A DNA stretch of 64,000 bases from Hyphomicrobiales bacterium (GTDB lineage Bacteria > Pseudomonadota > Alphaproteobacteria > Rhizobiales > Beijerinckiaceae): assembly GCA_027489955.1 (NCBI GenBank), contig JAIXYZ010000001.1, forward strand, positions 62,001-126,000, read 5' to 3'. The position numbers and the translations under genes were made by a program. Every line of letters begins with the position of its first letter. The stretch's first letter is position 1. Below the pieces are notes generated by a model. That model had not been told where the DNA came from. It did no database searches and saw only the letters and a program-made list of their open reading frames with translations. This document shows positions 1 through 64,000 of this stretch, one piece after another.

Positions 1-519
1 GCGGCCATGGTCGGCGAACTGCGCCGACAGCCCCTGATGGGCCCGGTCGTTCTTGGCGACGACGAGAAGGCCGCTCGTGTCCTTGTCGAGCCGGTGCACG
101 ATGCCCGGGCGGCGCACGCCGCCGATGCCCGACAGCGTGTCGCCGCAATGGGCCACGAGCGCGTTGACCAGCGTGCCGGTCTCGTGCCCCGCCGCGGGAT
201 GGACGACGAGGCCGGCCGGCTTGTCGATGACGATCACGTCCTCGTCCTCATGGACGATGACAAGGGCGATGGCCTCCCCCGCCGGTTCCGCCGGCAGGGC
301 ATCGGGCACGCTCACGCACAGGGCATCGCCCTCGCGGACGCGGTGCTTGGGGTCGGCGACCACAGCGCCCGCTACCGTGACGGCGCCGTCGCGCACCAGG
401 GCCTGCAGCCGCGTGCGCGAAAGATCGCTGCCCGCTTCGGCCGCGAGCTGGGCCAGCGCGCGGTCGAGGCGCTCGCCGGCGAGGGCGGGAGGCACGATGA
501 CGTCGAGAGAGCCTGACAA
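1..519 (-). CDS. rluD: RluD-type 23S rRNA pseudouridine synthase (3' end cut off)
   Basis: Isomerises uridines of 23S rRNA to pseudouridine (RluA/RluD family). The visible 173 codons carry an N-terminal S4 RNA-binding domain (about residues 15-60, with GERLDRALAQL) and the catalytic motif HRLDKDTSGLLVV at about residue 142, whose Asp is the nucleophile. The C-terminal half lies outside the window. A TTG start at 519 is chosen because GGAAAG sits 8 bases upstream and the S4 domain begins just after it. An in-frame TTG 18 bases further upstream is the alternative. It is divergent from the tRNA-Glu gene, whose promoter it abuts. RluD is the likely member because both domains are present; other RluA paralogues cannot be excluded without the C-terminus. 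Confidence 0.88.
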   Translation of the reverse strand, partial: MSGSLDVIVPPALAGERLDRALAQLAAEAGSDLSRTRLQALVRDGAVTVAGAVVADPKHRVREGDALCVSVPDALPAEPAGEAIALVIVHEDEDVIVIDKPAGLVVHPAAGHETGTLVNALVAHCGDTLSGIGGVRRPGIVHRLDKDTSGLLVVAKNDRAHQGLSAQFADHGR

Positions 520-540
520 GGCACCACTTTCCAAAACGGC

Positions 541-569
541 TTGAATGCCGGGACGGCCCCCGGTATAGG
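541..569 (+). promoter_or_regulatory. sigma-70-like promoter of tRNA-Glu
   Basis: A -35 element TTGAAT (541-546) and a -10 element TATAGG (564-569) are separated by exactly 17 bases. The spacing places transcription start near 576, about 15 bases before the mature tRNA 5' end. The inference rests on spacing and sequence only. Confidence 0.6.
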
Positions 570-590
570 GTCCGCACCCGGCCAGCGGAA

Positions 591-666
591 GCTCCCTTCG
601 TCTAGCGGTCTAGGACGTCGCCCTCTCACGGCGAAAACAGGGGTTCGAGTCCCCTAGGGAGCGCCA
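591..666 (+). tRNA. tRNA-Glu (anticodon CTC)
   Basis: A complete cloverleaf is visible. The acceptor stem GCTCCCT pairs with AGGGAGC, the discriminator is G, and CCA is encoded at 664-666. The anticodon arm TCGCC-CTCTCAC-GGCGA presents CTC, which reads GAG. The T arm has the canonical GGTTCGAGTCC. The CTAGCGGTCTAGG D-arm is typical of bacterial tRNA-Glu. No integrase or attachment-site duplication is seen next to it. Confidence 0.97.
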
Positions 667-933
667 CCGGCCCGGCTTCCTGCCTGCCGGCGCCTTTTCC
701 AGTCATTCTTTCACGCGATGATCCGCCCGAAAGCGGACGATCCGGACCCGGATGCGGGTCCAGCGTCCGTCACGGCGGTGGGAAAAGCACGCGAACCGGG
801 CTATGGCGGGATCGAGGATCGCCGTCGACGCCCCGATTCGGGCAGGAGCCGGAACCTCGAGGCGTGACGGCGCGTTGGGATCGACCGGTGGTCCGTCGAC
901 CGCCGATTGTTTGGGCGGGGCGAAGCGACCAGA

Positions 934-3198
934 ATGGGCCATGCCGGCACGCATGACGGGACCCTCGTGGTTCTGTCCATCCTTATCGCCGTGCTGGCCT
1001 CGTACACGGCGCTCGACCTCGCCGGACGGATGCGGGCCGCGACGGGCCTCACCCGCTATGCCTGGCTCGGCACGGCGGCGCTCGCCATGGGCGGCGGCAT
1101 CTGGTCGATGCATTTCGTGGCGATGCTGGCCTTTTCCATCCCCGGCATCTCGCTGTCCTACGACCTGTCCCTGACGCTGCTGTCGCTGGGCCTGCCCATC
1201 GTCGTGACCGCCTTCGGCTTCCTGATGGCGAGCCGCGCCGGCGCGACGCCGCGCGTCCTTGCCCTCAGCGGGCTCGTCATGGGCCTCGGCATCGCCGGCA
1301 TGCACTACGTCGGCATGGCGGCGATCCGGATGCCGGCAGCGCTGGCCTACGATGGGGTATGGGTGGCCATCTCGGTCGCCATCGCGATCGGTGCGGCCAC
1401 CGTCGCCCTGTGGCTGGCCTTCCGCCAGTCCGGATGGAGCGAAAAGCTCGGCGCGGCCCTGGCCATGGGCCTGGCCGTCGCCGGCATGCATTATTCCGCG
1501 ATGCACGGCCTCAAGGTCGCGCCCATCGCAGGCGCCGAGACGGTCGTCGCGGGCGTCAGCCAAACGCATCTGGCGCTGTGGATCACCAGCACGACCTTCC
1601 TCATCCTCGTGCTCGCCCTGATCGCGGCAATGTTCGACCGCCATTTCGCGGCTGCCGCCGAAAGGGAGGCCGCCGCCCTGCGCGAGAGCGAGGAGCGCTT
1701 CCGCCTCCTCGTCCAGAGCGTGCGCGACTATGCGATCTTCATGCTCGATCCCGAGGGCCGCATCGCCAACTGGAATGCCGGGGCCGAGCGCATCAAGGGC
1801 TACACGGCGGACGAGGCCGTGGGTAGCCACATGTCGCGGTTCTACACGCAGGAGGACCAGGAGGCGGGCGTTCCCGCCCGCGCCCTGGAGACGGCCCGCC
1901 GGGACGGCAAGTTCGAGGCCGAAGGCTGGCGGGTGCGCAAGGACGGGACGCGTTTCTGGGCGAGCGTGCTCATCGACGCCATCCAGGCGCCGGACGGCAC
2001 GCTGCTCGGCTTCGCCAAGGTCACGCGCGACATCACGGAGCGCAAGCAGGCCAGCGAGGCGCTGGAGCAGACCCGCCAGGCCCTCGCCCAGGCCCAGAAG
2101 ATGGAGGCGATCGGCCAGCTCACCGGCGGCGTCGCCCACGACTTCAACAACCTCCTGATGGCCGTGCTCGGGAGCCTCGAACTGCTGCGCAAGCGCCTCC
2201 CGCCCGATCCGCGGGCCGAGAGGCTGCTGGACAACGCCGTTCAGGGCGCCCAGCGCGGCGCCGCGCTCACCCAGCGCATGCTGGCCTTCGCCCGCCGCCA
2301 GAACCTCAAGCCGAGGCCGCTGGACGTCGCGGAGCTCGTCCACGGCATGGACGAACTGCTCAGCCGGTCCATCGGCCCTTCGTTCGTCATCGAGACCGAC
2401 TTTCCCGCCGGCCTGCCGAGGGCGGTGGCCGATGCGCACCAGCTCGAGCTGGGCCTGCTCAACCTCGTCGTCAACGCGCGCGACGCCATGCCGGCCGGCG
2501 GCAGGATCGTCGTCGCCGCGCGGCTCGCCCAGGGCGGGGAGGCGAGCGGGCTGCCGGAGGGCCGCTATGTGTGCCTCAGCGTCACCGACACGGGCGAGGG
2601 CATGGACGAGGCGACCCTGGAGCGGGCGCGCGAGCCCTTCTTCACCACCAAGGGCGTCGGCAAGGGCACGGGGCTCGGCCTCTCCATGGTGCACGGCCTC
2701 GCCGAGCAGTCGAAGGGCCGCCTCATCCTGCACAGCCGCAAGGGCGTCGGCACGACGGCGGAGATCTGGCTGCCCGTCGCCGACACCGACGACGAGGCCG
2801 GGGAGGAGATCGGCGAGGTCCTGGCCGCCCCCGCCGGTGGGGGCGACCGTCGGCTGCGGGTGATCCTGGTCGACGACGATCCGCTTGTGCTGGAGAACGC
2901 GGCCGCGATGCTCGAGGACCTGGGCCACGCCGTCACGGCCGCGCGGTCGGGACCGGAGGCGCTCGCGATGCTGAAGGACGGCCCCGCGCCCGACCTCGTC
3001 ATCACCGACCACGCCATGCCCGGCATGACCGGCCTGCAGCTGCTGGAGCGGGTGCGGGCCGAGCGTCCGTCGCTCCCCGTCATCCTCGCCACCGGCTATG
3101 CCGAGCTCGCGCCCGGCCTCGGCGAAGGCCTCGTGCGCCTGTCCAAGCCGTTCGGCCAGGCCGAGCTCGCCAGGGCGATCGAGGCGGCGATCGGCTGA
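934..3198 (+). CDS. MHYT-PAS hybrid sensor histidine kinase with receiver domain
   Basis: A membrane-bound sensor kinase of 754 aa. The N-terminal 220 residues are hydrophobic and hold three MHYT-type motifs (MH at 59, MHY at 123, MHY at 185); in this family the motif is proposed to coordinate copper and sense diatomic gases. A PAS domain follows (about 235-355), then a HisKA domain with AHDFNN (phospho-acceptor His402), an HATPase domain with DTGEGMDE and GTGLGLS, and a C-terminal receiver with phospho-acceptor Asp692 in [12 protein letters not shown] at 934 is preferred over the upstream TTG at 907 because MHYT proteins usually start close to the first membrane helix. It stands alone, 113 bases before luxR. 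No separate response regulator is adjacent, so its output partner is unknown. Confidence 0.9.
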
Positions 3199-3311
3199 TC
3201 ATGCATAAATCACGGCGGATCAGCACGTTTCACGCACGCATTGTGTGACTATCGCATCTTGATCTCTCCGGCTCCGGCGTCCGTAATGGGCCGAGGGCCG
3301 GGGATATTTTT

Positions 3312-4037
3312 ATGCCGCGCAGATCACTCGATCTGACGCTCGATTTTCTTGCGCGTATCGATGCGGCGCCGGACGAGCTGGCGGTCTGCAAGGAATTGCT
3401 CAACATCGCCGGCGATTACGGCTTTGAACAATTGCTCGCAGGCTCCATCCCGCTCCCGGGCGTGCCGGAGACCGCGCATCACGGGCACGTCATTCTCGAA
3501 TTGTGGCCGCCCGGCTGGACCGAGCGGTATTTCACGCGCGGCTATCTGCGCAACGATCCGGCGATTCAGCGGGTCGTCCAGTCCGACGCGCCGTTCCAGT
3601 GGTCGGAACTCGAGCCCGCCTTCCGCGACAGCCCGGAAGGCCGGCGGATCATGGCGGAAGCAGGGGATTTCGGCCTGCGTGACGGCTTCACCGTCCCCCT
3701 GCATCCGATCGAGGGCGGGGTGATCGGCTTCTCCCTCGCCGGCCCGAAGATCGAGATGCCGCCGGGCGCCAAGCCCATGCTGACCATGCTGTCGAACTTC
3801 GCCATGGCGCGTGCCCTGCTCATCCAGGACAGGAAGCCCGCGCCGCGCCTCACCCAGCGCGAGATCGACATCCTGCGCTGGCTGGCGGAGGGCAAGACGG
3901 CATGGGAGATCGGACGCATCTTCAACACCGCCGAGAACACCGTGAACAACCAGCTAAGGCTCCTGCGGGAGAAATTCGGCGCGACCCGCAACACCCAGAT
4001 GCTCGCTCTCGCCTTTCGTCACAGGATCATCACCTGA
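3312..4037 (+). CDS. LuxR-family acyl-homoserine-lactone-responsive regulator
   Basis: A quorum-sensing transcription factor of 241 aa, the usual length for TraR/LuxR proteins. The autoinducer-binding domain keeps the conserved ligand residues of the family: Trp69 and Tyr73 (GWTERY), Asp82-Pro83 (NDP) and Trp97 (FQWSE). The GerE-type helix-turn-helix occupies about residues 180-240 (LTQREIDILRWLAEGKTAWE). Its stop codon is only 6 bases before a perfect palindrome and 80 bases before the luxI homologue, so the two form an I/R pair in tandem. Ligand chain length cannot be read from sequence. Confidence 0.92.
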   Translation: MPRRSLDLTLDFLARIDAAPDELAVCKELLNIAGDYGFEQLLAGSIPLPGVPETAHHGHVILELWPPGWTERYFTRGYLRNDPAIQRVVQSDAPFQWSELEPAFRDSPEGRRIMAEAGDFGLRDGFTVPLHPIEGGVIGFSLAGPKIEMPPGAKPMLTMLSNFAMARALLIQDRKPAPRLTQREIDILRWLAEGKTAWEIGRIFNTAENTVNNQLRLLREKFGATRNTQMLALAFRHRIIT

Positions 4038-4043
4038 GGGTCA

Positions 4044-4061
4044 ATAGCAGGAACCTGCTAT
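4044..4061. promoter_or_regulatory. lux-box-like operator upstream of luxI
   Basis: ATAGCAGG-AA-CCTGCTAT is a perfect 18-bp inverted repeat, the size and symmetry expected for a LuxR-type dimer site; CCTG/CAGG cores occur in known lux and tra boxes. It starts 7 bases after the luxR stop codon and ends 57 bases before the luxI start codon, the place for autoinduction of luxI. No second copy was seen upstream of luxR (3199-3311). Confidence 0.75.
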
Positions 4062-4117
4062 GGGACCGGCCCGGACCGATCGCCAGACTCACACGCGTGG
4101 GGATGGAGTTACGGGAC

Positions 4118-4738
4118 ATGATTCACCTGGTCACAGCTGAGAATTTCGGGACATACGCATCGGTGATGGAGCAGGCCTTCCGCCTGCGGCACGAGGTCTT
4201 CGTCGAGGAAATGGGCTGGGAGGCCCTGCGCCGCCGGGACGGGCTGGAGATCGACCAGTTCGACAGCGGGCAGGCCGTGCACATGGTGTACCTGGAGGGG
4301 AGCCGGGTCCTGGGGTACCAGCGCATGCTGCCGACGACCGCGCCGCACCTCTTGTCGGACGTGATGCCGGAACTGTGCGAGGGGCCGCGCCCGCAGGGCG
4401 AGCACATCTGGGAATGGACGCGCTATTGCGTTCCCAAGGAGCACCGCGAGCGCGGCCGCAAGCTGAGCCCTGTGGCGAACGCGCTGCTGTCCGGCGTCGT
4501 CGAATGGGGGCTGGATCGCGGCATCGACACGGTCATCATCCAGATGGACCCGCTCTGGCTCCTGCGGCTCGTCCAGCTCCACTTCATGGTGACGCCGCTG
4601 GGGTTCCCGCGGGAGATGTCCGGCCGGGACACGATGGCCGTCACCGCGACGTTCAACTGGGGCACGCTGCAGCGCCTGCGCGAGATGCGCGGCGACAGCG
4701 AGAGCGTGCTCGCCGCCGAATTCAGGAGGACCGGTTGA
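4118..4738 (+). CDS. LuxI-family acyl-homoserine-lactone synthase
   Basis: Makes an acyl-homoserine lactone from S-adenosylmethionine and an acyl donor. The 206-residue protein holds all the invariant residues of the family: Arg24, Phe28 and Trp34 (RLRHEVFVEEMGW), Asp46 and Asp49 (IDQFD), Arg69 (GYQRM), Glu99 and Arg102 (WEWTRYCV). ATG 4118 is chosen because GGAG lies 9 bases upstream and it matches family length; ATG 4103 is a weaker alternative. The gene follows luxR with a lux-box-like palindrome between them and overlaps the next small gene by 4 bases, so both are probably one transcript. Whether the acyl donor is acyl-ACP or acyl-CoA cannot be decided from the sequence. Confidence 0.93.
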   Translation: MIHLVTAENFGTYASVMEQAFRLRHEVFVEEMGWEALRRRDGLEIDQFDSGQAVHMVYLEGSRVLGYQRMLPTTAPHLLSDVMPELCEGPRPQGEHIWEWTRYCVPKEHRERGRKLSPVANALLSGVVEWGLDRGIDTVIIQMDPLWLLRLVQLHFMVTPLGFPREMSGRDTMAVTATFNWGTLQRLREMRGDSESVLAAEFRRTG

Positions 4739-4953
4739 CCGGCCCGGCCCATCGCGAGGCCATCCTCGCCGACCCCGGATTCGGGGTGGGCATCGAGGCC
4801 ATCTGCCAGCACCTGTACCGCGCCATCGAGATCGCGGACGACCTGAAGCTGCCCGCCCTGCGTTACTTCCTGGCGATGGCGGCGATGGAGGCGGCGACAT
4901 ACCAGCCGCCGATCGCGACGGAGCTGATGCGGCTGATCTATCCGGAAGGCTGA
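4735..4953 (+). CDS. 72-aa protein translationally coupled to luxI
   Basis: A TTG start at 4735 overlaps the luxI stop codon (TTGA) and follows a strong AGGAGG 5 bases upstream, inside luxI. The product is a small soluble, mostly helical protein (motifs GIEAICQHLYRAIEIADDL and MAAMEAATYQPP) with no signal peptide and no Cys cluster. I do not recognise a named family. In Rhizobium leguminosarum the small regulatory protein CinS is coupled to cinI in the same way, so a role as a quorum-sensing accessory is a positional inference only. Its 3' end overlaps the converging DUF2783 gene by 16 bases. Confidence 0.75.
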   Translation: MTGPAHREAILADPGFGVGIEAICQHLYRAIEIADDLKLPALRYFLAMAAMEAATYQPPIATELMRLIYPEG

Positions 4954-5177
4954 GCGGGCGCGCCGTCGTCCGCCCGGCGGGCGAGGGCGATCGCGTCGGC
5001 GAGCAGCGAGGCATCGCCGACCTGGTTGGCGAGGATGAGCACGAGCCGCGTGTTGAGCGCGGCGCTCTCCTCGTCGCTCAGGCCGCGATGGGCCTCCACC
5101 AGCATGCGATAGGCCGCGTCGGGGTCCGGCAGGCGGGCTTTCGTCTCCAGCCGGTGCGGTCCTTGCGTTTCGGTCAT
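4938..5177 (-). CDS. DUF2783-like small protein
   Basis: A 79-aa protein with the pattern AYRMLVEAHRGLSDEES followed by LNTRLVLILANQVGD, which I associate with DUF2783, a family usually found beside flavin monooxygenase genes. Its ATG (5177) overlaps the stop codon of the monooxygenase gene by 4 bases, so it is translationally coupled and probably serves that enzyme as a subunit or chaperone. No catalytic residues are evident. Family assignment is from memory of the pattern and gene context. Confidence 0.7.
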   Translation of the reverse strand: MTETQGPHRLETKARLPDPDAAYRMLVEAHRGLSDEESAALNTRLVLILANQVGDASLLADAIALARRADDGAPAQPSG

Positions 5178-6784
5178 GCGCCAGCCTCCGTCCATCCGTT
5201 GAGACGCCGCGAGGCGGCGGCGACGGCAGCCGCTTCGGGGCGCTTCCACCGCGCCGCCACGTGCTGGTCCGGCCGCACCAGCAGGGCCGCGCCCGCCGGC
5301 GCCCCCAGCCGGGCCGCGACGAGCCCCTGGTCGTCGTGGACGTCGATCCCGATGCGCAGCCGGCGCACGCCCTCGGGCAGGGCGATTCCGGTCTCGCCCA
5401 TCTCGATCAGGACCTCGTCGCCGCCGACCGCCTCCAGAAGCCATCCGGTCCGGCCGTCGCGCCAGCTTATGGGCGCGTCGGGCAGGGGCGAGCCGGGCGT
5501 GCAGCCGCCGGTCCAGGTCTCGCCGTCCGCGTCGGGGGTGGAGAGGGCCGTCCGATAGGACGAGGGCGTGGACAGCCGCCCGGAATTGACCATGCGCCGG
5601 CCGAGATCGGTGCAGCGCGCCAGCGCCAGCGCCGCGTCCCGGAAGCGCTTCTCCTGCGGGGTTCGCGGCGCGATGAAGTCGGTCGAGCGCGTCGAATGGG
5701 CGATGTTCTCGTCCGCCGCCGCCGAGCGCTCGGCGTCGTAGCTCGCGAGCAGCGAGGCGGGGCTCCGTCCCTGGACGACGCGGGCGAGCTTCCAGGCCAG
5801 GTTCTCCGCATCCTGGATGCCCGAATTGGCGCCGCGCGCCCCGAAGGGCGAGACCTGGTGGGCCGCGTCCCCGGCGAAGATGAGCCGGTCGCGGACGAAC
5901 CGCGCGATGCGGCGGCACTGGAACGTGTAGACGGACACCCATTCCACGCGGAAACGGTCGTGGCCCACCATCCGCCGGATGCGCGGAATGACCCGGTCCG
6001 GCTGGCGCTCCGCCTCCGGGTCGGCGTCCGGCCCCAGCTGCAGGTCGATGCGCCAGACGCCGTCGGGCTGCTTGTGCAGCAGCGCCGAGCGCCCCGCATG
6101 GAAGGGCGGATCGAACCAGAAGCGCCGCTCCGCCGGCATGTCGGCCTCCATGGCGACGTCGGCGATGAGGAACCTATCCTCGAACGCCTCCCCGACGAAG
6201 GGCAGGCCCGCGAGGGCACGCATCGTCGAGCGGGCCCCGTCCGCCGCCACCACCCAGTCGGCCTCGAGCGCATAAGGCCCGTCCGGCGTGTCGACCGTCA
6301 GCCGGACCCCGTCCGCCAGCGCCTCCATCGCCGAGACGCGGTTGCGCCAGCGCAGTTCCGCGAGGCCAAACGACGCCAGGCGCGAGACGAGGACGTACTC
6401 AAGGTAGAATTGCTGCAGGTTGATGAAGGCCGGCATCGCGTATCCGGCCTCCGGCAGGAGATCGAAGGCGTAGAGAAGCTCCTCCCCCTGGAACACCTTG
6501 CCCACCTGCCAGACGACGCCCTTCTCCAGGCACGGGCGCGCCGCGCCGAGCCTGTCGAGAATTTCGAGCGTGCGCTTGGCGTAGCAGAGCCCGCGGGAGC
6601 CCTCGCCGATGCGGTCTGAATCGTCGAGCACCACGACGGGAACGCCGCGCCCGGCCAGATCGATGGCGAGGACGAGGCCGACCGGCCCCGCCCCGACCAC
6701 CACGACCGGCCGCCGCACCGGGAGGGGCGCGTCCTGGTCCGGCGAGCGCCGGTAGGCGAACTGGTAGAGCGCGCGCCCCGCCAA
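5174..6784 (-). CDS. FAD-dependent aromatic monooxygenase (MhpA/PheA-like)
   Basis: A class A flavoprotein hydroxylase of 536 aa. The Rossmann motif VVVVGAGPVGLVLAIDLAG sits near residues 27-45, the DG motif region is VVAADGARSTMR, and the second FAD motif is FAGDAAHQVSPFGARGANSG. The C-terminal thioredoxin-like tail of about 130 residues is shared with phenol and 3-hydroxyphenylpropionate hydroxylases. It lies in a minus-strand operon after an AraC regulator and an MBL-fold gene and is coupled to a DUF2783 gene. The substrate is probably a phenolic acid, given pobA next door, but it cannot be named from sequence. Confidence 0.88.
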   Translation of the reverse strand: MAGRALYQFAYRRSPDQDAPLPVRRPVVVVGAGPVGLVLAIDLAGRGVPVVVLDDSDRIGEGSRGLCYAKRTLEILDRLGAARPCLEKGVVWQVGKVFQGEELLYAFDLLPEAGYAMPAFINLQQFYLEYVLVSRLASFGLAELRWRNRVSAMEALADGVRLTVDTPDGPYALEADWVVAADGARSTMRALAGLPFVGEAFEDRFLIADVAMEADMPAERRFWFDPPFHAGRSALLHKQPDGVWRIDLQLGPDADPEAERQPDRVIPRIRRMVGHDRFRVEWVSVYTFQCRRIARFVRDRLIFAGDAAHQVSPFGARGANSGIQDAENLAWKLARVVQGRSPASLLASYDAERSAAADENIAHSTRSTDFIAPRTPQEKRFRDAALALARCTDLGRRMVNSGRLSTPSSYRTALSTPDADGETWTGGCTPGSPLPDAPISWRDGRTGWLLEAVGGDEVLIEMGETGIALPEGVRRLRIGIDVHDDQGLVAARLGAPAGAALLVRPDQHVAARWKRPEAAAVAAASRRLNGWTEAGA

Positions 6785-6788
6785 GGCG

Positions 6789-7735
6789 TCAGCCCTGAAG
6801 CTCGGCCCACATCTGCCGGTCCCTCTCGGCCGTCCAGATGCGCGGATGCTCGATGCCGGACGCCTCGTCGAAGGCGCGCGACACGTTGAAAGGCAGGCAA
6901 TGCTCGTAGATGGCGAAGCTGCCGAAGGCCGGGTCCATCGCGTCCCGGGTGGCCTGGAACGTTTCCTTCAGGTCGCGTCCTCGGGCGACCGAGAGTTCCG
7001 CCGCGCCATAGAGCGACGTGACGAAGCTGCGCGTCATCGCCAGCGCCTCCGCCACCTGGCCCGGCGAGGTCAGCGCGTCGCCGCGGCCCGGCACGAGGGC
7101 GGCGGGGGCGAAAGCGCGGATCTCGTCCAGCGTGTCCGGCCAGTGCCGCAGATGGGCGTCGCCGCAATAGCAGGCCGAGTGGTACTCGACGAGATCGCCG
7201 GAGAACATCACGCCGGCATCCGGCACCCATGCCACGATGTCCCCGGCGGTGTGGCCCGCGCCCAGGTGGAACAGGTTCACCTCGCGCTTGCCCAGGAACA
7301 GCGTCATGCCGCTCTCGAAGGTGATGTTGGGCCAGGTCAGGCCCGGCGGGATCGTGTCCTCGCCCCGGAACAGCCGGGGAAAGCGGCCGATCTCGGAAGC
7401 CTTGTCTTGCTCGCCGCGCTCGCGGATCAGCGCGAGCGTCCCGTCGGACGCCACCACACCCTGCGCACCGTAGGCGCTGGCGCCGAGCACGCGCACCGCG
7501 TGGTAATGGGTCAGCACCACGTAGCGGATCGGCTTGTCGGTGACCGTCCGGACCCGGGCGATCACGTCCTGCGCCATGGCGGGCGTCGCCTGGGCATCGA
7601 TGACGATGCAGCCGTCGTCGCCCACGATGATCCCGGAATTGGGGTCTCCCTGCGCGGTATAGGCATAGAGGTCCGGGCCGATCTCGGTGAAGGACACGGT
7701 CTTCTCGGCGGTGTCGCCGGTCGAGGCGAAGGCGC

Positions 7736-7739
<4 letters not shown>
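6789..7739 (-). CDS. MBL-fold hydrolase with altered metal motif
   Basis: A metallo-beta-lactamase-fold protein of 316 aa. The usual HxHxDH metal site reads LTHYHAVRVLGASAY (His78, His80), so the Asp and third His of the motif are replaced by Val and Arg, while later elements (LGAGHTAGDIV and MFSGDLVEY) look intact. It could bind one metal or use a different reaction. Its ATG overlaps the AraC-family gene stop codon (ATGA) and the monooxygenase gene starts 4 bases after it, so it belongs to this aromatic operon. Ring-fission-product or lactone hydrolysis is possible but unproven. Confidence 0.85.
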
Positions 7740-9999
<2,260 letters not shown>

Positions 10000-10024
10000 G
10001 GCGGACCGGACGGGCGCCGTGCGC

Positions 10025-10843
10025 CTAGCGCCAGACCAGGAGGCGCTTCTCGATCGCGCCGATGAAGCCGCCGATCGTCAGTCCCAGCACCGAAAGCATG
10101 ACCACGCCGGCCAGGAGCTGGTCGGTCTGCATGAGGTTGCCCGCCGACAGGACGAGCGCGCCCACGCCCTGGTTGGCACCGATCATCTCGGCCGCGATCA
10201 GCAGCACGATGCCGATGGAGGAGGCGATCTTCAGGCCCGAGATGATGCCGGGCAGCGATCCCGGCAGGATGATCTTGGTGATGATCGCCAGCGTCGACAG
10301 GCCGAAGGCCCGGCCCATGCGCACGAGTGAGCGGTCGACATTGTCCACCGCGCCGTAGGTGGCCACGACCGTCGGGAAGAAGGTGCCGAACGCGATGGTG
10401 GCGACCTTCGAGCCTTCGCCGATGCCGAACCACAGGATGAAGAGCGGCAGCAGCGCGATCTTGGGGATCGGGAAGAAGGCCGAGACCACGGCGATCCCGG
10501 CGGACCGGAACACGCCGAACAGGCCGATCATCAGCCCGACCAGGACGCCGCCGGTCATGCCCAGCGCATAGCCCCCGAACAGGCGGGCGAGCGAGGCCAT
10601 GATGTGGTCCTGCAGTTCGCCGGACTGCGCCATCCCGATCAGGGCGTTGGCCACCCGCGCCGGGCTGGGCGCGAAGATCGGGCTGATCCAGCCCAGGCTC
10701 GAGGCCCCCTGCCAGAGGCCGATGAGCCCGAACAGGGCAAGCGCGCCGGCGATGCGGCTGGTGGCGGGGGTGAAGAGCCCGCCGCGGAAGACGACGGGCG
10801 TCGGCGCCGCGGCCGGCGCGGGCATCGTGGCGGTGTCACGCAT
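10025..10843 (-). CDS. ABC transporter permease (NitT/TauT type)
   Basis: An inner-membrane permease of 272 aa, SsuC/TauC family, with about six hydrophobic helices and the EAA-type loop in GRAFGLSTLAIITKIILPGS. Its start overlaps the ATPase gene stop by 8 bases, so it is translationally coupled. It is the last gene of a minus-strand operon: AroE-like enzyme, binding protein, ATPase, permease. Family members move sulfonates, nitrate, aromatic acids or pyrimidine precursors; the neighbours here suggest a cyclic carboxylic acid. Confidence 0.9.
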   Translation of the reverse strand: MRDTATMPAPAAAPTPVVFRGGLFTPATSRIAGALALFGLIGLWQGASSLGWISPIFAPSPARVANALIGMAQSGELQDHIMASLARLFGGYALGMTGGVLVGLMIGLFGVFRSAGIAVVSAFFPIPKIALLPLFILWFGIGEGSKVATIAFGTFFPTVVATYGAVDNVDRSLVRMGRAFGLSTLAIITKIILPGSLPGIISGLKIASSIGIVLLIAAEMIGANQGVGALVLSAGNLMQTDQLLAGVVMLSVLGLTIGGFIGAIEKRLLVWR

Positions 10844-11603
10844 CGAGGATCTCCCGGTCGGCGGCTTCCGCGTCGGCGCGGATCAGGTGCCACAATTCCT
10901 TGGTCTGGCGGGCCATCTCGGCATCCGTGCCGTCCCGCGCGGTGCGCGGTACCTTGAGCTCGACGACGGCGTTGATCTTGCCCGGGCGGCGGCGCAGGAC
11001 GATGACCTTGTCGGCCAGCCGCACCGCCTCGTCGAGATTGTGGGTGACGTAGACGCTCGACAGGTTGCCCTGCTCGTGCAGGTGGACGAGGTCGTCCATC
11101 AGGAGTTCGCGCGTCTGCGCGTCGAGCGCGGAGAGCGGCTCGTCCATGAGCAGGATGGCCGGCTTCACGGCCAGTGCCCGGGCGATCCCGACGCGCTGCT
11201 TCATGCCGCCCGACAATTGCTTGGGATAGGCGTCGGCGAAATCCGTCAGCTTGGTGCGCGCCAGCGTATCGGCGATGCGCGCGGCGATCTCCGCCTCCGG
11301 CAGGCCGTGCCCCTCCAGCGGAAGCCGCACGTTCTGGGCGACCGTCCGCCACGGCAGGAGCGCGAAGTCCTGGAAGACGAAGGTGAACGGGTTGAGCGAC
11401 CCGGCCGGCGCCTCTCCGGCGCAGAGCGCGCCGCCCGAGGCCGGCTTTTCCAGCCCGCCCAGGATCCGCAGCAGCGTGGATTTCCCGCAGCCGGACGGGC
11501 CGACGATGGCGACGACCTCTCCGTCCTCGACGGTGAAGGAGATGTCCTCCAGCACCGGCAGCGGCCCGTATTTGTGATGAATTCTGTCTGCGATCAGGCG
11601 CAT
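10836..11603 (-). CDS. ABC transporter ATP-binding protein (NitT/TauT type)
   Basis: The energising subunit of the importer, 255 aa from ATG 11603. Walker A is VGPSGCGKST, the Q-loop FVFQDFALLPW, the signature LSGGMKQR, and Walker B ILLMDEPLSALD. The start at 11603 is chosen because MRLIADRIHHKYG begins the fold directly; an in-frame start at 11666 would add 21 residues encoded across a stem-loop. It is separated from the binding-protein gene by 81 bases that hold a strong hairpin. Confidence 0.92.
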   Translation of the reverse strand: MRLIADRIHHKYGPLPVLEDISFTVEDGEVVAIVGPSGCGKSTLLRILGGLEKPASGGALCAGEAPAGSLNPFTFVFQDFALLPWRTVAQNVRLPLEGHGLPEAEIAARIADTLARTKLTDFADAYPKQLSGGMKQRVGIARALAVKPAILLMDEPLSALDAQTRELLMDDLVHLHEQGNLSSVYVTHNLDEAVRLADKVIVLRRRPGKINAVVELKVPRTARDGTDAEMARQTKELWHLIRADAEAADREILDA

Positions 11604-11629
11604 GGCGATCCTGCTTCTCAAAGCCTTCG

Positions 11630-11657
11630 GCCGGCGCGCCGATGAAGGCGCGCCGGC
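11630..11657 (-). terminator. intercistronic stem-loop after the binding-protein gene
   Basis: GCCGGCGCGCC pairs with GGCGCGCCGGC around a 6-base loop, an 11-bp GC stem, placed between the binding protein and ATPase genes. No T-run follows, so it probably works as a processing and stability element or leaky attenuator, which is common after highly expressed binding-protein genes. Confidence 0.6.
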
Positions 11658-11684
11658 TTTGGGCATATCCCCCGCGGAAGCGGA

Positions 11685-12728
11685 TTACTTGTCGTTGAGG
11701 TGACCCTGGATGAAGCTCTTGTCGATGATCGCGTCGGCGTTCACCGAGGCGTCGACGAGCTTCTGCTCCTTCATCCAGGCGATCTGGGTCTTGATGTCGG
11801 CGATGTCGAGCCGCGCCTGCGGATCGGCGAAGAACGCCGAGGCCTTGACCTTGGGGATCGCCTGCTCGGGCGTATCCGTCGGGTAGACGTACTTGCCGAT
11901 CAGCGCCGCGTCCTTGTCGCTGTCCGCGGTATGGACGACCTTGCCGGACGCATCCTTGGTGGCGAAGGACTTGTTGTAGTCGCCCTGGCCCTTCTGGTAG
12001 GCGCGCACGAAGCGCTGCACCATGGCGCGCTTGCTGTCGATCAGGTTGGTGGAGGTGAACAGCCCGCCGAACTGGTAGTCCGCGATCTCGGACATGTAGC
12101 CGACCAGCTTGGCCTCACCGGACGTGATCAGCGGCTTGGCCAGGTGCGGCGCGATGATGATGGCGTCGATCTGGTTGGACTTGAGCGCCGCCGCCATGTT
12201 CGGCAGCGACTGCAGCGGCTTGATGTCCACCGACTTGATGTCGAACTTCTTCGCGCTGGCGATCTGGCCGAGCTGGTAATGGAACGAGGAGCCGACCTGG
12301 GTCACGCCCAGGGTCTTGCCGGACAGCTTCTCGAACGAATTCAGGCCCTTCTCGAAGGCGGCGTTGGAGGCCAGGAGCGCGTTGCCCTCGAAGCCCTTGG
12401 CCTCCTTGGCCTGGGCGGCGATCACCTTCAGCGCGCCGTTACCCGCCAGGTTGAAGAACCCGCCGGTGAAGGCGGTGACGCCGAACGTCGTGTCACCCGA
12501 CACGACCGCGACGGCGATCGGCTGCGCCGCCTCGAAGAACTTGAGCTGGATGTCGATGCCCTCGTCCTTGAAGTAGCCCTTCTCGACCGCCAGGAAGAGG
12601 CCGCCCGACGACACGAAGCGCAGCACGCCCACGCTCGCCTTGTCCTGCGCCGAGGCCTGCCCCGGCAGGACGGCGCAGAGCGCCGCGGCCGCGGCCGCCA
12701 TGAAACCCGTCTTGTTCAACCATCGCAT
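11685..12728 (-). CDS. ABC transporter periplasmic substrate-binding protein
   Basis: A 347-aa exported protein of the NMT1/SsuA-like class. The signal peptide is residues 1 to about 27, ending LPGQASA before QDK. The mature part has the family layout, with GVLRFVSSGGLFLAVEKGYF near the start and GDTTFGVTAFTGGFF later. The start is ATG 12728, with GGGAG upstream. It delivers the substrate to the permease and ATPase encoded downstream. The ligand is not predictable from motifs; location beside an AroE-like dehydrogenase and pobA points to a ring-containing acid. Confidence 0.9.
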   Translation of the reverse strand: MRWLNKTGFMAAAAAALCAVLPGQASAQDKASVGVLRFVSSGGLFLAVEKGYFKDEGIDIQLKFFEAAQPIAVAVVSGDTTFGVTAFTGGFFNLAGNGALKVIAAQAKEAKGFEGNALLASNAAFEKGLNSFEKLSGKTLGVTQVGSSFHYQLGQIASAKKFDIKSVDIKPLQSLPNMAAALKSNQIDAIIIAPHLAKPLITSGEAKLVGYMSEIADYQFGGLFTSTNLIDSKRAMVQRFVRAYQKGQGDYNKSFATKDASGKVVHTADSDKDAALIGKYVYPTDTPEQAIPKVKASAFFADPQARLDIADIKTQIAWMKEQKLVDASVNADAIIDKSFIQGHLNDK

Positions 12729-12747
12729 ATGCTTCACTCCCTCGTTG

Positions 12748-13629
12748 TTATCCGGCGATGACCATCGCCGCCGGGCCTGAAGGCCCGTTTTTCGCCGGCG
12801 AGCATAGCCCCGCGCCGCCCGCGATGCGAGTGGCGCCCCTGGGGCCGTCCTGCCAGTCGAAACCGAAAAATCCCGCCAGGAGCGGCGCTTGGGCCGCCGC
12901 CGCCTGGCCCGCGTCCACCAGCCGGCAGCCGAAGCCCCGGGCAAGCCCCGCGAGCCGCGTCGCCGGCCCGCCGGCGAGGTCGATGACGACCGTGCGCGGA
13001 TCGAGCCCGCGCGGCGCCACCGGCGGCTCGTCGCCCGGCCTCTCGCCCAGCGGCGTCGCGTTGACGACGACGTCCGCGCCTTCCAGCTCCGCATCGGCAA
13101 AGTCCGACCGGATTTTATGGCCGGCGGCCTGGAGCGCGGCGGCGGCCGCCGCGGCCTTGTCGGGATTTGCATCGCGCAGGGCGACCACGGCCCCGGCCCG
13201 GGCGAACGCCGCCGCGACGGCCCGCCCCGCATCGCCGGCGCCTGCGACGAAGACGAGCCCCGTCGCCCGGGGGCCCGCGGCGGCGACGCAGGCATCCCCG
13301 TCGAGAAGCGTCCCGCGCAGGTGGCCATCGGCATCCCGGCGCACCGCGTTGACGACGCCGGCGATCGGGGCATCGCCGTCGAGCCTGTCGACGAGGCCGG
13401 CGGCCGCGCGCTTGTGGGGCGTCGTGACGATGAGGCCGGAGACGTTGGAGCCGGGCGAGCGCAGGAGCGCGAACGCGGCGGGCAGGTCGTCCGCCCGGAT
13501 CGCCAGCGGGGCAAGCAGCGCATTGCGCCCGGTGCGCGCGAACTGCGCGTTCCAGATCGCGGGCGAGCGCATGGAGGCGGTGGGACCGCCGACGATGAGG
13601 AAGAGCTGCGCCGGACCGCGGCCGTCCAT
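12748..13629 (-). CDS. shikimate/quinate dehydrogenase-like protein
   Basis: A 293-aa AroE-fold oxidoreductase. The substrate domain keeps VTTPHK, with the catalytic Lys, and LLDGDA in place of NTDG with its Asp retained, but the conserved Asn before VT is Ile. The cofactor domain has FVAGAGDAGRAVAAAF, and after the second strand it reads LRDANPDK rather than the NRT pattern of NADP-specific AroE, so cofactor use may differ. It is first in the operon with an ABC importer, so it is more likely catabolic than the biosynthetic AroE. Tail residues after 260 are Gly/Pro-rich and look non-catalytic. Confidence 0.8.
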   Translation of the reverse strand: MDGRGPAQLFLIVGGPTASMRSPAIWNAQFARTGRNALLAPLAIRADDLPAAFALLRSPGSNVSGLIVTTPHKRAAAGLVDRLDGDAPIAGVVNAVRRDADGHLRGTLLDGDACVAAAGPRATGLVFVAGAGDAGRAVAAAFARAGAVVALRDANPDKAAAAAAALQAAGHKIRSDFADAELEGADVVVNATPLGERPGDEPPVAPRGLDPRTVVIDLAGGPATRLAGLARGFGCRLVDAGQAAAAQAPLLAGFFGFDWQDGPRGATRIAGGAGLCSPAKNGPSGPAAMVIAG

Positions 13630-13757
13630 GCCGAACCTTGCCAGAAGCGGAAGGAAACGTGGGACGGGAACGTTATGACCGGGCTGCCGGGGCGTCTAAT
13701 ACCCCTTTCGGATGGGGGCAGAACATGATGTTATGAGGAACGCCCATCGGTTGCCTC

Positions 13758-14678
13758 ATGCTTAGCCTGCGCCAGATCGAAGTCTTCCACGCCGTCATGG
13801 TCTCCGGATCGGTGAGCGGCGCCGCCCGCATGCTCAACGTGTCCCAGCCGGGGCTCAGCCGGCTGATCAAGTACATGGAGCAGCGGGTGGGCTTCCGCCT
13901 GTTCGAGCGCCGGGCCGGGCGGCTCGTGGCGACGCCCGAGGCGCACCGGCTGTTCATGGAGGTGGACCTCATCTACCAGCGGGTGGGCGGCCTCGACCAG
14001 TCGATCCGGCGCATCGCCGAGGGCGAGGGGCACGAACTGGCCGTCGGCGCGTCCCCCAGCGTCGGCCGCTCCCTCGTGCCGCGGGCGCTGGCGGAACTGT
14101 CCGGCACGATGCCCGGCACCATCGCCCGGCTCGAGATCCTGCCCATGAACCAGGTGCAGGACTATCTCCTGGCGGGGGCGGCGGAGCAGGTCGTCACGAT
14201 CTTTCCCTTCGAGCACCCGCTCGTGGAGTCCCAGTTCATCGGGGCTGGGCGGCTGGTCTGCGCCTTTCGCCCGGACCATCCGCTCGCTGGCATCGCCGAC
14301 CTGACGGTCGCGGACATCGCGCCCCACGGCATCGTCGCCTTCGAGCCCGGCTCCCCCCATGCGCAGGTCATCGAGTCGGTGTTTTCGGATGCGGGCGTCA
14401 AGCCGCGCATCGCCGGAAAGGTCCGGTTCGCGCAGACCGCCTGCGCGCTCGCCGAGTCGGGCCTGGGCGTCGCGCTGGTCGACGCCTTCACGGTGATGGG
14501 CAAGGCGTTTCCCGATCTCGCCGTGCGCCCGCTCCACGGCACGAGTCTTTTCCGCGTGGAACTGCACCGCCACCGGCACCTGGCGCAGTCCATGGCCGGC
14601 GCGCGGTTCGCCGCCGCCCTGCGCGGAGCCATGGCGCAGGCGGCGCGGGAAGACCCCGCAATGCTGCTCGCCGCATAA
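13758..14678 (+). CDS. LysR-family transcriptional regulator
   Basis: A 306-aa regulator with a winged helix-turn-helix at residues 1-60 (LRQIEVFHAVMVSGSVSGAA and VSQPGLSRLIKYME) and a periplasmic-binding-like effector domain. It is divergent from the AroE-like/ABC operon across 128 bases that contain two GTTATGA sequences (about 13672 and 13733), candidate operator pieces. By family habit it controls the divergent operon and itself, and perhaps the oxidoreductase gene downstream. Confidence 0.92.
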   Translation: MLSLRQIEVFHAVMVSGSVSGAARMLNVSQPGLSRLIKYMEQRVGFRLFERRAGRLVATPEAHRLFMEVDLIYQRVGGLDQSIRRIAEGEGHELAVGASPSVGRSLVPRALAELSGTMPGTIARLEILPMNQVQDYLLAGAAEQVVTIFPFEHPLVESQFIGAGRLVCAFRPDHPLAGIADLTVADIAPHGIVAFEPGSPHAQVIESVFSDAGVKPRIAGKVRFAQTACALAESGLGVALVDAFTVMGKAFPDLAVRPLHGTSLFRVELHRHRHLAQSMAGARFAAALRGAMAQAAREDPAMLLAA

Positions 14679-14765
14679 CATCAGGTTACGGCATAGCCCA
14701 TTCATGATCTTGGACAGCCTTGCCCGCTGCCGCCACCTTGGCGCGAACGGCTAGGGAGACTTCGC

Positions 14766-16025
14766 GTGCGGACGGCGGGATTCGACGTGGTGGTGATCGG
14801 CGGCGGCGCAGGCGGCTGCGCGGCGGCCTGGGGGGCCGCCCGGCTGGGCCGCCGCACCCTGCTCGTCGAGCGCTACGGCTTTCTCGGCGGCGCGGCGACG
14901 GCCGCCAACGTGCTGGCCTATTGCGGCTTCTACCCCCGGCGGGACGAGCCCGAGCTGATGGTCGGCGGCGCCGGCGCCGAACTCCTGGAGCGGCTGGACG
15001 GCCTTGGCATCACGACCGCTCCCCGCCAGGCCCCCAGCGGCAACTGGATCGTGCCCATCGACGGCGAGGCGGTGAAACTCGCGCTCGACGAGCAGATGGC
15101 GGAAGCCGGCGTCACCGTCTGGCTCCATGCCTCGCTCACCGCCATCGCCCGCGAAGGCTCCCGCCTGACGCGGCTCACGATCACCGATCCGTCCGGCCCG
15201 ATCGAGGTCGAGGCCGCCGCTGTCGTCGACGCCAGCGGCGATGCGGCTCTGGCGGCTCTGGCCGGGCTCGCATCCCTCCCCGCGGACGGCCATCCGCTCC
15301 AGGCCGCCTCCGCCTGCGTGCGGCTCGGCGGAGTGGGTCCGGACCTGGCGCGGCTGAAGGCCGGGCTCGCCGAAGCGGTCGCGGCGACCGCTGCCGGGCT
15401 GACCTCGGCGAACGTCTCGCTGCGCGAGGGCGGGGGCTTCGTCAGTCGCATCGGCACCATGCCGTCGGTCTGGTGGATGGGCATCGACCTGCGGACCGAC
15501 GGACTGACCGCGGCCGATTTGTCCGCCGCGGAGCGCGCCGGGCGGAAGGCGGCGTGGGCGGTCATCGCGCATCTGCGCGCCCAGCATCCGGACTTTGCGG
15601 ACATCGCCATCCTGACGACGGGGCCGCAGATCGGCATCCGCGAGACCCGCAGGCCCGTGGCCGTCGACCCCGTGACCGCCGCTGACACCCGCGACGGCAC
15701 GAGGCGCGCCGACGGCGTCGGGCGGGCCTGCTGGCCCGTGGAAATCCACGAGCGGCCGGGCAGGGCCACCTTCATCGATATCGGCGGGGAGGGATTTTTC
15801 GATCTGCCTATCGGCGCGCTCCGGCTGAAGGGCGCCGACAATGTCTGGCTGGCGGGTCGCGCCATGGGCAGCGACCGGATCGCCTATGGCTCGATCCGCG
15901 TCATGGGAACGGCCTTCGCCTCGGGGCACGCGGCGGGGTCCGGCGCGGCGCTGCAGGGCTCCGGCACGGCTCCCGATCCGGAGGCGCTACGCCGGGCCCT
16001 CGTCGCCCAAAACGCCATTCTCTAG
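14766..16025 (+). CDS. FAD-dependent oxidoreductase (FAD_oxidored family)
   Basis: A 419-aa flavoprotein starting at GTG 14766. The dinucleotide motif is VVVIGGGAGGCAAAWGAA (residues 8-25), followed by ERYGFLGG, typical of the family with PF12831 domains, and DASGDAALAA and GRAMGSDRIAYGSIRVMG near the C-terminus. It follows the LysR gene by 87 bases on the same strand. It may oxidise a compound imported by the divergent ABC system, an inference from position only. Confidence 0.85.
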   Translation: MRTAGFDVVVIGGGAGGCAAAWGAARLGRRTLLVERYGFLGGAATAANVLAYCGFYPRRDEPELMVGGAGAELLERLDGLGITTAPRQAPSGNWIVPIDGEAVKLALDEQMAEAGVTVWLHASLTAIAREGSRLTRLTITDPSGPIEVEAAAVVDASGDAALAALAGLASLPADGHPLQAASACVRLGGVGPDLARLKAGLAEAVAATAAGLTSANVSLREGGGFVSRIGTMPSVWWMGIDLRTDGLTAADLSAAERAGRKAAWAVIAHLRAQHPDFADIAILTTGPQIGIRETRRPVAVDPVTAADTRDGTRRADGVGRACWPVEIHERPGRATFIDIGGEGFFDLPIGALRLKGADNVWLAGRAMGSDRIAYGSIRVMGTAFASGHAAGSGAALQGSGTAPDPEALRRALVAQNAIL

Positions 16026-16048
16026 CGCCATCCTGCGAGGCGAAGGAC

Positions 16049-16711
16049 TTATTCCAGCGTCGGGATGATCGCGGCGACGCCGGGGATGACCCGCGGCTTC
16101 ACCGACCGCACGGTGAAGGTCTCGGCCTCCGCCACGCGGCCGTCCGCCGACCGCCGCGCCTCGCGGTAGATGCCCTTCACCTGGTTGTCGACCTGCGAGA
16201 GCATGGTCCGCTCGGCCTTGGGCAGGCGGCGCAGGTCCACGGCGACGAAGTCGGCCTGGCTGTGCCGGTCGCGGCCGGCGCGGCCCCGGAACACTTCGAC
16301 GCCGCGCTCGGTGACGACCATGTCGCCGGGACGCAGGGTGGGATCCTCGTAGACCGAGGCCACGGGCTTCTGCATGAGGACCGGGATGTCCGGGCCGGAA
16401 ATGGTGCGGAAGGGGCCTTCCTGCATGTCGCCCTGGGGCAGCAGGACCGGCACCGGACGCGCCGCCTCGATCAATTCCGGCGCGCGCCGGGACGGGCCGC
16501 CGAACAGGCTCTCGATCAGGCCCGGACGCTGCGCCGACGGTTGCGCGGCGCGCCCCGACCCCCGGAATACCTCGTACATGTCGAGCCGGTCGGAGCTGAG
16601 TGCCGCCGGCGTGCCGACGATCGTGCCCGCTCCCGTGGCGAGGGCCAGCGCGGTGAGCGCGGCAAGGCCGGTGCGGCGCGCGGCGGGAACGGTGGCGAGG
16701 CTCTTGGGCAT
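16049..16711 (-). CDS. exported protein of unknown function
   Basis: A 220-aa protein with an N-terminal hydrophobic segment (LAALTALALATGAGTI) that reads as a signal peptide or anchor. The mature region is basic to neutral with a recognisable repeat-free body, including TLRPGDMVVTERGVEVFRG and VDNQVKGIYREARRSA. I do not recognise a family. It is downstream of fadD on the same strand, 83 bases away, and converges on the FAD oxidoreductase gene. Confidence 0.7.
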   Translation of the reverse strand: MPKSLATVPAARRTGLAALTALALATGAGTIVGTPAALSSDRLDMYEVFRGSGRAAQPSAQRPGLIESLFGGPSRRAPELIEAARPVPVLLPQGDMQEGPFRTISGPDIPVLMQKPVASVYEDPTLRPGDMVVTERGVEVFRGRAGRDRHSQADFVAVDLRRLPKAERTMLSQVDNQVKGIYREARRSADGRVAEAETFTVRSVKPRVIPGVAAIIPTLE

Positions 16712-16794
16712 GGCGAAATCCGGGTTGTGTGCCCCGGAGAACGCCGCCTCCCGTGATTCGGTTCCGTCCCGTCGCGCTCCTTGTGCGGCGCGTC

Positions 16795-18507
16795 TTAGCG
16801 GCCCGCGGTCGCCTCCTCGCGCAGGACGCGGCGGAGCACCTTGCCGACATTGGTCTTGGGCAGCGTGTCCCTGAAGAAGATCTGGCGCGGGACCTTGTAG
16901 GCGGTGAGCGTCTCGCGGCAATGGGCGCGCAATTCCTCGGCCGTCAGCGCCGGGTCGCGGCGGACGACATAGGCCGTCACCGCCTCGCCCGAATGCTCGT
17001 CAGGAAGGCCGATGACGGCCGCCTCCATGACGCCGGGATGGCTGGCGATGACGTCCTCCACCTCGTTCGGGTAGACGTTGAAGCCCGAGACCAGGACCAT
17101 GTCCTTGATCCGGTCGACGATCTTCACCTGGCCGTCATCCTGCAGCACGGCGACGTCGCCGGTGCGGAAGAAGCCGTCGGCGGTCATGACCTTGGCGGTC
17201 TCGTCCGGCCGCTGCCAGTAGCCGGCCATCACCTGCGGGCCGCGCACGCACAATTCGCCGGGCGATCCCGCCGCCACGTCCTCGCCGTCCTCGTCCCGGA
17301 TCGCGATCTCGGTGGACGAGACCGGGTAGCCGATCGTGCCGGTGAACTCGGCGATGTCGGGGCTGTTGACGCACACGACGGGCGAGGTCTCCGACAGGCC
17401 GTAGCCCTCGCAGATCGGCACGCCCGTCAGCGCCTTCCACGTCTTGGCGACGGCCGCCTGGGTGGCCATGCCGCCCGCGACGGCGAAGATCAGGCGCGAG
17501 AAGTCCACGCCCTTGATGTCGGGATTGTTGGCGAGCGCGTTGTAGAGCGTGTTCACGCCCGACATCATCGTGAAGGGCCGGGATTTCAGCGTCTTCACGA
17601 AGCCCGGGATGTCCCGCGGATTGGCGATGAGCAGGCAGCACGCGCCGATGCGCATCATGAACAGGCAGCAGCAGGTCAGCGCGAAGATGTGGTAGAGCGG
17701 CAGCGCCGTGACCATGACGTTCTCGCCGGGATGGCGCGAAAGCCGCGGCGAGAACCATGCGGAGCACTGGGCCACGTTGGCCGCCACGTTGCGGTGGGTC
17801 AGCGTCGCGCCCTTGGCCACGCCCGTCGTGCCGCCGGTATATTGCAGGAAGGCGACGTCATCGAGGGAGACGTCGACCGCCGCGAGCGCGCCCGTCGTGC
17901 CGAGCACGGCGGAGAGGTTGTGGGACCCGGGCAGGCTGAAACCCTTCACCGCCTTCTTCACGTAGCGGGAGACGACGTTCACGATCGTGCCCTTGAGGCC
18001 GAGCATGTCGCCGGGCTTCGTCACGACGATATGGCGCAGATGCGGGGTCTCCGGCAGCGCCTCCTCGACGACATGCGCGAAGTTCTCCAGCACGAACAGC
18101 ACCTTGGCGCCGGAATCGTTGATCTGGTGGGCGAGTTCGCGCGCCGTGTAGAGCGGGTTGACGTTGACGACCGTGAAGCCGCCGATCAGCGTCCCGAACA
18201 GGGCCGCGGGATAGGCCATCACGTTCGGCATCATCAGCGCCACGCGGTCGCCCTTGCGCAGGCCCTGGCGTTGCAGCCAGACGGCCACGCGCTCGGCGGC
18301 GCCCATCAGGTCGGCGTAGGTGATGCGGTGCCCGAAGCTCTCGAAGGCCGGGCGGTTGGCGAAATCCCGTCCGCAGCGGCGCAGCATCTCCGCGAGGGTC
18401 TCGAGCCCGGCGACGTCGATGTCGGCCGGGACCCCGTCCGGGTAATGGGCGATCCAGGGACGGGATGACGCGGACGCGGACGTCCGCGCCGCGATGGCGC
18501 TGCTCAT
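16795..18507 (-). CDS. fadD: long-chain fatty acid-CoA ligase
   Basis: Activates fatty acids to acyl-CoA using ATP. The 570-residue length fits FadD. The AMP-binding P-loop YTGGTTGVAKGA is at 223-234, the A-motif YGLSETSPV lies near 400, and the ATP-ribose Asp is in DGFFRTGDV. The C-terminal acyl-adenylate Lys lies in LPKTNVGKVLRRVL. Upstream lies a 12-bp inverted repeat (18544-18586) that may be its operator. Related ligases for aryl acids exist, but the motif set and length favour fatty acids. Confidence 0.88.
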   Translation of the reverse strand: MSSAIAARTSASASSRPWIAHYPDGVPADIDVAGLETLAEMLRRCGRDFANRPAFESFGHRITYADLMGAAERVAVWLQRQGLRKGDRVALMMPNVMAYPAALFGTLIGGFTVVNVNPLYTARELAHQINDSGAKVLFVLENFAHVVEEALPETPHLRHIVVTKPGDMLGLKGTIVNVVSRYVKKAVKGFSLPGSHNLSAVLGTTGALAAVDVSLDDVAFLQYTGGTTGVAKGATLTHRNVAANVAQCSAWFSPRLSRHPGENVMVTALPLYHIFALTCCCLFMMRIGACCLLIANPRDIPGFVKTLKSRPFTMMSGVNTLYNALANNPDIKGVDFSRLIFAVAGGMATQAAVAKTWKALTGVPICEGYGLSETSPVVCVNSPDIAEFTGTIGYPVSSTEIAIRDEDGEDVAAGSPGELCVRGPQVMAGYWQRPDETAKVMTADGFFRTGDVAVLQDDGQVKIVDRIKDMVLVSGFNVYPNEVEDVIASHPGVMEAAVIGLPDEHSGEAVTAYVVRRDPALTAEELRAHCRETLTAYKVPRQIFFRDTLPKTNVGKVLRRVLREEATAGR

Positions 18508-18543
18508 ATCTGTTCCTCCTCCGTGCGGTCGATGCCGCAGCCG

Positions 18544-18586
18544 GTCCGACGCCCGGCTTTTGTCGCCATAGTGGCGGGCGTCGGAC
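18544..18586. promoter_or_regulatory. 12-bp inverted repeat upstream of fadD
   Basis: GTCCGACGCCCG (18544-18555) and CGGGCGTCGGAC (18575-18586) are perfect reverse complements separated by 19 bases. It lies 37 bases upstream of the fadD start and 32 bases after the DUF992 stop on the same strand. It may be an operator for a fatty-acid regulator or a terminator for the DUF992 gene; there is no T-run. Confidence 0.5.
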
Positions 18587-18618
18587 AGCCTGTCGATAGG
18601 AGGAAGTGAGGGTATCCC

Positions 18619-19104
18619 TTAGCGGACGCGGGACAGCCTCAGGTCGGCGACGCCGAGCGCCAGATTGGCGCCGACCTGGCCCTGTGCCGAGAAGGGCTGC
18701 AGCGATACGGAACGCTCGAAGCCGCCGACGAGGGCGTTGGCGCCGATGCCCGCGCCGAGCGAGACCTCGCCCGAGGCGCCGACATAGTCGCCCGCCAGCG
18801 CGCCGGCGCGATAGCGGCCGGACGGGGCATAGACCAGCCAGACGAGTTGGCCCTTGGTCGTCGCGCCGATGTCCAGGCCGAACTTGCGGATCGTGCCGGC
18901 ATAGCGCTCGCGGCCGCCGCCGGCCTTGTTGAACACGCAGTTCATCGTCTTCTGCGAGGTGATGATGAGGCCGATGCCGCCGGAGACCGAGCAGGACAGG
19001 CGGCCGACCTGGACGTTCTGGGCGGAGGCGGGCGCGGACAGGCCGGCGAGCGCGGCGGCGGTGGCGGCGGCCAGGAGCGGCGCGCGGACGGAGCGATGGA
19101 TCAT
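18619..19104 (-). CDS. DUF992 exported protein
   Basis: A 161-aa protein with a signal peptide ending SAPASAQN at about residue 29. The mature part matches the DUF992 pattern, with GRLSCSVSGGIGLIITSQK near its start and CVFNKAGGGRERYAGTI, then GQLVWLVYAPSGRYRAGALAGDYVG in shorter pieces. DUF992 proteins are small periplasmic or outer-membrane beta-rich proteins found in Rhizobiales, with no established activity. It precedes fadD on the same strand with 111 bases between. Confidence 0.82.
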   Translation of the reverse strand: MIHRSVRAPLLAAATAAALAGLSAPASAQNVQVGRLSCSVSGGIGLIITSQKTMNCVFNKAGGGRERYAGTIRKFGLDIGATTKGQLVWLVYAPSGRYRAGALAGDYVGASGEVSLGAGIGANALVGGFERSVSLQPFSAQGQVGANLALGVADLRLSRVR

Positions 19105-19172
19105 GACGGTCTCCTTGACGGAACGGAATAGCGGTCTAACGCGCCGTATCCCGCATCCGTTCCGCTTGACCG

Positions 19173-20216
19173 TCAGTCGTCCTCGTCGCCGCCGGCGAAC
19201 AGCCCGAACTGCGCGGCCGGCCCGCTGGGCTCCTTGAGGCCCAGATGCCGGAAGGCGTGGGGCGTGAGGACGCGCCCGCGCGGCGTGCGCTGCACCAGCC
19301 CCTTCTGGATGAGAAAGGGCTCGATGATCTCCTCGATCGCGTCGCGCGGCTCCGACAGGGCCGCCGCGATGGTCTCGATCCCGACCGGCCCGCCGCCGAA
19401 CGAGGACGCGATCATGGTCAGGTACTTGCGGTCCATCTGGTCGAGGCCCGCATCGTCCACGTCGAGCAGGCGCAGGGCCTTGTCGGCCACCGCGCGCGTG
19501 ACCACGGGATCGCCGTCGACGATGGCGAAGTCGCGCACCCGGCGCAGCAGCCGCCCGGCGATGCGCGGCGTGCCGCGCGAGCGCTTGGCGATCTCGTTGG
19601 CGCCGTCCGGCGACATGCCGATGCCCAGCACCCGCGCCCCGCGCGAGACGATGAGCTCCAGCTCCTCCACCGTGTAGAATTGCAGCCGCACCGGGATGCC
19701 GAACCGGTCGCGCAGCGGCGTCGTCAGGAGGCCGGCGCGGGTCGTCGCGCCCACCAGCGTGAACTTCGGCAGGTCGATCTTCACCGAGCGGGCCGCCGGT
19801 CCCTCGCCGATGATGAGGTCGAGCTGGAAGTCCTCCATGGCGGGATAGAGGATTTCCTCCACCGCCGGGTTCAGCCGGTGGATCTCGTCGATGAAGAGGA
19901 CGTCCCGCTCTTCGAGGTTGGTGAGCTGCGCGGCGAGGTCCCCCGCCTTGGCGATCACCGGTCCGGAGGTGGAGCGGAAATTGACGCCGAGCTCCCGGGC
20001 GACGATCTGCGCCAGCGTCGTCTTGCCGAGGCCCGGCGGGCCGACGAAGAGCACGTGGTCGAGGGCGTCGCCCCGCGTCTTCGCCGCGTCGATGAAGACC
20101 TGGAGGTTCGCCCGCGCTGCCGCCTGGCCGGTGAAGTCGGCGAGCGAGAGCGGCCGCAGCGAGGTCTCCGGATCGTCGTCGCGCCGTTCGGGGGTGAGGA
20201 GGCCGGGGCGGGTCAT
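19173..20216 (-). CDS. ruvB: Holliday junction branch migration ATPase RuvB
   Basis: The hexameric AAA+ motor that drives branch migration with RuvA. The 347-aa protein has Walker [11 protein letters not shown] (59-68), Walker [11 protein letters not shown], sensor I GATTRAG and the C-terminal winged helix ([15 protein letters not shown]). It is separated from ruvA by 163 bases holding a 127-bp palindromic repeat, an unusual interruption because ruvA and ruvB are normally adjacent. Confidence 0.97.
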
Positions 20217-20230
20217 GACAAAGCCCGCGT

Positions 20231-20357
20231 GTCATCCCCGGCCGGAGCCGCGACAGCGGCGCAGGGGAAGGGGATCCAGGCCCGCGCCTGCCACCGCGCC
20301 CCATGCCCGGCATTCTCCTGGATCCCCTTCCCGGCGCTGCGCGCCGCCGGGGATGAC
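20231..20357. repeat. 127-bp composite palindromic repeat between ruvA and ruvB
   Basis: The element starts with GTCATCCCCGGC and ends with GCCGGGGATGAC-type sequence, and contains an inner 16-bp perfect inverted repeat (GGGAAGGGGATCCAGG at 20265-20280 against CCTGGATCCCCTTCCC at 20317-20332). A second copy with the same architecture lies at 26057-26178. It resembles alphaproteobacterial intergenic mosaic elements. Confidence 0.85.
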
Positions 20358-20379
20358 ATCGGGAGACAATGCCGCCCGG

Positions 20380-20997
20380 TCACTTCGCCATCTCCTTCAG
20401 CGCCAGCCGGATCAGCGTCGGGGCGGGGGCATCCTCGGGGGCGCTCTTCATGGCGGCGGCGACGGCGGCGGAGGCCTGGGGCTGGGCGTAGCCGAGATTG
20501 ACGAGCGCGGAGATCGCGTCGGTGACGGCGGCGGGCGCGCGCCGGTCGGCGAGGTCGTCGGTGAGGCGCACCAGGGCGGGATCGACGGCGCCGAAGGCCG
20601 GCGCCTTGTCCTTGAGCTCGGCGGCGATGCGCGCGGCGAGCTTGGGCCCCACGCCCGGCGCCCGGCCGATGGCGGCCTTGTCGTTGGTGCCGATGGCGGT
20701 GGCGAGCTGGCCCGGATCGAGCACGGACAGGATGGCGAGCGCGACCTTCGCTCCCACGCCCTGCACCGATTGCAGCAGCCGGAACCATTCCCGCTCCGCG
20801 TCGGAGCGGAAGCCGAACAGGCGGATCATGTCCTCCCGGACATGGGTCTCGATGGAGAGCGTCGCGGCCTCGCCGGCCGGCGGCAGGTGCTGGAGCGTGC
20901 GGCTCGAGCAATGGACGACGTAGCCGACCCCGTGGACGTCGACGACCACGAAGTCCTCGCCGTACGAATCGACCACGCCCTTCAGCTTCCCGATCAT
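20380..20997 (-). CDS. ruvA: Holliday junction DNA helicase subunit RuvA
   Basis: Binds the four-way junction and loads RuvB. The 205-aa protein has the OB-fold domain I ([19 protein letters not shown]), the two helix-hairpin-helix motifs of domain II ([19 protein letters not shown] and [16 protein letters not shown]) and the RuvB-contacting domain III at the C-terminus. It is the middle of the split yebC-ruvC-ruvA-ruvB series. Confidence 0.96.
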
Positions 20998-21115
20998 GGC
21001 TTCCTGTTACCACGTCCCGCCCGCGCCGCCAGCGCGGCAGGCGGATGCGCCCACCGCATTTCAATTCACGCCTTTCGTGATGGATCGAAGCGGCGGCTGG
21101 CGCGTTCGCTGTCGC

Positions 21116-22345
21116 ATGATCACGACCCTGACCCGCCATCGCAAGCTCCGCACCGGCCGTTCGGTCTGGCAGGCCAAGCGCAAGCCCGCCGTTCCCCACG
21201 CGCCGCTCGCCGAATCGATCGAGGCCGACGTCCTCGTCGTCGGCGCCGGCATTTCCGGCGCCATGATCGCCGACGCGCTGGCCGGCGCGGGGCTGTCCGT
21301 CGTCGTCGCGGACCGGCGCGGACCCATCGACGGGTCCACCGCCGCCTCGACCGCGCTGCTCCAGTACGAGATCGACGTGCCGCTGACGACGCTGGCGCGC
21401 AAGATCGGCGTCAGGGACGCCGTCCGGGCCTGGCGCCGCTCGCGCCTGGCGCTCGACGGCCTGTCGGCCCGCCTGCGGGACGGGGGGATCGCCGGGGCGA
21501 CCCTGACCGACTCGCTCTACCTCGCGGGCGACGTGCTGGACGCGGACAGGCTGAGGGAGGAGGGCGAGGCCAGGCGCGCCGCCGGCTTCGAGACGCTGTT
21601 CCTCGATGCGGCGGCGCTGAAGGAACGGTTCGGCATCGAGCGCGCGGCCGCGCTCCTGTCCTACGACAACCTCGCCGCCGATCCCCGCATCATGACGGCG
21701 CGCTTCCTTAATGCCGCCATCGCGGCGGGGGCAAAGGTCTACGCTCCGACCGAGATCGTCGAGATCGACGCGCGGCCCCGCAAGGTCACGGCGCGCACGT
21801 CTGAAGGTCATCGCATTGCGGCGCGCCATTGCGTGCTCGCCACGGGCTACGAATTGTGGGGCGAGGTGCCGGCCAAGGGCCATCGGATCGTGTCGACCTG
21901 GGCCATCGCCACACGCCCGCAGCGGCGGCGGCTGTGGCCGGAGGGCGTCTTCATCTGGGAGGCGTCGGACCCCTATCTCTACATGCGCGTGACGTCCGAC
22001 GGCCGGGCCATCTGCGGCGGCGAGGACGAGGAGATCGCGGACGCCGCGACCCGCGACGCGCTGCTGCCGGACAAGACCCTCGCCATCTCCGCCAAGCTCG
22101 GCCAGCTCATGCCGGATCTCGACACGGAAGCGGACTTCGCCTGGACCGCCGCTTTCGGGGCCAGCGACGACGGGTTGCCGACCATCGCGGAAGTGCCGGG
22201 CATGTCCCGCTGCTGGGCCGTGATGGGCTATGGCGGCAACGGCATCACCTACAGCCGCATCGCCGCAGAGGCGATCCGCACCGCGCTCACTCAGAAGGGC
22301 CGTTTCGGCGAGGACCCCGACCTCGACCTCTACGCCTTCCGGTGA
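21116..22345 (+). CDS. FAD-dependent oxidoreductase (DAO family)
   Basis: A 409-aa flavoprotein of the D-amino-acid oxidase/glycine oxidase superfamily. The Rossmann motif is VLVVGAGISGAMIADALAGAG (about residues 38-57), and the C-terminal FAD motif region reads WAVMGYGGNGITYSRIAA. ATG 21116 is used; ATG 21080 would add 12 residues. It is on the plus strand between ruvA and ruvC, which are on the minus strand, so it looks inserted into the ruv locus. Substrate is unknown. Confidence 0.82.
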   Translation: MITTLTRHRKLRTGRSVWQAKRKPAVPHAPLAESIEADVLVVGAGISGAMIADALAGAGLSVVVADRRGPIDGSTAASTALLQYEIDVPLTTLARKIGVRDAVRAWRRSRLALDGLSARLRDGGIAGATLTDSLYLAGDVLDADRLREEGEARRAAGFETLFLDAAALKERFGIERAAALLSYDNLAADPRIMTARFLNAAIAAGAKVYAPTEIVEIDARPRKVTARTSEGHRIAARHCVLATGYELWGEVPAKGHRIVSTWAIATRPQRRRLWPEGVFIWEASDPYLYMRVTSDGRAICGGEDEEIADAATRDALLPDKTLAISAKLGQLMPDLDTEADFAWTAAFGASDDGLPTIAEVPGMSRCWAVMGYGGNGITYSRIAAEAIRTALTQKGRFGEDPDLDLYAFR

Positions 22346-22881
22346 GGCGAGGGCGGCGCGCGTCGCTCCCCACTTGTGGCGGGGAGGGTTGAGGCGGTGC
22401 GACGGCGTTCGGTCGTGCCGTTGAGTTCCACGCCCGGCTTCAGGGAAGGCGTGGATGCTCGGCACAAGGCCGAGCATGACGGGGAGGGTCGATGCCGGCC
22501 CTCGTGCCCACCCTTGCATCCGCCCTCCGCTTACCCGCGCCGAAACCACCCCCGATCGTCATGGTCGGGCCTGTCCCGACCATCCACGGCTTCGGTCGGA
22601 CGGAGTCCGATGCTGTCGCCATCGCACTCTACGCCCGGCACCCCCTCACCCTGTCCCTCTCCCCCGATGGGGGCGAGGGGATGGTTGGCATTGTGGCTGG
22701 GCCCCCTCTCCCCGCTCGCGGGGAGAGGGTTGGGGTGAGGGGCGGCTAGACGAGGTCCGATTTTGCGAGGAAAGATCTCTACGCCCGGCACCCCCCACCC
22801 CTAACCCCTCCCCGCCGCTTCGCGGGGGGAGGGTGATGCGCTCACGGCCATTCTGCGTTCTTCGAGGCGTCGGGCTTCCCC

Positions 22882-22962
22882 GTCATTGCGAGGAGCGAGA
22901 GCGACGAAGCAATCCAGCGGGCCGACCGCGCTCTGGATTGCTTCGCTGACGCTCGCAATGAC
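22882..22962. repeat. REP-like 81-bp inverted repeat, copy 1
   Basis: Starts GTCATTGCGAGG and ends GCTCGCAATGAC. Inside, GAAGCAATCCAG is mirrored by CTGGATTGCTTC around a GC-rich centre. It is preceded by GCTCACGGCC and CTTCGAGGCGTCG, which also precede copy 2, so the duplicated unit is longer than the hairpin. Confidence 0.85.
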
Positions 22963-23192
22963 GACCGCGCTGTCACCCCTGGCCGGGGATGACAAACGCG
23001 GGTGAGGGGCGCGCCTGATCCCTCCCATTCATGGGAGGGTGGCCGGCGCGGCAGCGCCGGACGGGTGGGCCCTGGCTGGTCGTTGATGCTGTCCGGTCGA
23101 GCCCACCCGGCGCTTCGCGCCACCCTCCCCTCGCGGGGAGGGATCGCCCGCTCACGGCCGTTCGTGCGTGCTTCGAGGCGTCGCGCTCCTCC

Positions 23193-23272
23193 GTCATCCG
23201 CGAGGAGCGAAGCGACGAAGCAATCCAGCGGGCCGACCGCGCTCGGACTGCTTCGCTTACGCTCGCAATGAC
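23193..23272. repeat. REP-like 80-bp inverted repeat, copy 2
   Basis: Starts GTCATCCGCGAGG and ends GCTCGCAATGAC, with GAAGCAATCCAG and the same CGGGCCGACCGCGCT centre as copy 1, but a decayed second arm (GGACTGCTTCGCTTACG). It lies 311 bases from copy 1 and just after the end of ruvC. Confidence 0.85.
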
Positions 23273-23287
23273 GATCGCGCTCTGCCG

Positions 23288-23788
23288 TCAGCGCCCCACG
23301 AGCGCCCGGGCCTTGCGGTGATGGGCGTGGGCGATGGCGACGGCGAGGGCGTCCGCGGCGTCGGCGCTGGCGGGCGTCGCCTTGGGCAGGAGCAGCTTCA
23401 CCATCGCAGCCACCTGGTTCTTGTCGGCGTGGCCGGCGCCGACCACGCTCTTCTTGACGAGGTTTGCCGCGTATTCGGCGACCGGGATCCCCGCGAGGGC
23501 GGGGACGACGAGGACGACGCCGCGGGCCTGGCCGAGCTTCAGCGCCGATTGCGGATCGCGGTTGACGAAGGTCTCCTCAACCGCCGCCTCGTGGGGCGCG
23601 AACGCGGCAACGATGCGGGTCAGGCCCTCGTGAATCTGCCGCAGTCGCTCGGCGAGGGGCGCCTTGTCCTCGCTCGCCACGACCCCGCAGCCGGCAAAGG
23701 CGAGGCGCGTGCCCTCCACGTCCACGACGCCCCAGCCGGTGCGGCGCAGGCCCGGATCGAGCCCGAGGATGCGGATGGTCTCAGCCAT
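23288..23788 (-). CDS. ruvC: Holliday junction resolvase RuvC
   Basis: The endonuclease that resolves Holliday junctions. The 166-aa protein has the catalytic acidic residues in [11 protein letters not shown] (Asp8), VEETFVN (Glu) and [16 protein letters not shown] (paired Asp). ATG 23788 gives the usual start two residues before the first strand; an upstream in-frame start at 23842 would add 18 unmatched residues. It is separated from ruvA by a plus-strand oxidoreductase and a repeat block. Confidence 0.95.
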
Positions 23789-23923
23789 GAACGCGGCGCA
23801 TGCCTCCGGCGGTTCGTCCGCAGTCGCCGACCTTGCATGCATGGGGCCGTTCGATGCTAGACAGGGCGCGTCACACCGGGAGCCGGGCCGGCCGCCTCGC
23901 GATTCGCCGCCCGCATCAATTCC

Positions 23924-25192
23924 ATGAGCCTTCCCCCATCACAAGGCGGTCCGCCGGACCGTCCGGCCTCGCAGCCGGCCTGGCCGCCCTTCGGCGAATT
24001 CGTCACGCTGATCGCGCTGATGATGAGCATCGTCGCCTTCTCCATCGACAGCCTCCTGCCCGCCTTCGGCCCGATCCAGCGGCATTTCGGCATCGCCGAT
24101 CCCAACGACCTGCAACTCGTCATCTACGCGTACATGACGGGCTTCGGCGTCTGCCAGCTCTTGGCCGGGCCGTTCGCGGACATGATCGGGCGGCGCCCGG
24201 TCATGATGGTGGGCCTCGCGATCTACCTGGCAGGCACCGTGCTCGCCATCTTAGCTCCCACCTATGCCTGGATGATCGCCGCGCGCGTCATCCAGGGCAT
24301 GGGCGCGGCCGGCACCCGCGTCCTGGTCGTCGCCCTCGTGCGCGACCGGTACGAGGGCCGGGAGATGGCCCGCGTCATGTCGCTCGTCATGATGCTGTTC
24401 ATCACCGTGCCCATCGTCGCGCCGGCCATCGGCAGCGTGATCCTGGCGGTGTCCGGCTGGCGCGCCATCATCGGGGCCATGTTCGCGCTCGGGCTGGTCA
24501 TCCTCGTCTGGTTCCTGATGCGCATGCCGGAGAGCCTGCGGCCGGAATACCGCAAGGCGGTCTCGTTCGGCTCGGTCGGCGCGGGGGTGACGCGCATCCT
24601 GCGCTCGCGCCTCGCCTTCGGCTATTCCACCGCCATGCTGCTCGCCGTGGGCGTGGTGATGACCTATGTCGGCATGGCCGCGCAGATCTTCCAGACGGAT
24701 GTCTACCGCCTCGGGCCGGTGGGATTTCCCCTCGCCTTCGGGGCCATCGGCCTCCTGATGGGCATGGCGTCCTTCGTCAATTCGCGGCTGGTGATGCGGC
24801 TCGGCATGCGCAACCTGTCGCATTCCGGCCTCGTCGCGTTCATCGCGGTGGCCGCCATCATGCTCGGCGCGTCGCTGGCCTATGGCGGTGTGCCGCCGCT
24901 CTGGCTGTTCCTGCCCCTGCTCGCCGTCAGCCACTTCCTGGCGAGCCTGATGATGCCGAACTTCAACGCCATGGCGATGGAGCGTTTCGGGGACATCGCG
25001 GGTACGGCGTCCTCCTTCATCGGCTTCTATTCCACCGCCGGCAGCGCGCTCATCGCGGGGCTCATCGCCCGCACCTTCGACAGCACGCTGATCCCGCTCT
25101 GCGCGGGCTATCTGGCCCTGGGCGTCGGGTGCCTCGCGGTGGTCCTGGTCGCCGAGCGGGGCCGGCTGTTCCGGCCCCACCACGCTCCGTGA
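23924..25192 (+). CDS. MFS multidrug transporter (Bcr/CflA-like)
   Basis: A 422-aa major facilitator with about 12 hydrophobic segments. Motif A appears as [14 protein letters not shown] and the Bcr/CflA pattern [14 protein letters not shown] is at the first helix, with [12 protein letters not shown] (motif B) in helix 4. Members export drugs or small metabolites by proton antiport. It sits on the plus strand between ruvC and yebC, both on the minus strand, which suggests later insertion in this locus. Confidence 0.88.
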
Positions 25193-25199
25193 TTGGCGA

Positions 25200-25946
25200 T
25201 CAGTCGCTGAGCCTGGCCATGAGCGCCTCGGAGAACTCGTAGTTCCCGTAGACGTTCTGCACGTCGTCGTGGTTGTCGAGCGCGTCGAGCAGCTTCATCA
25301 GCTTCTCGCCGGCCTCGTCGTCCACCGCGACGTTGTTCTGCGGCCGCCAGGTTAGCGCCGCCTTGCGCGCCTCACCGAACTTCGCCTCGAGCGCGGTCGC
25401 GACCTCGCGCAGCGCGTCCTGCGCCGTGTAGATCTCGTGGCCGTCCTCGGTGGAGACGACATCGTCGGCGCCCGCCTCGATGGCCGCGTCCAGCATCGCG
25501 TCGGCGGAGGCCGCCTTGGCGTCGTATTCCACGACGCCGAGCCGGTCGAACATGAAGGACACGGCGCCGGTCTCGGCGAGGCTTCCGCCCGCCTTGGTGA
25601 AGAACGAGCGCACGTCGGAGGCGGTGCGGTTCCGGTTGTCGGTCAGCGCCTCGATGATGAGGGCGACGCCGCCGGGAGCGTAGCCTTCGTAGCGGATCTC
25701 CTCGTAATTCTCGCTGTCGCCGCCCTGGGACTTCTTGATCGCGCGCTCGATATTGTCCTTGGGCATGTTCTCGGCCCGGGCGGCGAGGACCGCCGCGCGC
25801 AGGCGCGGGTTCATCGCCGGGTCCGGCATGCCGAGCTTGGCGGCGACGGTGATTTCGCGGGCGAGCTTGGAGAAGAGCTTGGACCGGGCCGCATCGGCCT
25901 TGCCCTTCTTGTGCATGATGTTCTTGAACTGGGAATGTCCGGCCAT
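25200..25946 (-). CDS. YebC/PmpR-family transcriptional regulator
   Basis: A 248-aa protein of the TACO1/YebC family. The N-terminus [20 protein letters not shown] and [20 protein letters not shown]-type sequence (here [19 protein letters not shown]) are diagnostic. In some bacteria it represses transcription near ruv genes; newer work links it to translation of proline stretches. It would head the split ruvCAB series on the minus strand. Confidence 0.95.
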
Positions 25947-26056
25947 AGGGGTCTCCGCTGCGGGCGGTTCGCGTCGTGGCGCGCTTATAGGAGCGTGAGG
26001 CCCGCTTGAAAAGGAAGCGGGTGGGTGGATGGGCAGTGTCTCATGCCACGCTCGCT

Positions 26057-26178
26057 GTCATCCCCGGCGAGCGAAGCGAGGGAAGGGGATCCAGAAACGC
26101 GCCGGACGTCGGGCGCCAAGGTAGCCGCTGCTCTGGATCCCCTTCCCCTCCGCGCTTCGCGCTCCGGCCGGGGATGAC
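26057..26178. repeat. 122-bp composite palindromic repeat, second copy
   Basis: It has the same ends as the ruvA-ruvB element (GTCATCCCCGGC and GCCGGGGATGAC) and the same inner arms (GGGAAGGGGATCCAG and CTGGATCCCCTTCCC), with a different central 40 bases. It lies between yebC and the ymdB-like gene. Confidence 0.85.
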
Positions 26179-26197
26179 ACGAGACGACAGGACAGCC

Positions 26198-27019
26198 TTA
26201 TTCCCAGAAGTCCGGCAGCGCGCCGGCGAGGGTGGGGCCGATGCGCAAGGCAGCGGCGTTCACCGCCAGTCCCGTCCGGTCGTCGGTCTCGACCGCGATG
26301 CCGCAGAGCGTGCCCTCGCCATCGGCGGCGGACCAGCGGGCGCCCGGCGTCTTCTCCACCAGCCGCCGCACTGGCTCGTCCCGGTCGAAGCCGATGACGG
26401 ACTGGTAGTCGCCGCACATGCCCGCATCGGTCATGAACGCGGTGCCCGCCGGCAGGATGCGGGCATCGGCGGTGGGGACATGGGTATGCGTGCCGACGAC
26501 GAGGCTGACGCGCCCGTCGAAATGGTAGCCGACAGCCTGCTTCTCGCTCGAGGCCTCGCCGTGGATGTCGACGACGATCGCGTCGCAGACCTGGGCCAGC
26601 GGCGCCTGGCCGATCTCCCGCTCGATGGCGACGAAGGGGTCGTCCATCGGGTCCATGAAGAGCCGCGTGAGCGCGTTGACGACCAGCACGCGCCGGCCGT
26701 CGGCGATATCGACGAGCGTCGCGCCGCGCCCGGGGGCCGTGGCCGGGTAATTGGCAGGCCGGACCAGCCGCCGCTGGCGCGCGATGAACACCATCGCCTC
26801 GCGCTGGTCCCAGGAATGGTTGCCGAGCGTCACGGCGTCGGCGCCGAGCTCCACCAGCTCCTCGCAGATCGCCTCGGTGATGCCGAAGCCGCCGGCGGCG
26901 TTCTCGCCGTTGACGACCACGCAATCGAGCGCCCAGCGGCGGCGCAGGTCCGGAAGCAGGTCGGCGACGGCGGCGCGGCCGGAGCGGCCGACGACATCGC
27001 CCAGGAAGAGAAGCCGCAT
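26198..27019 (-). CDS. YmdB-family metallophosphoesterase
   Basis: A 273-aa calcineurin-like phosphodiesterase of the YmdB/TIGR00282 type, members of which hydrolyse cyclic AMP in Bacillus. Metal ligands are visible in FLGDVVGRSGR, VVNGENAAGGFG, GNHSWDQ, DIHGEASSEK and GTHTHVPTAD. The start is 8 bases after the stop of the folate cyclo-ligase gene, so the two are probably co-transcribed. Confidence 0.92.
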   Translation of the reverse strand: MRLLFLGDVVGRSGRAAVADLLPDLRRRWALDCVVVNGENAAGGFGITEAICEELVELGADAVTLGNHSWDQREAMVFIARQRRLVRPANYPATAPGRGATLVDIADGRRVLVVNALTRLFMDPMDDPFVAIEREIGQAPLAQVCDAIVVDIHGEASSEKQAVGYHFDGRVSLVVGTHTHVPTADARILPAGTAFMTDAGMCGDYQSVIGFDRDEPVRRLVEKTPGARWSAADGEGTLCGIAVETDDRTGLAVNAAALRIGPTLAGALPDFWE

Positions 27020-27027
27020 CGGCCGCC

Positions 27028-27624
27028 TCAGGTGGGCGAGGCGGGACGGATGACCTCCCGCTCGGTGACGACGATATCGACCGGGCGGTCGTGCGGGGCG
27101 AACGGCAGCGGTTCGTCCGCCTCCTGCGCCGCGTAGGCGACGCCCACCGTCAGCAGCCGCCCGGTCTGGGCCAGGCGGGCGATGACGCGGTCATAATGGC
27201 CCTTGCCCCAGCCGAGCCGGACGCCCCTGCGGTCGAAGGCCAGAAGGGGCACGATGAGGATGGCGGGCTCCACCGCCGGTTGCTCCTCCGCCGGCCCCAG
27301 CATGCCGAAGCCGACGGGCATGACGGGCTCCCACGGTTTCCACGCCCGGAAGATCACCTCGCCCGCGCCGTCGAAGGACGGCAGCGCGCAGGCCATGCCG
27401 CGCTGGTCGGCCGCCTCGAGGATGGCGCGCGGATCGACCTCGCTCCGGAACGGCCAGTAGGCGCCAAGGGGCCCGGGGCCGCCGAACTCGTCGAGGCCCG
27501 CCACGGCCTCGGCGATGGCCGCGTCCCATTCCAGCCGGTCGTCGATCTCCAGCCCGTCGCGCCGTGCCGCCATGCGCTGGCGCAGGGCGGCCTTGGCCGC
27601 GTCGATGTCGGATGGTGCGTGCAT
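27028..27624 (-). CDS. 5-formyltetrahydrofolate cyclo-ligase
   Basis: Converts 5-formyl-THF to 5,10-methenyl-THF with ATP. The 198-aa protein has the family signature RRGVRLGWGKGHYDRVIA near the C-terminus and an N-terminal KAALRQRMAARRDGL helix. ATG 27624 is used since upstream codons show no similarity to the family. In many proteobacteria it follows the 6S RNA gene, and that arrangement is seen here. Confidence 0.92.
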   Translation of the reverse strand: MHAPSDIDAAKAALRQRMAARRDGLEIDDRLEWDAAIAEAVAGLDEFGGPGPLGAYWPFRSEVDPRAILEAADQRGMACALPSFDGAGEVIFRAWKPWEPVMPVGFGMLGPAEEQPAVEPAILIVPLLAFDRRGVRLGWGKGHYDRVIARLAQTGRLLTVGVAYAAQEADEPLPFAPHDRPVDIVVTEREVIRPASPT

Positions 27625-27734
27625 GGGGAAGGCTTCTGCGGATCGTCCTGTCCCGCGAACCAAGCCCGAGACCGCGGCGGTTGGCAAGGCGGGACTTGAT
27701 CGGCGGGGGCGGGCGAGCGAAGGAGGGATAAGTG

Positions 27735-27887
27735 CGGAGCCGCGAAAGCCGTTGGATGATCGATCCCGGGAACCTACAGAGTAGGTGGGCGCCGTATGCC
27801 CGGGTCCACGGACCCGGCCAGGGACAGCTCCCTAGGAGATCGATAAGGCCCCGGGGAATGTGTCTCCTGACGAGCCCCGCAGCACCG
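27735..27887 (-). ncRNA. ssrS: 6S RNA (SsrS) candidate
   Basis: The 318-base gap between zapA and the folate cyclo-ligase gene, both minus strand, is where proteobacteria keep 6S RNA. On the minus strand it holds stable helices: AGGGA-GCTG-TCCCT, CCGGGTCC-GT-GGACCCGG as the apical hairpin, and ACCTAC-TCT-GTAGGT on the far side of a possible central bubble, enclosed by ATCGATC/GATCGAT. A TATGTT -10-like element at about 27894-27899 would start transcription near 27887. Ends are estimates from structure, giving about 153 nt, the normal size. 6S RNA traps sigma-70 RNA polymerase in stationary phase. Confidence 0.72.
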
Positions 27888-27942
27888 CGCCATCAACATA
27901 GTGCGCCGGGGCTCCGCGCGGAAGGGGCTCTTTCCGGGAAGT

Positions 27943-28317
27943 TCAGCCCGCGGCCTGCGCGGGCTGGCCGAGGGTGCGGGCGATGCGCTCGATGCGCTCG
28001 GCGGCCTTGACGATGCTCTCGGCCATGCGGCCCTCGGCGGCGACGATCCGCTCGTCGCCGGAGCCGAGCGCGCGCTGCAATTCCTTGGCGTCCGCCTGGA
28101 TCGCGGCGAGCTTGCGCCGCGTCTCGCTGAGCTCGTCGGCGATGGCGAGCGCCGCCATCACATGGAGCCGCATGTCGCCGATCTCGCCGAAGGCAGCGCG
28201 GAATTCGCCGATCTTGCCGTCGAGCTCGGCGGCGAGCGCCTCCAGATGGGCTTCCTCGCCGTCGCCGCACGCCATGCGGTAGACCTTGCCGGCGATCGTC
28301 ACCGTGACCTGCGCCAT
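27943..28317 (-). CDS. zapA: cell division protein ZapA
   Basis: A 124-aa Z-ring-associated protein that crosslinks FtsZ filaments. The N-terminus AQVTVTIAGKVYRMACGDGE is the ZapA globular head and the rest is a predicted coiled coil (LAAIQADAKELQRAL and onward). It follows a DUF4164-like coiled-coil gene by 58 bases and precedes the 6S RNA candidate. Confidence 0.9.
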   Translation of the reverse strand: MAQVTVTIAGKVYRMACGDGEEAHLEALAAELDGKIGEFRAAFGEIGDMRLHVMAALAIADELSETRRKLAAIQADAKELQRALGSGDERIVAAEGRMAESIVKAAERIERIARTLGQPAQAAG

Positions 28318-28375
28318 CCGACACTCCTGATTCTCGAAGGCCCCGGCTGCCTTAGGCCCGCGCCCGGCCTCCGCG

Positions 28376-28699
28376 TCAATCCCGCGGACCGGCTTCCGCG
28401 GCCGCGATGGCGGCCCTGATCTCGCCCATGGCGCGCTCCACGCGGCGGTCGACGTCCGAGGCCGCCAGTTCCAGCCGCTCCAGCCGGGACAGGGCCCCGT
28501 CGAGGTCGGCCGCCAGCCGCGCGCGGTCGTCCTGCATCACCGAGAGCTCGGTCTCCAGGTCGCCCCGGCGGGCGTCGAGGTCGAGGCGGCGCGCCAGGGC
28601 CGCCTCCAGCGCGGCGAGCGCCAGATCGAGCCGGCCGATGGCGTCGGCGAGCGGCCGGGAACCGGGTGAGTGGGGTCCAGCGTGCGTCGAGTCGGCCAT
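28376..28699 (-). CDS. DUF4164-like small coiled-coil protein
   Basis: A 107-aa protein that is almost entirely a predicted coiled coil (LDLALAALEAALARRLDLD and DLETELSVMQDDRARLAAD), starting at ATG 28699. DUF4164 proteins are commonly encoded directly upstream of zapA in Rhizobiales and are thought to assist division, though function is not established. An in-frame start at 28759 would add 20 residues of low-complexity sequence. Confidence 0.72.
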   Translation of the reverse strand: MADSTHAGPHSPGSRPLADAIGRLDLALAALEAALARRLDLDARRGDLETELSVMQDDRARLAADLDGALSRLERLELAASDVDRRVERAMGEIRAAIAAAEAGPRD

Positions 28700-28912
28700 G
28701 TCGTGCCGCTCCGTTGGGCAATGCGAGCGACTCTGGGGTCCGCGTGCCAACGCCGTCAACGGCTTAAGCCGCGCCGTTCACAAAAAGAATGCATTCGCGG
28801 TCCAGCGGGATCGCCGCGGCCGGTGCGGCGGCTTTCTTTGCCACCGGCCGCAGCCTCCGTTATGCATCCCCGATGCCGCCCCGAGCGCGGCCCGCCAGTG
28901 ATCCCGCAAGCG

Positions 28913-29860
28913 ATGCCAAGACCCCGCCGCGACCCGGACATGATCCTCAGGATCGCGCGCATGCGCTACGAGGACCGCCTGCCCCAGACCGAGATCGCCC
29001 GTAGCCTCGGCCTGTCCGAGGCCACGGTCAGCCGCTGCCTGAAGGAGGCGATGGACCTCGGCTTCGTCGAGATCCGCGTGGCCGCCGCCGGGCTGCGGGA
29101 TTCAGGCCTGGAGGAGCGCCTCGCCCGCCGGTTCGGGCTGGTGAGGACCGTGGTCGTGCGCGCGCCGGGCGATGCCGGGACCGCCCCCGCGCCGCTGGCG
29201 GAGGCGGTCGCCCGCGTGGTCGAGGACCTCATGGAGCCTGGAACCGTGATCGGCGTGTCCGATGGCGACACCGTCGCGGGGGTGGCCCATGCGGTGCGCC
29301 GCGGCCGCTCGCCGGACGTCGACATCGTGACACTGGTCGGCGGCGTCGGCCGGGCGGGCGAGCGCAGCCATTCCAGCGAGGTCGCCCGCGCCATGGCGGC
29401 CGGCTCCGGCGGGCGGGCCTGGGTGCTGCCCGTGCCGGCGGTGGCGGACGACGCCGCGACCGCGCAGGCGCTGCGCGGCATGTCGGCGGTGCGCGAGGTG
29501 ATGGAGAAGACACAGCGCCTCGACGTCGCCCTCGTCGGCATCGGCGACGTGTCGAGCCACGCGACCCTCTTCCGCCACGGCGTCGTCGGGGTGGACCGGC
29601 TGAAGAGCCTGGTGGCCGCCGGCGCGGCCGGGACGGTCTGCGCCCGGTTCTACGACCGCGAGGGCCGCCCGATCGCCACCGAGCTCGATGCCCGCACGAT
29701 GTCCGTGCCCGCCGCCGCCCTGATGCGCGCGCCGGTGCGGCTGGCGGTCGCCTGCGGGCGCCACAAGGCCCCGGCGATCCTCGCGGCGCTGAAGGGCGGC
29801 ATCGTCAACGCCCTGGGCACGGACGCCGAAACGGCGTCCCTGCTGATCGACGCGCCGTGA
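28913..29860 (+). CDS. SorC/DeoR-type sugar-binding regulator
   Basis: A 315-aa transcription factor of the SorC family. The helix-turn-helix is residues 10-45 (RYEDRLPQTEIARSLGLSEA, then TVSRCLKEAMDLGF) and the rest is a phosphosugar-isomerase-like effector domain (GVSDGDTVAGVAHAV and LVGGVGRAGERSHSSE). It is 257 bases upstream of tkt on the same strand. SorC proteins respond to sugar phosphates; the glycolytic repressor CggR of Bacillus is in the same family and sits ahead of gap. ATG 28913 is used, with a weak ribosome site; earlier starts exist at 28862 and 28899. Confidence 0.85.
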   Translation: MPRPRRDPDMILRIARMRYEDRLPQTEIARSLGLSEATVSRCLKEAMDLGFVEIRVAAAGLRDSGLEERLARRFGLVRTVVVRAPGDAGTAPAPLAEAVARVVEDLMEPGTVIGVSDGDTVAGVAHAVRRGRSPDVDIVTLVGGVGRAGERSHSSEVARAMAAGSGGRAWVLPVPAVADDAATAQALRGMSAVREVMEKTQRLDVALVGIGDVSSHATLFRHGVVGVDRLKSLVAAGAAGTVCARFYDREGRPIATELDARTMSVPAAALMRAPVRLAVACGRHKAPAILAALKGGIVNALGTDAETASLLIDAP

Positions 29861-30026
29861 TCCGCCCCGCGCCAGGCGCATGGGAAAAAGCCCGTCCGGA
29901 GCTTCCCGGCCGCCTCCGTTTGGGTTACGAAGCGCCCCGTCGTGGCGTGGCACGGACACAGCGAGGCCGCACGGCTTCCCCTGGGACAGGCGGGAGCGGA
30001 GCGCAACGGCAAACCGCGGTCGGGAA

Positions 30027-30055
30027 TTGACTCGCGGCAGGGCGCTTCCTATCAA
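30027..30055 (+). promoter_or_regulatory. promoter of tkt
   Basis: A -35 TTGACT (30027-30032) and -10 TATCAA (30050-30055) are 17 bases apart, ending 62 bases before the tkt start codon. No clear inverted repeat overlaps it. Confidence 0.6.
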
Positions 30056-30117
30056 GCGCCCGCCCGCATCCCGGCCGTGAGACCGCCCGTTTTCTCACCA
30101 ACGCTGGAATCCGCCGC

Positions 30118-32139
30118 ATGAACGCTTCTCCCGCCGGGACGACCAAGACCGGGACGGCCGCCAAGGTCTCCCACGACCGCCTGGCCAATGCCATCCGCTT
30201 CCTGTCCGCCGATGCGGTCGAGCGCGCCAAGTCCGGCCATCCGGGCCTGCCCATGGGCGCCGCCGACGTGGCGACGGTGCTGTTCACGAAATTCCTGAAG
30301 TTCGATCCGAAGAACCCCCACTGGCCCGACCGCGACCGGTTCGTCCTGTCGGCGGGCCACGGCTCGATGCTGATCTACAGCCTGCTCTACCTGACCGGCT
30401 ACGAGAGCGTGACGCTGGACGAGATCAAGCGCTTCCGCCAGCTCAAGTCGGCGACGCCCGGCCATCCGGAGAACTTCGAGACCCTGGGCGTCGAGACGAC
30501 GACGGGTCCCCTCGGCCAGGGCATCGCCACGGCGGTCGGCATGGCGCTCGCCGAGCGCATGCTAAACGCCGAATACGGCGACGACCTCGTCGACCACCGC
30601 ACCTATGTGCTCGCCTCCGACGGCGACCTGATGGAAGGCGTCAGCCAGGAATCGATCGCGCTGGCGGGGCACCTGAAGCTGTCGCGCCTCATCGTCCTGT
30701 TCGACGACAACGGCATCTCCATCGACGGGCCGCTGAGCCTGTCGGACAGCGTCGACCAGGTGGCGCGCTTCAAGTCCGCCGGCTGGAACGCCGTGCGCGT
30801 GGACGGCCACGACCCGGCCGCGATCGCCCGGGCGCTGAGGAAGGCGCAATCCTCCGACCGCCCGACCCTGATCGCCTGCAAGACTCAGATCGGCTTCGGC
30901 GCCCCCAACAAGGCCGGCACCTCCAAGGCCCATGGCGAGCCGCTCGGCGAAGCCGAGCTCGCCGCCACCCGCAAGGCGCTGGGCTGGACGTCCGAGCCGT
31001 TCGAGGTCCCGGCCGACGTGCTGGATGCCTGGCGCAAGGCGCCGCGCAAGGGCCGCGCCGCCCACCGCGCCTGGAAGAAGCGGCTGTCGGCGCTGGCTCC
31101 CGCCGCGCGCACCGAGTTCGAGCGCCGCATGAAGGGCAAGCGCCCGGCGGCGTTGAAGAGCGCCGTGTCCGCCCTCAAGGCCAGGCTCGCCGCCGAGGCG
31201 CCGACGGTCGCAACCCGCAAGGCGTCCGAGCTCGCGCTCGAGGCCCTCGTCCCGGCGGTGCCGGAGCTGGTCCTGGGCTCCGCCGACCTGACGCCCTCCA
31301 ACAATACCCGCACCAAGGACCTGCCCGCGGTGAAGCCCGGCGCCTTCGCCGGCCGCTACATCCATTACGGCATCCGCGAGCACGGCATGGCGGCGGCCAT
31401 GAACGGCATCGCCCTGCATGGCGGCTACATCCCGGCGGGCGGCACGTTCTTCGTGTTCTCCGACTATTGCCGCCCGGCCATGCGCCTGTCGGCCCTGATG
31501 GGAACGCCGGTCGTCTACGTGATGACCCACGATTCCATCGGCCTTGGCGAGGACGGCCCGACGCACCAGCCGGTGGAGCATCTGGCGTCCCTGCGCTGCA
31601 TGCCCAACATGCGCGTGATGCGCCCGGCAGACGCGATCGAGACGGCGGAAGCCTGGGAGATCGCCCTGACCCGCACGGACGGCCCGACCGTGCTGGCGCT
31701 GACGCGCCAGAACCTGCCGGCCCTGCGCAAGGACGCGGGCGAGAACCTCTCGGCGCAGGGCGCCTACGAGATTTCCGCGGCCGAGGGCAAGGCCAAAGCG
31801 ACCATCTTCGCCTCCGGCTCTGAGGTCGAGATCGCCGTGGCCGCGCAGGCGCTCCTGAAGGAACGCGGCGTGGCGGCGCGCGTTGTCTCGGTTCCGTCCC
31901 TCGAACTGTTCCTCGCCCAGCCGGAAAAGGTCCGCAAGAAGGTGATCGGCGACGCGCCGGTGCGCGTCGCGGTCGAGGCCGGCATGCGCTTCGGGTGGGA
32001 TGCCGTCATCGGCCGCAAGGGCATCTTCGTCGGTATGGCCGGGTTCGGTGCGTCGGCTCCCTACAAGGAGCTCTACAAGCATTTCGGCATCACGGCCGAG
32101 GCCGTGGCCGACGCCGTCTACGCCAAGCACAACCGCTAG
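30118..32139 (+). CDS. tkt: transketolase
   Basis: Transfers two-carbon ketol units in the pentose phosphate (or Calvin) pathway with thiamine diphosphate. The 673-aa protein has [14 protein letters not shown] at the N-terminus, the ThDP motif [13 protein letters not shown] (about 166-178) and [10 protein letters not shown], then [19 protein letters not shown] in the pyrimidine-binding domain. It begins the tkt-gap-pgk-fba block. No RuBisCO or phosphoribulokinase genes are in the window, so a role in glycolysis/pentose phosphate or in one-carbon assimilation is equally possible. Confidence 0.96.
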
Positions 32140-32216
32140 GCGCAGGTTTTGGATCGGGGCCGGGAACGGCCAGGGAGTCCGGCGCGTTGCCGGCTCCGCA
32201 GAAGGAGCAGAGGACA

Positions 32217-33224
32217 ATGACGGTTCGGGTCGCAATCAACGGGTTCGGTCGCATCGGGCGCAACGTGCTGCGTGGCATCGTTGAGAGCGGGCGCAAGGAC
32301 ATCGAGGTCGTGGCGATCAACGATCTCGGCCCGGTGGAGACCAACGCCCACCTGCTGCGCTTCGACAGCGTGCACGGGCGCTTCCCGAAGGACGTTTCGG
32401 TCGACGGCGACTTCATCGTCGTGGACGGCACCAAGATCCGCGTCACCGCGATCAAGGATCCCGCGACGCTGCCCCACAAGGAGCTGAACGTCGACATCGC
32501 GCTGGAATGCACGGGCATCTTCACCGCCCGCGACAAGGCGGCCGCGCACCTGACCGCCGGCGCCAAGCGCGTCATCGTCTCGGCCCCGGCCGACGGCGCG
32601 GACCTCACCGTCGTCTACGGCGTGAACCACCAGAAGCTCACCAAGGACCACCTGGTGATCTCCAACGCCTCGTGCACGACCAACTGCCTCGCCCCGGTCG
32701 CCAAGGTGCTCCACGACGCCATCGGCATCGAGCGCGGCTTCATGACGACGATCCATTCCTACACCGGCGACCAGCCCACGCTGGACACGATGCACAAGGA
32801 TCTCTACCGGGCCCGCGCCGCGGCGCTCTCGATGATCCCGACCTCGACCGGCGCCGCCAAGGCGGTGGGCCTCGTCCTGCCGGAGCTGAACGGCAAGCTG
32901 GACGGCACGTCGATCCGCGTGCCGACGCCGAACGTCTCGGTCGTCGACTTCAAGTTCGTCGCCAAGCGGCCGACCACGAAGGACGAGGTCAACGAGGCGA
33001 TCCGCGCGGCGGCCGACGGCCAGCTCAAGGGCGTGCTCGGCTACACCCTGCATCCCAACGTCTCGGCCGACTTCAACCACGACCCGCATTCGTCGGTGTT
33101 CCACATGGACCAGACCAAGGTCCTCGACGGCACGCTCGTGCGCGTCCTGTCCTGGTACGACAACGAGTGGGGCTTCTCGAACCGCATGGCCGACACGGCC
33201 GTCGCCTTCGCGAAGCTGATCTGA
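32217..33224 (+). CDS. gap: glyceraldehyde-3-phosphate dehydrogenase
   Basis: Oxidises glyceraldehyde 3-phosphate to 1,3-bisphosphoglycerate with NAD(P). The 335-aa protein has [13 protein letters not shown] at the N-terminus and the catalytic site [12 protein letters not shown] with Cys153. Asp after the second strand (AINDLG) suggests NAD preference or dual use. It lies 77 bases after tkt, with AGGAGCAGAGGAC as ribosome site, and is followed by a strong stem-loop. Confidence 0.97.
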
Positions 33225-33238
33225 CACATCTGACATCC

Positions 33239-33266
33239 GGCGCCGCGCTCTCCCGGGCGCGGCGCC
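33239..33266 (+). terminator. stem-loop after gap
   Basis: GGCGCCGCGC and GCGCGGCGCC form a 10-bp stem with an 8-base loop, starting 14 bases after the gap stop. A TTTT comes only about 12 bases later, so it is probably an attenuator or mRNA-stabilising hairpin that gives gap higher expression than pgk. Confidence 0.6.
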
Positions 33267-33289
33267 GCATCCCATTTTCGGAGAGCGCG

Positions 33290-33691
33290 ATGAGCGATAC
33301 CGCCAGCCAGTCCCGCGTCGAGCCGTCCATCGGCGCGGCCCCAGAGGCCCGGGCCACCACGCCGCCGCCGCCTCCCGCCGCCATCGAGCCCGCGCCCGTC
33401 GCCGCGGCCCAGCCCGCCGCCCGGCTCGACCAGCTCTCGCGGATCGAGGACAAGACGGCCCGGGTGGAGGAGAAGTTCGCCCGGATCGAGAACCTGCTGC
33501 ACCGGGTCGAGGCCGCCGCCCTGAACCTGGAGGACGTGGCGCGCCGGACCGACATGGAGAAGCTGTCCGGCCGCGTCGGGCGCCTGCCGCGCTTCCCCGC
33601 GCTTGTCGCCTTCGCGGTCGTGACTGCGGTCCTGACGGCCGCGATCACCATCGCCATCATCCGCTACGCCCCGGGGATCGTCGCCCGATGA
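33290..33691 (+). CDS. small membrane-anchored coiled-coil protein
   Basis: A 133-aa protein with a Pro/Ala-rich N-terminus (about 1-45), a helical heptad region ([20 protein letters not shown], then [17 protein letters not shown]) and one C-terminal transmembrane helix ([20 protein letters not shown]). Its stop overlaps the pgk start by 4 bases (ATGA), so it is translated with pgk. I do not recognise a family. Why a tail-anchored protein is embedded in a glycolytic operon is unclear. Confidence 0.8.
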
Positions 33692-34881
33692 GCGCGTTCA
33701 AGACCCTCGACGACGTGGACGTCCGCGGCAAGCGGGTCCTCGTTCGCGTCGACCTCAACGTCCCGATGGAGAACGGCCGCGTCACGGACGCGACCCGCAT
33801 CGAGCGCGTGATCCCCACCATCGCCGAGATCGCCGACAAGGGCGGCCGCGTCGTGCTGCTGGCGCATTTCGGCCGGCCGAAGGGCCGCAGCGAGAAGGAC
33901 TCTCTCAAGGCCGTCGCCGGCGCGCTGTCCGAGCACATGAAGCGCACCATCGCCTTCGCCGACGACTGCGTCGGCGAGCCGGCCGCCAAGGCCGTGGGCG
34001 CGCTGAAGGACGGCGAGATCCTCCTCCTGGAGAACACCCGCTTCCATGCGGAAGAGGAGAAGAACGATCCGGCCTTCGTGAAGGCGCTCGCCGCCAGCGG
34101 CGACATCTACGTCAACGACGCCTTCTCCGCCGCGCACCGGGCGCATGCCTCCACGGAGGGCCTGGCGCGCGTGCTGCCGGCCTATGCCGGGCGGACGATG
34201 CAGGCCGAGCTCGAGGCGCTGGGCCAGGCGCTCGGCAAGCCGAGGCGCCCCGTCGTCGCCATCGTCGGCGGCGCCAAGGTCTCGTCCAAGATCGACCTGC
34301 TGGAGAACCTCGTCGGCCGGGTCGATGCCCTCGTCATCGGCGGCGGCATGGCCAACACGTTCCTGCACGCGCAAGGGATCGGCGTCGGCAAGTCGCTGTG
34401 CGAGAAGGACCTCAAGGATACCGCGCTGCGCATCCTGTCCCGGGCGCAGGAGGCCAATTGCGCCATCATCCTGCCGGTCGACGCGGTGGTGGCGTACCAT
34501 TTCGCCGCCGACGCGCCGAACCAGGCCTACGGGCTCGACGCCATCCCCGAGGACGGGATGATCCTCGATGCCGGGCCGCAATCGGTAGAGCGCGTGCGGT
34601 CCGTCATCGACGATGCCGCGACGCTGGTCTGGAACGGCCCGCTCGGCGCCTTCGAGCTGCGTCCCTTCGATGCCGCCACGGTTGCGGCGGCGCGCCATGC
34701 GGCGGAGCGGACGAAGGCCGGCAAGCTGCTCTCGGTCGCCGGCGGCGGCGACACCGTCGCGGCGCTGAATCATGCGGGCGCGGCCGACGGCTTCACCTAC
34801 GTGTCGACCGCCGGAGGCGCGTTCCTCGAATGGCTGGAAGGCAAGGAACTGCCCGGCGTCGCCGCGCTTTCGCGCGGCTGA
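33688..34881 (+). CDS. pgk: phosphoglycerate kinase
   Basis: Interconverts 1,3-bisphosphoglycerate and 3-phosphoglycerate with ADP/ATP. The 397-aa protein has [17 protein letters not shown] at the N-terminus, the substrate helix [11 protein letters not shown], the hinge region and [20 protein letters not shown], and the C-terminal [12 protein letters not shown] phosphate loop. It is translationally coupled to the small membrane protein gene upstream. Confidence 0.97.
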
Positions 34882-34894
34882 CCGGGCGGTCCCG

Positions 34895-35212
34895 TCAGGC
34901 CGGCAGGGCGACGATGGCGGGATCGGCCCCGATGGCCGCCGATGCCGCCAGGTTGACCTCCGGACGATCGGCGAGCCTGAAGCCTGCGGCGATCTGCCGG
35001 CTCATGTACTGGCGGTTATAGAGGAACGCGACGATCAGCTGCCACAGGCCGAAGGTCACGATCGAGAACAGCAGGTGGAGCGCGGCCACGCCGAGCTCGC
35101 CGCGGAACAGCGGCACGAACCACCCGAAGAACAGATACGTCCACGAAAATCCGAAATAGCCCTTCTTGATCAGGCCATTGGTCGGATTCTTGATCATCAC
35201 GGCGCGCGCCAT
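34895..35212 (-). CDS. small HrgC-like membrane protein
   Basis: A 105-aa protein with two hydrophobic segments: GFSWTYLFFGWFVPLFRGE and AALHLLFSIVTFGLWQLIVA. The GFSWTxLFFGxFVPLFRGD-type pattern recalls the HrgC-like small membrane proteins, whose function is unknown. It lies on the opposite strand between pgk and fba and starts at ATG 35212. The remainder of the 214-base gap upstream of fba shows no other gene. Confidence 0.72.
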   Translation of the reverse strand: MARAVMIKNPTNGLIKKGYFGFSWTYLFFGWFVPLFRGELGVAALHLLFSIVTFGLWQLIVAFLYNRQYMSRQIAAGFRLADRPEVNLAASAAIGADPAIVALPA

Positions 35213-35426
35213 CGTCGAACCCCCATTCGCATTGCGGCTTGGCGGCGTGACGCTACGGTCGCCGCGTCGCTCTTGCATCCGCCGCGGTTCGCTTATTCAC
35301 AGGATTGGAGCCGTGTTCCGGGCAGGCGCGCATGGTGTCACCTGTCGCTTCGTAGGCCCGGAACCATTTGGCCGTTTCGTAGTCTTGTTGTAGTCGGTTG
35401 CCCAACACCGACGTCAGGAGATTTTC

Positions 35427-36512
35427 ATGGCCCGCATCACCCTGCGCCAGCTGCTCGATCATGCGGCCGAGCATGGCTACGGCGTTCCCGCCTTCAACAT
35501 CAACAACATGGAGCAGGCGCTCGCCATCATGGAGGCGGCTAACGCGACGGACGCGCCGGTCATCATCCAGGCCTCGCGCGGCGCCCGTTCCTACGCCAAC
35601 GACGTCATGCTCAAGCACATGATGGACGCGGTGACCGAGATCTATCCGCACATCCCGGTCTGCGTGCATCTCGATCACGGCAACGAGCCCGCCACCTGTA
35701 TGACGGCCATCCAGGCCGGCTTCACCTCCGTCATGATGGACGGGTCGCTCAAGGCCGACGGCAAGACGCCGGGCGACTGGGACTACAATGTCGGCGTGAC
35801 GCGCAAGGTCGTCGAGATGGCGCATCTGGGCGGCATCTCGGTGGAGGGCGAGCTCGGCGTGCTGGGCTCACTCGAGACCGGCGAAGGCGAGAAGGAGGAC
35901 GGCCACGGCTTCGAGGGCAAGCTCTCCCACGACCAGCTCCTGACCAATCCCGACGAGGCGGTGAAGTTCGTCGCCGAGACCAAGGTCGACGCGCTCGCCA
36001 TCGCCATGGGCACCTCCCACGGCGCCTACAAGTTCACGAGGAAGCCCGACGGCGCGATCCTCGCGATGCATGTCATCGAGGAGATCCACGCCAAACTCCC
36101 GAACATGCACCTGGTCATGCACGGCTCCTCGTCCGTGCCGCAGGATCTCCAGGACGTCATCAACCAGTATGGCGGCAAGATGCCCCAGACCTGGGGCGTG
36201 CCGGTGGAGGAAATCCAGCGCGGCATCAAGCACGGCGTGCGCAAGATCAACATCGACACCGACAACCGCATGGCGATGACCGGCCAGATCCGGAAGATCC
36301 TGGCCGAGCATCCGGGCGAGTTCGACCCGCGCAAGTACCTGAAGCCCGCCATGGAGGCGATGACGAAGCTCTGCAAGGAGCGTCTCGAGCAGTTCGGCAC
36401 CGCCGGCAATGCCTCGAAGATCAAGCGGGTCTTCACCCTGGGCGAGATGGCCAGGCGCTATGCCAAGGGCGAGCTGGACCCCACTTTCGGGGGCAAGCGC
36501 CAGGCGGCCTGA
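35427..36512 (+). CDS. fba: class II fructose-bisphosphate aldolase (CbbA-type)
   Basis: Cleaves or forms fructose 1,6-bisphosphate using zinc. The 361-aa protein shows the class II fingerprints [15 protein letters not shown] (zinc His) and [18 protein letters not shown], and later [11 protein letters not shown] and [15 protein letters not shown] lies 8 bases before the ATG. The length and [13 protein letters not shown] pattern match the CbbA/FbaA type common in autotrophic and methylotrophic alphaproteobacteria. A terminator follows. Confidence 0.96.
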
Positions 36513-36586
36513 TACGGCGCCCGGCATCCCCGGCGGCGCGTGCAGCGCGCTCGCGCCGGGGGTGACATCGCTCCGGGATGATGGCG

Positions 36587-36617
36587 ACGGGCGCGTCTTG
36601 CGCCCGTTTTCATTTTG
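36587..36617 (+). terminator. rho-independent terminator after fba
   Basis: ACGGGCGC-GTCTT-GCGCCCGT is followed by TTTTCATTTT. It ends the fba transcript 75 bases after the stop. The DNA just before it (36526-36570) has a decayed GGCATCCCCGGC...GCCGGGGGTGACATC palindrome related to the two composite repeats. Confidence 0.8.
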
Positions 36618-36689
36618 CCGCCGCCTTCGGATGCCGTTATCGGTGTCCGCACACGCTTGTTCTCGTTCGTCCAGGGTCACGTCCGCACC

Positions 36690-37328
36690 ATGTCCGCCAG
36701 CCGCATCGTCCTTGTCACCCCGCCCGTCGCCGATGCGGATGCCTTCGCAGGCGCCCTCGGCGCGGCCTGCGCGGGCGGACGCGTGGCGGCGCTCATCCTC
36801 GTCCTTGCCGAGGGTGACGAGCGCACCCTCGTCAACCGCGTGAAGCGGCTGGCGCCGGTGGCGCAGGCGGAAGGGGCGGCCGTGCTGGTGGCGGGCGAGG
36901 GCTTCGATCCCGCCGCCGTCGCCATCCGCGGCGGGGCCGACGGCGCCCATGTGGCGGGTGCCCCCGAGGCGGCGCGGCTGCGTCCCGCCCTCACCGACGG
37001 GCGCATCCTGGGCGCCGGCGACCTGCGCTCCCGCCACGACGCCATGGAGGCGGGCGAGGCGGGCGTGGACTACGTGCTGTTCGGCGAGCCGCGCGCGGAC
37101 GGGACGACGCCGCCCTACAGCGCCGTGCGCGAGCGGGCGGAATGGTGGGCCGAGATTTTCGAGACGCCCTGCGTCGCCTATGCGCCGGACCTGTCGCAGG
37201 TGGCGGACCTCGCCGCGACCGGCGTCGAGTTCGTCGCACTCGGCGATGCGGTCTGGTCCCATCCGGCCGGCGTCGACGCGGCGATGACCGAGGCGCTCGC
37301 CGCCTTCTCCGCAAGGGCGATGGCATGA
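36690..37328 (+). CDS. thiamine phosphate synthase family protein
   Basis: A 212-aa TIM-barrel protein of the ThiE/TenI family. Visible pieces are the first strand SRIVLVTPPVADADAF, then RGGADGAHVAGA and DYVLFGEPRADG, the phosphate-binding loop region. Key ThiE active-site motifs (such as the usual GxGPVF phosphate loop) are altered, so true thiamine phosphate synthesis is uncertain. It is coupled to the Sel1-repeat gene by an ATGA overlap and follows fba at 178 bases. Confidence 0.75.
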   Translation: MSASRIVLVTPPVADADAFAGALGAACAGGRVAALILVLAEGDERTLVNRVKRLAPVAQAEGAAVLVAGEGFDPAAVAIRGGADGAHVAGAPEAARLRPALTDGRILGAGDLRSRHDAMEAGEAGVDYVLFGEPRADGTTPPYSAVRERAEWWAEIFETPCVAYAPDLSQVADLAATGVEFVALGDAVWSHPAGVDAAMTEALAAFSARAMA

Positions 37329-38305
37329 GGGCGTCCGCCGCCGCGCTCCGGATCGCCGTCGCCTGCGTCGCGGCCTTCGCCGCGCAGCCGCTCCTGGCCC
37401 AGGGACAGGCGCCGGCGCCCGCTCCGGCTCAAGCTCCCGCCCAACCGGCCGCGCCGCAGGCCGCCGGGGACCAGCCCGATCTCGCCTATGCCGCCTTCCA
37501 GCGCGGCCAGTACATCGCCGCCGTCCGCGAGGCGCTGGACCGGATCGGGCGCGACTCCAACGATGCCGCCGCCATGACGCTTCTCGGCGTCATCTACCAG
37601 CAGGGCCTGGGCGTCGCGGCGGACGCCAAGGCGGCGGCCATCTGGTTCCGCCGCGCCCACGAGCGCGGGGACGTCAACGGGACCTTCCTGTTCGCCATGG
37701 CGACGCTGCGGGGCGAGGGCGTGGAGCGCAACGAGGGCGGCGGCCGCATCCTGCTGGAGCAAGCCGTGCAGCGGAACCATCCGCTCGCCGCGTTCAACCT
37801 CGCGCTGCTGCTCATCCCCAGCGACCAGTTCAACGACCAGGCGCGGGCCGCCGCGCTGCTCCGGCAGGCCGCCAACCAAGAAGTGCCCGACGCGCAATAT
37901 GCGCTCGCCGTGCTCTATCGCCAGGGCCGCGGCGTCGGCGCCAACGATGCGGAAGCCGCCACGCTGCTGCGCCGCGCGGTCCGCAACGGCCACCGCGACG
38001 CGCTCGTGGACCTCGGCATCATGACCTATAACGGCGAGGGCGTGGCCAAGGACGAGGCCGCAGGTGCCGAGCTCCTGCGCCAGGCGGCCTATCGCGGCTC
38101 CGCCATCGCCCAGAACCGCTATGCGCGCATCCTGGCGCTGGGCCGCGGCAAGCCGCAGGACCGGGTCGAGGCGGCGTCCTGGCATCTCCAGGCCGCGCGC
38201 CAGGGGCTCGCCGATTCCTGGCTGGACCAGGCCCTGTCGGACCTTAGCCCCGAGCAGCGCACCGAGGCCGAGCGGCGCGCCGCCGCACGCACGCTGGGCG
38301 GCTGA
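37325..38305 (+). CDS. exported Sel1-repeat protein
   Basis: A 326-aa protein with a signal peptide (ending PLLAQGQA at about residue 26), a Pro/Ala linker, then at least five Sel1-type repeats, for instance AAAMTLLGVIYQQGLGVAAD, VPDAQYALAVLYRQGRGVGA and DALVDLGIMTYNGEGVAKDE. Sel1 repeats form helical scaffolds for protein contacts. ATG 37325 overlaps the previous stop codon. It probably acts in the periplasm; the partner is unknown. Confidence 0.86.
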   Translation: MRASAAALRIAVACVAAFAAQPLLAQGQAPAPAPAQAPAQPAAPQAAGDQPDLAYAAFQRGQYIAAVREALDRIGRDSNDAAAMTLLGVIYQQGLGVAADAKAAAIWFRRAHERGDVNGTFLFAMATLRGEGVERNEGGGRILLEQAVQRNHPLAAFNLALLLIPSDQFNDQARAAALLRQAANQEVPDAQYALAVLYRQGRGVGANDAEAATLLRRAVRNGHRDALVDLGIMTYNGEGVAKDEAAGAELLRQAAYRGSAIAQNRYARILALGRGKPQDRVEAASWHLQAARQGLADSWLDQALSDLSPEQRTEAERRAAARTLGG

Positions 38306-38379
38306 GGCGCCCTCCGGCCTTGACGCCGGCCAGGCCCCGTCGCATCACCACCGCCGTTCCCCGTTCCGAAAGCCCGCCG

Positions 38380-39186
38380 ATGATCCGCTCGCCTCTCATC
38401 ACCGTCATGACGGACGCCGTCATGAAGGCCGCCCGCTCGCTGAAGCGGGATTTCGGCGAGGTCGAGGCGCTGCAGGTGTCCCGCAAGGGCCCGGGCGACT
38501 TCGTCTCGCTGGCCGACAAGCGCGCCGAGAAGGTGCTGCACGAGACGCTGGAGAAGGCGCGCCCCGGCTACGGCTTCGTCATGGAGGAAGGCGGCGTGAT
38601 CGAGGGCTCGGACAAGAGCCATCGCTGGCATATCGATCCGCTCGACGGCACGACGAACTTCCTCCACGGCATCCCGCAATTCGCGATCTCGGTCGGGCTC
38701 GAGCGCGAGGGCGCCATCGTCGCGGGCGTGATCTACGATCCGGTCAAGGACGAGCTTTTCGTCGCCGAGCGCGGCAAGGGCTCCTACCTCAACAACCGGC
38801 GCCTGCGCGTGGCGGGCCGGACCGCCTTCGCCGACGCGCTGATCGGCATGGGCGTGCCCCATCTGGGCAAGGGCGGCCATGCGCGCTTCGTGCGCGAGCT
38901 GGCGGCGATCACGGTCCGCGCCGCGGGCGTGCGGCGCCTCGGCTCGGCCGCCCTCGACATCGCCTATGTCGCGGCCGGGCGGCTGGACGCCTACTGGGAG
39001 CGGGACCTGTCGACCTGGGACGTGGCCGCGGCGGACGTCATCCTGCGCGAGGCGGGCGGCTTCATCACCTCCGCCGACGGCGCCGGACCGGCCATCAGCC
39101 CCGGCCTTGTGGAGGTTCCCAGCGTCGCCTGCGGCAACGAGACGATGCACCGGGAACTGCTCGCCATCCTGAAATCGGCGGCCTGA
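38380..39186 (+). CDS. inositol monophosphatase family protein
   Basis: A 268-aa lithium-sensitive-type phosphatase. The metal-binding motif is WHIDPLDGTTNFLHGIP (Asp86, Asp89), Glu69-Glu70 lie in GFVMEEG, and the C-terminal Asp is in RDLSTWDVAAADVILREAGG. Homologues (SuhB) hydrolyse inositol phosphate and in some species modify rRNA maturation. ATG 38380 gives the family start MIRSPLITVM; an in-frame ATG at 38320 would add 20 residues. Confidence 0.92.
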   Translation: MIRSPLITVMTDAVMKAARSLKRDFGEVEALQVSRKGPGDFVSLADKRAEKVLHETLEKARPGYGFVMEEGGVIEGSDKSHRWHIDPLDGTTNFLHGIPQFAISVGLEREGAIVAGVIYDPVKDELFVAERGKGSYLNNRRLRVAGRTAFADALIGMGVPHLGKGGHARFVRELAAITVRAAGVRRLGSAALDIAYVAAGRLDAYWERDLSTWDVAAADVILREAGGFITSADGAGPAISPGLVEVPSVACGNETMHRELLAILKSAA

Positions 39187-39228
39187 CTTTGAAAAAAACA
39201 TGCCGGCCGCCTTGATTGGGCCGCCCCG

Positions 39229-40290
39229 GTGACAGAACATCCCGGCGCCATGCGACATCCGCCCGCGCCCACGATTCGTCTGCCCGGAACCGAGGACGCC
39301 GAGCCCTTGACCGCCGGTTTCGAGGCCCTCCCGTCCGCGCGCTTCTCCTCGCCGACGCGCTACCTCGTGCGGATGGCGGTGTTCCTCACGCTCATCGGCT
39401 TCATCGCGTTCATCCTCTACCCGGCGATCACCACCGCCTTCCTGACCAATCCGGGCCTGAACGGGCTGATCGTCGGCGTCCTTCTCGTCGGCATCGCGCT
39501 CGCGCTCCGGCAGGTGCAGAGGCTGTTCCGCGAGATCCGCTGGGCGCGGTCCGCCCGCACGCCCGAGGGCGTGAAGCCGGCCCGCGCGCCGGTGCTCCTG
39601 GCGCCCATGGCCGCCATCCTGCGCGAGCGCGGCGACGATTTCTCGGTGACGCCGACGCTGCTGCGCTCCATCCTCGACTCCCTGGCCGACCGCCTGGACG
39701 AGGGCCGCGAGATCCTGCGCTACATCGCGGGGCTGCTTGTCTTCCTCGGCCTGCTGGGCACGTTCTGGGGCCTGCTGGAGACCGTCAGCTCCATCGGCCG
39801 CGTGATCGGCACGCTCGGCACCGGCGGCGATGCCGGCTCGCTGTTCGGCGAGCTCAAGAGCGGACTGGCCGCGCCGCTGGCGGGCATGGGCATCTCGTTC
39901 TCGTCCTCGCTGTTCGGCCTTGCCGGCTCCCTTGTCGTCGGCTTCCTGGACCTGCAGGCGGGGCAGGCCCAGCGCCGCTTCTATGCCGAGGTGGAGGACT
40001 GGCTCGCGGCCCGGACAGACGCCAGCCACGGCCTGGAGCATGCGGGCTCGGGCGGCGCGTCGGAAGCGCTGGCGGCGGCCATGAACCGGCTCAGCGCGCA
40101 GCTTGCCGGCGAGGGCGGGCGCAACAACCCGTCCCAGGCGATCGCCAACCTCGCCGAGGGCGTGCAGGGCCTCGTCCAGCACATGCGCTCCGAGCAGCAG
40201 ATGATCCGCGACTGGGTCGAGGCCCAGGCCGTGCGCGAGAAGGAGCTGAAGAAGCTCATCGAGCAGCTCGCCCGCGAGCGGATCGGCTGA
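39229..40290 (+). CDS. MotA/ExbB-like membrane protein
   Basis: A 353-aa membrane protein starting at GTG 39229. Four hydrophobic segments (about 48-68, 76-94, 163-183 and 222-242) include the TolQ/ExbB/MotA-type ending GLLVFLGLLGTFWGLLETV. The C-terminal third is soluble and helical. It is 4 bases upstream of a MotB/OmpA-like gene, so the two likely form a proton- or cell-wall-linked complex. No flagellar genes are near, so it is probably not a motor stator. Confidence 0.82.
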   Translation: MTEHPGAMRHPPAPTIRLPGTEDAEPLTAGFEALPSARFSSPTRYLVRMAVFLTLIGFIAFILYPAITTAFLTNPGLNGLIVGVLLVGIALALRQVQRLFREIRWARSARTPEGVKPARAPVLLAPMAAILRERGDDFSVTPTLLRSILDSLADRLDEGREILRYIAGLLVFLGLLGTFWGLLETVSSIGRVIGTLGTGGDAGSLFGELKSGLAAPLAGMGISFSSSLFGLAGSLVVGFLDLQAGQAQRRFYAEVEDWLAARTDASHGLEHAGSGGASEALAAAMNRLSAQLAGEGGRNNPSQAIANLAEGVQGLVQHMRSEQQMIRDWVEAQAVREKELKKLIEQLARERIG

Positions 40291-40294
40291 CGCC

Positions 40295-41314
40295 ATGGCC
40301 ACCGGCAGGAGGCTCGGACGAATCCGCACGGTCGATTACTGGCCGGGCTTCGTCGACGCGCTGTCCACCCTCGTTCTCGCCATCGTCTTCCTCATGGCGG
40401 TGTTCGCGCTCGCGCAATACTACCTCGCCCAGGAGGTCGGAAACCGCGACACGGCCCTCGACCGGCTGAACCGCGAGGTCGCGGAACTCACCAACCTGCT
40501 CGCCCTCGAACGATCCGGCCGCCGCAATGCGGAGGCCGACCTCGCCGCCCTGCGCTCCACCCTGTCGGCCGCGGACGCCGAGCGCGCCCGGCTGCAGGGC
40601 CTCGTCGACATGGGCGCCGCCAGTTCCGGCCAGACCAGCGAACTGAGCCGCCAGCTGGAATCGGAGAAGAACGTCTCCAGCCGGGCGCTGGCCCAGGTGG
40701 AAATCCTCAACCAGCAGATCGCCGCGCTCCGGCGCCAGCTTGCCGCCATCGAGGACGCGCTCAATGCATCGGAGGCGCGCGAGCGCGAGAGCCAGGCGCG
40801 CGTCGCCGATCTCGGCCAGCGGCTGAACGTGGCGCTCGCCCAGAAGGTGCAGGAACTCGCCCGCTACCGGTCGGACTTCTTCGGGCGCCTGCGCGCCATC
40901 CTGGGCAACCGCCCCGAGATCCGCATCGTCGGCGACCGCTTCGTGTTCCAGTCGGAGGTGTTCTTCGACGGCGGCCAGGCGGTGCTGAAGCCCGAGGGCC
41001 AGGCCGAGCTGGACAAGCTGGCCCCGGCGCTGCTGGAGCTCGACCGCACCATCCCGCCGGACATCGCCTGGGTGCTGCGCATCGACGGCCATACCGACCG
41101 CCGCCCCCTGTCGGGCTCCGGCGAGTTCCGGTCCAACTGGCACCTGTCCGCGGCGCGCGCCATTTCCGTGGTGCAATACCTGGCAGGCAAGGGCGTGCCG
41201 CCGCAGCGCCTGCTCGCGGCCGGCTTCGGCGAATTCCAGCCGCTCGACCTCGCCGAGACCGAGGACGCCTTGCGGCGCAACCGCCGCATCGAGCTGAAGC
41301 TCACCGAGCGCTGA
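40295..41314 (+). CDS. MotB/OmpA-like peptidoglycan-binding protein
   Basis: A 339-aa protein with one N-terminal membrane helix (ALSTLVLAIVFLMAVFALAQ), a long coiled coil (about 50-190) and a C-terminal OmpA/MotB domain (about 210-335) whose signature is IDGHTDRRPLSGSGEF then SNWHLSAARAISVVQYL. It anchors a membrane complex to peptidoglycan. Paired with the MotA-like gene and 17 bases before the convergent exporter gene. Confidence 0.9.
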   Translation: MATGRRLGRIRTVDYWPGFVDALSTLVLAIVFLMAVFALAQYYLAQEVGNRDTALDRLNREVAELTNLLALERSGRRNAEADLAALRSTLSAADAERARLQGLVDMGAASSGQTSELSRQLESEKNVSSRALAQVEILNQQIAALRRQLAAIEDALNASEARERESQARVADLGQRLNVALAQKVQELARYRSDFFGRLRAILGNRPEIRIVGDRFVFQSEVFFDGGQAVLKPEGQAELDKLAPALLELDRTIPPDIAWVLRIDGHTDRRPLSGSGEFRSNWHLSAARAISVVQYLAGKGVPPQRLLAAGFGEFQPLDLAETEDALRRNRRIELKLTER

Positions 41315-41331
41315 TCCGTGAGGCTTCGGCC

Positions 41332-43146
41332 TTACGCCGCGGCATCCGCGAACTGCAGGCGCGCCAGCCGCGCATAGAGCCCGCCGCGCGCGACCAGCGC
41401 CGCATGCGTGCCTTCTTCCACGATCCGCCCGTGCTCCATGACGAGGATGCGGTCGGCCTTGAGCACGGTGGCAAGTCGGTGGGCAACGACAAGCGTGGTG
41501 CGCCCGCGCGCCACGGTTTCCAGCGCGTGCTGGACCGCGCGCTCGCTCTCGGCATCGAGCGCCGAGGTCGCCTCGTCCAGCAACAGGATCGGCGCGTCCT
41601 TCAGGATGGCCCGCGCCAGCGCCAGGCGCTGCCTCTGGCCGCCCGAGAGGGTGACGCCGCGCTCGCCGACCGGCGTGTCGTAGCCCTCCGGCAGGAGCGA
41701 GACGAAAGCGTCGGCGGCCGCCAGCTCGGCGGCGCGGCGAATCTCGGCATCGCTGGCCTCAGGCCGGCCGTAGCGGATGTTCTCGGCGACGCTGACGCCG
41801 AACACGACCGGGTCCTGCGGCACCAGGCCGATGCGCGCCCGCACCGCCGCGGGGTCGGCCCTCGCGATGTCCACCCCGTCGACGAGCACGCGGCCGCGCG
41901 TCGGGTCGTAGAAGCGGCAGACGAGCTGGAGCACGGTGGTCTTGCCCGCGCCCGAGGGCCCGACGATTGCGACCGTCTCCCCCGGCGCGACGCGGAAGGT
42001 CAGCCCGTCGAGCACCGGATCGCCCGCCCGCGTGGGATAGGAGAAAGCCACGTCCTCGAACGCGATCTCGCCGCGCGGCGCGGGCAGCGCCACGGGCTGC
42101 GGCGGCGCGGCGATGCGCGGCGCGATCGCCAGCCAGTCGGACAGGCGCGCGGCGGCGCCGGCCGCCTGGGACACCTCGCCGTAGACCTCCGAGAGCTGCC
42201 CCACCGAGCTTGCGGCGAAGATGGCGTAGAGGATGAACTGCGACAGCCGCCCGCCGGTCATCTCCCCCGACAGGACGAGCTGCGCGCCGTACCACAGCAC
42301 GCCCACCACGCTCGCCGAGACGAGGAAGATCGCGACGCCCGACAGCCAGGCCCGCGAGCGGGTCGCGACGGTGGCCGCGGTGAAGGCATCCTCCGAGGCG
42401 CCGCCGAACCGCGCGGCGGTCGCCTGCTCCATGCCGTAGGCCTGCATGATGCGGGACGCGCCCACGGCCTCCGCCGCGAAGGCGGAAACGTCCGCCAGCC
42501 GGTCCTGCGCGGCTTTCGCGCGCGCGCGGACGCGGCGCCCGGACAGGACGAGCGGCAGCACGATGACCGGGATGGCGCCCAGCACGATCGCCGACAGCAT
42601 GGGACTGGTCGCGACCATCATCACGGCGGCCCCAGCGAACAGCACGAGGTTGCGCAGCGCGACGGAGGCGCTGGCGCCGAACGCGGCCTTGACCAGCGCG
42701 GTGTCCGCGGTGAGCCGGGATACGATCTCGCCGCTGCGGGTCGTGTCGAAGAAGGACGCGTCCAGATGGGTCAGGTGCCGGAACACGGCGGTGCGCAGGT
42801 CCGCCACGATCCGCTCGCCGATGGTCATGACGAGGTAGAACCGGGCGGAGCTTGCCAGCGCGAGCACAGCGACGACGCCGATCAGCACGCCGAAATACGC
42901 GTCCACCAGATGGCCCTGCTCGGCGCCGAAGCCCTGGTCGATCACGCGCCGGACCGCCACCGGCAGAGCCAGCGTCGCGGCCGAGGCGACGAGCAGCGCC
43001 AGGATCGCCAGCGCGATGCGGCCGCGATAGCGCAGCGCCATGGGCACGAGCGGCGTGAGCGAGGAGAAGCTCGGGCGGTCTGTCGGGGCGGCGTCGGACA
43101 ACGGATGCAAGGCTCTTGAGGATGCGCGGGGCCTGTTCTGGTGCAA
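41332..43146 (-). CDS. MsbA-like ABC exporter
   Basis: A 604-aa half-transporter with an N-terminal six-helix membrane domain (about 35-330) and a C-terminal nucleotide-binding domain. Walker A GPSGAGKTT is near 396, the signature LSGGQRQRLALARA near 500 and Walker B ILLLDEATSALD just after. As a homodimer it may flip lipids or export drugs; it is closer in layout to MsbA-type lipid exporters. It is divergent from rpmE. Confidence 0.88.
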   Translation of the reverse strand: MHQNRPRASSRALHPLSDAAPTDRPSFSSLTPLVPMALRYRGRIALAILALLVASAATLALPVAVRRVIDQGFGAEQGHLVDAYFGVLIGVVAVLALASSARFYLVMTIGERIVADLRTAVFRHLTHLDASFFDTTRSGEIVSRLTADTALVKAAFGASASVALRNLVLFAGAAVMMVATSPMLSAIVLGAIPVIVLPLVLSGRRVRARAKAAQDRLADVSAFAAEAVGASRIMQAYGMEQATAARFGGASEDAFTAATVATRSRAWLSGVAIFLVSASVVGVLWYGAQLVLSGEMTGGRLSQFILYAIFAASSVGQLSEVYGEVSQAAGAAARLSDWLAIAPRIAAPPQPVALPAPRGEIAFEDVAFSYPTRAGDPVLDGLTFRVAPGETVAIVGPSGAGKTTVLQLVCRFYDPTRGRVLVDGVDIARADPAAVRARIGLVPQDPVVFGVSVAENIRYGRPEASDAEIRRAAELAAADAFVSLLPEGYDTPVGERGVTLSGGQRQRLALARAILKDAPILLLDEATSALDAESERAVQHALETVARGRTTLVVAHRLATVLKADRILVMEHGRIVEEGTHAALVARGGLYARLARLQFADAAA

Positions 43147-43155
43147 AGGCCCGTG

Positions 43156-43184
43156 CTTGTCACCCTCGGCCGTCTGCGTTATAG
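43156..43184 (+). promoter_or_regulatory. promoter of rpmE
   Basis: CTTGTC (43156-43161) and TTATAG (43179-43184) are spaced by 17 bases, about 105 bases upstream of the rpmE start codon, and stay on the plus strand after the ABC exporter start (43146). Confidence 0.55.
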
Positions 43185-43289
43185 GGGCGCGCTCATCGAA
43201 TTGGCCGTGGACGCCACGGCCGGCCTCTGGCGGTCGGTCGGCGAAGGCCCGTGGAAAGAAGGCGCCGCGTCTCGGCGAAGGAACTGGCG

Positions 43290-43520
43290 ATGAAACAGAA
43301 CACGCACCCCGACTACCACTTCATCAAGGTGGTGATGACCGACGGCACCGAGTACACGACCCGCTCGACCCTCGGCAAGGAAGGCGACAAGCTCGCCCTC
43401 GACATCGATCCCAGCAGCCATCCGGCCTGGACCGGCGGCACGCAGCAGCTGCTCGATCGCGGCGGCCGCGTCTCCCGCTTCAACAACAAGTTCGGCGGCC
43501 TCTCCTTCGCCAAGAAGTGA
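43290..43520 (+). CDS. rpmE: 50S ribosomal protein L31
   Basis: A 76-aa ribosomal protein with the L31 start [19 protein letters not shown] and the conserved [13 protein letters not shown] and [10 protein letters not shown]. It has no CxxC zinc motif, so it is the zinc-independent (C-minus) type. Its transcript ends at a strong bidirectional terminator 40 bases downstream. Confidence 0.95.
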
Positions 43521-43559
43521 GCCGGCGCTCCCGGAAAGGGGGCGACAAGCCGCGCAACG

Positions 43560-43589
43560 AAAAAGCCCCGGAGCGATCCGGGGCTTTTT
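43560..43589. terminator. bidirectional terminator after rpmE
   Basis: AAAAA-GCCCCGGA-GCGA-TCCGGGGC-TTTTT is a perfect 8-bp GC stem flanked by an A-run and a T-run, so it can end rpmE on the plus strand and rcdA on the minus strand. Confidence 0.92.
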
Positions 43590-43651
43590 GTCGTTCGGGA
43601 GGGCTCCCTCGCGGGGCCTGTCGCGCCTTGCGGGCGCGCCTGACGCCGGCC

Positions 43652-44179
43652 TCAGCGGCCGGGAAAGGCCGCGCGCAGGAGGTCGAGCTGGCCGGCGATG
43701 GGATTGGTGACGATCTCCGGCATCGGCGCACGCTCCTCGCTCATCAGCGCGTCGAGGTGGCGGATGCGGGCCTGCAGGCGCGAGGACTGCTCGATCAGGT
43801 CGCGCAGCTTCTCCGGCAGGAGCTCGATCGCCTGCGGGTTGGACACGGTCTCGTTGCCGTTGACGCGGATGCGGTGCCGGTCGCCCTGGGCCTGCTCCGG
43901 CGACAGCTCGCCCTCGGCGACAGCGCGTTGCAGCAGCAGCCAGGAGGCGAGCTGCATGAGGCGCGTGGTTAGGCGCATGCTCTCGGTGGCGTAGCTGAGG
44001 GCGCCCATGCGCTGCAGGGCGCGGGCCTCCTCGCGGCCGGGGCCGTCGAGATAGCTCGCGGTCTCCTCGACCAGAGCCATGCCTTCGCGGAACAGGGCGC
44101 GGAACGCATCCGAGGACACGAAGCGCTTGGCGAACGGGATGGCGGCGTCGGGGTCCATGGCGGTGGCGAATTCGGTCAT
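43652..44179 (-). CDS. rcdA: RcdA (DUF1465), regulator of CtrA degradation
   Basis: A 175-aa member of DUF1465, the RcdA family. In Caulobacter RcdA is an adaptor that links CtrA and other substrates to the CpdR-ClpXP protease. Visible family features are RFVSSDAFRALFREGMALVE, ETASYLDGPGREEARAL and the helical stretch LPEKLRDLIEQSSRLQARI. ATG 44179 is used; reading on upstream would run through a terminator. Two tandem TTAAC half-sites (44296-44306) lie about 120 bases upstream and may be CtrA half-sites. Confidence 0.85.
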   Translation of the reverse strand: MTEFATAMDPDAAIPFAKRFVSSDAFRALFREGMALVEETASYLDGPGREEARALQRMGALSYATESMRLTTRLMQLASWLLLQRAVAEGELSPEQAQGDRHRIRVNGNETVSNPQAIELLPEKLRDLIEQSSRLQARIRHLDALMSEERAPMPEIVTNPIAGQLDLLRAAFPGR

Positions 44180-44322
44180 AGGCTCTTGCTCTCCCGGCTC
44201 GGGCCGCTGTCCCGGCTGGGGACGGCGCGGCAGCACATGAAGCCGATGTCGCAAGGATAGCGCCGCCGGGCCATCCGGCGACCGCTCATCAAACATTAAC
44301 CTTAACGCTGTGGACAACCACG

Positions 44323-44417
44323 AAAAAAAGCCGCCCGAAGGCGGCTTGTGAAAGTCATAACAGGGAGGCGTCAAACAGAGTGACAGGAGCCACTCGACAT
44401 CCAGAAAACTGGATACG
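44323..44417 (-). ncRNA. candidate small RNA between the DUF1192 gene and rcdA
   Basis: About 95 nt on the minus strand fold into three hairpins: ATCCAG-TTTT-CTGGAT (44399-44414), GAGTG-GCTCCTGT-CACTC (44378-44395) with a CTCCT loop complementary to ribosome sites, and a terminator AAGCCGCC-TTCG-GGCGGCTT followed by TTTTTTT (44323-44347). A single-stranded CGCCTCCCTG lies between the last two. A CtrA box and a TTATTA -10-like element sit upstream. No protein-coding reading is plausible. The form is that of a trans-acting sRNA that pairs with Shine-Dalgarno regions. Its 5' end is inferred. Confidence 0.68.
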
Positions 44418-44439
44418 AGGCAGTAATAACCTGGAAAGC

Positions 44440-44455
44440 TTAAGCAGCCGTTAAC
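44440..44455 (-). promoter_or_regulatory. CtrA-binding box
   Basis: TTAA-GCAGCCG-TTAAC fits the full CtrA consensus TTAA-N7-TTAAC exactly. It is centred about 31 bases upstream of the predicted start of the small RNA on the minus strand, where CtrA activates transcription, and about 268 bases upstream of the rcdA start. Confidence 0.72.
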
Positions 44456-44490
44456 GCGAAGACAGGGCAATCGCCGTTCGCCTTGGCCCG

Positions 44491-44685
44491 TCACGTCTTG
44501 AAGAACGAAGCGGCCGCATCGCGGGATGCTTCCTTGCGGCTCCGGTCGGCCTCAAGGCGCACGATTTCCTGCCGCAACACCGCGATGCGCTCGTCGAGTT
44601 CCCCTACGGAGAGCAGGCTGAGATCCTGGCCAATCTCGTGGGCGGGACGTGGGCGCGGGCGGTCGTCGTCAATGGTGAACGTCAT
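44491..44685 (-). CDS. DUF1192 small protein
   Basis: A 64-aa protein starting at ATG 44685 with the DUF1192 pattern: LSLLSVGELDERIAVLRQEI then VRLEADRSRKEASRDAA, ending FFKT. The C-terminal two thirds is a predicted helix. Function unknown; the family is confined to alphaproteobacteria and often sits beside DUF1465 and DUF1013 genes, as here. It is divergent from trcR. Confidence 0.82.
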   Translation of the reverse strand: MTFTIDDDRPRPRPAHEIGQDLSLLSVGELDERIAVLRQEIVRLEADRSRKEASRDAAASFFKT

Positions 44686-44942
44686 GGGGCCTGGCTCCTT
44701 CTGTCCGGCGCCGGGCGAGACCCTCGCGGGCCGGCCCGGTCCCGGATTGGGACAGTGCGGACCGCAGCGATGCCGATTGCGCGGCGGCCGTCCCGCCTCT
44801 ATATAGCGGACGTTCCCAGTCATCGAGATGGACGAAGAACGCTCCGGCCCGGACAGGCCGGTTCGGAGCTCAAGAACGCATATCCGCAGCCGGACGGCAG
44901 GCGCCTTCGACGCCCCGCCGGCGCGACGAAGGAGACAAGGCC

Positions 44943-45677
44943 ATGTCCACCGGACCGCTGATGCCCAAGGCCACGGCCGTTTGGCTCGTGGAGAACACGT
45001 CCCTGACGTTCGAGCAGATCGCCGACTTCTGCAAGCTCCACCCCCTCGAGGTGAAGGGCATCGCCGACGGAGAGGTCGCGGCCGGCATCAAGGGCCAGGA
45101 CCCCGTGGCCCGGGGCGAGCTCTCCCGCGAGGAGCTGGACAAGGCGCAGGCCGATCCGGCCCACCGCCTGAAGCTCCTGGAGCCGAAGGTGCGCCTGCCC
45201 GATTTCGGCAAGGTGAAGAAGGGGCCGCGCTACACGCCGGTCTCGCGCCGCCAGGACCGCCCGAACGCGATCCTCTGGCTCGTGCGCAATCATCCTGAGC
45301 TGAAGGACGCCCAGATCATCCGCCTGGTCGGCACGACCAAGACGACGATCCAGCAGATCAAGGAGCGCACCCACTGGAACTCGGCGAGCCTCTCGCCGAT
45401 GGACCCGGTGACGCTTGGCCTGTGCTCGCAGATCGACCTCGACTTCGAGGTCGGCCGCGCCGCCAAGGACCGTCCCGCCGTCGTCCCGGCCGAGGCCGAC
45501 CAGACGCTGCTGCCGGCCGAGCAGACCACCGCGCCGGCCGCTCCGGCGGCGGAACCCTTCGGCCGCATGGAGCCCCCGACGCGCCGCGAGGAAGAGAAGA
45601 TCGACGTGGATTCGGTCTTCGCCAAGCTGAAGACGCTCAAGCGCTCCGACGATCACGACGACGGCCTCGACGACTGA
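44943..45677 (+). CDS. trcR: TrcR (DUF1013) cell-cycle transcription factor
   Basis: A 244-aa DUF1013 protein. The family was shown to act with RNA polymerase in Caulobacter and to affect the cell cycle. The start MPKATAVWLVENTSLTFEQI and the tract DRPNAILWLVRNHPELKDAQ followed by IIRLVGTTKTTIQQIKERTH are diagnostic. The tail (about 180-244) is acidic and Pro/Ala-rich. It is divergent from DUF1192 and convergent with the metallopeptidase gene. Confidence 0.85.
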   Translation: MSTGPLMPKATAVWLVENTSLTFEQIADFCKLHPLEVKGIADGEVAAGIKGQDPVARGELSREELDKAQADPAHRLKLLEPKVRLPDFGKVKKGPRYTPVSRRQDRPNAILWLVRNHPELKDAQIIRLVGTTKTTIQQIKERTHWNSASLSPMDPVTLGLCSQIDLDFEVGRAAKDRPAVVPAEADQTLLPAEQTTAPAAPAAEPFGRMEPPTRREEEKIDVDSVFAKLKTLKRSDDHDDGLDD

Positions 45678-45704
45678 GGCCGTCCCTTGCGGCGGCCGCC
45701 CGCT

Positions 45705-46121
45705 TCAGCCCGCGGCCGCCTCGATCGCCTCCATGTCCTCATCCGACAGGCCGAAATGGTGGCCGATCTCGTGGACGAGGACGTGGGTCACGATGTCGCC
45801 CAGCGTCTCCTCGTGCTCGGCCCAGTAGTCGAGCACCGGCCGCCGGTAGATGAACACCATGTTCGGGAACTGGCCGGTCATCGGCGTGTCCGCGCCCTGC
45901 GCCAGTCCCACGCCCCGGAACAGGCCGAGCAGGTCGAACGGGCTCTCGCACTTCATCTCGTCCAGCGTCTCGTCGTCGGGGAAATCCTCGACGCGGATGA
46001 CGACGCCGTCGCAGAGCTGCCGGAATTCGGGAGGCAGCCGGTCGAAGGCCTCCTGCGTCATGGCCTCGAACGCGGCGAGCGAGGGCGCCTGGAGGATGCG
46101 CCAGTCGGCCTGCTGAGCCAT
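45705..46121 (-). CDS. zincin-like metallopeptidase family protein
   Basis: A 138-aa protein of the PF06262 minimal zincin family with the HExxH site in VLVHEIGHHFGLSDEDME near residue 120. These proteins keep a metallopeptidase fold of about 100 residues; a protease activity has not been generally shown. Its gene starts 2 bases after the stop of a small membrane protein gene, so the two are one unit. Confidence 0.85.
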   Translation of the reverse strand: MAQQADWRILQAPSLAAFEAMTQEAFDRLPPEFRQLCDGVVIRVEDFPDDETLDEMKCESPFDLLGLFRGVGLAQGADTPMTGQFPNMVFIYRRPVLDYWAEHEETLGDIVTHVLVHEIGHHFGLSDEDMEAIEAAAG

Positions 46122-46123
46122 CG

Positions 46124-46387
46124 TCACCACCAGCGCAGGGTCTGGCCGAGCCAGTAGGTGAGCACGACGACGCCGATGGCCGAGAGCGCGCGGCCGATGC
46201 GGCGGCCCCAGAGCTCGGCCGGATCGGTCGCGCCGTGTTCGCCGGCGCCCTCCGCGTCCTTGCCGAGGAAATGGTCGGATACGCGGCGGCCCGTGCGCGC
46301 CATGGACGACGAGCCGATCGTCTCGCTCTCGCGGGCCACCCGCTCCAGCGCCTCGCGCGCCTCGCGCTGTCTGTCGTCTTCCTTCAT
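46124..46387 (-). CDS. small membrane protein of unknown function
   Basis: An 87-aa protein from ATG 46387 with a charged N-terminal half (EDDRQREAREALERVARES) and one C-terminal transmembrane helix (ALSAIGVVVLTYWLGQTLRW). I do not recognise a family. It is in a two-gene unit with the zincin-like gene. Confidence 0.7.
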   Translation of the reverse strand: MKEDDRQREAREALERVARESETIGSSSMARTGRRVSDHFLGKDAEGAGEHGATDPAELWGRRIGRALSAIGVVVLTYWLGQTLRWW

Positions 46388-46408
46388 GCGCCAGAACAAG
46401 CCAGATGA

Positions 46409-46435
46409 AACCGGGGCGCGCAAGCCGCCCCGGTT
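46409..46435 (-). terminator. hairpin after the YcnI-PCuAC gene
   Basis: AACCGGGGCG and CGCCCCGGTT form a 10-bp stem with a 7-base loop, 15 bases past the end of the copper gene (minus strand). No strong T-run, so it may act as a weak terminator that lets some transcripts continue. Confidence 0.55.
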
Positions 46436-46450
46436 CCATGAGTCACCGGG

Positions 46451-47398
46451 TCAGTGATGGTTGTGGTGCCCGCCGGCGCCGGCATCCTTGGAGCCGAGCG
46501 GACGGACCGCGAACTCCACCGGCACCGCGCCGGCCTTCTCGAAGACGAGCGTGCCCTTGAGCGTCTCGCCCTCCTTGAGCTGGCGCTTGAGGTCCATGAA
46601 CATCAGGTGGTAGCCGCCGGGCTTCAGCTCGGCCTGGCCGTTGGCCGGAACGGGCAGCCCGCCGGTGACCTCGCGCATGCGCATCACGCCGGCGACGTCG
46701 GTCATCTCGTGGACCTCGACGCGCCCCGCCGCCTCGAACGAGCCGCCGACGAGCCTGTCGGCGTTCGCGGTGGCATTGGCGATGACAGCATAGCCGCCCG
46801 CCACCTTGGCGCCGGCGGGCGTCGCCGCCGTCCAGGCGGAGGAGACGGAGACCGGAGCGGCCGGGGCGGCGGAAGCGTTCGCCGCCAGAACCTTGACGGT
46901 GGGAGCCGGCGTCTTCAGCGCGTGCGGGTCCTGGCCCGGCGCTGCCACCTCGGTCCACGCCACGGAGGACGTGGCGCAGGTCTGGGTGACCGGAACCGGC
47001 ACCGTCTTGCCTGCCAGTTCGCCGTCGAAACGGCCGCGGAAGACGAACTCGTCGAAATGGCCGTCCTCCAGGTTGCCGCCGCGCCAGATCACCTCGCGGA
47101 CGCCTTCGGAGACGGGCTTGCCGAAGAGCGTATAGGTCTTGGCGTAGGCACCCTTGCGGGTTTCCAGCGTCCAGCCGGCCTTGGGCATCGGCTTCACGTC
47201 CACCATCCCCTCGGGGATCGCGACGGTCACGGTGTGGGTGGCCTGGCTGCCGCAGCCATGGGGCACGACGACGACGGCCCTGTAGGCGGCGTTTGCGCGC
47301 GTTTCGGTGACGGCCAGCGTGGCGTGGGCGAACGCGGGCGCGGATACGAGCACGAGAGCGGCGGCGCCGAGCGCCCCGCGGAGGGAAATGAACGACAT
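46451..47398 (-). CDS. YcnI (DUF1775)-PCuAC copper chaperone fusion
   Basis: An exported 315-aa protein that joins two copper domains usually on separate chains. The signal peptide ends near ALVLVSAPAFAHATL (cleavage about residue 25, with the mature His as the DUF1775 N-terminal copper ligand). DUF1775 covers about 26-165 (VVVVPHGCGSQATHTVTVAI). PCuAC covers about 175-300 with its H(M)X10MX21HXM pattern seen as VHEMTDVAGVMRMRE and GGYHLMFMDLKR. The C-terminus GGHHNHH is an additional metal tail. It probably delivers copper to cytochrome oxidase. DUF1775-PCuAC fusions exist elsewhere but are a minority. Confidence 0.9.
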   Translation of the reverse strand: MSFISLRGALGAAALVLVSAPAFAHATLAVTETRANAAYRAVVVVPHGCGSQATHTVTVAIPEGMVDVKPMPKAGWTLETRKGAYAKTYTLFGKPVSEGVREVIWRGGNLEDGHFDEFVFRGRFDGELAGKTVPVPVTQTCATSSVAWTEVAAPGQDPHALKTPAPTVKVLAANASAAPAAPVSVSSAWTAATPAGAKVAGGYAVIANATANADRLVGGSFEAAGRVEVHEMTDVAGVMRMREVTGGLPVPANGQAELKPGGYHLMFMDLKRQLKEGETLKGTLVFEKAGAVPVEFAVRPLGSKDAGAGGHHNHH

Positions 47399-47444
47399 GA
47401 GAATGGTCCTGTTTCGGTTGGTCTTGACGATCGAAGGAAGGTCG

Positions 47445-47828
47445 TCAGGCCGAAACGGGTGGCGCCCGGGGGCCGGGCTGCCCGGGGTCGCGCCGCGAGA
47501 TCGGGTCCGCGCGGCCGGAAGGCTGCCATGCGCTGGCACAGGCGAGAAGCGCCACCGGCTGGAGCACAGCCTCCGGGGCGGGGCCCGCATGGATGGTGGC
47601 GCTGACGCAGGCCGCCAGGCACGAGAGGCTTCCGCCATGGTCGGTCGCTTCGCCCGAACCGTCGCGAGGCACCTCGCCGCCCAGACACAGGATGCGCAGG
47701 CCGTCCAGATGCGGCGCGGCCGCGAGGCCGGCCTTGGTGGACAGGAGCATGCCCTGCAGGCCGAGCGTCAGCGTCATCGCGAACGCGATGGCGATACGGA
47801 GGGCCTGGAAGCGAGCCGGGCGGAGCAT
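47445..47828 (-). CDS. small hydrophobic protein upstream of the copper fusion gene
   Basis: A 127-aa protein with an N-terminal hydrophobic segment (ALRIAIAFAMTLTLGLQGML), a Cys pair region (SLSCLAACVSATIHAG) and a Pro-rich tail. It is similar in kind to DUF2946 proteins that often accompany copper genes, but the pattern is weak. It ends 46 bases before the start of the YcnI-PCuAC gene on the same strand. Confidence 0.6.
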   Translation of the reverse strand: MLRPARFQALRIAIAFAMTLTLGLQGMLLSTKAGLAAAPHLDGLRILCLGGEVPRDGSGEATDHGGSLSCLAACVSATIHAGPAPEAVLQPVALLACASAWQPSGRADPISRRDPGQPGPRAPPVSA

Positions 47829-47960
47829 GCCTTCCGCTAGCCGCGAGCCGGCGTGCGGTCAATTGGGTCGAAAGCGCGCGGGACCGCTCCCATCGCATTC
47901 GGCCGGAACATTGCGTCCTGCCCGCACGTTTCGACCGCGGGCAGAAGAATTGGAGTTCCC

Positions 47961-48224
47961 ATGCTGAAAGCGATCCTTGCCGGCGCCGCGCTCGCGGCCG
48001 CCTCCCTCGCGCTTCCCTCGGCCGCCAGCGCCGCGCCGCTTTCGGCCGCCGCCGGCCTCGCCACTGAGGTCCACACGCCCGTCGAGCGTGCATGGCACCG
48101 TTCCTGGCACCGTCCGGGCCCGCGCTGGCGCCGCGGTCCGGTCCGCTGCCGCATCGTCAGCGAGCGCCGTGTGCGCCCGAGCGGCCGTGTCGTGATCGTG
48201 CGCCGCGAGGTCTGCCGTCGCTGA
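47961..48224 (+). CDS. small exported Arg/His-rich protein
   Basis: An 87-aa protein with a clear signal peptide (ILAGAALAAASLALPSAASA cleaving near residue 25) and a mature part very rich in Arg and Trp/His (AWHRSWHRPGPRWRRGPVRC), with two Cys (one near the centre, one near the end) that may form a disulfide. It has GGAG before ATG 47961. Similar short basic periplasmic proteins are widespread in Rhizobiales without a known function. A terminator follows. Confidence 0.72.
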   Translation: MLKAILAGAALAAASLALPSAASAAPLSAAAGLATEVHTPVERAWHRSWHRPGPRWRRGPVRCRIVSERRVRPSGRVVIVRREVCRR

Positions 48225-48247
48225 CGTCAGGCAAAGCGCCAACAAGG

Positions 48248-48276
48248 AAAAGGCCGGTCTTGCGACCGGCCTTTTT
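48248..48276. terminator. bidirectional terminator between the basic protein gene and leuC
   Basis: AAAA-GGCCGGTC-TTGC-GACCGGCC-TTTTT is a perfect 8-bp stem flanked by A- and T-runs, positioned to end both converging genes. Confidence 0.92.
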
Positions 48277-48303
48277 CGTGTCGGAGGTCAGGGGCTGAAG
48301 CGT

Positions 48304-49707
48304 TCAGCCGAACTGACGGATATCGACGAACCGGCCGGCGATGGCGGCGGCGGCGGCCATCGCGGGCGAAACCAGGTGCGTGCGGCCCTTGAAGCCCTGA
48401 CGGCCCTCGAAATTGCGGTTCGAGGTGGAGGCGCAGCGCTCCTCGGGGCTCAGCTTGTCCGGGTTCATCGCCAGGCACATGGAGCATCCCGGCTCGCGCC
48501 AGTCGAACCCGGCGGCCTTGAAGATGGCGTCCAGGCCCTCGGCCTCGGCCTGCATCTTCACCACGCCCGAGCCCGGAACGATCATCGCGTTGACCGCTTG
48601 GTGGACGCGCTTGCCCTCGACGACACGGGCCACGGCCCGCAGGTCCTCGATGCGCCCGTTGGTGCACGAGCCGATGAACACCCGGTCGATGGCGATGTCA
48701 GTGATCTTCTGCCCCGGCGTCAGGCCCATATATTCGAGCGCCCGGCGCTTGGAGATACGCTTGTTCTCGTCCGCGATCGCCTCCGGGTCCGGCACGGTGC
48801 CGGTGACGGAGACCACGTCCTCGGGGCTGGTGCCCCAGGTGACGATGGGCGGCAGCTCGGCGGCGTTCAGGCGGATCTCGGCGTCGAAATGCGCGCCCTC
48901 GTCGGAGTGCAACGCCTCCCAGTAACGCACGGCGCGATCCCAGGCCTCGCCCTTGGGCGCGCGCGGCCGGTCCTTCAGATAGGCGAAGGTCTTGGCGTCC
49001 GGGGCGATCATGCCGGCGCGGGCGCCGCCCTCGATCGACATGTTGCAGACCGTCATGCGGCCTTCCATCGACAGGGCGCGGATGGCCTCGCCCGCATATT
49101 CGATGACGTAGCCGGTGCCGCCGGCGGTGCCGATCTCGCCGATGATCGCCAGGATGATGTCCTTGGCGGTGACGCCGGGGGGCAATTGCCCGTCCACCGT
49201 CACGCGCATGTTCTTCGCCTTCTTCTGGATCAGCGTCTGCGTGGCGAGGACGTGCTCCACCTCAGACGTGCCGATGCCGTGGGCGAGGGCGCCGAAGGCG
49301 CCGTGCGTGGAGGTGTGGCTGTCGCCGCACACGATCGTCGTGCCCGGCAGGGTGAAGCCCTGCTCCGGCCCGATGATGTGGACGATGCCCTGGCGGACGT
49401 CGAATTCGTTGAAGTACTCGATGCCGAAATCGCGCGCGTTCTCGGCCAGGACCGCGATCTGCTCGGCGCTCTCCGGATCGGGATTGGGCAGCGAGCGGTC
49501 GGAGGTCGGCACGTTGTGGTCGACCACCGCCAGCGTCTTCTGCGGCTGGCGCACCTTGCGGCCAGTATTGCGTAGGCTCTCGAAGGCCTGCGGGCTCGTC
49601 ACCTCGTGGACGAGGTGGCGGTCGATGTAGAGCAGGGCGGTGCCGTCCGGCTGGATGTCGACGACGTGGTCGTCCCAGATCTTGTCATAGAGGGTGCGCG
49701 GGGCCAT
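48304..49707 (-). CDS. leuC: 3-isopropylmalate dehydratase large subunit
   Basis: Isomerises 2-isopropylmalate to 3-isopropylmalate in leucine synthesis, with LeuD. The 467-aa protein has the aconitase-like [4Fe-4S] ligands in [12 protein letters not shown] and [15 protein letters not shown], and [23 protein letters not shown] 49707 is supported by the family start [16 protein letters not shown]. leuD lies 11 kb away on the same strand, so the two subunits are not an operon here. Confidence 0.97.
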
Positions 49708-49798
49708 GGGCTTGGTCTTTCGCTGGGGCGCGGGCGTTACGCTCGGCGCGCCGGACGTGAAGGGCGGGGCTGAAGCGGGCCGCGATGGCCCGGCGGCT

Positions 49799-49924
49799 CT
49801 AGCGAAGCCCGGCAGCGGCGCAGGCGGTGAACCGGCCGAAGAACCGGGACGGCAGGCGCGTATGGTCGTCCAGGACGACCGGACGCACGCTGGCAAGCCG
49901 CTTCATGTCCGTGATGAGAGCCAT
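49799..49924 (-). CDS. possible 41-aa small protein upstream of leuC
   Basis: In the 340-base gap between rplS and leuC, a short reading frame starts at ATG 49924 with AAGGGAAG close upstream and encodes [20 protein letters not shown] and a tail ending [10 protein letters not shown]. It is basic with no membrane segment. It follows the rplS terminator and precedes leuC on the same strand. No leucine-rich leader peptide pattern is present, so attenuation is not indicated. Weak evidence; included because the gap holds little else. Confidence 0.35.
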
Positions 49925-49994
49925 GGCTTCCCTTACCAAATCGGCGGGCGGGCGACAACGCGTTGCGCTTGCAACCAATGCAGGAGGCCTCAGC

Positions 49995-50017
49995 AAAAAG
50001 GCCGCCCTCAGGCGGCC
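49995..50017 (-). terminator. rho-independent terminator of the rplS operon
   Basis: Read on the minus strand, GGCCGCC-TGAG-GGCGGCC is followed by TTTTTG, 31 bases after the rplS stop codon. It ends the ffh-rpsP-rimM-trmD-rplS transcript. Confidence 0.85.
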
Positions 50018-50048
50018 TCTGCATGGCTTGAACGTGACGGCGCCGGAC

Positions 50049-50435
50049 TTACTCGGCGGCCTTCTGCGTGTCCCCGCCCTGGCGCTCGGCGCGCTCGGCG
50101 ATGCGGGCCGACTTGCCGCGGCGATCGCGCAGGTAATAGAGCTTGGCGCGGCGGACCTTGCCGCGGCGGACCACCTTGATGGAGTCCACGTTCGGCGAAT
50201 GCAGCGGGAACACGCGCTCCACGCCCTCGCCGTAGGAAATCTTGCGGACGGTGAAGCTCTCGTTGAGGCCGCCGCCGTCGCGAGCGATGCAGACGCCCTC
50301 ATAGGCCTGGATGCGGCTGCGCTCGCCTTCCTTGACCTTGACGTTCACGATGAGCGTGTCGCCGGGCTGGAAGTCCGGGATCGTCTTCCCGAGCTTGGCA
50401 ACCTGCTCCTGCTCGAGCTGCTGGATGATGTTCAT
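50049..50435 (-). CDS. rplS: 50S ribosomal protein L19
   Basis: A 128-aa ribosomal protein at the 30S-50S interface. The L19 features [33 protein letters not shown] and [19 protein letters not shown] are all present. It ends the rpsP-rimM-trmD-rplS operon and starts 123 bases after trmD. Confidence 0.97.
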
Positions 50436-50558
50436 CGGTCTAACTCCTGCCGGGCGCATCCGGTCGTTCCGGTGCGAGCGTTTCGGCGCGCTGTTTTGAA
50501 TTGCGCGGGGCTATACACGAGCTTCCGGCGCTTGTCGATGGCCCTTGGGGCGACGCCG

Positions 50559-51293
50559 TCACGCGTCCTCGGTGGGATGGATCGGCCAGTCCCCGTCGCG
50601 AAACGGATTGCCGCGCCCGGTCATCAGGTCCGGCCGCCGCTCGGCGGTGATCCGCTCCGCCTGCTCGCGGCGCCAGGCCGCGATCGCCTTGTGGTCGCCG
50701 GACAGGAGCACGTCGGGAATGGACCGGCCCTCCCAGTCCCGCGGCCGCGTGTAATGCGGATATTCCAGCAGCCCGCCCTCGAAGCTTTCCTCGGTGCCCG
50801 AGGCGTCCTTGCCCATGATCCCGGGAACGAGCCGCACGCAGGCGTCGACGAGCGTCATCGCCGCCACCTCGCCGCCGGACAGGACGTAGTCCCCGACCGA
50901 CACCTCCTCGAGCGCCCGCGCCTCGATGACCCGCTCGTCCACCCCTTCGAAGCGCCCGCAGACGATGACGACCCCGTCGCCCGCCGCGAAGTCGCGCACG
51001 CGGGCCTGGGTCAGCGGCCGGCCGCGGGGCGACATGATCAGGCGCGGGCGCTGGTCGCCGGGGGGCGTCGCGGCGTCGAGGGCCGCCGCCAGCACGTCGC
51101 ATCGCATCACCATGCCGGGACCGCCCCCGGCGGGCGTATCGTCCACCGAGCGATGGCGCCCCAGGCCGTGGTCCCGGATCTGCCGTGCCTCCAGTGACCA
51201 CAGCCCGCGGGAAAGGCCCTCGCCCGCCAGCGAGAGGCCGAGCGGACCGGGGAACATCTCCGGGTAGAGCGTGAGGACCGTGGCGCGCCACAT
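50559..51293 (-). CDS. trmD: tRNA (guanine-N1-)-methyltransferase TrmD
   Basis: Makes m1G37 in tRNAs to keep reading frame. The 244-aa SPOUT-class protein shows the deep-knot SAM site in [17 protein letters not shown] and the GGGPGMVMR loop near residue 58, and [16 protein letters not shown] at the N-terminus. A HAD-family gene separates it from rimM, which is not usual. Confidence 0.96.
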
Positions 51294-51307
51294 GGGCAGT
51301 TTCTCCT

Positions 51308-51985
51308 TCAGGCGGCGGCGTCGCGGAACAGGCTTGAGGCCGGCTCCTCGGTGAAGTCGCGGATGCAGGCCAGAAGGTTGGGGAAGTGGGCGAACCCCGA
51401 GGGATCGGGGACGGAGGTCAGGATGGCGACCGCGTCCATGCCCGCGCGCCGCGCGGCCTCCACGCCCAGGGGTGCGTCCTCGAAGACGAGGCAGTGCGCG
51501 GGCGAAACGCCCATCGCCTCGGCGGCGGCCAGGAACAGGTCCGGATGCGGCTTGCCGCGATAGCCCATGTCGGGAGAGACCACCGCGACGAAGCGGTCGC
51601 GCAGCCCGAGCGTGTCCAGCACGATCGCGACGTTGCCCGGCGGCGCGGCGGTGGCGACGGCCATCGGGACCCCTGCGCCCTCGGCCGCCGCGAGCAGGTC
51701 CGGCAGGCCGGGAAGCGCCGCGACACGCGGGCCGTAGACCTCCCGGTAGACCAGCTCCTTCTCCTCGGCCATGGCGGCGATCTCCTCCGGCGTGAGATGC
51801 GGCATGAGCTCGACGATGATCTCGGGGTTGGTGCGCCCGGCCGTGCGCCCGAAGAAGCTCGGGCGATCGAAGGCGAGCCCGTGCCGCCCATGCCAGAGCT
51901 CCCAGGCATCGTCATGGAAGCGCATGTTGTCGACGATGGTTCCGTCCATGTCGAAGATGAGCCCCCGGGGGGCGGGCCGTGTCAT
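51308..51985 (-). CDS. HAD-superfamily hydrolase between rimM and trmD
   Basis: A 225-aa HAD-IA phosphatase or phosphoglucomutase-like enzyme. The nucleophile motif is [13 protein letters not shown] (Asp14), motif II gives ATAAPPGN, motif III is RGKPHPDLF and motif IV is [16 protein letters not shown]. The start overlaps the rimM stop codon (ATGA) and trmD follows 14 bases later, so it belongs to the translation operon. The substrate is unknown. Confidence 0.88.
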
Positions 51986-52545
51986 CTGTCCTGTCCCTTG
52001 CGCGGGCCCCGGCCGTTCGGCTCGTCGTCCGCCGGGGCGAGCAGGTCCGGCCCGGAAATGACGATCCGCCCGCCCTTGATGTCCACCTCGGGCACGAAGG
52101 GATCGCGGAACGGCACGAGTGCGGTCGGGCCGCGCTGGGGCCGGATTTCGAGGATATCGCCGGCGCCGAAATTCAAGACCGAGACGACGGAGCCCAGCAC
52201 GGTGCCGTCGGGGCCAGTCACGGCAAGGCCGACGAGGTCGGCCTGCAGGTATTCGTCCTCCTCCGGCGCCGGCAGGCGGGACCGGGGCACGCAGAGCGTG
52301 ACCCGGTTGAGGGCCTCCGCCTGGTCGCGGCGGCCGACGCCGCGGACCCGCACGACCAGCATGTCGGGATTGCCCGGCACCGGCCGGGCGGCCTCGATGA
52401 CGAAGCTGCGCCCGTCGGGCGCGAGCAGCGGGCCGTAATCCGCCACCGCCTCGGGATCGGCGGTGTAGGATTTCAGGCGCAGTTCGCCGCGCAACCCGAC
52501 CGCCCGGCCGAACTCCGCGACAAGGACGAGCTTGTCACCGGTCAT
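51982..52545 (-). CDS. rimM: ribosome maturation factor RimM
   Basis: A 187-aa assembly factor for the 30S head, binding S19. The N-terminal domain is seen in VLVAEFGRAVGLRGELRLKS and the PRC-barrel in EYLQADLVGLAVTGPDG with VVSVLNFGAGDILEIRP. ATG 52545 is used. Rich in Pro at the C-terminal tail. Coupled to the HAD gene by a 4-base overlap. Confidence 0.94.
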   Translation of the reverse strand: MTGDKLVLVAEFGRAVGLRGELRLKSYTADPEAVADYGPLLAPDGRSFVIEAARPVPGNPDMLVVRVRGVGRRDQAEALNRVTLCVPRSRLPAPEEDEYLQADLVGLAVTGPDGTVLGSVVSVLNFGAGDILEIRPQRGPTALVPFRDPFVPEVDIKGGRIVISGPDLLAPADDEPNGRGPRKGQDR

Positions 52546-52601
52546 CGTATCGGTTCGCCGCCCCGCTCCGCCCTGCGGCGGAAGCGGGGCGACGGCCCGG
52601 A

Positions 52602-52985
52602 TCACGCGGCGGCTTCGTCGGCGGCCGGGGCGGAGGCGGCCTTGGCGGCCTCCTCGGCCTTGGCGCGCTCGGCGGCGCGCTCCTTGGCCTTCTTGCCCGG
52701 CTGGGCCTTGTTCGGGTTGTTGCGCGCGTCGCGCTTCAGCACGCCGGCGGCGTCCAGGAACCGCAGGACGCGGTCCGTCGGCTGGGCGCCCTTGGCGAGC
52801 CAGTCCTTGGCCTTGTCGAGGTCGAGCTGCACGCGGGCCGCGTCATCCTTGCCCAGCATCGGGTTGTACGAGCCGATCTTCTCGATGAAGCGGCCGTCGC
52901 GCGGGGCGCGGCTGTCGGCCACCACGATGCGGTAGTACGGGCGCTTCTTGGCGCCGCCGCGGGTCAGTCGGATCTTCAGGGACAT
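52602..52985 (-). CDS. rpsP: 30S ribosomal protein S16
   Basis: A 127-aa small-subunit protein. The core [19 protein letters not shown] and [20 protein letters not shown] is conserved S16. The C-terminal 45 residues are an Ala/Lys-rich extension common in alphaproteobacteria. It precedes rimM in the operon. Confidence 0.96.
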
Positions 52986-53015
52986 GGGAAACTCCTTTGG
53001 GATGTCCGTTGAAAG

Positions 53016-53492
53016 TCAGGAGGGCTTGCGCCGGCCGGTCAGCCGGTGCGTCTCGGATTGCCAGCGCCGCTCGAAGATGTGGCGGCTGGCTGAAACGATC
53101 TCCCCGACCAGACGGTCGATGGAGGGCGAGGCGCCGGCGAGCGCGGCCCGAACTTCGTCGAGCAGCGGGAACAGCGTCGCGGCGCTCGGGTCGTTCAGGT
53201 CGAACTTCAGGCGGATATAGGCGTCCTGCTCGGCCAGGCGGCTCATCAGCCGGCGGCGCTCGGCGGGGTCGGTCGCCGCCAGGATGGCGTCGACGGTGCC
53301 CAGATAGGCGGACAGCGCCTTGCGCATCTCCTCGATCCACAGGCCGCCGACATCGACGAAGACCCGGCTGCGGGCATGGGCGTTCGCCGACAGCGCGACG
53401 TAGAACGAGCTCGCCGCCACCGCAAGCGTCGCCATGCCCACGGTGAAGTTGCCGATATCGACCTGCGCCTTGGCGGAGAGCCACTCGATCAT
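53016..53492 (-). CDS. membrane protein of unknown function in the ffh-rpsP operon
   Basis: A 158-aa protein with one N-terminal transmembrane helix (VGMATLAVAASSFYVALSAN) and a mostly helical cytoplasmic part (WIEEMRKALSAYLGTVDAIL and AERRRLMSRLAEQDAYIRLK). No Cys or obvious active site. It starts 2 bases after the ffh stop and ends 30 bases before rpsP, so it is in the operon. I do not recognise the family. Confidence 0.82.
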   Translation of the reverse strand: MIEWLSAKAQVDIGNFTVGMATLAVAASSFYVALSANAHARSRVFVDVGGLWIEEMRKALSAYLGTVDAILAATDPAERRRLMSRLAEQDAYIRLKFDLNDPSAATLFPLLDEVRAALAGASPSIDRLVGEIVSASRHIFERRWQSETHRLTGRRKPS

Positions 53493-53494
53493 GG

Positions 53495-55081
53495 CTATTT
53501 CTTCTTTCCGCCGAAGGGGTTGAAGCCGCCGAGGCCCGGCAGGCCGGGAGGCTTCGGCCCCAGGCCCGGCAGACCCGGCTTGCCGCCGCCGAACAGGCCG
53601 GGCGGGGGCGTGGAGGGCAGGCCGCCGGAGAGGCCGCCCATCTGCCGCTTGGCCTCTTCCAGCATCTCGGGCGTGACCTTCGAGGGGTCGATCCCCGGCA
53701 TGCCAGGCATGGCCCCGCCGCCCAGGCCGAACATGTTGGCAAGACCGGCCATCGGGCCGCGCTTCCCGCCCTTGCCCATCATCTTCATCATGTCCGCCAT
53801 CTGGCGGTGCATCTTGAGGAGCTTGTTGACGTTTTCCACGCTGGTGCCGGCGCCGGCGGCGATGCGCTTCTTGCGGCTGGCCTTCAGGATGTCCGGGTTG
53901 CGGCGCTCGGCGCGCGTCATGGAGTTGATGATGGCGACCTGGCGCTTCACCAGCCCGTCGTCCATCTTCGCCGCCGCCATCTGCTCCTTGATCTTGCCCA
54001 TGCCGGGCATCATGCCCATCAGGCTGCCCATGCCGCCGAGCTTCTCCAGCTGGCCGAGCTGGGTGCGCAGGTCGTCCAGGTCGAACGAGCCCTTGCGCAT
54101 CTTCTCGGCCATGCGCACGGCCTGTTCCTGGTCGATCGTCTCCGCCGCCTTCTCGACGAGGGAGACGATGTCGCCCATGCCAAGGATGCGGTTGGCGACG
54201 CGGCCGGGATGGAACTCCTCCAGGGCATCGACCTTCTCGCCGGTGCCGACGAGCTTGATCGGCTTGCCCGTGACGGCGCGCATGGAGAGCGCCGCGCCGC
54301 CGCGGCTGTCGCCGTCCATGCGGGTGAGCACGATGCCGGTGATGCCGAGCTTGCCGTCGAAGGCCTTGGCGGTGTTGACCGCGTCCTGGCCGGTCAGCGC
54401 GTCGGCGACGAGCAGGACCTCGTGGGGATGGGTCGCCGCCTTCACCTCGGCGGCCTCGTCCATGAGGCTCTCGTCCACGGTGACGCGGCCGGCCGTGTCG
54501 AGCATCACGACGTCGTAGCCGCCGAGCCGCCCCGCCTCCATGGCGCGCCGCGCGATCTGCACCGCGCCCTGGCCGGCGATGATGGGGAGCGTGTCGACGC
54601 CCACCTGCCGGCCGAGGATCGCCAGCTGCTCCATCGCCGCCGGGCGGCGGGTGTCGAGCGAGGCGAGCAGGACCTTGCGGCGCCCGGTCTCGCCCAGGCC
54701 CCGGTCGGCGAGGCGGCGGGCGATCTTGGCGGTGGTGGTCGTCTTGCCCGAACCCTGCAGACCGACCATCAGGACGGCAACGGGGGGCGCGGCGTCCAGG
54801 GAGATCGGGTCGGCGTCGGAGCCCAGCGTGTCGATCAGCACGTCATGGACGATCTTGATGACCTGCTGGCCCGGCGTGACGGACTTCAGCACCTCGGCGC
54901 CGACGGCGCGCGCCCGGACCTTGTCGGTGAAGGACCGCACCACTTCCAGCGCGACGTCCGCCTCCAGCAGCGCGCGGCGGACCTCGCGCATGGCGGCGTT
55001 GACGTCGTCCTCGGTCAGCGCACCCCGGCGGGTGAGGCCGTTGAGGATGCCGGACAGCTTGTCGGCGAGGCCTTCGAACAT
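53495..55081 (-). CDS. ffh: signal recognition particle protein Ffh
   Basis: The GTPase that carries ribosome-nascent chains to FtsY. The 528-aa protein has the N domain (MFEGLADKLSGILNGLTRRG), G motifs GLQGSGKTTTT and DTAGR, the M domain with a Met-rich hydrophobic finger (GMGSLMGMMPGMGK) and the 4.5S RNA-binding helix region SMTRAERRNPDILKASRKKR. The C-terminal 60 residues are a Gly/Pro-rich tail, longer than in E. coli. Start of the minus-strand translation operon. Confidence 0.97.
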   Translation of the reverse strand: MFEGLADKLSGILNGLTRRGALTEDDVNAAMREVRRALLEADVALEVVRSFTDKVRARAVGAEVLKSVTPGQQVIKIVHDVLIDTLGSDADPISLDAAPPVAVLMVGLQGSGKTTTTAKIARRLADRGLGETGRRKVLLASLDTRRPAAMEQLAILGRQVGVDTLPIIAGQGAVQIARRAMEAGRLGGYDVVMLDTAGRVTVDESLMDEAAEVKAATHPHEVLLVADALTGQDAVNTAKAFDGKLGITGIVLTRMDGDSRGGAALSMRAVTGKPIKLVGTGEKVDALEEFHPGRVANRILGMGDIVSLVEKAAETIDQEQAVRMAEKMRKGSFDLDDLRTQLGQLEKLGGMGSLMGMMPGMGKIKEQMAAAKMDDGLVKRQVAIINSMTRAERRNPDILKASRKKRIAAGAGTSVENVNKLLKMHRQMADMMKMMGKGGKRGPMAGLANMFGLGGGAMPGMPGIDPSKVTPEMLEEAKRQMGGLSGGLPSTPPPGLFGGGKPGLPGLGPKPPGLPGLGGFNPFGGKKK

Positions 55082-55347
55082 CGTGTCTGCGTCGATCCCG
55101 GTTCAGGTCTGGTCCGGCCGGCCTTCACGCTCCAAGCACGTTCGCGCCCGAGGGCGCTGCGCGCTGTCGGGCGGGGACCTCCGGCCTCTTTAGTCGGACC
55201 GGTCGGCGGGTGTCGGATCGCTCTGTCGGGCGAATTATGCCGCCGCTCATGACGCCGGCGCGGTGGAAAGTCAAGATTGGAGCGGTCCACCGGGCTTGGC
55301 GCCGCGTAGGATGGCGGCCGTCCGGACAGGCCGGACCGGAGGATGAT

Positions 55348-55740
55348 ATGCCCGTCACCGCCCTTTATGCGAGCCTTCTGGCGCCGCTCTTCATCCTCCT
55401 GTCGGTGCGGGTCATCGGCGCCCGGGCCAGCCGGCGCGTGGCCATCGGCGACGGCGGCGATGCCGAGCTGGTCCGGCGCATGCGCGTCCAGGCCAACTTC
55501 GCCGAATATGCGCCGCTCGCCCTGATCCTGCTGGGCCTCGCGGAGAGCCTCGGCACCCACAGGGCGGTCCTGCATGGGCTCGGTCTCATGCTTGTGATCG
55601 GCCGCGCGGCCCATGCGTGGGGCGTGTCGCGTAACCCCGAACCCTTCGTGTTCCGGCAGGCCGGCATGGGCCTGACCTTCACGATGATCGCGCTGGCGGC
55701 GCTCGCCTGCCTCGCCGGTGCCCTGCCGCGCCTCGCCTGA
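55348..55740 (+). CDS. MAPEG-family membrane protein
   Basis: A 130-aa integral membrane protein with four hydrophobic helices, from ATG 55348 with GGAGG upstream. The MAPEG pattern is seen as RVQANFAEYAPLALILLGLA then GRAAHAWG. The family includes glutathione S-transferases and eicosanoid enzymes; bacterial members are mostly uncharacterised. It is divergent from ffh and 76 bases before the NAPE-PLD-like gene. Confidence 0.88.
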   Translation: MPVTALYASLLAPLFILLSVRVIGARASRRVAIGDGGDAELVRRMRVQANFAEYAPLALILLGLAESLGTHRAVLHGLGLMLVIGRAAHAWGVSRNPEPFVFRQAGMGLTFTMIALAALACLAGALPRLA

Positions 55741-55816
55741 CCGGCGCCGGCGGACTTGATCGGCACAGCGCCGACGCCACCTTGAGCTGCACCGACGAAC
55801 GGCCACGAAGGTCTCC

Positions 55817-56875
55817 ATGAACCGCCGCACGCTGCTGAAAATCCTGGGCCTGCCCGGCCTCGCCCTTCTGACCGGAGGCGCCTATGTGAGCCATGCGCGC
55901 GGCCGCAACCCGTATTACGACGGCCCGGTCTCGGACCATTTCGACGGGGTGCGCTTCTTCAATCCGGGGCGGCCGGTCACCAAGGGCTTCGCCGAGTTCG
56001 TGCGCTGGCAGTGGGAGGGCGGTCGTGCGCCCTGGCCGGCCGCCTTCCCCAGTCCGTTCCGGGATACCCCGCCCGCGCGCTCGGAGGCGCTGCGCGTCAC
56101 CCATCTGGGCCATGCCGGCTTCCTGGTGCAGGCGGGCGGGGTCAACCTCGCCATCGATCCGGTGTTCGGCGAGCGGGCGAGCCCCGTCGCCTTCGCCGGG
56201 CCGAAGCGCGTCAACCCGCCGGGTGTCGCCTTCGAGGACCTGCCGAAACTCGACGCGGTGCTCGTCACCCACAATCATTACGACCACATGGACGGGCCGA
56301 CCCTCGCCCGCCTGTGGCAGCGCGACCGTCCGCGCATGATCGCGCCGCTCGCCAACGGCGCCATCATGCGCGGCTACGACGACACGATGGCCGTCTCCGA
56401 GCACGATTGGGGCGAGCGCATCGCGCTCGGTGAGCGCGTATCCGTCGACGTGGTGCCGACCTATCACTGGTCCGCCCGGGGCGTGACCGACCGGCGCATG
56501 GCGCTGTGGGCGTCGTTCGTGCTCTCGACGCCGCAGGGCCGCGTCTACCATTGCGGCGACACGGCCTATCACACGGGGGAAATCTTCCGGCAGGCCAGGG
56601 CCGCCTTCGGGCCGTTCCGCCTCGCGCTCCTGCCCATCGGCGCCTATGCCCCCCGCTGGTTCATGCAGGACAACCACATGAACCCCGAGGAAGCCGTGCG
56701 CGTGATGGCCGATCTGGAGGCCGAACAGGCGCTCGGCCACCATTGGGGCACGTTCCAGCTTACCAACGAGCCGATCGAGGAGCCGGCCCAGGAACTGACG
56801 GCCGCGCTCGCCGCCGCCGGCGTGCCGCAGGAGCGGTTCGTGCCCCTGCGCCCCGGCCAGGTCTGGCAGGCGTGA
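55817..56875 (+). CDS. NAPE-PLD-like MBL-fold hydrolase
   Basis: A 352-aa metallo-beta-lactamase-fold enzyme related to N-acyl-phosphatidylethanolamine phospholipase D. The metal motif THNHYDHMDG (His152, His154, Asp156, His157) is intact, in contrast to the MBL protein at 6789-7739. The N-terminus (LLKILGLPGLALLTGGAY) is a signal anchor, so it acts in the periplasm or at the membrane. It also shares the YHCGDTAYHTGEIFRQ and HHWGTFQLTNEP patterns of the family. The substrate is unverified. Confidence 0.9.
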   Translation: MNRRTLLKILGLPGLALLTGGAYVSHARGRNPYYDGPVSDHFDGVRFFNPGRPVTKGFAEFVRWQWEGGRAPWPAAFPSPFRDTPPARSEALRVTHLGHAGFLVQAGGVNLAIDPVFGERASPVAFAGPKRVNPPGVAFEDLPKLDAVLVTHNHYDHMDGPTLARLWQRDRPRMIAPLANGAIMRGYDDTMAVSEHDWGERIALGERVSVDVVPTYHWSARGVTDRRMALWASFVLSTPQGRVYHCGDTAYHTGEIFRQARAAFGPFRLALLPIGAYAPRWFMQDNHMNPEEAVRVMADLEAEQALGHHWGTFQLTNEPIEEPAQELTAALAAAGVPQERFVPLRPGQVWQA

Positions 56876-56890
56876 GGGCAAACGTGAGGG

Positions 56891-57667
56891 CTAGTTCTTG
56901 CGCGTCACGAAGATGTTGATCTCCAGCTCCGGGTCGGCCGGATCGGTGAGATCGGTGACGTATTCCTCCACGAAGCTGTCCTCGACCGTGATGTTCTTCG
57001 CGTCGAGATAGGCGGTGATCGCCTCGTAGGTGGAATCGATCTCCTCATAGGGCGCCTTGTGCACGAAGCGCAGCTTCGGGCCGTCCGGCGTCTGGGCCAT
57101 GCTGAACCCGCCCGGCAGGGCAGGCGGCGAGGCCGGCGCCTCCACCGGCAGCAGGGCCTGGAAGCGGAAGCCCTCGTCGTTGGTCTCCAGGAACCGCGCG
57201 ATCGGCCGGCCGGCCGGCTTGAGCCCTGAATCCACGGCCTGTTGGTGGATGCGGCGGAAGGTCTGCATCAGCGTGGTGAAGCCGTTGTCCCAGGTCGTGC
57301 GGCCCTCCTGCGCCAGGGCGGGCTTGGCCGGCACCACGACCTCGTCCATGTCGGCCGGGTTGGCCGACGGGGCGACGAGCGTCGGATAGTCCTTGAAGGT
57401 GGATGGCGCCTGCCGGGGCGGCATGTCGGTCAGGACGGGCGGCTGGGAGGTCGCGGGGGCGGGCGGGACCGCAGGCTGCGCCGGCGCGGCGGACGGCGCG
57501 GCCGGGGCAGGCGGAGAAGGCGAAGTCGCGGCCGGAGGCGCCGAAGGCGCCGGCGTGGCGGCTTCGGGCGTCGCCGGCGCTTGAGAGGCGACCGGGCCGG
57601 TTCCCGCGCCGATGGCCATCGCCACCGCCAGCGCCGCGCCGATCGCACCCTTGAACCGTCCAGCCAT
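56891..57667 (-). CDS. exported GyrI-like effector-binding protein
   Basis: A 258-aa protein with a signal peptide (AIGAALAVAMAIGAGTGPVA), a long Pro/Ala-rich linker (about 35-100) and a C-terminal GyrI/SOUL-like small-molecule-binding domain (QTFRRIHQQAVDSGLKPAGR then FRFQALLPVEAPASPP). GyrI-like domains usually lie in transcription regulators, so an exported version is unusual. It converges on the NAPE-PLD-like gene and is divergent from dapF. Confidence 0.8.
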   Translation of the reverse strand: MAGRFKGAIGAALAVAMAIGAGTGPVASQAPATPEAATPAPSAPPAATSPSPPAPAAPSAAPAQPAVPPAPATSQPPVLTDMPPRQAPSTFKDYPTLVAPSANPADMDEVVVPAKPALAQEGRTTWDNGFTTLMQTFRRIHQQAVDSGLKPAGRPIARFLETNDEGFRFQALLPVEAPASPPALPGGFSMAQTPDGPKLRFVHKAPYEEIDSTYEAITAYLDAKNITVEDSFVEEYVTDLTDPADPELEINIFVTRKN

Positions 57668-57818
57668 CGTGGTTCCTCCGCGGCGAATCGGCCGCCATGC
57701 CCGTCGGCTAGGATAGGGCGGACGGATGACGCTGGGGAGGCTGAGGGTAGCGCATGCGCGCCTTTTCGCCCATATAGCGCCGGAGCCGGACCGCCGGCCC
57801 CCGTCGAGCCTGCCGTCC

Positions 57819-58706
57819 ATGAGCATCCCGAGCCCTCTGGCCCAGCGCCGCTATCTCAAGATGAACGGCCTCGGCAACGCCATCGTCGTGCTGGACCTGC
57901 GCGATGTCGATGTCGCCGTCACGCCTGCCGAGGCGCGGGCCATCGCCGCCCAGCCCGCGACCGCGTTCGACCAGCTCATGGTGATCCACGCCTCGCGCAC
58001 GCCGGGCATCGACGCGCGCATCCGCATCTACAACACCGACGGCTCGGAGGCGCAGGCCTGTGGCAATGGCACGCGCTGCGTCGCCTGGGCCATGCTCGGG
58101 CCGGTGCTGGAGCCCGGGCGCGAGCGCCTGACGCTGGAGAGCCGGGCGGGCCTGCTCCACGTCACGCGCAAGGGCGACCTCTCCTTCACGGTGGACATGG
58201 GCGCGCCGCGCCTGAAGTGGGACGAGATCCCGCTTGCGGAGGAGTTCCGCGACACCCGGATGATCGAGCTGCAGATCGGGCCGATCGACGCCCCGGTCCT
58301 GCATTCGCCCTCGGCTGTCTCCATGGGCAATCCCCACGCGATCTTCTGGGTCGAGGATCCTTACGCCTACGACCTGGAGCGCTTCGGCCCGCTGCTGGAG
58401 AACCACCCGGTCTTCCCCGAGCGGGCGAATATCGAACTCGCCGCGGTGCGCGCGCGCGACCATATCGACCTGAGGGTCTGGGAGCGCGGCGCGGGCATCA
58501 CGCTCGCCTGCGGCTCGGGCGCCTGCGCGGCGGTGGTCGCCGCCGTCCGCAAGAAGCTGACCGACCGCAGGGTCCGCGTGACCCTGCCCGGCGGGGACCT
58601 GTTCATCGAGTGGCGCGAACAGGACGACCACGTGCTGATGACCGGCCCGGTGGAACTGGAGCATGCGGGCACCTTCGCCCCGGAGATCTTCGCGGGCGCG
58701 GCCTGA
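57819..58706 (+). CDS. dapF: diaminopimelate epimerase
   Basis: Converts LL- to meso-diaminopimelate for lysine and peptidoglycan. The 295-aa protein carries both catalytic Cys: [12 protein letters not shown] and [17 protein letters not shown] 57819 gives the normal start [15 protein letters not shown]. Its stop overlaps the mtaB start by one base (TGATG), so the two genes are one operon. Confidence 0.95.
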
Positions 58707-59959
58707 TGGGCGTCGAGGTCCTCACGTTCGGCTGCCGCCTCAACGCCTACGAATCCGAGGTGATCGGGGCGGGCGCCCGGCAGGCCGGCCTTTCGGACGC
58801 CGTCGTGCTCAACACCTGCGCCGTCACGGGCGAGGCCGTCCGGCAGGCGCGGCAAGCCATCCGCCGCATCGCGCGCGAACGGCCCGGCGCCCGGATCGTG
58901 GTGACCGGCTGCGCGGCCCAGACCGAGGGCCAGAGCTTCGCCGCCATGCCCGAGGTCGCCGCCGTCGTCGGCAATGCGGAGAAGCTGGAGAGCAGCACCT
59001 GGCGCGGCCTGGCGGCCGGCACCGCCCATCCGTTCGCGGTCTCCGACATCATGGCGCAGGAGGTGGCGCAGGCGCCGATCGTCCCCGGCCATCGCGGCAT
59101 GCCGCGGGCCTATGTGCCGGTGCAGACGGGCTGCGATCACCGCTGCACGTTCTGCATCATCCCCTTCGGCCGCGGGCCCTCGCGCTCGGTGCCGATGGGC
59201 GCGGTCGTGGACCAGGTGAAGCGCCACCTCGACCACGGCGCCGCCGAGATCGTGGTCACGGGCGTCGACATCACGGCCTATGGACGGGACCTGCCGGGGC
59301 GCGCGACCCTGGGCACGCTCGTCCAGGCCATCCTGCGCCATGTGCCGGACCTGCCCCGGCTGCGCGTGTCGTCGATCGATTCCGTCGAGGCCGATCCGGC
59401 GCTCATGGACGCCATGGCGGGGGAGCGGCGGCTGATGCCGCATCTCCATCTCTCCCTGCAGGCCGGCGACGACCTGATCCTGAAGCGCATGAAGCGGCGC
59501 CATTCCCGCGACGACGCCATCCGCTTCTGCCGGGACATCCGCGCCCGCCGCCCGGACATCGTCTTCGGCGCGGACATCATCGCCGGCTTCCCCACGGAGA
59601 CCGAGGCGATGTTCGCCCGCTCCCTGGCGCTGGTGGAGGAATGCGGGCTGACCCACCTTCACGTCTTTCCCTATTCCCCCCGCGAGGGGACGCCGGCGGC
59701 CCGCATGCCCCAGGTGAACGGCGCAATCATCCGCGAACGGGCCGCGCGCCTGCGCGCCGCGGGCGAGGTGGCCCTGGCCGCGCATCTGGGCGCGCAGGTC
59801 GGCCGGGTCCTGCCGGTGATGGCCGAGGGCGGCGGGATGGGCCGGACGGAAGCCTATGCCGCCGTGAGGCTCGGGCGCGACATGCCCGCCGGCACGATCG
59901 CGGACCTTCCCATCGCAGGGACGGACGGGCGCCGGCTCATCGCCGTCGAGGCCGCCTGA
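58706..59959 (+). CDS. mtaB: tRNA t6A methylthiotransferase MtaB
   Basis: A radical-SAM enzyme that adds a methylthio group to t6A37 of tRNA. The 417-aa protein shows the N-terminal cluster Cys in TFGCRLNAYESE, NTCAVTGEAV and VVTGCAAQT, and the radical-SAM CxxxCxxC at Cys143-Cys147-Cys150 (GCDHRCTFC). The MiaB family also includes RimO and MiaB; the start VLTFGCRLNAYES favours MtaB. It shares a palindrome with the 3' end of the convergent HAD gene. Confidence 0.9.
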   Translation: MGVEVLTFGCRLNAYESEVIGAGARQAGLSDAVVLNTCAVTGEAVRQARQAIRRIARERPGARIVVTGCAAQTEGQSFAAMPEVAAVVGNAEKLESSTWRGLAAGTAHPFAVSDIMAQEVAQAPIVPGHRGMPRAYVPVQTGCDHRCTFCIIPFGRGPSRSVPMGAVVDQVKRHLDHGAAEIVVTGVDITAYGRDLPGRATLGTLVQAILRHVPDLPRLRVSSIDSVEADPALMDAMAGERRLMPHLHLSLQAGDDLILKRMKRRHSRDDAIRFCRDIRARRPDIVFGADIIAGFPTETEAMFARSLALVEECGLTHLHVFPYSPREGTPAARMPQVNGAIIRERAARLRAAGEVALAAHLGAQVGRVLPVMAEGGGMGRTEAYAAVRLGRDMPAGTIADLPIAGTDGRRLIAVEAA

Positions 59960-59972
59960 GCGCTCAGGCGGC
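59951..59972. terminator. 22-bp perfect palindrome spanning two stop codons
   Basis: GCCGCCTGAG-CGCTCAGGCGGC is a perfect inverted repeat. It encodes the Ala-Ala-stop end of mtaB on one strand and the Ala-Ala-stop end of the HAD gene on the other. It could act as a bidirectional hairpin; no T-run accompanies it. Confidence 0.6.
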
Positions 59973-60617
59973 GAGCGCCCACGCGACGGCCTCGCCGAGG
60001 CTGCCGGCCACGTGCACGGCCTTCGACAGGTCGTGGTGGGCCGAATAGACGTTGCGGATGGCCACGCAGCGCAGGCCCGCAGCGGCCGCCGCCGCGACGC
60101 CCGGCGTCGTGTCCTCGAAGGCGAAGCACTCCTGCGGCACCAGGCCGAGGCGCTCCATGGCCAGGAGGTAGCAGTCCGGGTCGGGCTTGCTGCGCCTCAC
60201 GTCGTCGGCCGAGACCAGCGTGTCGAAGAACGCCTTCAGGCCGTAGCCGTCGACCGTGCGCCGGATGCCGTCGGCATTGGCGCCCGTGACGATCGCGGTC
60301 TGCAGGCCCCTCGCCCGGCAGAGGTCGAGCACGTTGCGCGTGTCCGGCATCAGCGGGAAGGGCTGCGCCGCGAGCCACGCGCGGGTGGCGGCGTTCTTCT
60401 GGTCGGCGAGGGCCTCCGGCACCACCGGAAGGGCCAGCAGGTCGACCATGGCCCGCGCCGTCTGGGGCGTCGGCACGCCGACGCAATGCCGGATGTAGAC
60501 GTCCTCGGTCAGGTCGCCGCCATGGGCGGCGATCGTCGTCTTCCACATGGCGTAATGGATCATCTCGGAATCGACCAGGGTGCCGTCATGGTCGAACAGG
60601 AGGGCCTTGAGTGCCAT
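59964..60617 (-). CDS. HAD-family phosphatase
   Basis: A 217-aa HAD-IA hydrolase. Motif I is LLFDHDGTLVDSE (nucleophile Asp9 and Asp11), motif II gives VTGANADG, motif III is RSKPDPDCYLLA and motif IV FEDTTPGVAAAAAA. Members dephosphorylate sugar phosphates or phosphoglycolate. It is downstream of leuD in the same direction after a terminator, so it is probably transcribed separately. Confidence 0.86.
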   Translation of the reverse strand: MALKALLFDHDGTLVDSEMIHYAMWKTTIAAHGGDLTEDVYIRHCVGVPTPQTARAMVDLLALPVVPEALADQKNAATRAWLAAQPFPLMPDTRNVLDLCRARGLQTAIVTGANADGIRRTVDGYGLKAFFDTLVSADDVRRSKPDPDCYLLAMERLGLVPQECFAFEDTTPGVAAAAAAGLRCVAIRNVYSAHHDLSKAVHVAGSLGEAVAWALAA

Positions 60618-60660
60618 GGGCGCGGGGACTCCGTAGGAAGACTACGGCTGTTCACCACAA

Positions 60661-60687
60661 ACGAAACGGGGCCGCAAGGGCCCCGTT
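60661..60687 (-). terminator. terminator after leuD
   Basis: AACGGGGCC-GCAAG-GGCCCCGTT is a 9-bp stem; read on the minus strand it is followed by TCGTTTG-like sequence. It lies 46 bases beyond the leuD stop codon and overlaps the upstream region of the HAD gene. Confidence 0.65.
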
Positions 60688-60733
60688 GGAAAAAGCGCGG
60701 CGGTCTCAAGGCCGGTCGCGGCCGGGCCGTTCC

Positions 60734-61339
60734 TCACAGCCAGGGACGGGTCTCTGCGGCCTTGCTCTCATAGGTGCCGATGGAGGGCGCCTTCTCCATC
60801 GTGAGGCCGATATCGTCGAGACCGTTCATCAGGCAGTGCTTGCGGAACGGGTCGATCTGGAAGCTGATCGAGCCGCCGTCGGGACCCTTGATCGTCTGGC
60901 TCTCCAGGTCGACGGTCAGCGTGGCGTTGGCGCCCCGGCGGGCGTCGTCCATCAGCTTGTCGAGCTCGGCCGGGCTGACCGTGATCGGCAGAATGCCGTT
61001 CTTGAAGCAGTTATTGTAGAAAATGTCGGCGAAGGACGTGGAGATCACGCAGCGGATCCCGAAGTCCAGGAGCGCCCACGGCGCATGCTCGCGGGACGAG
61101 CCGCAGCCGAAATTGTCGCCCGCCACGAGGATCTGCGCGTTGCGGTAGGCAGGCTTGTTCAGCACGAAATCCGGGTTCTCGCTGCCATCGTCGCGATAGC
61201 GCTTCTCCGAGAACAGGCCCTTGCCCAGCCCCGTACGCTTGATCGTCTTCAGGTACTGCTTCGGGATGATCATGTCGGTGTCGACATTGACGATCTCGAG
61301 CGGCGCGGCGACGCCGGTGAGCGTGGTGAACGGCTGCAT
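60734..61339 (-). CDS. leuD: 3-isopropylmalate dehydratase small subunit
   Basis: The partner of LeuC in leucine synthesis. The 201-aa protein has the swivel-domain signatures [35 protein letters not shown] and [20 protein letters not shown] 61339 is used; an upstream in-frame codon at 61405 adds 22 residues lacking similarity. It is divergent from the fic gene. Confidence 0.96.
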
Positions 61340-61404
61340 GCCAACCTCCGGAAATGTTGGGGGCTGTTCCCATCCCGGTCCAGCCACCGTCAAGCGAAAT
61401 GTCA

Positions 61405-61460
61405 TTTAATGAGGTATTGTATGGCGCCTAGTGCCTCATTAAAGATGATCATACCTCATT
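61405..61460. promoter_or_regulatory. three AATGAGG repeats upstream of fic
   Basis: The sequence TTTAATGAGGTAT (61405-61417) is mirrored by CCTCATTAAA (61434-61443) and ATACCTCATT (61451-61460), making a triple 7-bp core, one forward and two reverse. The last copy ends 4 bases before the fic start. The arrangement is typical of an autorepressor operator. Confidence 0.7.
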
Positions 61461-61463
61461 GAA

Positions 61464-62522
61464 ATGGTCCCCATGACGTCTTTCGAACCGTCCTTCATCC
61501 GCGCGATCCGGTTCGACCACGGGATGGTGCGGGCGTTGAGAGCTATCGGGACGGGCCGCGGCCAGCAGGACCTGTTCCGGGAGCGCGCGCCGGAGCTCCT
61601 GGAGCACCTGCGGCGACGATCGATGATCGAAAGCACGGAATCGTCGAACCGGCTCGAAGGGATCACCGTTCCCGCTGCCGTTCTAAGGCATCTGGTCCGT
61701 GACAATGCAAATCCGGTCGAGGGTGACCGCCCGCAGGGCGAAATCGCCGGCTATCGCAACGTCTTGAACCTTATCCACGAGTCCAGCGACGTCATGGCGC
61801 CCTCGCCGAACCTGCTGCTGCAAATGCATCGGGACCTGTTCAAATTCTCCGGCGGGACGGGGGGGCGCTGGAAGGCCGCGGACAACCTCATCACCCAGAC
61901 GGCGCCGGATGGAACCGTCTTCGTGCGGTTCAAACCGACGCCGGCATGGCAGACGCCCGAAGCTGTCGATCGTCTTCATCAGGGGTTCGCTTCCGAGCTC
62001 GACGGCGGCCCTGCCGATCCTCTCGTCCTGATCGCGCTCTATGTCCTCGACTTTCTCTGCATCCACCCCTTCGCAGACGGGAATGGACGGATGGCGCGAT
62101 TGCTGACCGTGCTCCTGCTTTACCGGCACGGCTATGAAGTCGCGAAATGGATTTCGATCGAGCAGCTCTATGAGCGAACCAAGGACAGTTATTACGACAC
62201 GTTGTACCAGTCGTCCCAAGGGTGGCATGAGAGCCGGCACGACCCGCTTCCCTGGGTCAGTTACTTCCTGTCGGTGATCCAGGCCGCCTATTTCGATCTG
62301 GAGTTCCGTCTCGGCGACCTGAACACCAGCCATGGCGTCAAGAAACAGCTCGTCCTGGACGCGATCGAGCGCGCCGGAGACAGTTTCAGGATCGGTGATA
62401 TCGAGAATGCGGTCCCGACGGTGGGGCGGGACCACATCCGCAACGTGCTGCGGGAACAGCGCCAGGCGGGGCACCTGCGCTGTGAAGAAAAGGGTCGCTA
62501 CGCGCGGTGGCGGAAAACCTGA
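61464..62522 (+). CDS. Fic-domain protein with C-terminal winged helix
   Basis: A 352-aa Fic protein. The catalytic loop HPFADGNGRMAR is at 201-212, and the N-terminal helix has the class II inhibitory motif S-x3-E-G at Ser61 to Gly66 (SNRLEG). The C-terminal 65 residues (LDAIERAGDSFRIGDIENA, then GRDHIRNVLREQRQAGHLR) read as a winged helix. Fic proteins AMPylate or otherwise modify targets; class II members are usually kept inactive by their own inhibitory helix. The base composition looks less GC-rich than its neighbours, and it sits alone between leuD and putA, so lateral acquisition is likely. ATG 61473 is an alternative start. Confidence 0.92.
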   Translation: MVPMTSFEPSFIRAIRFDHGMVRALRAIGTGRGQQDLFRERAPELLEHLRRRSMIESTESSNRLEGITVPAAVLRHLVRDNANPVEGDRPQGEIAGYRNVLNLIHESSDVMAPSPNLLLQMHRDLFKFSGGTGGRWKAADNLITQTAPDGTVFVRFKPTPAWQTPEAVDRLHQGFASELDGGPADPLVLIALYVLDFLCIHPFADGNGRMARLLTVLLLYRHGYEVAKWISIEQLYERTKDSYYDTLYQSSQGWHESRHDPLPWVSYFLSVIQAAYFDLEFRLGDLNTSHGVKKQLVLDAIERAGDSFRIGDIENAVPTVGRDHIRNVLREQRQAGHLRCEEKGRYARWRKT

Positions 62523-62525
62523 TCG

Positions 62526-64000
62526 TCAGTCCCCCATGGCAATCAGGTTGGCGTTTCCGCCGGCGGCTGCCGTGTTGATCGTCACCGTCTGCTCGGTGGC
62601 GAAGCGGGTGAGGTAGTGCGGGCCGCCCGCCTTCGGGCCGGTGCCGGAAAGCCCGTGGCCGCCGAAGGGCTGGGTCCCGACGACCGCGCCGATGATGTTG
62701 CGGTTGACGTAGACGTTGCCGACCGCGAGCCGGGCGACGATCCGGTCCACCGTCTCGTCGATGCGCGAATGGACGCCCAGGGTCAGCCCGTAGCCGGAGG
62801 CGTCGATCCCCTCGAGCACGCGGTCGAGGTCCCTGGCGCGGTAGCGCACCACGTGCAGGATCGGCCCGAAGACCTCCTCGGTCAGCTCGCCGGCCGAACC
62901 GAGTTCGAACACGTGCGGGGCAACGAACGTGCCGCGCGCGCAGTCCGGCGGAAGCGGCGCGGCGAGGTGCACCTTGGCCGCGCCCGTCATGCGGGCGACA
63001 TGGGCGTCCAGCCTGTCGCGGGCCTCGGCGTCGATCACGGGTCCCACATGGACCGCCGGGTCGACCGGGTCGCCGATCCGCAATTCCCTCGCGGCCCCGA
63101 CGATCATCTCGATCATCCTGTCCGCCACGTCCTCCTGCACCATGAGCAGCCGCAGCGCCGAGCAGCGCTGTCCGGCGGACCGGAAGGCGGAGGCCACCAC
63201 GTCGTCGGCCACCTGCTCCGGCAGGGCGGTGGCGTCGGCGATCATGGCGTTGATGCCGCCGGTCTCGGCGATCAGTGGCACGATCGGGCCATCCTTGGCG
63301 GCGAGCGTCCGGTTGATGATCCGCGCCACCTCCGTGGACCCGGTGAAGACCACGCCCGCGACGCCTGGATGGCCCACCAGCGCCGCGCCGACCTCTCCCG
63401 CCCCGGTCACGAGGTGAAGCGCCGACACGGGCACGCCCGCCTCGTGCAGGATGCGCACCGCCTGCGCCGCAACGAGCGGGGTCTGCTCTGCCGGCTTGGC
63501 GACGACCGCGTTGCCGGCGGCGAGCGCGGCTGCCACCTGCCCGGTGAAGATGGCGAGCGGGAAATTCCACGGCGAGATCGCCACGAACACGCCGCGCGGG
63601 CGCCAGGCGAGGCTGTTGTCCTCGCCCGTCGGCCCCGGAAGCGGGCGGGGGGCGGCAAAGAGGGCCCGTGCCTGCGCCGCGTAATAGCGCAGGAAATCCA
63701 CCGCCTCGCGCAGTTCCGCGATGGCGTCGTCCAGGGTCTTGCCAGCCTCGCGCTGCAGCAGGTCCAGCAGCGGGCCCCGCGCCGCCTCCATGGCGTCCGC
63801 CGCTCGGTCGAGCGCCCCGGCGCGCGCGGCGACGGGCGTCCGCGCCCATGCTGGCCAGCCCTTCATCGCGGCATCCACGGCGCGCGTTGCGACGTCCGCG
63901 TCCGCCTCCACCACGGTCCCGACGGGTTCGCCCGTGGCGGGGGCCGTCACGGCGCGGGAGGGTCCGGTGAGCGTCCGCCCGTCCACCACCGGCGCCGCGC
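62526..64000 (-). CDS. putA: PutA, delta-1-pyrroline-5-carboxylate dehydrogenase part (5' end beyond window)
   Basis: The visible part is the C-terminal half of a bifunctional proline dehydrogenase/P5C dehydrogenase; the frame is open to the window edge. It has the aldehyde dehydrogenase features PWNFPLAIFTGQVAAALAAG (NAD-binding), VFTGSTEVARIINRTL, AETGGINAMI with the general-base Glu, and SAGQRCSALRLL with the catalytic Cys. The C-terminus NTAAAGGNANLIAMGD is the PutA-type ending. Identification as PutA rather than a lone P5C dehydrogenase depends on the missing N-terminus. Confidence 0.88.
   Translation of the reverse strand, partial: AAPVVDGRTLTGPSRAVTAPATGEPVGTVVEADADVATRAVDAAMKGWPAWARTPVAARAGALDRAADAMEAARGPLLDLLQREAGKTLDDAIAELREAVDFLRYYAAQARALFAAPRPLPGPTGEDNSLAWRPRGVFVAISPWNFPLAIFTGQVAAALAAGNAVVAKPAEQTPLVAAQAVRILHEAGVPVSALHLVTGAGEVGAALVGHPGVAGVVFTGSTEVARIINRTLAAKDGPIVPLIAETGGINAMIADATALPEQVADDVVASAFRSAGQRCSALRLLMVQEDVADRMIEMIVGAARELRIGDPVDPAVHVGPVIDAEARDRLDAHVARMTGAAKVHLAAPLPPDCARGTFVAPHVFELGSAGELTEEVFGPILHVVRYRARDLDRVLEGIDASGYGLTLGVHSRIDETVDRIVARLAVGNVYVNRNIIGAVVGTQPFGGHGLSGTGPKAGGPHYLTRFATEQTVTINTAAAGGNANLIAMGD

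Follow-up and report, generated by a model that had tools for sequence, protein, structure and literature searches.

The minus strand of the window, the whole 64-kb stretch of DNA analysed here, encodes between rcdA and a DUF1192 gene a small RNA that is a member of the catalogued, and thus already known, BjrC1505 family (Rfam RF02356). That this locus is an RNA gene, and that it is conserved, is near certain, and a link of the RNA to CtrA is likely; what is new here is the regulatory context of the RF02356 RNA, not the family. The RF02356 match covers 44321-44463 on the minus strand with 90.6 bits against a gathering score of 50 bits (E 6.5e-16, whole window). It is full-length, running from model position 1 to 140, with hairpins, linker and terminator all the same, and both the score and the consensus hairpins with the conserved linker place the RNA within the family. 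The original prediction, which presented the sRNA as undescribed, was therefore wrong on this point. The genome to which the window belongs has one RF02356 match. The Rfam title of the family gives no function; the name BjrC1505 is said to come from Madhugiri 2012, where expression in Bradyrhizobium was reportedly found, and it appears in the open literature in a table of Herbaspirillum RNAs. A paper on Bradyrhizobium transcription start sites names, in its accessible text, BjrC68 and BjrC174, not BjrC1505 (PMC4842269).

Folding of the minus strand at 44323-44417 gave -36.3 kcal/mol (z -5.3), with none of 200 shuffles equally stable, in agreement with the three hairpins originally proposed there. 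Hairpin 1 (44399-44414, minus strand; ATCCAG TTTT CTGGAT, in the RNA AUCCAG-UUUU-CUGGAU) and hairpin 2 (44378-44395, minus strand; GAGTGGCTCCTGTCACTC, loop with CUCCUGU) are each supported by the fold, the family consensus and covariation in the diverged alignment A2 (see below). An 8-nt loop GCUCCUGU had been drawn for hairpin 2; it is open, on a 5-bp stem, in the family consensus, whereas the fold of the window sequence closes it in part, as GAGUGGC-UCCU-GUCACUC. The alignment reveals a near-invariant linker, TTTGACGCCTCCCTGTTA (44358-44375, minus strand), presumed to be the seed or anti-Shine-Dalgarno segment, and a weak fourth hairpin in the fold displays CCUCCC. The intrinsic terminator (44323-44347, minus strand), seen in both fold and sequence, is as originally described, a perfect hairpin with a UUCG loop (TTCG in the DNA) and then seven T residues; its stem is of 8 bp. 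A peptide from a tiny ORF inside the RNA (ATG TCG AGT GGC TCC TGT CAC TCT GTT TGA, 9 codons) was considered and rejected, because alignment A1 shows no conservation of the ORF start and because the stems covary. Elsewhere in the window, matches were obtained to 6S RNA (27733-27888, minus strand; RF00013, 91.7 bits), to the RF01793 'ffh' sRNA (55137-55188, minus strand; 54.3 bits, gathering score 35) and to a tRNA gene (591-663, plus strand; RF00005, 61.6 bits).

The mature sRNA of about 95 nt is placed at 44323-44417 on the minus strand by the fold, by the Rfam match over 44321-44463 and by a promoter-free model, R1, built from 50 transcripts of 34 families with the promoter left out. R1 matches 44321-44418 with 89.7 bits, the window sequence being one of its 50, and the 5′ end would fall at about 44415-44418. 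The Rfam model begins 46 nt upstream of the 95-nt unit first proposed, and its first third, positions 1 to about 43, appears to be a CtrA-type box and promoter and not RNA. Since the extra 46 nt look like a promoter, the 95-nt unit is probably the transcript itself; the Rfam model, which probably contains the promoter, should then be trimmed before target prediction.

The linker and the stems of the RNA are conserved in different ways. The linker GCCUCCCUGU is invariant in the 50 aligned sequences, and GCCTCCCTGT within it is the same in 50/50, across 34 families. The same 50-sequence alignment has changes on both sides in 6 of the 18 predicted pairs. A more diverged set, A2 (55 matches, 52 distinct rows), has such changes in 16 of 18 pairs, and 96.1% of its cells pair, against 34-47% in a control in which the partners were slid; A2 was aligned to the model and hence leans towards it. 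All three hairpins covary in A2, both sides having changed in 6/6 pairs of hairpin 1 and 5/5 pairs of hairpin 2. Base pairs in the stems are thus exchanged and the CU-rich linker is preserved, as is typical of an RNA in which the single-stranded part is important. With stems and single-stranded segments strongly conserved in relatives, the claim of a conserved trans-type sRNA gene with CU-rich, potentially anti-Shine-Dalgarno segments withstood the conservation check proposed along with it. One genome (G050) apparently lacks hairpin 1.

Upstream of the RNA is a CtrA-type box, TTAACGGCTGCTTAA (44440-44454, minus strand), which matches the consensus TTAA-N7-TTAA and is conserved in homologous loci. 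Relative to the likely 5′ end it spans about -24 to -38, the usual position of CtrA activation, and it ends 22 positions before the start of the R1 match. The consensus is that given in the accessible text of three published reports (PMC12403871, PMC7200025, PMC3616915). At up to one mismatch the box is the only TTAA-N7-TTAA in the 64-kb window; 21 of 100 shuffles also have one, so that this uniqueness is not significant by itself. The stricter pattern TTAACN6TTAA occurs at 12 sites in the genome (17 strand matches), compared with 2 for a reversed-pattern control, and others of these sites precede ORFs for a flagellar rod protein, a lytic transglycolase, uroporphyrinogen decarboxylase, a glutathione S-transferase and a PAS protein. 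The genome also encodes CtrA, at 96% identity to a Caulobacter query sequence. A presumed -10 element, TTATTAC (44423-44429, minus strand), was assigned from the sequence; it corresponds to a weakly conserved T/A-rich stretch, 25-32 nt from the box start, that reaches up to 0.8 bits (family-weighted) among 86 sequences chosen for having the box. A sigma-70 scan listed no promoter at the sRNA start. Because the presumed -10 is weakly conserved, the case for a promoter is carried by the box.

Indeed, in a set of 91 homologues, these being the stronger Rfam matches, 88 are preceded by a box of at least 7/8, which is perfect in 38 of them. The scan took the best box within 130 nt before the linker; when these stretches were shuffled, a score of at least 7 was obtained in 6.6% and of 8 in 0.3%. 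The position is similar too, 73 of the 88 boxes starting 75-82 nt before the linker. Since the Rfam model includes the box positions, the 88/91 is biased towards loci having a box. Fifty further loci comprised 28 weaker Rfam matches, 10 loci from outside the order and 12 found by RcdA, and among the 49 whose upstream sequence is long enough, 46 carry a box of 7/8 or better. The 12 RcdA-found loci, located by the RcdA protein and then by the promoter-free R1, provide a fairer test: 11 have a box of at least 7/8 where 1.9 would be expected, and 8 have a perfect one where the expectation is 0.15. Three of these 12 come from genomes of about 20% GC, in which chance often yields 7/8; weak R1 matches (E 0.001 to 0.003) account for four of the 12, and one locus (L123) reaches only 6/8. 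Judged by a conserved TTAA-N7-TTAA box at its promoter, the sRNA gene is a candidate member of the CtrA regulon.

The family is widespread in the order. The Rfam model (E <= 0.001) found RF02356 in 245 of 297 genomes of the order, 212 of them above the gathering score, and in none of 14 control genomes, among them Caulobacter vibrioides. In a class-wide sample 30 of 289 genomes matched (14 above the gathering score), three from the window's own family and 27 from outside the order. Twenty genomes drawn from the 52 of the order that had no RF02356 match were searched for the RcdA protein, which was present in 13; R1 detected a relative ahead of rcdA at 8 of the 13 loci, with four of these matches weak (E 0.001 to 0.003 again), and none at the remaining 5. 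The S. meliloti locus has an R1 relative upstream of rcdA with 40.6 bits, where the Rfam model gives 27.2 bits, below its cut-off. Further R1 relatives lie upstream of rcdA in Shinella, another Sinorhizobium and Methylobacterium bullatum; R1 found nothing in a Rhizobium leguminosarum plasmid locus (L141). Six genomes (G017, G024, G049, G097, G297 and G504) have two RF02356 matches each, perhaps through duplication or contamination.

The cell-cycle neighbourhood is as the original prediction had it: the RNA is flanked by rcdA downstream (DUF1465, a CtrA-degradation adaptor; 43652-44179; Pfam PF07323, E 4e-57) and the DUF1192 gene upstream (44491-44685; Pfam PF06698), all on the minus strand, with trcR divergent (44943-45677, plus strand; Pfam PF06242). 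Across the 91 loci, 89 have rcdA downstream in the same orientation; DUF1192 was found upstream in 69, and trcR was found in 36 (flanks of limited length searched). Among the 50 further loci rcdA is present at 41, of which 12 had been found through RcdA, and it is present at 6 of the 10 loci outside the order. Both the RNA and a box of 7 or 8 are retained in five genomes in which DUF1465 has no match at all; four of them (G017, G120, G050 and G121) represent three families of the order and the fifth (G297) is from outside it, four families in all. In three genomes of one family (f93) the DUF1465 match is about 41-45 kb away, with in-frame stops in two, and in three draft genomes (G007, G009 and G016) it is on another contig. 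The retention of RNA and box without DUF1465 indicates that the two form a unit of their own. Four near-complete genomes of families f45 and f18 (G045, G085, G064 and G100) have neither a DUF1465 nor an RF02356 match. G120 and G017, which belong to these two families, likewise lack DUF1465 but have retained the sRNA; this pattern perhaps reflects stepwise loss of the CtrA-degradation locus.

The interval between terminator and rcdA was scanned for boxes as well. A box of at least 7/8 occurs there in 19 of 89 loci, against 2.9 expected; the best in the window is 6/8. Second, proximal TTAA-N7-TTAA boxes lie between the sRNA terminator and rcdA in S. meliloti (locus L137, 2839-2853) and Shinella (L138, 2843-2857), and three loci of family f24 also have a box in this interval. 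Given such second boxes, CtrA may control both the sRNA and rcdA in some lineages; in most of the lineages studied, among them that of the window, it is the sRNA that has the strong box. With a proximal box in S. meliloti as well, the published CtrA ChIP site may correspond to either of the two.

We consider it fairly probable that the locus is a CtrA-controlled BjrC1505 sRNA gene with its own promoter, and that its product is a trans-acting sRNA that blocks Shine-Dalgarno sites. CtrA would bind the TTAA-N7-TTAA box at 44440-44454, over the -35 region, and would most likely activate transcription. The RNA of about 95 nt would start near 44416 and end at the UUCG terminator before rcdA, and its linker, UUUGACGCCUCCCUGU, together with the CUCCUGU loop, would pair with the Shine-Dalgarno regions of target mRNAs, whose translation would be lowered while CtrA is active; the adjoining rcdA would feed the removal of CtrA. 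Here we infer the 5′ end, the binding of CtrA and its sign, and the base-pairing in trans.

Four other explanations were considered. That the RNA is a cis-acting leader or attenuator of rcdA, an early-terminated 5′ leader whose read-through yields the rcdA mRNA, with the box as the rcdA promoter, is quite unlikely. It would be in keeping with the same-strand rcdA downstream at 89 of the 91 loci, with Brilli et al. 2010, who place rcdA among genes with conserved predicted CtrA control in a cluster including Rhizobiales (PMC2877005), and with the CtrA motifs upstream of the S. meliloti rcdA transcription start sites (PMC3616915). However, the five genomes with RNA and box have no DUF1465 match genome-wide, the match is tens of kilobases off in the three f93 genomes, and an attenuator has no need of a linker conserved as sequence; moreover, Pini et al. 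2015 describe CtrA binding to the rcdA promoter region in S. meliloti, where rcdA is nonetheless unresponsive to CtrA depletion (PMC4433202). Elsewhere CtrA is described as activating rcdA directly in Caulobacter (PMC4433202), rcdA as not regulated by CtrA in Hyphomonas (PMC7200025), and agrobacterial rcdA as having multiple start sites, with CtrA sites further upstream than in Caulobacter (PMC10469942). An sRNA promoter upstream of rcdA would fit the reports from Rhizobiales; none of these papers mentions the sRNA in its accessible parts, and a search chiefly of the open-access literature found no link between BjrC1505 (RF02356) and CtrA. As a minority of lineages have a box nearer rcdA, and as CtrA reportedly activates rcdA in Caulobacter, whose representative among the control genomes has no RF02356 match, a CtrA site before rcdA need not mean the sRNA. 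Origin of the RNA by cleavage from the 3′ UTR of the DUF1192 mRNA, with no promoter of its own, is highly unlikely: DUF1192 does immediately precede the RNA, in the same orientation, at 69 of the 91 loci, and the sigma-70 scan gave no promoter, but this origin is at odds with the conserved CtrA-type box at similar spacing before hairpin 1 (the presumed -10 being weakly conserved). The sign of regulation could also be the reverse, CtrA or another factor on the box repressing the sRNA so that it accumulates at low CtrA. Sequence cannot tell activation from repression; the box position of about -24 to -38, where CtrA usually activates, makes this unlikely.

The remaining alternative, that the linker binds a protein or another RNA, as a sponge would, and not Shine-Dalgarno sites, is doubtful, though the extreme conservation of the linker and the lack of a recurring Shine-Dalgarno-complementary target would suit it. 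Perfect 13-nt complements of the linker occur at 60 places in 50 genomes; the sRNA gene accounts for 49 of these places and an additional RF02356 copy (G024) for one, leaving 10 others. A strict 9-nt Shine-Dalgarno-complement pattern, CAGGGAGGC-N2-9-ATG, was sought in 20 genomes (one without a match) and gave at least 130 hits. Among the matches listed, from which 100 stretches and 30 loci were taken, 91 of 130 have an ORF of 60 aa or more; similar proteins form one group of 4 (ABC-type ATPases by sequence) and otherwise six pairs, and no orthologue recurs widely among these 130 hits from 20 genomes. Duplex energies of the sRNA core against mRNA leaders gave mean z values of -0.45 for ctrA (3/20 below -1.5), 0.12 for gcrA (2/20), -0.11 for rcdA (1/20), 0.37 for DUF1192, -0.49 for trcR (2/12), 0.23 for rpmE and 0.00 for the ABC gene; with the linker alone they were 0.52 for ctrA, 0.29 for gcrA, 0.10 for rcdA and -0.44 for trcR, the rest being positive. 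Pairing with the ctrA, gcrA and rcdA leaders is thus at shuffle level in 20 genomes, by a crude duplex energy that ignores accessibility. Against the sponge or protein-binding role, CCUCCC and CUCCU are anti-Shine-Dalgarno-like, and the Shine-Dalgarno test was confined to a single strict 9-nt pattern and a subset of the hits.

Comparison with known sRNAs, taken from the accessible text of the cited papers, separates the window RNA from EcpR1, kinship to which had been raised as a question at the outset. EcpR1 (SmelC291, RF02500) is likewise an sRNA beside cell-cycle genes and with a terminator, and represses gcrA and dnaA in S. meliloti (PMC4414408). It differs in its covariance family, its rpmG/pleD locus, its loop UCCGCCGCAUCU and its two hairpins, and in being stress-induced from a sigma-70-type promoter. 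In S. meliloti we located EcpR1 by RF02500 (87.9 bits) downstream of rpmG, on the other strand, in the divK-pleD locus, and its loop UCCGCCGCAUCU is present near rpmG. Kinship was rejected: RF02500 has no match at the window sRNA locus up to E 5, the window has no exact copy of the loop (two one-mismatch copies elsewhere in it are at chance level), and R1 finds nothing up to E 10 in two EcpR1 loci (L377 and L378). EcpR1 and the window RNA are different families.

The strongest analogy is CcnA of Caulobacter crescentus, also an ncRNA, which has a C-rich loop and whose promoter contains a predicted CtrA site; CcnA acts on ctrA and gcrA mRNAs (PMC8959179). The window RNA may work alike, by analogy of description, but CcnA lies at the replication origin, and for the window RNA the crude duplex energies over 20 genomes gave no ctrA or gcrA pairing signal. 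The mmgR / suhB RNA (RF00519) shares CCUCCCU followed by a GC-rich terminator; its match at the window locus is weak, at 21.1 bits against a gathering score of 41, and in its 77-position model nothing corresponds to hairpin 1 or the box. GspR (SmelC775) of S. meliloti resembles the window RNA, by description, in its three hairpins, and represses ctrA; it differs in lying between SMc03844 and SMc03845 and in having no known promoter signatures before it (PMC5928217). SmelA075/SmelA099 likewise have C-rich anti-Shine-Dalgarno motifs in loops, but repeat the loop CCUCCUCCC, whereas the window RNA has a single CCUCCC in the linker and CUCCU in a loop (PMC3927594). In the accessible descriptions of GspR, PmaR and the Reinkensmeier families we found no tie to this locus.

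On balance we lean, if only slightly, towards a broader reading, in which the CtrA cell-cycle switch of Rhizobiales and some other Alphaproteobacteria has in BjrC1505 a conserved RNA output that forms part of the locus for CtrA degradation, so that CtrA drives the sRNA and rcdA removes CtrA, and in which the CtrA sites credited to rcdA in this order are mostly those of the sRNA. If true, this would explain how CtrA binds at rcdA in S. meliloti without a change in rcdA expression. The box, found across much of the order and kept even without rcdA, makes the sRNA a candidate core member of the CtrA regulon.
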